32,784 nt of DNA from Nitrospira sp. Lineage in GTDB: Bacteria; Nitrospirota; Nitrospiria; Nitrospirales; Nitrospiraceae. The translations under genes were made by a program, and so were the position numbers. This document shows positions 1-32,784 of this stretch, in pieces (within the stretch, counting starts at the first letter, position 1; each line of letters opens with the position of its first letter). The DNA is taken from assembly GCA_021323395.1 (NCBI GenBank), contig JAJONL010000057.1, forward strand, positions 1 through 32,784. The letters run 5' to 3'. Below the pieces are notes generated by a model, which worked only from the letters and a program-made list of their open reading frames with translations, did not search any database and was not told the DNA's origin.

Positions 1-438
1 CACGATCGGCTGGCCAAGCCGATTCAGAATCAATTCTGTGCTCCCGCCACCGATATCCAGCGCCAGCAGGTCGGTTACGCCGTTGGGCAGACCAGATCGG
101 ATTCCCAGCATCGTCCGCCGCGCTTCTTCTTCGCCGGAAATGATTTCGATCTGGAATTGAGCTTCGCGCTTTACCAGATCCAAAAATTCGTCACGATTCT
201 GGGCATCACGCACCGCACTCGTTGCCACGACCGATAAGGCTTCCACGTGGCAGTCGTCCATAACCTGACGCCATTCTTTCAGGGTGGCAACCACCCGTTG
301 CATGGCATCGGGGTGCAACAGGCGATCTCGATCGAGTTCCCCGGACTGAGAGACTTCTGCAATGAGCAAGCGACAGGTCAATGTCCCGATATCAATTCCG
401 CCGAGAATCCGCCCGGAAGGAGACGGCGAGAGGGGCAT
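1..438 (-). CDS. Ppx/GppA family phosphatase, N-terminal part (runs off left edge)
   Basis: The reading frame is open from an ATG at 438 down to base 1, giving 146 residues of an incomplete gene. It shows the ASKHA-fold phosphate-binding signatures of exopolyphosphatase/pppGpp phosphohydrolase: IDIGT near residue 15, ATSAVRDA.N near 84, SGEEEA near 113, and ALDIGGGSTEL near 126. The family hydrolyses polyphosphate or pppGpp in the cytosol. The stretch between the first strand (RLLIAEV) and the helix starting DAMQR is about 15 residues shorter than in E. coli Ppx as I recall it; the usual beta-strand with a conserved R..DGL/GEG-type segment is absent while the frame stays open. It lies 13 nt after the coiled-coil gene and is probably co-transcribed with recG. 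Whether it is Ppx or GppA cannot be told from this part. Confidence 0.85.
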   Translation of the reverse strand, partial: MPLSPSPSGRILGGIDIGTLTCRLLIAEVSQSGELDRDRLLHPDAMQRVVATLKEWRQVMDDCHVEALSVVATSAVRDAQNRDEFLDLVKREAQFQIEIISGEEEARRTMLGIRSGLPNGVTDLLALDIGGGSTELILNRLGQPIV

Positions 439-451
439 GGAAGATCTCCGA

Positions 452-775
452 CTACTCTTCTACCGTGATGTCGTTCATTTCGAGCAACAGTTTGGTCCGT
501 TCGTCCTGAAGTAACCGTATCTGCTGCATCATACGGGCGACTTCCGAATCGGACAGAATACGTTCCGTGGCCTCACCACGGTCGTGCAACTCGATGGTGC
601 GTTCGCCGATGTCGGCCTGCAGATCGTCAAGTTGCTGATCAACTTTGCGCAATTCCAGACGATAACGAAGCAATTCACCTTCTTCCAACGCCCGCGTCGC
701 GGCCTTGGCGGTGCCGTGCCGCAGGGTTACCCAGCCGGCGCGCAAATCGTGACTGAGACGTTGCAACATTCCCAT
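452..775 (-). CDS. small coiled-coil protein of unknown function
   Basis: A 107-residue protein I do not recognise. It is highly charged, with long heptad-like Glu/Leu/Arg-rich stretches (residues about 28-100), so it should form an alpha-helical coiled coil. It has no signal peptide, membrane segment or cysteines. The ATG at 775 has a GGAGGG ribosome site 7 nt upstream; a second Met two codons later is an alternative. It starts 38 nt after the recG stop and ends 13 nt before the phosphatase ATG, so it is probably the middle gene of a three-gene transcript. A structural or scaffolding role would be a guess. Confidence 0.75.
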   Translation of the reverse strand: MGMLQRLSHDLRAGWVTLRHGTAKAATRALEEGELLRYRLELRKVDQQLDDLQADIGERTIELHDRGEATERILSDSEVARMMQQIRLLQDERTKLLLEMNDITVEE

Positions 776-813
776 GTATCAGCCCTCCACCGATCTGGCA
801 GTGTCCGTACTCG

Positions 814-3378
814 CTAACTCACATCTCCCAGGGCGAGTTTGCCATGCCAGCGCCTGAGCATGGCCGCCTTGAACACTTGGTGCTGAGGCCGCGTTAGGCC
901 GGGGTCCTGTTCCAGCAGCGTATAGGCCTCTTGCCTCGCCTGCTCAAGTAAATCTGCGTCTCGCAAGAGATTGGCAGCTCGAAACTCCGGCAGCCCCCAC
1001 TGCCGTAGACCGAGAAACTCTCCCGGCCCCCTGATTCGAAGATCTTCTTCGGCAATCAAGAATCCGTCGTTGGAGTTGACGAGCGCGGCGAGCCGTTGTT
1101 GCGCATGGGAAACATTCTCCGGCCCTCCATCACGTCCCACCCGCACTCGAGCCTCGCGTGGTAGGTACGAGGCCATAAGCAGGCACAGCGACTGATGGGC
1201 CCCTCGGCCAACCCGTCCCCGCAGTTGATGCAACTGTGCCAACCCAAACCGTTCAGCATGTTCGATCACCATGATGGTCGCGTTGGGAACATCTACCCCG
1301 ACCTCGATCACCGTGGTCGCTACGAGAATCTGAATCGTCCCGGCCTTGAAGGCCGCCATGGTGCATTCTTTCTCTGCGGTCTTGAGCCTGCCATGCAGCA
1401 AGCCCACCCGTGACTGAGGAAACACATCGCGCTGCAGCTGTTCCGCTCCTTGGATCGCCGCCTTGAGATCGATTTTCTCAGACTCCTCGACCAACGGATA
1501 CACGATGTAAGCCTGGCGACCGGCCTTCAATTCATCGCCCACCAACTGCCAGGCTTTACGCCGTTGCCCTTCACTGTAAAGCATGGTGCGCACGGGTTTA
1601 CGGCCCGGCGGCAGCATGTCGATGACCGATAGGTCCAGGTCTCCATAAACAGTCATGGCCAAGGTGCGCGGAATCGGCGTGGCCGTCATCACCAGCACGT
1701 CAGGACGATAGCCCTTCTCGAGCAACGTCTTTCGCTGAAGCACGCCGAATTTATGCTGTTCATCGACAATGACCAATCCGAGCTTGGCGAACTGCACCTG
1801 CTTCTGAATCAAGGCGTGGGTTCCAATGGCCACTTGCGCCGTGCCCGATGCCAGCTGCTTGAGCTTCTCAGTCCGCTCTTTCGTCTTGCCTCCACTCGTG
1901 AGAAGCACCGCCTGGAGGCCCACCCCCTCCAGCAGCGGTTTGAGATTCAGATAATGCTGTTCAGCCAAGATCTCGGTGGGAACCATCAGCGCCGTTTGGC
2001 AGCCTGAACCGCAAGCCATCACCAGGGCATGAAGCGCCACCACGGTCTTCCCTGAACCGACATCACCCTGCACCAGCCGATTCATCGGCCGTGAAGCCAC
2101 CATATCGGCCTGGATCTCGCCGAAGACGCGCTCCTGGGCAGACGTAAGCTTGAAAGGCAGCACCTGCGCGAGTACCTGCAGCTGCGACACGTGAGGATTA
2201 AACCGGAAGGGCTTGAGTTCTTCTTTTATCTCCCGCTGGCGCAGAACCAATGCCGCCTGTAACAGAAACAGCTCCTCGAAGGCCAATCGGCGGTGGGCTT
2301 CCGTGACTCCTCGGTCGAGAGCGGCGAGATCCGTCTTTGATGGAGGGAAATGCACTTGTTGTATCGCAGTACGAATGGGCGGCAACCGGTGACGCGCACG
2401 AACTGAGAATGGCAGCACTTCTTCGATATCAACGCCATATTCCTCCAAGAGCCCCTGGATGAGAACACGCATGTGACGGGAGGTCCACCCTTTCGTTTCA
2501 TGATAGATCGGCACAATGCGTCCCACATGCAGCAGTTCATCCTCTGCTCCATTCAACACTTCAAATTGCGTTGGCTCTAACCGTACGTCTGTCCATCCGC
2601 CCCGACCGGCCACCACACGCCCCGCCATCATGACCCTCACGCCTTGTCTTAGAACATCCTCCAAATACGGCTGGTTGAAAAAAACCGCATGGACTATCCC
2701 GGTGGCATCCTCAATCGCTACATCCAGAATAGACAGACGGCGCGAGCGCGCGCGGGTCGACTCTATTTGGCCGATTACTCCGCAGATAGTGTACGTGGCC
2801 GCGGGAACGAGCTTATTAATCGGCGTCACTACCGAACGATCTTCATATCGCCAGGGCAATGCCCAGAATGCCTGCTCGATCGTAACAATTCCCAGTCGCC
2901 CCATTAGTTGCGCTCGTTTCGGCCCCACCCCCTTCGCAAACTGGATCGGTAGATCCCACAGTGGCCGTGCGGGGACCGAGCGAATGGAGTGCGTCGCAGG
3001 ATCCTCTTGCTCCGAAAAGGCTCTTGGCCCGTTGATCACGCCAGAGCCCTGCTGCAGGTGCCGTAGCAGAGTCAGGGCTCGCGAGAGCCGATCCTGTTGT
3101 TCTCGAGAAGAGAGTCGCGTGTGAAAATCGACAAAGAGGTTGCGGAGCAACAGCAACTCCGCTTCCACTGCCTGAGGGTAGACGCGCTCCCCCAGCACAC
3201 CAAGCACTTGCTCCGATACGAAATGGTCCAGATTCCTGACCGTCGAAAGATGGGCGTACGCGTCGCGGCAGGCAAATTCTATAGGTCTGGTCACACGTTG
3301 GAGAAAGGCATGAAAGGGGTCGTGAAGGTCGGTCGGCTCAGGACGTGGCATCCTGGGGCGGGATCGTATCACAGCCAT
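814..3378 (-). CDS. recG: ATP-dependent DNA helicase RecG
   Basis: RecG remodels stalled forks and Holliday junctions. The 854-residue protein has the wedge/OB region beginning with KGVGPKRA (about 149-156), Walker A GDVGSGKT (438-445), a DEQH box (539-542), TATPIPR (about 565) and the motif VI region LRGRVGRG. The DEQH box, rather than DEAD or DEAH, is typical of RecG. It is about 150 residues longer than most RecG proteins (around 690). The extra N-terminal part (residues 1 to about 140) is Arg/Leu/Glu-rich and predicted helical. No clear ribosome site precedes the ATG at 3378; Met10 (3351) is an alternative start. It is the first gene of the recG, coiled-coil protein, phosphatase run and is divergent from the peptidase gene at 3515. 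Confidence 0.96.
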   Translation of the reverse strand: MAVIRSRPRMPRPEPTDLHDPFHAFLQRVTRPIEFACRDAYAHLSTVRNLDHFVSEQVLGVLGERVYPQAVEAELLLLRNLFVDFHTRLSSREQQDRLSRALTLLRHLQQGSGVINGPRAFSEQEDPATHSIRSVPARPLWDLPIQFAKGVGPKRAQLMGRLGIVTIEQAFWALPWRYEDRSVVTPINKLVPAATYTICGVIGQIESTRARSRRLSILDVAIEDATGIVHAVFFNQPYLEDVLRQGVRVMMAGRVVAGRGGWTDVRLEPTQFEVLNGAEDELLHVGRIVPIYHETKGWTSRHMRVLIQGLLEEYGVDIEEVLPFSVRARHRLPPIRTAIQQVHFPPSKTDLAALDRGVTEAHRRLAFEELFLLQAALVLRQREIKEELKPFRFNPHVSQLQVLAQVLPFKLTSAQERVFGEIQADMVASRPMNRLVQGDVGSGKTVVALHALVMACGSGCQTALMVPTEILAEQHYLNLKPLLEGVGLQAVLLTSGGKTKERTEKLKQLASGTAQVAIGTHALIQKQVQFAKLGLVIVDEQHKFGVLQRKTLLEKGYRPDVLVMTATPIPRTLAMTVYGDLDLSVIDMLPPGRKPVRTMLYSEGQRRKAWQLVGDELKAGRQAYIVYPLVEESEKIDLKAAIQGAEQLQRDVFPQSRVGLLHGRLKTAEKECTMAAFKAGTIQILVATTVIEVGVDVPNATIMVIEHAERFGLAQLHQLRGRVGRGAHQSLCLLMASYLPREARVRVGRDGGPENVSHAQQRLAALVNSNDGFLIAEEDLRIRGPGEFLGLRQWGLPEFRAANLLRDADLLEQARQEAYTLLEQDPGLTRPQHQVFKAAMLRRWHGKLALGDVS

Positions 3379-3442
3379 GTCTGCTGCTCAACGAGGGGTC
3401 TCAATATAACCTCGACTGCGATGAGCGGTTTGTCGACTGCTT

Positions 3443-3469
3443 TTGCAACTTTCCTTGGTCGTCTAGAAT
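3443..3469 (+). promoter_or_regulatory. possible sigma70 promoter for the TPR-peptidase gene
   Basis: TTGCAA (3443-3448) and TAGAAT (3464-3469) are separated by 15 nt, in the 136-nt gap between divergent recG and the peptidase gene. They sit about 46 nt upstream of the preferred ATG. The spacing is short for sigma70, so this is a weak call based on pattern alone. Confidence 0.3.
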
Positions 3470-3514
3470 CTGGGTGTTAGAGTGATTTTGCGTAGAGTTC
3501 ATACAAGGGAACCC

Positions 3515-4957
3515 ATGTATCGGCGCAATATTAGGCATATTCTAGGGACGCTCGCAGTTGTGATCAGTTTGTTCATCTTCTACCAGACCTGGCTGAAGCC
3601 CCATTACTTCCACGATGCACCGCCCTCCCCCCCTCAAGTTATAGAAGACACCTCACCCCACGCCTCCTCAGCTCCCCTGGCACCACCTCAGGAACGCGTC
3701 ACGGTCGAGATGAAGAGGTCTCGGACGATCGATCCCGTCAGCATTCCGGTTCCGAGGCATTCGGAACTGCTGGGTGCGATTCACGAAGAACTGGAAAAGC
3801 GCAACCTTGCTCTCGCGGAAACGAAACTGGAGGAGCTTCCCTCCTCGCTGTTTACGGAATCGGCCACTAAAAGGCATGTGGCTATTTTGTGGAACAACTT
3901 AGGCATTCTTCAGGAAAAGATTGGTGGGACAGAGGTTTCGGTGAAGGCCTTCAAGAAAGCAGTATCTCTCGACCCGCAAAACCCGGTTGCCCATCTCAAT
4001 CTCGCCAATGCCTATTGGGGCCTCCGTGACCCCGCGCTCACGGAAGAGTTCCTGCGGAAAGTGTTGACCCTGGCCCCGGATGAGCCGTTCCCCCATGTGG
4101 CCCTGGCAGATCTGCTGCAGGAAAGGGAGCGCCTCACTGAAGCGGGTCAACATTTGGCTCTTGCCAAGGAGCGAATCAAGAAAGATCCCGGCCTTCAATC
4201 CTATTTAAAGGCGGTCACCGCAAAAGTGCATCGCACTGAAAAGACTGAGGAAAAGTTTTCCACTCGCAGCAGCAGTCATTTCACAGTGAAATATGACGGC
4301 AATGAAGATCCCACGACCTGGACCACCGTCCTTGATATCCTTGAAGAGGCTTACCGAGAAATTGGTCAGAGGTTCAATTTTTTCCCTTCAAGGCCGATCA
4401 CCGTCGTCCTCCACACAAAGAACCAGTTTCTTGGCGACACCGGTGGGCCCACTTGGGCCGACGGCCTATTCGACCCTGTCTTGGGACGTATTCAAATCCC
4501 CACCCAAGGTGCTGCCACGAACCGAGCCTGGCTGACCAGGGTGCTGCGTCATGAGTTTGTCCATGCTCTCCTTCACGAAGAACTGGGCGCCACAGGCGGG
4601 GCGATTCCTACTTGGCTCAATGAGGGTTTGGCCATGCAACTGGCCGGTGATCTCTGGCCGGAGGTGAAAATTTTAACGCCAGGCGAACATCATCTGATCC
4701 CCTTAACAGCACTTGAAGGCAGTTGGGAGAGTCTATCGGACGAAAAAGCCACTATTGCCTATACAGAAGCGAGTGCTGCTACCCACTATTTGATACAACG
4801 ATTTGGCATGCACAAGGTGCATGAGGTTCTCATGCATTTAAAAGCCCGTCAAACGATTGCCGCCGTCATGCAAGACAGATTGTTTCTTTCGTACGATCAC
4901 TTTCAAGAACAGTGGGCGGAGAGTGTGAGGGCCACTTTGGCTCAGTCAAAGTCCTAA
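3515..4957 (+). CDS. membrane-anchored TPR protein with gluzincin-type peptidase domain
   Basis: A 480-residue protein. An N-terminal hydrophobic segment (residues about 8-26, GTLAVVISLFIFY) should act as an uncleaved anchor or signal, followed by a Pro-rich linker. TPR-like helical repeats occupy roughly residues 60-225 (NNLGILQEKIGG, NLANAYWGLRDP). The C-terminal half carries HEFVH (HExxH zinc site) with the third ligand Glu in WLNEGLA, as in the peptidase-MA-like (PF13485) family. It probably acts in the periplasm or on the membrane; the substrate is unknown. I chose the ATG at 3515 because AAGGGA lies 4 nt upstream; an in-frame GTG at 3482 would add 11 residues. Its 3' end is 3 nt from the convergent next gene. 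Confidence 0.85.
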   Translation: MYRRNIRHILGTLAVVISLFIFYQTWLKPHYFHDAPPSPPQVIEDTSPHASSAPLAPPQERVTVEMKRSRTIDPVSIPVPRHSELLGAIHEELEKRNLALAETKLEELPSSLFTESATKRHVAILWNNLGILQEKIGGTEVSVKAFKKAVSLDPQNPVAHLNLANAYWGLRDPALTEEFLRKVLTLAPDEPFPHVALADLLQERERLTEAGQHLALAKERIKKDPGLQSYLKAVTAKVHRTEKTEEKFSTRSSSHFTVKYDGNEDPTTWTTVLDILEEAYREIGQRFNFFPSRPITVVLHTKNQFLGDTGGPTWADGLFDPVLGRIQIPTQGAATNRAWLTRVLRHEFVHALLHEELGATGGAIPTWLNEGLAMQLAGDLWPEVKILTPGEHHLIPLTALEGSWESLSDEKATIAYTEASAATHYLIQRFGMHKVHEVLMHLKARQTIAAVMQDRLFLSYDHFQEQWAESVRATLAQSKS

Positions 4958-4960
4958 CTG

Positions 4961-5914
4961 CTACCGCAGCGCGGTCCGATGGCTTTCTCCGCCAATTCTT
5001 CCAATAGAACTCCAGGAGGGAATCGCTTGGGGGCGGGCTTGGTCGTCCGGCTCATCGGCGGGTACCTCAATGCGATCCAGTTGCTCAAACGAATCCTCCC
5101 ACAGCAATGAACCGGTTTTGCGGTCATAGGTGCGCACAATCAAATCGAAGATATGCTCAATGGGTTCGTGAATCGACCTACCAGTGGGACCATTGAAGAC
5201 TACGCCATCCTTCTTCACCACTTTTCGAATACCCGGCACAAACTGATCCTGCCATACTAGCCCTCCCGTGGACGAATTTAGAGCTCGGAGGGAAAAGAGG
5301 GTCTGGAGGTGTTCTTGACCACCCAACGAGGTTCGAACCAGGGGGGGATTGTTCGTGGTAAACGTGAAAATCGCCTGGGTTATTCCTCCCTGGCCCATCT
5401 TCAGCAAATTTAATTGTCCTTCCCAGAGAAACCGCCCCGTCTCAGCATCATAGACCCGCAACATAAACTTGGACTTTTCCACCGAATCCGTTCCGATCCC
5501 GCCGGCAAAAATCCGCCCCTTATTCCCATCATGTTGGCTCGCTCCTTCTTCCTTGACGTTCACATCGAATGCATCCTCCGACAAGATCGCCCCAGTTCGC
5601 GCGTCATACGTCCGAACCGTAATGATGGAAGATCCGGCGGCCTGAAATCCGAATGCAGCAGCCACCACCGCTGAGTGATCTGAGGACAGTTCCGTCACGG
5701 TGCTTGTGCCGATTGTGTTGTCGGAAACGGGCGTAGGGAAGAAATGATATGGAGCAGCGATGGAATAGGTCGATACAAGGAGCAGAGCCACTACCGGTGC
5801 CACAAGCGCGAGGTGCCATAGTCTTGCTCCCTTGCGCCGCCCCCTCAGATATTTGCGTTCTCTCTCTCCAATCATCCGAGCCGAGCCTATTTTTTGAATT
5901 GGGTATTGGGTCAC
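4961..5914 (-). CDS. membrane-anchored protein with PQQ-like beta-propeller repeats, unknown function
   Basis: About 317 residues. A basic N-terminus is followed by one hydrophobic segment (LALVAPVVALLLVSTYSIA) and then an extracytoplasmic part. At least four copies of a repeat of the type R-x-Y/L-D-x-x-T-G-x-x-L-W-E-D occur (RTYDARTGAIL, RVYDAETGRFLWE, RALNSSTGGLVWQ, RTYDRKTGSLLWE), resembling PQQ_2/beta-propeller blades without a recognisable enzyme. I chose the GTG at 5914 because AGGGAGG lies 5 nt upstream; a further in-frame GTG at 5974 adds 20 residues and lacks a ribosome site. The gene is convergent with the peptidase gene. Function unknown; a sensor or scaffold on the outer face of the inner membrane is possible. 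Confidence 0.75.
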   Translation of the reverse strand: MTQYPIQKIGSARMIGERERKYLRGRRKGARLWHLALVAPVVALLLVSTYSIAAPYHFFPTPVSDNTIGTSTVTELSSDHSAVVAAAFGFQAAGSSIITVRTYDARTGAILSEDAFDVNVKEEGASQHDGNKGRIFAGGIGTDSVEKSKFMLRVYDAETGRFLWEGQLNLLKMGQGGITQAIFTFTTNNPPLVRTSLGGQEHLQTLFSLRALNSSTGGLVWQDQFVPGIRKVVKKDGVVFNGPTGRSIHEPIEHIFDLIVRTYDRKTGSLLWEDSFEQLDRIEVPADEPDDQARPQAIPSWSSIGRIGGESHRTALR

Positions 5915-6053
5915 CTGTGCCTCCCTCGTGTGAGGCGGATTCTCCGCTACCTCGCACCACGCAGTAAATGACACGCCGGCTTGGGCCGTCCCCTCCGAAG
6001 GCGGGTTTCGGATGACCTGGTGCGGGATCTGGGGAATAAGGCGGTAGGCTCAG

Positions 6054-6470
6054 CTACGATGGTAGTTTGGCAGGCATGGTTCCAAACCAATGGTAACGAT
6101 GGCGCGCGACAAGTCGGTATAGCCAAGAGGCGATCGATCGGCAACCAGGGGTCGCAAGCAAAATCCCGACGAACCGGCCGCCCGGAAGTCTGCGGAGGAG
6201 AGGCACAATAGCATCCAGCCCCTTTCGAATCTGGCCGTCAGCGCCAACCAGATAGGCCACCTCCGGTCTTCCAGGGTGATACTCTGGGCCCAGAATATGT
6301 TCGGCCTCGACGCTTTGATAAGGAATGTATCTGACGGAAGCTGGCTGGTCTGGAGGAGACAGGCGTTCGATGCCTTCTTTACTTGCGACACAGAATCGAC
6401 AGGCGCCGTCGTAAATCAGAGTGCACTGACTCTGCTGGAGGTTCTGTTTGTCTCCTATCGGGATACCCAT
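6054..6470 (-). CDS. DUF393 (DCC family) thiol-disulfide oxidoreductase-like protein
   Basis: A 138-residue protein with the family signature YDGACRFC near residue 21, giving a CxxC pair right after the first beta strand, as in PF04134 (DCC/DUF393). Family members are small thioredoxin-fold-like proteins of uncertain substrate. No signal peptide is visible, so a cytosolic location is likely. I chose the ATG at 6470 because AGGA lies about 8 nt upstream; an in-frame GTG at 6485 is an alternative. The start region lies opposite the 5' side of the plus-strand membrane protein gene, which begins 77 nt away. Confidence 0.85.
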   Translation of the reverse strand: MGIPIGDKQNLQQSQCTLIYDGACRFCVASKEGIERLSPPDQPASVRYIPYQSVEAEHILGPEYHPGRPEVAYLVGADGQIRKGLDAIVPLLRRLPGGRFVGILLATPGCRSIASWLYRLVARHRYHWFGTMPAKLPS

Positions 6471-6546
6471 GCAAAATCCTATCACCGAGGGATGTTCGGG
6501 GACAAGACATCTTGCGGTGGATCCACTCGGCAGCTATAGTGCCGCC

Positions 6547-6963
6547 ATGGCAACAAGGATGCTGGTCATTGGGCTATTTATCGCACTGATCTTGGTGGAA
6601 GCGAGTCTCTTCATGGTGGGCTCAGCTGCACCTCTCTCAACGATTAAGAGCGGCGTGCTGTTGGTGTTTCTATTCGGATGTCCGGCCCTGCTGGTGGGAG
6701 GACTTCTTGTCATCCGTCAACCATGGATCGCCCTGGTAGCGGTCATGTATAGCACCGTGGCATTGGCACTCGACCTGGCCACTATCATCCAAGAGGCCAG
6801 CCAAGCGGCTCCTCGCACGGCGGTGTTGACCCTTACACTGGCCAGCAGCCTACTGAATTTTTTGATTATGATCTTTGGAGTCCGTTGCGCTCTCACCGTC
6901 GAGTCGGACGAAAAGCCTCCAGAAGACCGCCGTCCCAATCTTCCGTTCCCCGCTTCATTTTGA
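6547..6963 (+). CDS. small integral membrane protein, unknown function
   Basis: About 138 residues with four predicted membrane helices: LVIGLFIALILVEASLFMV, VLLVFLFGCPALLVGGLLV, WIALVAVMYSTVALALDLA and a last one around SLLNFLIMIFGV. It ends in a charged tail. I do not recognise a family. The ATG at 6547 places the first helix at the N-terminus but has no good ribosome site. An in-frame TTG at 6448, 6 nt after GGAGG, would add 33 polar residues and would overlap the DCC gene in antisense. The last 71 nt overlap the convergent methyltransferase gene. Confidence 0.6.
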   Translation: MATRMLVIGLFIALILVEASLFMVGSAAPLSTIKSGVLLVFLFGCPALLVGGLLVIRQPWIALVAVMYSTVALALDLATIIQEASQAAPRTAVLTLTLASSLLNFLIMIFGVRCALTVESDEKPPEDRRPNLPFPASF

Positions 6964-7912
6964 TGGGTTTGATTTTTACGTAACCTGCTTCTTTAAGCCA
7001 TCGAGCAGTATCACGCAATGAATAGGTATTACCCCGTTCGGTGAAGAGCAACATACTGACCGCGAAAAGACTCGCTTCTTCCGGATATAGTCCCTCTCGG
7101 TCATGAAGAAAGGCATCTTGAGTGATTAGCCGTCCACCAGGAGGGAGTGCCGAAAGGATGCGCCGAAACAACACATGGTTTTCGTCGGGCGAATAGATAT
7201 GGAGCACATTGGAATACCACACCACATCATACTGTCCAGGAAGGTCTTCCTCCATAAAGTTGAGCGCCAGGAAGGACAGTCGCTTCCGCACCTTGTGCGT
7301 CGCCGCAATTTCCTTCGCCACTTCTAGGGCCGCCGGACGATCACAGACAGTCGCCTTCAGTTTTGGATGACGTGCCAGGAATGCCATGGCGTAGGTGCCA
7401 GGACCGCCTCCAAGGTCCAGCAGGCTACCCGCTTGCCTCAGATCGATCTCTCTCGCCGCTCTTGCCGCCACATCCACGGAGCGATGGTGCATGGCCCAGG
7501 TAAACTGACGCCGGTAATCCGCCGTCTCTGGCGCCTCATGATCCACCGGACGCCCAGATCTCACGGTATCTGTCAGGTGAGACCAATCGGCCCACTGATT
7601 CTTGAGGATCTCTAAATAGGCCCCCCGGTAATGGGGATGATTAGCATTCAACTGTGTCGCAGCAAAGGCGCTGTTGCGATAGACATCGCCGCGTTTCTTT
7701 AACAACCCGCACGTCGCCAAATTTCTGCAGAGTATCTCCAGTCCACGCTCGCTTGCATCGAGAGTCTGAGCCAGCCGTTCAGCAGAACAAGTCCGAGCGG
7801 CGAGCGCTGTAAAGAGATCCAGTTCCAGCGCGGTCAGCACTATCCTCGGTAATCGATAGGCGGCCAAAAGAGCACGGAAGTCTTGAATGGTTGCGATGGA
7901 AGGAGGGGCCAT
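6893..7912 (-). CDS. SAM-dependent O-methyltransferase (acetylserotonin/hydroxyneurosporene OMT type)
   Basis: A 339-residue protein with the two-domain layout of class-II small-molecule O-methyltransferases. There is a winged-helix dimerisation domain (residues about 10-90, with GLEILCRNLATCGLL) and a Rossmann domain with SAM motif I LLDLGGGPGTYA (164-175). Further on are VVWYSNVLHIY and GGRLITQD, typical of the catalytic-base region; the conserved His is present in NVLHIY. It methylates an unknown hydroxyl substrate. It is the last gene of the operon starting at 10622, 21 nt after the 147-residue protein. Its C-terminal 23 codons lie under the end of the convergent membrane-protein gene. 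Confidence 0.88.
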   Translation of the reverse strand: MAPPSIATIQDFRALLAAYRLPRIVLTALELDLFTALAARTCSAERLAQTLDASERGLEILCRNLATCGLLKKRGDVYRNSAFAATQLNANHPHYRGAYLEILKNQWADWSHLTDTVRSGRPVDHEAPETADYRRQFTWAMHHRSVDVAARAAREIDLRQAGSLLDLGGGPGTYAMAFLARHPKLKATVCDRPAALEVAKEIAATHKVRKRLSFLALNFMEEDLPGQYDVVWYSNVLHIYSPDENHVLFRRILSALPPGGRLITQDAFLHDREGLYPEEASLFAVSMLLFTERGNTYSLRDTARWLKEAGYVKIKPIKMKRGTEDWDGGLLEAFRPTRR

Positions 7913-7933
7913 AACAGTGCTGGTAGAGCGCGA

Positions 7934-8377
7934 CTAGAGTTTCGCCCGATTCCCAAAGAGACTCTGGCACCAACGCACGGCGGCAACGACCTCGTCCAGT
8001 CGCTGAAAGTCGATGCCCTTGAGAAAGATGATAGCGACGAAGTCATCATTCATATCGGTTTGTTCCACGAAACCCGCCTTCAGGAGAGTAGGTCGCATTT
8101 TTGACACCACCGGGCCCAGAAAATACTTAGCCTGTTTCGCTACCTCATCAGTTCCCAAGTCCTCCGTCGTCCCGTCGCACATCAGGCTCTTTACATCGTC
8201 CATCGCAATGCCGTGCTGACAGAGGAGTTTCCCATCAGGCCTGATCTCCAATAGCCAATCCCCGTCCCCCAAATCGAGAGCGAGGGCTCCGCCTGATTCG
8301 AATTCGTAAAATTGCGGGACAGCTGCCATCAATTGAGAGCGAACCTGTTCCCATGAGGGGAGAGCCACGGTAGTCAT
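7934..8377 (-). CDS. conserved-looking protein of unknown function (147 aa)
   Basis: I do not recognise a family. It is an acidic soluble protein with an alternating hydrophobic beta-like N-terminal half (ALALDLGDGDWLLEIRPDGKLL) and a helical C-terminal half. There is no signal peptide or membrane segment. The ATG at 8377 overlaps the stop of the upstream TPR gene by 4 nt (ATGA), indicating translational coupling. The next gene, the methyltransferase, starts 21 nt downstream. A role linked to the TPR protein is inferred only from this coupling. Confidence 0.75.
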   Translation of the reverse strand: MTTVALPSWEQVRSQLMAAVPQFYEFESGGALALDLGDGDWLLEIRPDGKLLCQHGIAMDDVKSLMCDGTTEDLGTDEVAKQAKYFLGPVVSKMRPTLLKAGFVEQTDMNDDFVAIIFLKGIDFQRLDEVVAAVRWCQSLFGNRAKL

Positions 8378-9198
8378 GCGCGTGACCGACGCGGTTGTGG
8401 AGTCGGATCTTCTGCGGTCAAACGGGCGCGAAGACGTTCGAGCCTGGTGGTGTTCTCAGCCAATTTCGGGAGGTCGTACTTTCGGTCCATACGCACGACT
8501 TGCTCCAGCATCTCTACCGCCATCTGCAGTTGTCCGAGGTCCTCGTAACATTGAGCCAGGATATAGCGAGCTCCGCCTGTGCGCAACTCGTCTCGACTCC
8601 GTTCAGCAATCGATTGACTCGTATGGCAGCAGGCGATGGCATCCTCGTACCGCTTTTGAATGGCAAAGGTACGTCCCATCATCCGCCAGGCATCGGCGAC
8701 ACCTCCCTGATTGTTCAGTCGCCGCATCAGCACCAGAGATTGCTCGTAGTGGCGAAGAGCATCCTCAAACTGCCCTGTTTCTCGCGCCACAAGTCCTAAG
8801 TCTGAAAACAACACAGCCTTGCCGAGTTCATCATGCACACGCGTCATGATGTCGAGTGCTTCTAGGTAGTAGGCTCTGGCGAGTTCCCATTCGCCGGCGT
8901 CAGCACGCAAATTTCCAAGGTTGGCCAGGGTAGTTCCAATACCCTTCTCGTCTCCAAGAACTTTCTGCAGTTCCAACACTTCTTGGTAATAATTGTGTGC
9001 CGATTCGCGACGGCCACTGACCGCGCAGATATTGCCAAGATTGCCTAACGTCGCGCTGAGTGCCCGATGATCACCCGTCAAGCGATCACATTCCAGCGCT
9101 TTCGCGTAACAGGCATAGGCATCCGTATAATGGCCGCGCGCAAAGTGCTCGTTGCCTTGGCGGTTGAGTTCCTCTGAGAGTCCGTTTCGTAGCGCCAT
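8374..9198 (-). CDS. tetratricopeptide-repeat protein
   Basis: A 274-residue protein built almost entirely of TPR units of the longer Rapsyn/LGN-like form. Examples are NEHFARGHYTDAYACYAKAL, TLGNLGNICAVSGRRESAHN, TLANLGNLRADAGEWELARA and FSDLGLVARETGQFEDALRH, spaced about 40 residues, then YEDAIACCHTSQSIAE and DLGQLQMAVEMLEQV. There is no signal peptide, so it should be a cytosolic protein-protein scaffold. AGAGG precedes the ATG at 9198. It lies 6 nt after the MBL-fold gene and overlaps the following gene by 4 nt, so it is within the same operon. Confidence 0.88.
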   Translation of the reverse strand: MALRNGLSEELNRQGNEHFARGHYTDAYACYAKALECDRLTGDHRALSATLGNLGNICAVSGRRESAHNYYQEVLELQKVLGDEKGIGTTLANLGNLRADAGEWELARAYYLEALDIMTRVHDELGKAVLFSDLGLVARETGQFEDALRHYEQSLVLMRRLNNQGGVADAWRMMGRTFAIQKRYEDAIACCHTSQSIAERSRDELRTGGARYILAQCYEDLGQLQMAVEMLEQVVRMDRKYDLPKLAENTTRLERLRARLTAEDPTPQPRRSRA

Positions 9199-9204
9199 TG
9201 TCCT

Positions 9205-9801
9205 CTAGGCCTGCAGCGCCCGCTCCACCGCCTGTTTCGCCTCACCGATGATGCTAGCGCCGTCCCCTACAAGAATCGAGTCGAAGTTATATTTCAGCAA
9301 GCGCCTCAGTCCTTCTCTTGCCCTAGTCACATCACTGTATTTCTCTGGCGCCAATAGACTCATGGACCCCGACGGTTTCCCAATGAGCGCATCACCGACA
9401 ATGAGCACCCCTTTTCCCTGCTGAATATACAGAGCCGATTCACCGAGGGATTTTTGATGGTTGAGTTGAATAACCCAAATACCACCGGGCAAGAGTTCCC
9501 CATCCTTGAAAGTCCTGGTCGGCTTCAGGTCCATGTGTGGAGCATCGAGGTCAGGTACTAGCATCTGACAACGAAACTCAGCCTGATACGTCTCCGCCTC
9601 GCGAGCATGGTCCCGATTGGTGACGATAATGTAGTCGAGGCCCCCCTGGCGCCGAATAAATGTGCTGACCTCGGCCGTCATGGGCGGAGGATCAATGAGA
9701 ATCTTATGCTCACCGACATTGAGGAACAGTCCGTTAAAATCGATCTGCTTCTCGTCGGAGAACCAAGACCATTGCCAGATGCCGGAAAGGAGCTGTTTCA
9801 C
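9205..9801 (-). CDS. MBL-fold (metallo-beta-lactamase-like) protein with altered metal site
   Basis: A 198-residue protein with the topology of the MBL fold: KILIDPPP, then DYIIVTNRDHAREAE in the position of THxHxDH, LNHQKSLGESALYI in the position of the PGHTPG strand, and VLIVGDALIG in the position of the bridging Asp strand. The end, ILVGDGASI, sits where a final GHG normally occurs. Several canonical His ligands are replaced (Asn/Arg for the first two, Asp for the last), so the metal site differs from glyoxalase II-type enzymes. It starts with GTG at 9801, with GAGG 9-10 nt upstream. Hydrolase, or a non-catalytic relative: undecided. Confidence 0.75.
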   Translation of the reverse strand: MKQLLSGIWQWSWFSDEKQIDFNGLFLNVGEHKILIDPPPMTAEVSTFIRRQGGLDYIIVTNRDHAREAETYQAEFRCQMLVPDLDAPHMDLKPTRTFKDGELLPGGIWVIQLNHQKSLGESALYIQQGKGVLIVGDALIGKPSGSMSLLAPEKYSDVTRAREGLRRLLKYNFDSILVGDGASIIGEAKQAVERALQA

Positions 9802-9825
9802 GTCTGTGGCCTCGGACTCGCGAAA

Positions 9826-10065
9826 TTACAATGCCGCAATCGCATCTTGCAGGGTTTTCGTGACCTTCGTGCTAATCCCAGTGTCACTAGGTAGGTCAAT
9901 AATATCGTCCTCTGACACAGTGATAAATTTACGGTTAGGCCCTTTCGTCAGGGAAATGAGAAACATACTGTTCGTCGGCTTCGTCGGAATCACAACCTCA
10001 ACCGCTTCGCTGATTCCACGCACCACTTCGAGAAATTTCAGTTTGCCTTCTTCCCACTCGTCCAT
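9826..10065 (-). CDS. small protein of unknown function (79 aa)
   Basis: A short acidic protein with predicted mixed beta/alpha content (EVVIPTKPTNSMFLISLT, KFITVSEDDIIDLP). I do not recognise it. It has no cysteines, signal or membrane segment. The ATG at 10065 follows AGAGG with suitable spacing. It lies 17 nt after the thioredoxin-like gene and 24 nt before the MBL-fold gene, so it belongs to the same transcript. Confidence 0.65.
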   Translation of the reverse strand: MDEWEEGKLKFLEVVRGISEAVEVVIPTKPTNSMFLISLTKGPNRKFITVSEDDIIDLPSDTGISTKVTKTLQDAIAAL

Positions 10066-10082
10066 GGAACCTCTTTTCGCCC

Positions 10083-10622
10083 TTACATGGCACCGGCAGC
10101 CGGCGCGGATGACAACAATTTTTCCACTTCCTGGATGATCTGTTCAGCCCCGGCCAGTTCCATATTACCGACGCGCTGCCACCTGATCACACCCTGCTGA
10201 TCGATGACATACACGTTAGGGATGAACTTCCCTCCGCCATAGATCTTGTCAGTAACCTTGTTTGGGTCGAGTAGGTAAGGGTAGGTGACTTTTACCGGAA
10301 ATGCGCTGAGAAACTCACCCACATCGCGCTTGGAATTCCCTGAAGAATTGACGCCGACCACGGCGACGTTTTTTCCGGTCAAGGCTTCATGAACCTTTTG
10401 CAGATTCGACCCCTGCACCATACAGGGGTCGCAGATATGGAATAATCCCAGGACGATAACCTTGCCCTTGAGATTTTCAAGCGCAACAGCATCGCCGGTC
10501 ACTGATGTCAGAGCAAAGGCCGGCGCCTTTTCACCCACCTTGAAGAATCCAGCCGCCCAAACCAGCTGGGGCACCCAAAAGGGAGACAATGCGATTGCTA
10601 TGGCAATGAAAATGCGCCTCAT
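10083..10622 (-). CDS. exported TlpA/ResA-like thioredoxin-fold protein
   Basis: A 179-residue AhpC/TSA-Redoxin family protein. Residues 1-23 form a Sec signal peptide (hydrophobic AIAIALSPFWVPQLVWAAG), so it acts in the periplasm or on the membrane. The redox centre is CDPC within GLFHICDPCMVQG (about residue 63). The cis-Pro region is KFIPNVYVIDQQG. It probably reduces or exchanges disulfides in exported proteins, possibly cytochromes, though no cytochrome-maturation gene is next to it. AAAGGAG precedes the ATG at 10622. It is the first gene of the six-gene minus operon down to 6893. Confidence 0.88.
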   Translation of the reverse strand: MRRIFIAIAIALSPFWVPQLVWAAGFFKVGEKAPAFALTSVTGDAVALENLKGKVIVLGLFHICDPCMVQGSNLQKVHEALTGKNVAVVGVNSSGNSKRDVGEFLSAFPVKVTYPYLLDPNKVTDKIYGGGKFIPNVYVIDQQGVIRWQRVGNMELAGAEQIIQEVEKLLSSAPAAGAM

Positions 10623-10807
10623 CAGAAGCTCCTTTCTGGATCCGGAACGTGTATGTAGAAAATCGCTATTTCAGCAGCCCGAATGAACCGCCACCACAAT
10701 TCACCATGAAGCATCCTAGCACGCGAAATTTTGGGGGAGCAACCACTGAGGGCCAATGAATCGGACATGGATGAGGAAAAGGCCTCCTTGGCGGGAAGTA
10801 TTTGCCT

Positions 10808-12097
10808 CTAACTTTCGCCTAGTAACCACCGCACAACTGCTTGGCGAACACGAATTGAGGGGAGACACTTCACGGCTAGCCAACGAAGGGTCATAAAACA
10901 GGCGAAGACCCCTCGTAGTCTTCGCTGTAACTGGAACCACGGCAATGGCTGGGTAATCACTTCCGCCTCATCCAGGCAAAGCGCTATACCAAGCTTCCAA
11001 CGTTCCCACCAAGAATCTTTGAGAGTGAAGTAGAGCGCATCCGCGCAGTCCTCATCGATCCCTTGGCCAGGATGCTTGAGCAACTGTTTCGGCATGCGGT
11101 GCACCAGGGACGATAGATCCGCATCAAGGTCTATGGCATGCAGCACGCCGCGCGGCAGAGCTGTGTCGAACAAGTTTTTGGCCATGGCCAAACCCAGCAG
11201 CACCATTCGTTGACAGCCCCATTCGTCAGCCTGAAACAAAACCCGGCTCCAATCCAACGCCGGCCGCCGACGCACCAATTCGGCCACGTCGCAGATCCAT
11301 TTCAACTGCTCCCACGCCTGTTTTGATCCATGCACACAGAGTAAGATCAAAAGATCTTCGGAACAGAGGCCCATTGCACTTTTCCCCGGCAAATGAACCG
11401 GCTTCAGCCTATCCCAAAATCCGCCTCGGTCCAGCCGGAAAGCGAAGTGCTGCCGAGCCATGACCCACTGAAGATCTATCGCAATAATCCCGTTTTTCTT
11501 CTGAAAGAAATGAAAGGACTCACCAGGTGCGTTTACGGCCCTCATATCCCGACTACTGAGCTGGTACCCTCGCGACCAGAGCACCTGCCTGGCCTGAGGA
11601 ATGGACTCCCGATCGACGATCAGATCCAAATCCGAGCATTCACGTAGGCTGAGGTCCCCATAGGCGCTCTGGGCAAGCGTGACGCCTTTGAAGGGAATGG
11701 CGCGAACGCCTTTTGCGGCCAACGCATCGAGTACCGCCACCAGTTCTTTAGCAAGTACAGTGTTGACTAGGGCATTTACTTGGATATGCCGACGAAACGC
11801 CTGGTGGATGGCAGCAGGCACTGCCGCGGGACAAATAGCAGACAATGTGCGATACGCCAAGGGCGCCACTCCGTGAGCTTTCGACAGTCGCCACACCAAT
11901 TCCCAATTAATGGCCTCACTGGCCAAATCCTCAACTTCCACCCGAACGAACTCATTGATAGTGGTTCGCGCGCAGAGCACGAGCAATCGGCCCTCCGCAT
12001 GCATCTGGGATACTTCAGAAGGCGCCACGGGGGAGGGCCGACCTCGCGGATGGGCCCGTTTCCATCGCGCAGTCATGGAGTTCTGGTTTTGTCTCAT
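10808..12097 (-). CDS. PF14907-type nucleotidyltransferase-fold protein of lasso-peptide clusters
   Basis: A 429-residue protein with the motif FKGVTLAQ.AYGDLSLRECSDLDLIVD (about 136-162), whose D-x-D pair is the metal site of the minimal nucleotidyltransferase fold. This uncharacterised family recurs in lasso-peptide and related RiPP loci, often next to an HPr-kinase-like gene. I chose the ATG at 12097 because it overlaps the kinase stop by 4 nt (ATGA); upstream in-frame starts would run into the kinase gene. No internal break is visible, unlike its neighbours. What it modifies is unknown. It is the last gene of the decayed lasso locus; 185 nt separate it from the next operon. Confidence 0.82.
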   Translation of the reverse strand: MRQNQNSMTARWKRAHPRGRPSPVAPSEVSQMHAEGRLLVLCARTTINEFVRVEVEDLASEAINWELVWRLSKAHGVAPLAYRTLSAICPAAVPAAIHQAFRRHIQVNALVNTVLAKELVAVLDALAAKGVRAIPFKGVTLAQSAYGDLSLRECSDLDLIVDRESIPQARQVLWSRGYQLSSRDMRAVNAPGESFHFFQKKNGIIAIDLQWVMARQHFAFRLDRGGFWDRLKPVHLPGKSAMGLCSEDLLILLCVHGSKQAWEQLKWICDVAELVRRRPALDWSRVLFQADEWGCQRMVLLGLAMAKNLFDTALPRGVLHAIDLDADLSSLVHRMPKQLLKHPGQGIDEDCADALYFTLKDSWWERWKLGIALCLDEAEVITQPLPWFQLQRRLRGVFACFMTLRWLAVKCLPSIRVRQAVVRWLLGES

Positions 12098-12813
12098 CTC
12101 AATGCTCGCGCCGCACTTGTCTCTCCCAAGAGAGGTGTCACTAACCAAGGCAACTCCATAATATCGCGGCCAAAATGAAGCCGATGGCACGCTGTCTGCT
12201 CGACTAATTGCACAAGCGTTTGGACCTCCCGACGCGCAACCTTCGCGTCGTACACCAGCAACGAATGAGGAAGGATCAGTTCCAATGCCTTCCGTTTCGA
12301 AAGGGACTCCACGCAGCTATGCGAAGAATTGATAACCTTGGGAAAGAGAATCACGGCTGCTTCGCAGGAAGCTTTTAATGGACCAGGGTATATATCCTCT
12401 GCATAGAAATAGCGTTTAGGGACACCGGCGTATAGAACGGATGCCGACGTATCGCGCAGTTCGGGGAAAAATGACACGGTGTTATCCGTAACGTTAATTT
12501 TGAGTAGATATGGCAGAAGTTCCACGCGCTCATTCTCTAAGAGAAAGAACGGATGGTCGTCTGAGAGATAGCGGTATCCAGAACGGAGAAGAGACAAACA
12601 TGCTGTAGTTTTCCCACGTCCACTGCACCCAGGGATTAAAATGCCCCGCCCATTTTTTTCTAGTGCCGTGGCATGAAAGGTGTAGAGACCGCGCCGTTTC
12701 AAAAGTTCCGTCATGCCGAAGTGCACAAAGCTGACCCTGGTATCTGGAGCCATCGATTCCGGCCGCACCAGATACCCGTGAACCGACAGCGAGACTCCAT
12801 CGACTACCACCAT
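12094..12813 (-). CDS. HPr-kinase-like protein, C-terminal fragment with P-loop (frameshifted gene)
   Basis: A 239-residue reading frame with the Walker A GCSGRGKTT (62-70) and the following SDDHPF segment characteristic of HPr kinase/phosphorylase relatives. In paeninodin-type lasso clusters such a kinase phosphorylates the C-terminal Ser of the precursor. The ATG at 12813 lies inside an overlap with the upstream frame. Reading this frame further upstream gives IDPDFHEEG before the Met, which continues the protein more naturally than the Arg/Trp tail of the upstream frame. The two pieces therefore look like one gene broken by a one-base loss. Translational restart at the overlapping ATG could still yield a P-loop fragment. 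Confidence 0.78.
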   Translation of the reverse strand: MVVVDGVSLSVHGYLVRPESMAPDTRVSFVHFGMTELLKRRGLYTFHATALEKNGRGILIPGCSGRGKTTACLSLLRSGYRYLSDDHPFFLLENERVELLPYLLKINVTDNTVSFFPELRDTSASVLYAGVPKRYFYAEDIYPGPLKASCEAAVILFPKVINSSHSCVESLSKRKALELILPHSLLVYDAKVARREVQTLVQLVEQTACHRLHFGRDIMELPWLVTPLLGETSAARALR

Positions 12814-13136
12814 GCCTTCCTCGTGAAAATCCGGATCAATAATCCGTGATCAGAATAGATGTCGCAGAGCCAGGTCGTCTGTCGTTCGAGGCCGGTCACA
12901 AGGCCTGTACCGGCATATAATCGTTTAGCAAAAGTGGAAATGCTTACGGGCATGCTCTCCCGCCGTTCGACAGCATCGAACTGCAGAAGCATAGGAGAGT
13001 CTCCAATGGCTTTGTACTCAAAGTAATGGAGGAACGTCGCAACGGACGTCCTCAGTGCCATGGAATCAGTGACAAATTTGAACTCCATCCCGTGCACTGA
13101 GAATAGAAGTTCGTTCCTTGTCGACGTCATCGACAT
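12804..13136 (-). CDS. HPr-kinase-like protein, N-terminal fragment (frameshifted gene)
   Basis: 110 residues in a different frame from the P-loop fragment. The start at 13136 follows AAAGGAA with good spacing; a GTG-type extension upstream to 13208 has no ribosome site. The body (FLHYFEYKAIGD, then LCDIYSDHGLLI) looks like the N-terminal accessory region found before the P-loop in HPr-kinase-like lasso proteins of about 300-360 residues. The last residues RIFTRKAWW are likely frameshift sequence. The break maps to about 12825-12845, where the upstream frame (GLLI) passes into the downstream frame (DPDFHEEG) by a shift equal to one lost base. Confidence 0.65.
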   Translation of the reverse strand: MSMTSTRNELLFSVHGMEFKFVTDSMALRTSVATFLHYFEYKAIGDSPMLLQFDAVERRESMPVSISTFAKRLYAGTGLVTGLERQTTWLCDIYSDHGLLIRIFTRKAWW

Positions 13137-13249
13137 TGATTCCTTTCCTTTTTCCCATATCCCCCCTCTAGTGATTCTCACAGTCCTCAGTGAGGCTGGT
13201 CGACACACAGACCAGCCACCTCCTCCGCTCTCACAGAAGATCTGTCGTG

Positions 13250-13362
13250 TTAGGACGAGGGGTGGTTTATCACTCGGGAAAGCTGGATGGCCGTCACGTC
13301 GCGCAACACTCGTGCCTCACAAGTTCCGGCTTCACATAGACCTCTTTCTTCTGTTGATTCAT
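13250..13362 (-). pseudogene. lasso-peptide precursor, frameshifted
   Basis: A short gene with the strongest ribosome site of the region (AAAGGAGGTGAG, 5 nt before the ATG at 13362). The peptide begins MNQQKKEVYVKPELVRHE, containing the YxxPxL leader motif recognised by the lasso RRE protein (Y-V-K-P-E-L). In the present frame it ends after ECCAT (stop at 13294-13296, 22 residues). One base restored after the GAG codon (about 13308) gives LRDVTA, with the penultimate leader Thr, then a short tail ending in Ser-Ser at a TAA (13250-13252). The C-terminal Ser fits the adjacent HPr-kinase-like gene. No Asp/Glu macrolactam acceptor is visible in the restored tail, so the core may also be damaged. 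Confidence 0.6.
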
Positions 13363-13367
13363 CTTGT

Positions 13368-13379
13368 CTCACCTCCTTT
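13368..13379 (-). promoter_or_regulatory. strong ribosome binding site of the precursor peptide
   Basis: AAAGGAGGTGAG pairs almost perfectly with the 3' end of 16S rRNA and sits 5 nt upstream of an ATG that opens only a 22-codon frame. Such a site in front of so short a frame supports a former, highly translated peptide gene. Confidence 0.7.
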
Positions 13380-13518
13380 CAGTATGAACAGATGGCCGAT
13401 ACGACAGAGTCGAGCGAGTGATGTCCCGTGGACAGATCCCACATGACAGACCCTCCAGCATCGCGCTGTGGACGTCTTCGCTTTGTTTGATGCATAGGTG
13501 CGATATGGCGACCGTCGG

Positions 13519-13839
13519 GTCTGCCCACTCATGCGCTATATCCGGCATAAGCAACTCTTTAAATGACAATGAAGAGAGTCCGATCAGCGTCGCGAGAAAG
13601 AAACTCAGTAATCCCTTACGTTCAATGCTCCGAGCAGAGGCAACCATACTTGCGTGGTCCCGCGTTCTTCCATCCCCAGTGAGTTTGGAGATCTCCCCTT
13701 TTGGGGGAGTCGACTGAGCGACGGATCGCAACGATGATGAGCGGCCCGGCTACCGGATGGATGGAAACAGGAGGACAGGTCCCGATGGATAATTTCTGGA
13801 TCCAACGTATGAAAGTGAACAAACCAGGCGGGACTTTTA
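13519..13839 (-). pseudogene. relic of lasso cyclase (asparagine-synthetase-like, LarC/McjC type), N-terminal part only
   Basis: The minus strand directly after the B2 relic reads SPAWFVHFHTLDPEIIHRDL, matching the N-terminus of class-II amidotransferase/asparagine-synthetase-like cyclases (compare SGIAGIVHFDGR.xDPxxxxRM). A second frame then gives a TPP/RSIERKGLLS segment and LSFKELLMPDIAHEWAD, which lines up with the family's SDxELILxAYxxWG, about 93 codons in, the expected distance. The start codon is gone (ATA where ATG is expected), at least one frameshift lies between the parts, and the synthetase domain (around 400 residues) is missing. A colinear fragment ending MWDLSTGHHSLDSVV (13379-13444) could be the next part of this gene or a scrap of a PqqD-like B1 gene. 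Confidence 0.5.
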
Positions 13840-14295
13840 TGAAGAGAAAGGAAGAATCATGAGGAATTTGTTATTGGTTACTACTCGGACTGGACTCGGA
13901 GGAAAGCTGATTGTCACCTTGAACTTGCGCCAATGCGCGGAATCCTCCAAATAATCCCGCTCGTTCGCATCAAGCAAGCAGGGCCCACCAAACTCCCTGA
14001 AGCTTCATCACACCGCACCGGAACTGCACAGGAATGCCGACATGACGTGCAAACCAATAAAGGGTCAATGCGCGAGGAAAACTATTGCCCTGAGGGTTAT
14101 ACGGGGCCAGCGCTAGCCAGCGATCCACATAATAGGCCACATCTTCCATAACCGTTTGGTCCTGGCCCTCTGCCGCGTCTTCCGCGGTCAACCAACTCAA
14201 CAATGGGATGAGATTCACCAGCCGAAGTGCAACTTGAATCGCTACGATCACAAGGCCGGTGCCGGCAATCAAGCGACATTTCTTACGACTGACAT
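13837..14295 (-). pseudogene. relic of lasso-peptide B2 protease (transglutaminase-like)
   Basis: The frame from about 14290 to 13980 reads SRKKCRLIAG, one hydrophobic segment, then NPQGNSFPRALTLYWFARHVGIPVQFRCGVMK, the core of the PF13471 transglutaminase-like fold of lasso B2 leader peptidases. The position of the catalytic Cys (usually N-C-[LF]-P-R) is Ser (AGT). After MKLQG the frame breaks; the next frame continues EFGGPCLLDANERDYLED...FKVTISFP to a TAA at 13837-13839, matching the usual GHxWL..xxxxYLE...F..TYSFP ending, but with Pro in place of the catalytic His. The ATG at 14295 is out of frame with the body. Lesions at both catalytic residues and two frame breaks make this a pseudogene. 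Confidence 0.65.
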
Positions 14296-14375
14296 TCCAG
14301 TCAGTGGAACAAGGCGGGAAGAGAAGTCCAGATGATCGTGGTTTGCCCTCACAAATGTGGAGGCGAGAGAGATGA

Positions 14376-15806
14376 CTAACGTGAAGATTCGAAAAGGCCC
14401 AGTTGAAGCTCTTCTGCTCGGGTAAAAGAGATGGGGTACCGTTCAGTGAAGCAGGCATTGCAGTACTGTTCCGGGACACCTGGGGCGGCTTTCAGCATCC
14501 CCTCCAGACTCAAATAGGCGAGGCTATCGGCGGTGATGTATTTGCGGATTTCTTCGGTGGTGTGACTGGAGGCGATCAACTCTTTTTTAGTCGGCGTATC
14601 GATACCGTAAAAACAGGGCGACACGATGGGAGGGGAACTGATCCGCATGTGGACCTCTTTCGCCCCGGCATGACGCAACATCTTCACAATTTTCCGGCTG
14701 GTCGTGCCTCGCACCAATGAATCGTCGACCACGATGACGCGCTTGCCTTCCAGCACTTCGGGGACAGCGTTGAGCTTGACCTTCACGCCGAAGTGACGAA
14801 TGGATTGCTCCGGCTCGATAAACGTCCGACCCACGTAGTGATTCCGAATGAGACCGGTCTCGAAGCGAATCCCCGAGCCTTCGGAATATCCCAATGCTGC
14901 CGGCACGCCGGAATCCGGCACAGGAATGACAATGTCAGCCGGCACCATGGATTCCTGAGCCAGTTGGCGCCCGAACGCTTTGCGGATCGAATACACCGCG
15001 CGACCTCCAAAAATGCGACTGTCGGGACGGGAAAAATAGACATATTCAAACACGCACATCGCGGGATTGGTGGGCGCGAACGGTTTATAACTGGTGACGC
15101 CCTTATGGTCCAGCACGACCAGCTCGCCCGGCTCGATTTCCCGCACATATTCGGCATCCAACAAATCGAACGCACAACTCTCGGAAGCGACAATCCACGC
15201 ATCCCGAAAACGCCCCAAACAAAGCGGACGAAATCCATGCGGATCGCGCGCCGCAATAATACCCTGATCCGTCATGAGGACCACCGAGAACGCGCCGCGA
15301 ACCTGAGTCAACGAATCGATCACGCGCTCAAGCAAGGTATCAGCCCGTGAATGCGCGATGAGGTGAATGATCACCTCTGTATCGGAGGTCGATTGGAAAA
15401 TGGCCCCATACGCCTCCAGCTCGCTGCGCAGCATGGTGGCATTGATCAAGTTTCCATTGTGCGCCACGGCCAGATTGCCAAACGCGAAATTGACGTTCAA
15501 TGGCTGCACATTCTTGAGGCCGGCTCCCCCCGCCGTAGAGTAGCGATTGTGTCCGATGGCCATCGTCCCCGGCAGCCCTGCCAGGGCTTGCTGGGAAAAT
15601 ATATCGGCCACATGGCCCTGGCCCTTTTCGATATAAAAATGCTCACCGTCGTTGGACACGATCCCGGAGGCTTCCTGTCCGCGATGTTGGAGCGCATAGA
15701 GGCCCAGATAAGCGAGATTGGCCGCCTCCTTGTGGCCGTATATCCCGAAGACGGCGCACTCGTCGTTGAATTTGTCGGGAGAGATAATCGGCAAATCTTT
15801 AGGCAT
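14376..15806 (-). CDS. purF: amidophosphoribosyltransferase PurF ([4Fe-4S] type)
   Basis: Catalyses the first committed step of purine synthesis (PRPP + glutamine to phosphoribosylamine), in the cytosol. 476 residues from the ATG at 15806. A short propeptide precedes the nucleophile Cys in [10 protein letters not shown], followed by HRGQEASGI of the glutaminase domain. The phosphoribosyltransferase PRPP loop is [14 protein letters not shown]. Cysteines in [15 protein letters not shown] and YCNACF match the iron-sulfur ligands of the B. subtilis-type enzyme. The start lies 11 nt after the purL stop with GGAG just upstream; a longer in-frame start at 15857 would overlap purL and is unlikely. 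It is the last gene of the rib/pur cluster. Confidence 0.97.
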
Positions 15807-15817
15807 GGCTCCGTAAC

Positions 15818-18064
15818 CTAGTCTTGACCTAACGCCCGGGGAATGGCTCGCGCCCATTGTTCATGCAGGGCCGTCAGTTCCTGATCGACCGTGCAGCCGG
15901 CAATACGCTGATCGCCGGCCACCTGCACCACCAATCGATTGCCTCCGACCGTTCCGATCTTCGCGGCTGGCACAGCTGCCTCCTTGGCGAGGCTCAGCAC
16001 TCGTTCTTCTTGGTGCGGCTTGACTGACAGCAGAATCCTCGATTGGCTTTCTCCGAACAGCAACGCATCGCGACGAAGTCCATCGAGCGATAATTGTACC
16101 ATAGCACCCAATCTCTCACCTGAACCAGAGATGCAACATTCAGCCAGAGCAACGGCCAATCCACCATCGGAGCAATCGTGCGCCGACTGCACTAACCCCT
16201 CACGAATGAGATGGATCGTACAGGCCTGCACCGCCTTCTCAGTATCAAGATTCAGTAATGGCGGGGAGCCTTGCTCGCGATGGTGCAACACTTTTAAATA
16301 CTCCGTTCCTCCGAGATCTTCACGCGTGTTTCCTAACAGAATAATGGCATCTCCGTTCTGCTTGAACCACTGCGTGACTGCACGGTCAGCCGGCTCGATC
16401 AATCCGACCATTCCAATCATCGGCGTGGGATAGATCGATAGGTCGTTCGTTTCGTTATAAAAACTCACATTGCCACTCACGATGGGCACGTTCATCGCCT
16501 CACACGCATCCTTCAGGCCTTCAATGGCGAGGAGGAACTGCCACATCACCTCGGGGCGCTGGGGATTTCCAAAATTCAAGCAATCGGTGACTCCAATCGG
16601 CTCCGCCCCCGAACAGGCCAGGTTGCGCGCACATTCGGCGATCGCGATTTTGGCGCCTTCGTAGGGATTGAGCAGGCAGTAGCGGGCATTACAATCGACC
16701 GAGAGGGCCAAGGCCTTGTTCGTTCCCTTGACACGCAGCACGGCGGCGTCCGAACCGGGCCGCACCATCGTATTGGTCCGCACCATATGATCATATTGTT
16801 CATAGACCCAGCGCTTGCTGGCAATGGTCGGTGAGTCCAACAGCGCGAGCAGCGCCGCATTCGCATCCTTCACGTCCGGCAACGCATCATAATTCAACGC
16901 CTGCAACATGTCCTGATAGGCCGGCGGCGCACTAGGCCGGTCGTACCGCGGGCCTTCGTCGGCCAGCGCCTTGGCCGGAACCTCGGCCACGACCTGGCCA
17001 TTTTCCGTGAGGACGACCTTGCCCGTATCGGTCACCCGTCCAATCACCGCCACATCCAGATCCCATTTCCGGCAGATCTTGATGACCTCGTCTTCACGGC
17101 CAGCTGTAGCCACCATCAACATGCGCTCTTGCGATTCGGAGAGCATCACCTCGTAGGGCGTCATGCCCGGCTCGCGGCGTGGCACCTGGGCCAAATCCAA
17201 TTCCACGCCTGTCCCTTCTCGCGAGGCCATTTCACAGGCCGAACTCGTCAAGCCGGCAGCGCCCATGTCTTGAATTCCTACCAAGCAATCACCGGACATG
17301 AGCTCCAAACAAGCTTCCAGCAGCAGCTTTTCGGTAAAGGGATCTCCGACCTGGACGGTAGGCCGCTTCTGAGCCGCCTCCTCATCGAACGAGTCCGAAG
17401 CCATTGTCGCCCCGTGAATCCCGTCTCGCCCGGTCTTCGAACCAAAATAGATCACCGGATTGCCGACCCCCGCCGCCTTGCCCAGAAAAATCTTGTCCCT
17501 CTTGGCAATCCCCAGACAGAAGACATTCACCAAAGGATTCAACGCATAGATGTCGTTGAACACGATCTCGCCGCCGACCGTGGGCACGCCCATACAATTC
17601 CCATAACCTGCGATGCCGGACACCACGCCCTTGAGGAGATGACGGGTGTTCGCATTGTCCAATCCCCCGAATCGCAGGGAGTTCAACAATGCAATCGGTC
17701 GCGCCCCCATCGTAAAGATGTCGCGCAAAATCCCGCCGACCCCAGTCGCCGCCCCTTGATAGGGCTCAATGAACGAGGGATGGTTATGTGACTCCATCTT
17801 GAACACCGCGCAGAGGCCATCGCCGATATCCACCACCCCCGCATTTTCTCCCGGCCCCTGCACGACGCGCGGGCCCGTCGTCGGCAGCTTCTTGAGATGG
17901 ATGCGGGAACTCTTGTACGAACAATGTTCGCTCCACATGGCCGAGAACATGCCCAGCTCGGTCCAATTCGGCTCCCGCCCCAAAATTTCCAGGATCTTTT
18001 TGTATTCCTCTTCGCTCAGCTTATGCTGTTCGAGGACTGCTTTGGTGATCACTGATGCGTTCAT
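15818..18064 (-). CDS. purL: phosphoribosylformylglycinamidine synthase subunit PurL
   Basis: The 748-residue small-type PurL performs the ATP-dependent amidation of FGAR to FGAM, receiving ammonia from PurQ in a complex with PurS. It has the N-terminal [12 protein letters not shown] motif with the active-site His, the repeated AIRS-synthase-like halves, and glycine-rich segments such as [13 protein letters not shown] in the first half and [14 protein letters not shown] in the second. Length is normal for the PurSQL form. It starts 38 nt after purQ and ends 11 nt before purF, so it is in the same operon. No disruption is visible. Confidence 0.97.
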
Positions 18065-18102
18065 GGATGACTCATTCTGAATCTCTGCAGTTCTCGAGAC
18101 GG

Positions 18103-18813
18103 TTACACTACTGTCAACTGTGGTTTGTGCAGCGTTTCCAACATCGATAAGAAAATCAGGCGACCCGCTTCGTTACCCAACACCGTTTCCGCACAGCGTT
18201 CCGGATGCGGCATCATCCCCAGCACATTGCCCTCGGCATTCATGATCCCGGCAATGTTGTCCAACGAGCCGTTCGGGTTCGCCTCCGGCGTCACCTTTCC
18301 TTCCGCCGTACAGTACCGGAAAACCACCTGGGCATTGGCTTTGATGCCGCCGAGCGTGACCGGATCGGTGTAATAGTTGCCGTCGGCATGCGCGATGGGA
18401 ATCTTCAGCACCTGACCGGACTCGCAGTGATTCGTGAAGCGGGTCGCAGCGTTCTCCACCTTCACGAAGACGTCCTTGCAGATAAAGTTCAGCGAGGTGT
18501 TCCGCAACATCACACCGGGCAGCAGACCGGCTTCTAAAAGAATTTGGAAACCGTTGCAAATGCCCATGACCAAGCCGCCCTTGTTCGCAAACGCCTTCAC
18601 CGCCGTCATGACCGGAGAGAAGCGCGCAATCGCGCCCGTGCGCAGATAGTCTCCATACGAGAATCCACCGGGCAACAGGATCGCGTCGAGTCCGGGCCGT
18701 AACGTCTCCTTATGCCAGACCATCTCCACTTTCTGGCCGAGCACATCCTGGAAGATATACTGGCAGTCGTGATCACAATTACTGCCGGGGAACACCACTA
18801 CGCCGATCTTCAT
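18103..18813 (-). CDS. purQ: phosphoribosylformylglycinamidine synthase subunit PurQ (glutaminase)
   Basis: A 236-residue class-I glutamine amidotransferase that feeds ammonia to PurL. It begins [16 protein letters not shown], a PurQ hallmark; the nucleophile elbow is GICNGFQ and the catalytic His/Glu pair lies in MMPHPERC. I preferred the ATG at 18813 over the in-frame GTG at 18834 because the family starts here; AAGGAG and AGGAAGGG lie just upstream. The 253-nt gap to purS holds a repeat-rich stretch, but gene order suggests co-transcription. Confidence 0.97.
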
Positions 18814-18863
18814 CCCTTCCTGATACTCCTTCACATCATCGAACGGTGGTTAGGTTTATCGTT

Positions 18864-19040
18864 CACTGCGCGCCTCGAACGAGCACTGTTCCATCGTGCG
18901 CGTTCTGCGAGGTGCGCGACGCGAGGAATAACGAGCGTCACGTCTGCGCACGCCGGCGAGCAAGTGGGCCGGCAGTGTTTTCGAAGGATAACCTGACCGC
19001 TGCCCCATTCTCCTTCCGAGACCGCGCGTTGCTCGAGCAC
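18864..19040. repeat. intergenic REP-like repeat pair between purS and purQ
   Basis: Two related GC-rich units bound the gap: CTGCGCGCCTCGAACGAGCAC (from 18866) and CCGCGCGTTGCTCGAGCAC (19022-19040). They share the pattern C.GCGCG..tCGA.cGAGCAC. A compact version of the same pair occurs at 19551-19600. The sequence between is rich in CG-containing short palindromes. It looks like a dispersed intergenic repeat; the copy number in the genome is not visible here. Confidence 0.45.
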
Positions 19041-19066
19041 AAACCAGGTCCTACCGTCGCGCCGTC

Positions 19067-19306
19067 TCACTGCAACTCGTACCGATAGTCCTCAATCACC
19101 GTATTCGCCAGCAGCTTCTCGCACATGGCCTTCACTTGCGCATCGGCCTTGGCCCGATCCGGTTCGTTCACATCCACTTCCATGTATTTCCCGACGCGCA
19201 TGTTCGCCGTATTTTTAAACCCCAGCGAGTCCAGCGCATGTTCGATGGCCTTACCCTGCGGATCGAGAATACCCTGCTTCAATGTCACATGAATCTTGAC
19301 TTTCAT
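19067..19306 (-). CDS. purS: phosphoribosylformylglycinamidine synthase subunit PurS
   Basis: A 79-residue protein starting MKVKIHVTLKQGILDPQG, the family signature, followed by GFKNTANMRVGKYMEVDV. PurS bridges PurL and PurQ in the FGAM synthase complex. The ATG at 19306 has GGGAAGG 4 nt upstream and overlaps the stop of a small membrane ORF by 4 nt. A longer open frame upstream (GTG at 19474) is the shadow of that ORF. The length is typical (about 80-85). Confidence 0.96.
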   Translation of the reverse strand: MKVKIHVTLKQGILDPQGKAIEHALDSLGFKNTANMRVGKYMEVDVNEPDRAKADAQVKAMCEKLLANTVIEDYRYELQ

Positions 19307-19506
19307 GGTGCCTTCCCAACTTCCTGCTGCGCTTTGGATACCCTGTTGACATATTTCCGAATCCAAAAAATGATACCGATCGTCCCAAGTCCGGCTAGCG
19401 AGAGCAAAATAAACGCCCAACGCCAGGGCGACTCCTTGAGATGATAGGCCATCAACGCGACCGTGGCGGCCCACACTAAGATTGCCGCGACCAGGCCATA
19501 GTTCAG
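19303..19506 (-). CDS. small two-helix membrane protein between purC and purS (start uncertain)
   Basis: The frame is open from 19548 to a TGA at 19303-19305 and encodes about 67-80 residues. There are two hydrophobic helices, YGLVAAILVWAATVALMAY and WRWAFILLSLAGLGTIGIIFW, followed by a basic tail ending QQEVGKAP. The stop overlaps the purS ATG (ATGA), which supports real coupled translation. No ATG lies before the first helix; the candidates are CTG at 19506, used here, or an internal GTG at 19476. Either the start codon is unusual or the 5' end is damaged by the adjacent repeat at 19551-19600. Function unknown. Confidence 0.5.
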   Translation of the reverse strand: MNYGLVAAILVWAATVALMAYHLKESPWRWAFILLSLAGLGTIGIIFWIRKYVNRVSKAQQEVGKAP

Positions 19507-19550
19507 AAAACCTTCAGAGAGCTGACGAGGGATGGTAGGGCGGGGCGGCT

Positions 19551-19600
19551 ACTGCGCGCGTCCAACAAGGGCCTTCTGAGGCCGCGCGTTGCGCGAGCAA
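19551..19600. repeat. compact REP-like repeat between purC and the small membrane ORF
   Basis: ACTGCGCGCGTCCAACAAGG and GCCGCGCGTTGCGCGAGCAA are separated by GCCTTCTGAG. Both ends resemble the ends of the longer repeat at 18864-19040. The centre GGGCCTTCTGAGGCC forms a short imperfect hairpin. Confidence 0.4.
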
Positions 19601-19637
19601 AGCCGCCTGACCAACCCTCCCTATCCGCACACCCGCT

Positions 19638-20312
19638 TCAGCACCTCCTGATACGCCTCTTCGATCTTACCCATGTCCTTGCGGAATCGATCCTTGTCCA
19701 TCGACTCTTTTGTGGCCTGGTCCAAATCTCATCGGCCAGGATAAGCCGGTTGTGAAAGACGCCGAACTCTAGCTTAAAATCCACCAGCAGCATGTGGCGT
19801 TCTTTGAAGAACGGCTGCAGGACCATGTTGATTCTTTGCGCCAAGCCCCGCATCTCTCGCAACACGGCCGGAGTCGCCACGTTCAAAAGTCGCAAATGAT
19901 CGTCGTTGACCAGGGGATCTCCCAACGCATCGTCCTTGTAATAGAACTCAATGATCGCGGGCTCGATGGCCACCCCTTCTTTCAATCCCAACCGTTTTGC
20001 GAGACTCCCCGCCACAATGTTCCGCACCACCACCTCGACCGGGACGATCGTCACTTTCTTCGTGAGCATCTCACGGTCGCTGACTCGCTCGATGAAGTGA
20101 GTCGGAATCCCCTGCTGCTCCAACAATCGAAACAGCCGCTCCGACACCCTGTTGTTGACCACTCCTTTGTCGACGATGGTGCCGCGCTTTTGCGCATTAA
20201 ACGCCGTTGCGTCGTCCTTGAAGTATTGCAGCACCTGATCCGGTCGATCGGTCGTGAAAATTTTCTTGGCCTTGCCCTCATACACCATGGTGCCCGTAGG
20301 TTCGCCCGCCAT
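19638..20312 (-). CDS. purC: SAICAR synthetase PurC, 3' end disrupted by a deletion/frameshift
   Basis: PurC joins aspartate to CAIR with ATP. From the ATG at 20312 (GGAGGAGAGG just upstream) it reads [11 protein letters not shown], then [16 protein letters not shown] and [10 protein letters not shown], all typical. After LADEI the expected SPDTCRxWD segment is missing and the frame changes, giving WTRPQKSRW... to a stop at 19638. The correct ending (QATKES...[22 protein letters not shown]) is present in the next frame and stops at 19621-19623. The gap corresponds to a net loss of about 22 nt. The missing SPDTxRxW motif belongs to the active site, so the protein as written should be inactive. 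True mutation or sequence/assembly error is undecided. Confidence 0.88.
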
Positions 20313-20325
20313 GCCCTCTCCTCCA

Positions 20326-21120
20326 CTATCGTGCGAACAATTCAAGAATTTCGTCGAGCGGTCTGACCGTCCCCACCAATGTCGGATGCCCGAAGCGTCG
20401 ATTGTGTCGGTATTCCTTCACCTGTTCGAGTGCACGGATCAGGCCGTGAAACTCATCAAGTTTTTCCGTCTCGAAATAGGTGATGAAGTCGAAGTCATCC
20501 AGCCCGCTGGAGTGGTACAGCTTCCGTTTCACAGCATTCAAATAGGGGAGTGCCGCCTGAGTGTGTTCCTGCATGAGCGCAAGACGCGTGTTCTGATCCA
20601 GCGCCCACCAATCCGCATCTTTTCTGATCGGAATGACGATCGCATAGGATTTCGTTCCCGCCTCACTGGGAGCCTTCAAGTCCATCTTCATCTGATCGGG
20701 AAATCCCGGTACGTAGGCGGCCTTCTTGGTGAGGCCATGCAGGTAACTGGTCGCAACAAGGTGCCGCCCGAAACGGGTCCCCAACAGGGACGTCAGGAAC
20801 TGCTGCGTATCTGCCAGGGCACGGGCATGCACCCTGAACATAAAGTCGGCATGGTCCGAGAGTCCGCGGAGAAGATATGATTCAATGACAACCTTGTTTG
20901 ACAATTGTTCGATCAACCCCTTCACTTCAGACACAGCAATCACGCGCGCCTCTCCCGTGAGATCCCACCAATCGTGATCCATTTGGAACGCGGCGAAAGT
21001 TCCGTAGACTCCCGGCTCGGTCAGCAGCTTGTCGCGATCCGCCGCTCGCGCCGGCCAAGCCGTCCCTGCGATGAGCAGCACTACCATCAGCACCGTCTTG
21101 ACGACCGTCCACACCTTCAT
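20326..21120 (-). CDS. cld: periplasmic chlorite dismutase (long-clade Cld)
   Basis: A heme b enzyme that converts chlorite to chloride and O2. 264 residues: a signal peptide with hydrophobic VLMVVLLIAG and cleavage after ARA (about residue 26), so it is periplasmic. The sequence closely follows Nitrospira Cld as I know it (FQMDHDWWDL, SYLLRGLSDHADFMFRVHAR, RHNRRFGHPTL). The proximal heme ligand is His186 in QEHTQAALPYL; the distal catalytic Arg199 lies in VKRKLYH, 13 residues later as in characterised enzymes. The ATG at 21120 has GGAGGAGG upstream and overlaps the purB stop by 4 nt; purC starts 13 nt after its stop. It thus appears embedded in the purine operon. Confidence 0.96.
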   Translation of the reverse strand: MKVWTVVKTVLMVVLLIAGTAWPARAADRDKLLTEPGVYGTFAAFQMDHDWWDLTGEARVIAVSEVKGLIEQLSNKVVIESYLLRGLSDHADFMFRVHARALADTQQFLTSLLGTRFGRHLVATSYLHGLTKKAAYVPGFPDQMKMDLKAPSEAGTKSYAIVIPIRKDADWWALDQNTRLALMQEHTQAALPYLNAVKRKLYHSSGLDDFDFITYFETEKLDEFHGLIRALEQVKEYRHNRRFGHPTLVGTVRPLDEILELFAR

Positions 21121-22451
21121 GCCCGCCTCCTCCGCCGTCCTCTCTTGGCCACTGCGCCGGCCCCGAATACACGACGAAACACCTGGTCGAGATGCCGCAA
21201 ATAGTACATGGGATCGAAACAAGCCGTAATTTCGCTGGGTTTCAAATGGGTCGTAATGAAAGGGTCTTGGCTGACCAACTCCTGAAACCCCACCCCGCCT
21301 TTCCAGGCCGTCATGGCGTTGCGTTGCACGGCCTCATAGGATTCTTTCCGTTGCGCTCCCTTCTCGATCAGCGCTAGCAGCAGCCGCTGGGAGAAGACCA
21401 GGCCGCCGGTCAGTTCCATATTCCGCTTCATACGCTCAGGATACACGATCAGGTTTTTCACCAGGTCGGTCACGCGGGCCAGCATGTAATCGACCAGGAT
21501 CGTGCTATCCGGCATGATCACGCGCTCCACCGAGGAATGGCTGATATCACGCTCGTGCCAAAGGGCCACATTTTCCATGGCCGCTACACTGTTGCCGCGC
21601 ACCAGGCGGGCAAGGCCGCAGAGATTTTCCGAGGCAATCGGATTCCGTTTGTGCGGCATCGCCGACGACCCCTTCTGCCCCTCGGAAAAATATTCTTCCG
21701 CCTCCAATACCTCCGTCCGCTGGAGATGGCGGATTTCGGTCGCAATTTTTTCGATGCTGGCCGCCAGGAGAGCCAAGGCCGAGACATAGGCGGCGTGGCG
21801 GTCACGTTGCACGATTTGATTGGAGACCGGGTCCGACGCCAGGCCCATCTTGGCGCAGACATACTCCTCGATTTCCGGCCCTTGGTGCGCGAAGGTGCCC
21901 ATCGCTCCGGACAGTTTGCCCACGGCGATGTCTTTTCGAGCCGCTTGAAGCCTGGTTCGGTGCCGGCAGGCCTCCTCGTACCAGATAGCCAGCTTGAAGC
22001 CGAACGACACCGGTTCGCCATGGATGCCGTGCGACCGTCCCACCATCACCGTATGGCGGTGCTCAAGTGCTCGCTCCTTCAGCACGGCGATCAACTCGTC
22101 GAGATCCTCCAGGATCAGATCAAGCGCTTCGGTCATTTGAACCGCCAGGGAGGTATCGACAATGTCTGATGAGGTCAAGCCCATGTGGAGGAAGCGATGC
22201 TCAGGACCCACGGAATCCATGAGCGATTCCAAGAAGGCGATGACATCGTGCTTCGTCACCTTTTCGATTTCCGCAATGCGTGCGACATCGATGACGGCGT
22301 TCTTTCGAATGCGGGCACTGGTCCCGCGGGGAATCTGACCCTCGCGCTCGAAAGCGGCGCAGGCCTGCAACTCCACTTCCAACCAAATTTCGTACTTGTG
22401 CTGCAAGTCCCAAATGGCGCTCATCCGCGGACGGGTATAGCGGTCAATCAT
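21117..22451 (-). CDS. purB: adenylosuccinate lyase PurB
   Basis: Cleaves SAICAR to AICAR and adenylosuccinate to AMP. A 444-residue member of the fumarase/aspartase superfamily with TSSDIVDTS (about 91), GRSHGIHGEP (catalytic His region) and the flexible signature loop GSSAMPHKRNP. The start ATG at 22451 has GAGGAAGAG directly upstream. The C-terminus ends in an unusually Arg-rich tail (KRGRRRRRA), whose last codons overlap the cld start. The 75-nt gap to nusB contains direct repeats of GGCTTCA. Confidence 0.97.
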   Translation of the reverse strand: MIDRYTRPRMSAIWDLQHKYEIWLEVELQACAAFEREGQIPRGTSARIRKNAVIDVARIAEIEKVTKHDVIAFLESLMDSVGPEHRFLHMGLTSSDIVDTSLAVQMTEALDLILEDLDELIAVLKERALEHRHTVMVGRSHGIHGEPVSFGFKLAIWYEEACRHRTRLQAARKDIAVGKLSGAMGTFAHQGPEIEEYVCAKMGLASDPVSNQIVQRDRHAAYVSALALLAASIEKIATEIRHLQRTEVLEAEEYFSEGQKGSSAMPHKRNPIASENLCGLARLVRGNSVAAMENVALWHERDISHSSVERVIMPDSTILVDYMLARVTDLVKNLIVYPERMKRNMELTGGLVFSQRLLLALIEKGAQRKESYEAVQRNAMTAWKGGVGFQELVSQDPFITTHLKPSEITACFDPMYYLRHLDQVFRRVFGAGAVAKRGRRRRRA

Positions 22452-22526
22452 CTCTTCCTCGTTGTTCGTCGCTCGTGAAGCGTCACTCGTTCAAAAATTC
22501 GCAGGGGATGCCCCACGAGAGACGCT

Positions 22527-23000
22527 TCAGGCTTCAGGCTTCACGCTGCCCTCGCTCCCCACCACCGGCAGTTCAGGGAACGCGCGCTTGCGTTCCAGAC
22601 GAGCGTCGGAACGGAGTACTTTATCGAGAATTCCATTTACGAACTTGGAAGCTTCTTCGTCGCCGAAACTCTTGGCGAGCTCGATCGATTCATTCAATGT
22701 CACCTTGGCCGGCACTTCCGGCACGTGCAGCAATTCAAAACAGCCCATGCGCAGAATATTGCGGTCGATGATCGGCATGCGGCTGATCTTCCAGTTGGTC
22801 GCGTAGGTGGTGATCAGCGCATCCAGCTCTTTTCGGCCGGTCCTGACACCATCGACCAGTCGTTCCGCGAACACCCGCAACTCCTCGGCGAGGGGATATT
22901 GCGTCCAAAAATCGTCCAGCCACGGGCCGGCTTGGCCATGAATGTCGTATTGAAAGAGAATCTGTACCGCCCGTTCACGGGCTTGATGTCGAGAGGCCAT
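22527..23000 (-). CDS. nusB: transcription antitermination protein NusB
   Basis: A 157-residue all-helical RNA-binding protein that binds boxA with NusE (S10) in rRNA antitermination. It begins [19 protein letters not shown] and contains [16 protein letters not shown] and [30 protein letters not shown], all hallmark segments. The ATG at 23000 is chosen because the family starts here; the longer in-frame extension to 23117 overlaps ribH. It lies 13 nt after the ribH stop, the common ribH-nusB pairing. Confidence 0.96.
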
Positions 23001-23013
23001 AATGGGGCGCCAG

Positions 23014-23559
23014 TCAGCGCTTCTGCCTCGTCGCGGGACGCCCCGTACGCCGTAGTGGAGCGACCGGGGTGACCGGCACTTCTTCCTTGCCGTCTTTGCC
23101 CAGCAACCGCATGACATTCACCATTTCGATGGCCGTTCTCGCCGCATCGGCCCCGCGATTCATCTTCATCGGGTCCGCGCGCTCGATCGCCTGAGCCACC
23201 GTGTCGGTCGTCAACACACCGAATACGACGGGCACGTTCGCCTCCATCGAGGCCTGCATGATCCCTCGACTGACTTCGGTACTGATGTATTCAAAGTGAG
23301 GCGTGTCGCCACGAATGACGGCGCCAAGACAGATCACCGCGTCGAACCGGCCGCCTCGCGCGAGCTGGCGCGCCACCAATGGAATTTCGAACGCCCCCGG
23401 CACCCGTATCACTTCAATGGATTCGTCCTGTGCTCCGGCCTTGGTCAAGGCCTTCACGCATTCGGACAGCAACCGGCTGGTGACGAATTTATTGAATTTG
23501 CTCGCAACAATGCCAAACGTCAGACCCGTCGCGTCATGGGACCCTTTACGGAGCTTCAT
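23014..23559 (-). CDS. ribH: 6,7-dimethyl-8-ribityllumazine synthase RibH
   Basis: Condenses 3,4-dihydroxybutanone phosphate with the ribityl-aminouracil, the penultimate riboflavin step. It contains [32 protein letters not shown] with the catalytic His, and FGVLTTDT. I chose Met at 23559 ([13 protein letters not shown]) because the family begins this way; in-frame ATGs at 23595 and 23622 also exist and none has a clear ribosome site. About 25 extra basic/Pro residues follow the usual end ([17 protein letters not shown]). It is separated from ribBA by a repeat-filled 366-nt gap, so it may have its own promoter. Confidence 0.95.
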
Positions 23560-23662
23560 CAGATTGCGTGACGGTTCGGACGTCTCATGAATCATGTGTG
23601 CTGAAGAAAGAACAGGGATCATACCTGGAATCGGCCCCTCATGGCTACACGTTTCAGGCCGT

Positions 23663-23873
23663 CTAGCAGGATGCGGAAAAAGTCCGCCAGCGGCGTTCTC
23701 GCATCGCTCAGACGCTCAACGTACGGCAGAGAGTACGATTCGCCTCTTCGCTCGCTGCGGCCTTGCCGGACGGCCTTTTTGCGCATCCTGCTGGCGATCT
23801 AACACCGACACATCACGTGAGCTGAATGCGGCGTATTACGCAACAATCGAGTTTTTCCGCAGCCTACTAGGAA
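23663..23873. repeat. MITE-like element with 21-bp inverted repeats plus a third partial copy
   Basis: GCAGGATGCGGAAAAAGTCCG (23666-23686) is repeated in inverted orientation as CGGCCTTTTTGCGCATCCTGC (23771-23791), matching at 19 of 21 positions. The inner part is about 84 nt without a gene. A third copy of the terminal motif, GAGTTTTTCCGCAGCCTACTAG (about 23850-23871), is inverted relative to the first. The element fills most of the gap between ribBA and ribH. No transposase is encoded here. The inverted ends could also fold as a transcript hairpin. Confidence 0.7.
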
Positions 23874-23925
23874 CCGCGCTCCACTGTTGGAGTGGTGGTA
23901 CGAGATTGAAACAAATGAGGCGAGG

Positions 23926-25134
23926 CTAGACTTTTTTGAGCAGGTGTCCGAGCTTCGACTTCTTCGTGCGGAGATATTTTTCATTGTCGGCGCGCGGCGC
24001 AATTTCGATCGGCACCCGTTCGACCACCCTCAGGCCGTAGCCCTCAATGCCGACGATCTTCCGCGGATTATTGGTAATCAGCCTGATCCGGTGCAAGCCG
24101 AGTTGGACTAAAATCTGCGCGCCCACCCCATAGTCGCGCAAGTCAGCTTTGAATCCGAGCTGGAGATTCGCTTCCACGGTATCGCTGCCCTGGTCTTGCA
24201 AGCCATAGGCTCTGATCTTATTCAGCAGGCCGATCCCGCGCCCTTCTTGATTGAGATAGAGGAGGACGCCGCGGCCGTCTTTTTGAATGATTTCCATGGC
24301 GCGATGGAGCTGCTCGCGGCAATCACAGCGCAGGGATCCCAATACGTCCGCCGTGAGACAGCCGGAGTGGACCCGGACCAGCATCGGCGTCGGCGCATCC
24401 ACCTGGCCCTTGACCAGCGCGATGTGGGTCGCGCCGTCGATTTCACTTTCGAAGGCGATCGCCTCGAAGTCGCCGAACGTGGTGGGTAGAAACGCGCTGG
24501 CTGCCCGTCGCACAAAGGTTTCACGATGCATGCGGTACTCGATCAGAGCTTTGATCGTCACCATCTTCAATTTGTGCTGCTTCGCGAATTTGGTCAATTC
24601 GGGCACGCGAGCCATCGTGCCATCCTCATTCATGATTTCGCAGATCACGCCGGCGGGATAGAGGCCCGCCAAACGGGCAAGATCGACCGATCCTTCAGTC
24701 TGTCCCGCGCGACGGAGCACTCCGCCCACTTGTGATTTGAGTGGAAAAATGTGACCGGGCCGAGCGAGATCGACGGGTTTGGAGCGAGGATCGATGGCCA
24801 CGTGAATGGTCGTGGCGCGATCGGCGGCGGAAATGCCGGTCGTGATTCCCTTACGGGCATCAATGGAGACCGTAAAGGCCGTTCCGAACGTCGCCGTGTT
24901 TTCGACCGCTTGTGGCGGCAATTGCAACTCTTCCACCCGTTCGGGTGTCAACGCCAGACAGATCAGGCCACGCGCATGTCTGGCCATAAAGTTAATGGCC
25001 TGCGGCGTGACCTTGCCGGCCGCCATGACGAGGTCACCCTCATTTTCGCGATCTTCATCATCGATCAGGATGACGAACTTCCCCTTCTTGATGTCCTTGA
25101 TCGCGTCTTCGATCGAATGAAACGGCGTCGCCAT
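23926..25134 (-). CDS. ribBA: bifunctional riboflavin biosynthesis protein RibBA
   Basis: 402 residues. The N-terminal half is 3,4-dihydroxy-2-butanone-4-phosphate synthase ([11 protein letters not shown] near 24, NEDGTMAR). The C-terminal half is GTP cyclohydrolase II with the zinc site [15 protein letters not shown] and NQEGRGIGL. It makes both precursors of the lumazine formed by the neighbouring RibH. In the RibB half the usual RxGHTEA motif reads RAGQTEG, with Gln in place of His. I chose the ATG at 25134 because GAGGAG lies just upstream; an in-frame start at 25185 lies in the structured leader. It is the first gene of the rib/pur cluster. Confidence 0.96.
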
Positions 25135-25140
25135 AACTCC

Positions 25141-25195
25141 TCGGTCATATCGGTCATAAGATGGGCACTGTCGACCGACAGTCACCCGTCACGGG
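25141..25195 (-). other. structured leader of ribBA: tandem 9-mer and two palindromes
   Basis: The leader holds a perfect tandem TCGGTCATA (25141-25158), an inverted repeat ACTGTCGACCGACAGT (25167-25182) and CCCGTCACGGG (25185-25195). It does not match the conserved parts of an FMN (RFN) riboswitch. A weak -10-like TTATAG lies upstream on the minus strand, near 25202-25208. These could be operator or leader structures; no regulator can be named. Confidence 0.35.
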
Positions 25196-25250
25196 CAGCT
25201 CCTATAATCACTTCTCGGTGGCCCAGCTAACTCTTTTCATGCCGCGCCTG

Positions 25251-26486
25251 TCAACGAGAAAAGCCGCCCGCATCCGGCGCCTGGGCCACCCGGCGCTGGC
25301 GCCCTCGTAACACCGGACTCACCGTCATCGCCGCCGCCGCACTGATCAGCGCGAATCCTATGAAACCAGATACGAAAGTCCCCGTACGTTCGTGCAGCAA
25401 CCCAAACCAGATCGGGACCAGGAAACCACCGATTCCTCCCGCGGCCCCCACCAAACCCGACGCCAGGCCGATTTTCTCGGGAAACCACTCGGACACCATC
25501 TGAAAAATGACCCCATTGCCGAAGCCCATGACCGCCACAAGGAGGACCAACAATCCGACGGCCCAAGCCAGCGCGGGAAGAGCGGCAGCGAGGAAACTCA
25601 ATAGGGCCATCACAACGAATATGCTCGCCAAGACACGCCACCCACCCCACCGGTCCGCCATGTATCCGCCCACGGGTCGAATCAAGCTCCCCGTCAAGCC
25701 ACACAGCGCCGCAAGGGAACCGCCGACAATGGGATCGCTGCCATACTGATCATGCAGCAACAGGGGGAGAAAACTCGTCAGCCCGACAAATCCGCCGAAC
25801 GTGATGCCGTAGACCAGACAGAGCCAATAGACCGAGGGCACGCACATCAGGTCCCAACACATCCGCCACCAGGTGCCACCGGCCATACCGCGACCGCGCG
25901 CAACCCTGTCCTCCCGCACCGCGCCGGCGAAGAGACCGAAGGTCAACACCAGAGGGAGGAGCATGACCGCGCAGGCGCCGTGCCACCCCAGGGTCGCTTC
26001 CCACCGCGGAGCGAGAAAGAGTATCAACACTGTCCCGATGTTGCCGGAAGCAACTAACCCCAGCACCAGGCCCTGATGGCGAGCAGGATAGGCCCGGCTG
26101 GCAACCGGCATGGCCACCGCAAAACTTGCTCCGCCCGCGCCGAGCAACAGCGCGATGCCGATCAGCTCCCCATAGCTCATTCCGCCGAGAGCCGCCCAGG
26201 AGACTGCTGCCAACTGAAGACCCAGCACGAAGAGGCCGGTTCGCTTCGCACCGTACCAGTCACAGGCCCACCCAGCGGCAATCCGTAGCAGCGCCCCGCC
26301 CAGCAGGGGGAGCGCGACTAGCAGGCTCATTTGAGTCGCCGTGAGCGTAAGTGCTTCGCCCATGGCGACCGCCAATGCCCCGAAGAGGAGCCACACCATG
26401 AAGCTCACCGTGAGGTGCAACCATGCGCCGGCCAAGGAGGGCCAGTGCCCGATGCGCAATGCGTCCTGTAGATTGTGCTCGCTCAT
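25251..26486 (-). CDS. NarK-type nitrate/nitrite transporter (MFS, NNP family)
   Basis: A 411-residue, 12-helix major facilitator protein of the inner membrane. NNP-family features are visible: an Arg in helix 2 (LLRIAAGWACDWYG), GAGGASFAVAMPVASRAYP, GNIGTVLILFLAP, an Arg in helix 8 (SLIRPVGGYMADRWGG) and the glycine-rich GFGNGVIFQMVSEWFP. The paired Arg residues bind nitrate or nitrite in NarK. In a nitrite oxidiser it may exchange nitrite and nitrate. It is divergent from rpoH with 176 nt between. No ribosome site is obvious before the ATG at 26486. It ends 116 nt before ribBA, so it could read into that gene. Confidence 0.9.
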   Translation of the reverse strand: MSEHNLQDALRIGHWPSLAGAWLHLTVSFMVWLLFGALAVAMGEALTLTATQMSLLVALPLLGGALLRIAAGWACDWYGAKRTGLFVLGLQLAAVSWAALGGMSYGELIGIALLLGAGGASFAVAMPVASRAYPARHQGLVLGLVASGNIGTVLILFLAPRWEATLGWHGACAVMLLPLVLTFGLFAGAVREDRVARGRGMAGGTWWRMCWDLMCVPSVYWLCLVYGITFGGFVGLTSFLPLLLHDQYGSDPIVGGSLAALCGLTGSLIRPVGGYMADRWGGWRVLASIFVVMALLSFLAAALPALAWAVGLLVLLVAVMGFGNGVIFQMVSEWFPEKIGLASGLVGAAGGIGGFLVPIWFGLLHERTGTFVSGFIGFALISAAAAMTVSPVLRGRQRRVAQAPDAGGFSR

Positions 26487-26604
26487 CTAGCACTCATTAC
26501 GTGATTCGTTTCCAACGACATGCTCGCGGAATACTTCCCGTCTCCGCAATATACGAGCCAAGTTTTCGGAGACGCAAGGGACCCCTGTCGCGTCAAGTCT
26601 CGTA

Positions 26605-26632
26605 TTGTCCTGCGCCTGACATCTGGTATAGT
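26605..26632 (+). promoter_or_regulatory. sigma70-type promoter of rpoH
   Basis: TTGTCC (26605-26610), 16 nt, TATAGT (26627-26632), followed by a leader of about 24 nt to the ATG at 26663. Good match and position, but not demonstrated. Confidence 0.55.
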
Positions 26633-26662
26633 CACAGCTCGCAACGAACGATTGTAACTGGC

Positions 26663-27673
26663 ATGGCACAGCGCAAGCAGACACACGATTCCGACGAAGA
26701 CCTGGCCGAAGACGTCGTCGACCCCGAGCACTTGGAGCCGACCGACGAAGAGGTCACGGAAGAACACCACGCGGCTGACCGGGAACCATCAAAAGAGCCG
26801 ACCGAGGCTCCACTTTCGACCTCTCTCGTTCCGGTCACCACCATCCAGCAATACCTGACGGAAATCCGGCGCTATCCCTACCTGACCAAGGAAGAAGAGC
26901 TTCGCCTGTTCGAGGAATATCAGCAGCGGGGCAGCCGCGACGCGGCCATGAAGCTCATTCTCGCCAACCTGCGCGTGTCCGTCTCGATAGCCTCCGAATA
27001 TCTCCACACGGGCGCCGACCATATGGATTTGATTCAGGAAGGCAACGTCGGTTTGCTGCAGGCCATCAAAAAGTTCGACCCGACGAAAAACGTCCGGTTT
27101 TACGCCTATGCCGCCTGGTGGGCCAGGGCCTATATCCTCCGTTACCTGCTGAACACCTACCGCTTGATCAAGATCGGCACCACGCAGGACCAGCGGAAGC
27201 TGTTTTACAACCTCAAGAAGGAAAAGGCCAAGCTGGAACGGGAAGGCTTTGCGCCGGACAGCAAGCTCTTGGCGGACCGCCTGAACGTCCGCGAGCGTGA
27301 TGTCATCGAAATGGACCAGCGGCTGGGCAGCTGGGAGCTCTCGCTCGATCAACCGATCGGCCAGGAACATGACGGAACGCTCATGGACGTGCTGCCCGCC
27401 CATGAGCAGTTGGCAGACGAGCAATTGGCCGACACGCAACTCAAGGCATTGTTTCGACGGAAGCTGGCCGAGTTCACGAAGACGTTGGACGAACGAGAAG
27501 AAGACATTCTTCGCAACCGCATCCTTTCCGAGACCCCCTTGACGCTCGAAGACATGGGCGCCAAATATGGCATTACCAAAGAACGCACCAGGCAGCTTGA
27601 GGCGCGTATTATCAAGCGGCTCCGCGACTACATCAAGAAAGACGTCAAGGATTTTGACCACCTCCGGATGTAG
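26663..27673 (+). CDS. rpoH: RNA polymerase sigma factor RpoH (sigma-32 type)
   Basis: 336 residues. An acidic N-terminal extension (about 55 residues, rich in Glu/Asp) precedes region 1.2/2 (TTIQQYLTEIRRYPYLTKEEE, then DLIQEGNVGLLQAIKKFDP and FYAYAAWWARAYILRYLL). The RpoH box appears as TQDQRKLFYNLKK. Region 4 is LTLEDMGAKYGITKERTRQLEARIIKRL. It directs heat-shock transcription. It is longer than the roughly 285 residues of E. coli RpoH because of the acidic tail. Upstream in-frame starts exist but lie in the promoter region. The downstream exported-protein gene begins within a few bases of its stop. Confidence 0.93.
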   Translation: MAQRKQTHDSDEDLAEDVVDPEHLEPTDEEVTEEHHAADREPSKEPTEAPLSTSLVPVTTIQQYLTEIRRYPYLTKEEELRLFEEYQQRGSRDAAMKLILANLRVSVSIASEYLHTGADHMDLIQEGNVGLLQAIKKFDPTKNVRFYAYAAWWARAYILRYLLNTYRLIKIGTTQDQRKLFYNLKKEKAKLEREGFAPDSKLLADRLNVRERDVIEMDQRLGSWELSLDQPIGQEHDGTLMDVLPAHEQLADEQLADTQLKALFRRKLAEFTKTLDEREEDILRNRILSETPLTLEDMGAKYGITKERTRQLEARIIKRLRDYIKKDVKDFDHLRM

Positions 27674-27674
27674 G

Positions 27675-29204
27675 CTGATACCCGCCCTCCGCGTTTTGAT
27701 CGTCGTTCTCCTGATCGCGGTCCCCACTGAAGCCACCTTCTCAGCCCTATCGCGTGCCGGTTCCCCGGTCGCTTTGGAGAATACACGACCGGGCAATTCC
27801 GGCTGGGTGCTCACCGACCCTGCCGACCATGAGGTCGAAGGCTATGCCTCGGCCACCAGCATCCAGCGCGGCGAGACCATCCGGTTCTACATCCACAGCA
27901 CAGATCCAGAAGTGACAGTCGCCCTCTATCGTATGGGATGGTATGGAGGAACCGGCGCTCGATTAATACAAGGCGGCATCAATCTCCCGGGGATGCGACA
28001 ACAGATGCCGACGCCAGATCCGGTGACAGGCCTCATCGAATGCCAGTGGCAAGTATCCTATACGTTGACTACGAAGACGGACGATCCCCGTGAATGGTTG
28101 AGCGGTATCTATCTCGCGAAGTTGAGCGGCGCGGCCAGCGGTAAACAGAGCTACATTATCTTCGTCATCCGGGAAGACGACCGGAGTTCTGATTTCCTGT
28201 TTCAATCGAGCGTCACAACCTATCAGGCCTACAACAATTGGGGCGGCAAATCGACCTACCCTTCGAACAGCCTCAACGAGCAGTGGGCTCGAAAGGTGTC
28301 CTTCAACCGCCCCTATGCCCGAAGCCAACATCCTCGGGGCGGCAGTGGCGCCGGCGCCGGGGAGTTTCTGACCGCCATGTCAATCCATCCCACCCGCTCC
28401 CTCTCCACGGCAGGCTGGGAATACAACATGGTACGGTGGCTGGAGCGCAACGGCTACGACGTGACCTACAGCACCGACCTCGACACGCACGACAGTGCAG
28501 ACTTTTGGAAGGGTCACAGGGCCTGGCTGTCGGTGGGCCACGATGAATACTGGTCGCAGGAGATGCGACGCCATGTGGAAGGGGCTCGCGAGCATGGAAT
28601 TGGACTCGGCTTCTTTTCCGCCAACACCTGCTATTGGCAAATCCGACTGGAACCCAGTTCCATCACCGGAGAGCCGAACCGGACGATGGTGTCCTATAAG
28701 GAAGTGGCCATGACAGAAGACCCCTATGCGCTGGACGGAGATCCGTCAAACGATCACCTTATTACCGTGCAATGGCGCGATCCGCCGGTGAATCGGCCGG
28801 AACAGGAGCTGATCGGGGTGATGTATGAGACGGTACCGGTAGACGGGGATATCCTCGTTACGCTGCCGTCACATCCTCTTTTTGCCGGCGTAAACTTGCC
28901 ATCCGACCATCGGCTTCCTGGTCTCCTGGGCTATGAGGTTGACCGGGCCTTCCCGAATGGGCCAGCCGGCTTGACTGTCCTCGCCCATTCTCCCTACGGA
29001 CATGACGGAGGGGTCCGATATGGGGACATGACTTTTTATGAGGCTCCGAGTGGTGCTCGCGTGTTTGCGACCGGCACCATTCAATGGAGTTGGGGGCTGG
29101 ACGACTATAATGCCCCTTCTTTGCGTAGCGCCCGCTCCAGCAAGGCGGTCGAACAGATCACCCATAACATATTGAGATTTCTTGCCAGGATGACGCCATC
29201 ATAG
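27675..29204 (+). CDS. exported protein related to the N,N-dimethylformamidase large subunit
   Basis: About 509 residues. A hydrophobic signal (LRVLIVVLLIAVPTEA) is followed by a domain with YRMGWYGGTGARL, TYQAYNNWGGKSTY, then AGWEYNMVRWLERNGYDVTYSTDLD and SVGHDEYWSQEMR, all characteristic of the DMFase_beta (PF20254) family. The family is named after an amidase subunit, but most members are uncharacterised, so no substrate is assigned. The start is unclear: the frame passes the rpoH stop with no ATG. CTG at 27675 (used here) or TTG at 27696 would place the signal at the N-terminus; the next ATG upstream is at 27567, inside rpoH. Confidence 0.8.
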   Translation: MIPALRVLIVVLLIAVPTEATFSALSRAGSPVALENTRPGNSGWVLTDPADHEVEGYASATSIQRGETIRFYIHSTDPEVTVALYRMGWYGGTGARLIQGGINLPGMRQQMPTPDPVTGLIECQWQVSYTLTTKTDDPREWLSGIYLAKLSGAASGKQSYIIFVIREDDRSSDFLFQSSVTTYQAYNNWGGKSTYPSNSLNEQWARKVSFNRPYARSQHPRGGSGAGAGEFLTAMSIHPTRSLSTAGWEYNMVRWLERNGYDVTYSTDLDTHDSADFWKGHRAWLSVGHDEYWSQEMRRHVEGAREHGIGLGFFSANTCYWQIRLEPSSITGEPNRTMVSYKEVAMTEDPYALDGDPSNDHLITVQWRDPPVNRPEQELIGVMYETVPVDGDILVTLPSHPLFAGVNLPSDHRLPGLLGYEVDRAFPNGPAGLTVLAHSPYGHDGGVRYGDMTFYEAPSGARVFATGTIQWSWGLDDYNAPSLRSARSSKAVEQITHNILRFLARMTPS

Positions 29205-29361
29205 CAGCGTTCTCTCCCATCGAGGTGCCAGGCCATCGTGAGGCCCGAAGATCTTTTTCCAACCGGCGAGAAGCGGTAAGAAGTCAGGTCGTATAGAATC
29301 AAGCGTTTGCAGATAATTATGCCATTGCATCTGAAGGAACAAAAATTTTATAGTCCATCCA

Positions 29362-29389
29362 TTGACTTGCCTCGTGCTAGTGCTATCTA
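29362..29389 (+). promoter_or_regulatory. groES: promoter of groES-groEL
   Basis: TTGACT (29362-29367), 16 nt, then TATCTA (29384-29389) preceded by TGC, close to an extended -10. It lies 111 nt upstream of groES. The TTGACT box is near the vegetative consensus. Confidence 0.6.
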
Positions 29390-29400
29390 TGCAGCGAGTT

Positions 29401-29422
29401 TACTGCAGGAAGCCTTGCAGTA
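29401..29422 (+). other. hairpin in the groES leader
   Basis: TACTGCAGG and CCTTGCAGTA are inverted repeats with one bulged base and a 3-nt loop, starting 12 nt after the -10 box. The position near the 5' end of the transcript suggests an RNA-stabilising or regulatory stem. Confidence 0.45.
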
Positions 29423-29500
29423 ACACGTCAGAGCTGATTGCCAGCTTACACACAACTGACATTAGGGCCTCGACGCTCACTACCAGAAGGAGGATTGGGT

Positions 29501-29803
29501 ATGGCTACGGAAGCGAAAGAGAAGAAGTCCACGGCGGCGAAGAATTTCCAGCCGCTCGGCGATCGTTTGTTCGTGACCTACACTGAGGAAATGGAACGCA
29601 CCTCAGGCGGCATCTATGTGCCTGACTCCGCGAAGGAAAAGCCGCAACGGGGTATTGTGCAAGCCATCGGCAAGAAAGTCGAGAACATCAAGGTCGGCGA
29701 CCAGGTGCTGTTCGACAAGTATTCCGGCAGCAAGCTCCGCATCGAAGACGAAGAATGCCTGATCCTCAAGGAAGAAGACGTCCTGGGCATCTTCACCAAC
29801 TAG
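29501..29803 (+). CDS. groES: co-chaperonin GroES
   Basis: The 100-residue heptameric lid of the GroEL folding chamber. It shows QPLGDRLFV, then SGGIYVPDSAKEKPQRGIV (mobile loop with the GI(Y)VP motif) and KVGDQVLFDKYSG, LKEEDVLGIF at the end. The ATG at 29501 follows GAAGGAGG at good spacing; in-frame upstream sequence lacks a ribosome site. A short Lys/Ala-rich N-terminal stretch (about 14 residues) precedes the usual start of the fold. groEL follows 59 nt later. Confidence 0.97.
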   Translation: MATEAKEKKSTAAKNFQPLGDRLFVTYTEEMERTSGGIYVPDSAKEKPQRGIVQAIGKKVENIKVGDQVLFDKYSGSKLRIEDEECLILKEEDVLGIFTN

Positions 29804-29850
29804 TCCGGCACATCTGACGGATCCTGAATAACGACTACTAGACGTATTAA

Positions 29851-32784
<2,934 letters not shown>

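Follow-up and report, generated by a model that had tools for sequence, protein, structure and literature searches.

Among the described systems, the linear polyphosphorylated peptides (LPP) of Bacillota are encoded with an RRE, an HprK-like kinase, an NTP transferase, an MsbA-like exporter and an SpI-like peptidase, and without a cyclase (Popov et al. 2026, PMC13381572). Their phosphates are carried on core Ser3, their leaders present the motif YxxPxVLxHQxIxFETxxS, and they have been reported as restricted to Bacillota (PMC13381572). In the Bsf system, the kinase BsfK (motif residues H148-G163-G166-G168-K169-D186-D187) is assisted by the RRE in adding a phosphate to Ser3 of a lasso precursor and is strictly specific for residue 3; BsfB2 cuts the leader (PMC10368454).

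The window considered here is a 32,784-nucleotide stretch of contig JAJONL010000057.1 from a Nitrospira sp. assembly (GCA_021323395.1). Nitrospira are key nitrifiers, and a search of the literature for a RiPP of the cyclase-free phospho-type in Nitrospira found none described. From homology, synteny, selection on the peptide and decay, the window probably contains the remnant of a five-gene RiPP cluster (B2, PqqD-like RRE, precursor, HprK-like kinase and NTP_transf_5) that is widespread in the genus and decayed here, and whose intact peptide would be cut, phosphorylated and linear. The features are collected in Table 1.

Table 1. Features of the decayed cluster, in window coordinates.
Feature	Position	Strand	Evidence
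Ribosome-binding site AAAGGAGGTGAG	13368..13379	-	sequence; intact homologues preceded by the same site
22-codon ORF, MNQQKKEVYVKPELVRHECCAT then stop; leader half (N-terminal) of the broken precursor gene	13294..13362	-	profile E 4.7e-7, residues 1-18
Precursor remainder in another frame, LRDVTAIQLSRVINHPSS then stop	13250..13309	-	profile E 4.8e-6, residues 20-35
PqqD-like recognition protein remnant (RRE/B1), two fragments in differing frames	13385..13578	-	tblastn with the N. defluvii protein
B2-type peptidase remnant (PF13471); frame break near 13976-13953	13870..14284	-	tblastn, relatives compared
HprK-like kinase gene, N-terminal fragment	12804..13208	-	tblastn
HprK-like kinase gene, C-terminal fragment; HATAL, GxxGxGKT and SDD retained	12094..12813	-	tblastn, motifs
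NTP_transf_5 protein, intact	10808..12097	-	PF14907 E 2e-65

The initial annotation had described a short precursor-like gene with a strong ribosome site and a YxxPxL leader broken by the loss of one base, and each of these features was recovered. The 22-codon ORF is present on the minus strand, which had been left unstated, with its ATG at 13362-13360 and CTGAAAGGAGGTGAGACAAG immediately upstream. The ribosome site is kept by the homologues, and the YxxPxL motif is found in the precursor and in the aligned homologues alike. After MNQQKKEVYVKPELVRHE, the frame closes with an out-of-frame CCAT and a stop, and the rest of the homologues' sequence (LRDVTAIQLSRV...) is found in a different frame. 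A profile of 24 intact homologues matched both halves separately, the two abutting at 13309 in different frames, and thus the ORF is more than a chance occurrence. Relative to the intact homologues, the precursor has a one-base deletion, and the proposed penultimate Thr is at the expected position -2. By this comparison, the 22-codon ORF is a frameshifted remnant of a precursor-peptide gene that is intact in most related Nitrospira.

An intact homologue of approximately 37 residues was found in 20 of the 29 Nitrospira-genus genomes, including that of Candidatus Nitrospira defluvii (FP929003.1), at one or two copies per genome. The aligned peptides have the consensus MEQQKKxEYVKPxLVKHELLRDVTAIQLSRV followed by approximately six variable residues; Y9, P12, L14, H17, E18, R21, D22 and T24 are invariant among the aligned intact precursors, and core residue 4 is Ser in all 23 congeneric peptides. 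The conserved block reaches through LSR, and the last 6-7 residues alone vary. Codon comparisons put pN/pS at 0.09 over residues 9-25 and 0.11 over IQLSR, compared to 0.75 in the tail. The leader and LSR are under strong purifying selection and the tail is nearly free, a pattern which indicates that the peptide is a selected gene product with selection extending through the LSR serine. No Pfam model matched the intact precursors tested, nor does any NCBIfam model fit the intact precursor or the forms present in the sister genera.

The gene order in intact genomes is purL, purF, B2 peptidase, PqqD-like protein, precursor(s), HprK-like kinase, NTP_transf_5, redoxin, metallo-beta-lactamase fold protein and TPR protein. 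This order is conserved across the intact congeners, with the precursor situated between purF and the redoxin gene. The B2 cysteine peptidase (PF13471) scores over the NCBIfam lasso B2 cut-off and has kept GNCFPRA and GHAW in 17 of 17 intact relatives. In the PDB, the PqqD-like protein (PF05402) has matches to TbiB1, a lasso RRE, and to a further PqqD chain of lasso type. The kinase scores under the family cut-offs, including that of Pfam; its model (pLDDT = 81) leads to the HprK/PEPCK fold by way of PEPCK structures, and sequence comparison of its P-loop stretch gives a match to HPr kinase. The spacing of its invariant residues H169, G184, G187, G189, K190, D207 and D208 is exactly that published for BsfK (PMC10368454). 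For the NTP_transf_5 protein, the predicted structure (pLDDT = 52) was of too low a quality to be used. No transporter was found within the cluster in the Nitrospira-genus loci, and no peptidase gene other than B2 was seen in the loci read, B2 filling the leader peptidase role in the mapped clusters.

In the window, tblastn with N. defluvii proteins located frame breaks in four of the five cluster genes (B2, PqqD, precursor and kinase), the sites concerned being 12828, 13309, 13444-13453 and 13953-13976. The purL, purF, NTP_transf_5, redoxin, metallo-beta-lactamase and TPR genes are open, as are approximately 12 others. The PqqD remnant has 40% identity to N. defluvii compared to 54-64% in distant intact congeners. 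In the B2 remnant, the active-site Cys of GNCFPRA, which is Cys in 17 of 17 relatives, has become Ser, and the GHAW segment with its His is missing. The kinase is present as two overlapping ORFs; given that the C-terminal ORF keeps the catalytic motifs, the kinase may have some residual expression. Within purC (19627-20312), approximately 22 nt appear to be missing near 19722, with a conserved segment gone and the frame shifted; the gap may reflect misassembly or be a genuine lesion in this gene of purine biosynthesis. Assembly quality was judged from the window only. From these comparisons, the cluster is decayed in this genome, with the purC deletion leaving some room for assembly error.

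If the frame breaks were sequencing or assembly errors, the cluster would be functional in this organism. An assembly of 234 contigs and a deletion through a conserved segment of purC, odd for a housekeeping biosynthetic gene, both lend themselves to such an explanation. However, there are four breaks in approximately 690 cluster residues compared to one in approximately 7,800 flanking residues, for which our own binomial estimate of chance is approximately 2e-4. Moreover, the change of the catalytic Cys to Ser is a substitution, the remnants of both B2 and PqqD lie further from their N. defluvii counterparts than do the proteins of any distant congener compared, and the same locus has decayed in two other species, all of which make errors quite improbable as the cause. 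That the short ORF encodes a functional 22-residue peptide, or that programmed frameshifting reads through it, has a negligible probability. While the ORF has a strong ribosome site and an intact start, 24 of 24 aligned relatives stay in a single frame across LRDVT or LRDIT, the partner genes are also broken, and no slippery heptamer was seen at the junction. Neither of the outcomes that would have counted against the initial annotation was seen: the 22-residue stop is kept in none of the relatives, and leader-like homologues are numerous. Both a conserved stop and programmed frameshifting were rejected.

Decay of the cluster is not confined to the window. Two other species, G020 and G001, lost the cluster independently: in G020, the B2, PqqD and kinase genes carry breaks of their own and a deletion has fused the leader to kinase sequence, and G001 has cluster fragments only. 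Neither a precursor nor a kinase was found at the locus in G002, G009, G017, G024 and G026. The NTP_transf_5 gene is open in 8 of 8 congeners checked without an intact cluster (loci L130-L137), and its dN/dS is approximately 0.2 when G020, a recent case of decay, is compared to G003, an intact neighbor. Since the gene persists where the precursor and kinase have been lost, it does not necessarily act in the peptide pathway, and this retention suggests a role beyond it. In some congeners (L140, L142 and L144), a PqqD-like gene and NTP_transf_5 are located between purF and redoxin with no recognizable precursor or kinase.

The family presents several lasso traits, namely a discrete RRE (B1), the YxxPxL motif, a B2 with Cys and His (residues lost in the window) and Thr(-2). 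The initial annotation had gone further in viewing the gene as a lasso precursor with a tail ending in Ser-Ser, and had proposed that intact relatives be examined for a Gly start and an Asp or Glu at core positions 7-9. This assignment did not hold: Gly1 is absent from all 23 intact congeneric cores, no more than 9 of them have Asp or Glu at 7-9, and a terminal Ser, seen in 5 of 23, is not conserved. When 16 congeners were searched, none had a lasso cyclase scoring above the NCBIfam threshold (the best reached approximately 301 bits versus 525), and no Asn-synthetase-type gene stands beside the cluster. Membership among the lasso precursors was rejected on the Gly1 and acidic residue counts and the cyclase search in these congeners. 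A true lasso precursor would need a cyclase encoded elsewhere to join residue 1 to Asp or Glu after the B2 cut. The YxxPxL leader with T(-2) and the B1 and B2 homologues would agree with this, and other Nitrospiraceae genera do have genuine lasso-type clusters with a cyclase and the same kinase and NTP transferase families; but those leaders have a different end, EYGxxAKLT, and with the core counts and cyclase search also against it, a lasso precursor is very improbable. Alternatively, the intact cluster may not serve a secreted product, the kinase and RRE acting instead on an intracellular regulatory phosphopeptide whose variable tail is irrelevant. Conservation through LSR ahead of a variable end, a cluster with no exporter in the Nitrospira genus, and the low copy number of the precursor are consistent with this role. 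However, the sister-genus clusters have an MsbA-like ABC transporter and several precursors whose cores differ greatly, features typical of exported RiPPs, and an intracellular role is considered unlikely.

With LPP gene logic, a similar leader motif and a lasso-type B2 found together, the intact family is proposed to be a cyclase-free, B2-cut phospho-RiPP that is neither lasso nor LPP as defined. The motif Y(-17)xxPxL(-12) is the probable binding site of the RRE in the intact relatives. B2 would cut after T(-2)-A(-1), and the kinase would phosphorylate the conserved Ser just past this predicted cleavage point, which is Ser4 in the Nitrospira genus and Ser3 in the sister genera. The predicted product is a short linear phosphopeptide with no lasso ring, which the NTP_transf_5 protein may further modify. 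By analogy, the strict residue-3 specificity of BsfK would argue against this proposal where the conserved Ser is at position 4, as it is in the genus.

Across the phylum, 296 genomes were searched and 40 carried the leader, almost all of these being Nitrospiraceae. Precursors of the sister genera have a constant leader as far as [VI]T[AG], while their cores are widely divergent. Of 50 precursors from these genera, 49 have Tyr at -17, as does BsfA; at core residue 3, 37 of the 50 have Ser and 11 have Tyr. The sister-genus clusters may be considered in terms of two modules. One is composed of PqqD, the precursor(s), the kinase, an NTP transferase, B2 and an MsbA-like ABC transporter; the other has two ATP-grasp ligases, PqqD, the precursor, the kinase, fatty-acid-hydroxylase-like proteins and an NTP transferase. 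Loci with the ATP-grasp module (L110, L111, L113, L114 and L034) have cores such as QKYKEKTSDK, in which position 3 is often Tyr. A GNGGxDxVPGxS-like motif, matched by no NCBIfam model, is common to several sister-genus cores (L120, L121, L122, L125 and L128). The kinase tree gave no resolution on whether the Nitrospira genus derives from the ATP-grasp module. In an Actinomycetes MAG and BMS3Abin01 (L086 5980-6123, L087 5971-6099 and L088 157-288), a related leader, YAKPELVKHENLKDVT, is followed by ECANWQCSVVVP-type cores, and in L086 an HprK-like gene is close to this leader.

Taken across the family, we lean with modest confidence toward the Nitrospiraceae having a widespread, uncharacterized class of cyclase-free, B2-cut phospho-RiPPs that may link lasso and LPP chemistry outside Bacillota, to which the sister genera would add paired ATP-grasp ligases, fatty-acid-hydroxylase-like enzymes and a Ser/Tyr switch at the phospho-acceptor. 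The intact family bears on how LPP and lasso systems diverged, and the finished genome of Candidatus Nitrospira defluvii offers a ready substrate-enzyme set for asking if a lasso-type RRE and B2 can work cyclase-free. The repeated decay with NTP_transf_5 kept also provides a handle on the function of this uncharacterized enzyme.

Compared to LPP, the family has in common the RRE, the HprK-like kinase, the NTP transferase and the lack of a macrolactam cyclase, with an MsbA-like transporter in the sister genera but not in the Nitrospira genus. The LPP motif YxxPxVLxHQxIxFETxxS resembles the Nitrospira YxxPx[LV]VxHExLRD[VI]T at many positions, with E in place of Q, and a Ser soon after the leader is conserved in both; relative to Thr, however, this Ser is shifted one or two residues later in Nitrospira. 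The leader peptidase is also different, being a B2-type cysteine protease in Nitrospira and an SpI-like signal peptidase in LPP, and the present family is found in Nitrospirota. With the Bsf phosphorylated lasso peptides of Bradymonas (PMC10368454), the likeness extends to B1, B2, the kinase with equal motif spacing, the NTP transferase, and Tyr(-17), Pro(-14) and Leu(-12) of the leader, and Ser3 phosphorylation would fit the sister-genus cores. In contrast, the Bsf system includes a lasso cyclase, and its precursor carries Gly1, Asp8 and an Ile at -2, whereas the Nitrospira family has Thr at -2 and neither a cyclase nor conserved ring residues. Paeninodin-type lasso peptides (PMC9266682) likewise involve B1 and B2 enzymes and an HprK-like kinase that modifies the precursor; there, however, a cyclase is present, the leader usually has WxxP, and the phosphorylated residue is a C-terminal Ser, which occurs in only 5 of 23 Nitrospira cores.
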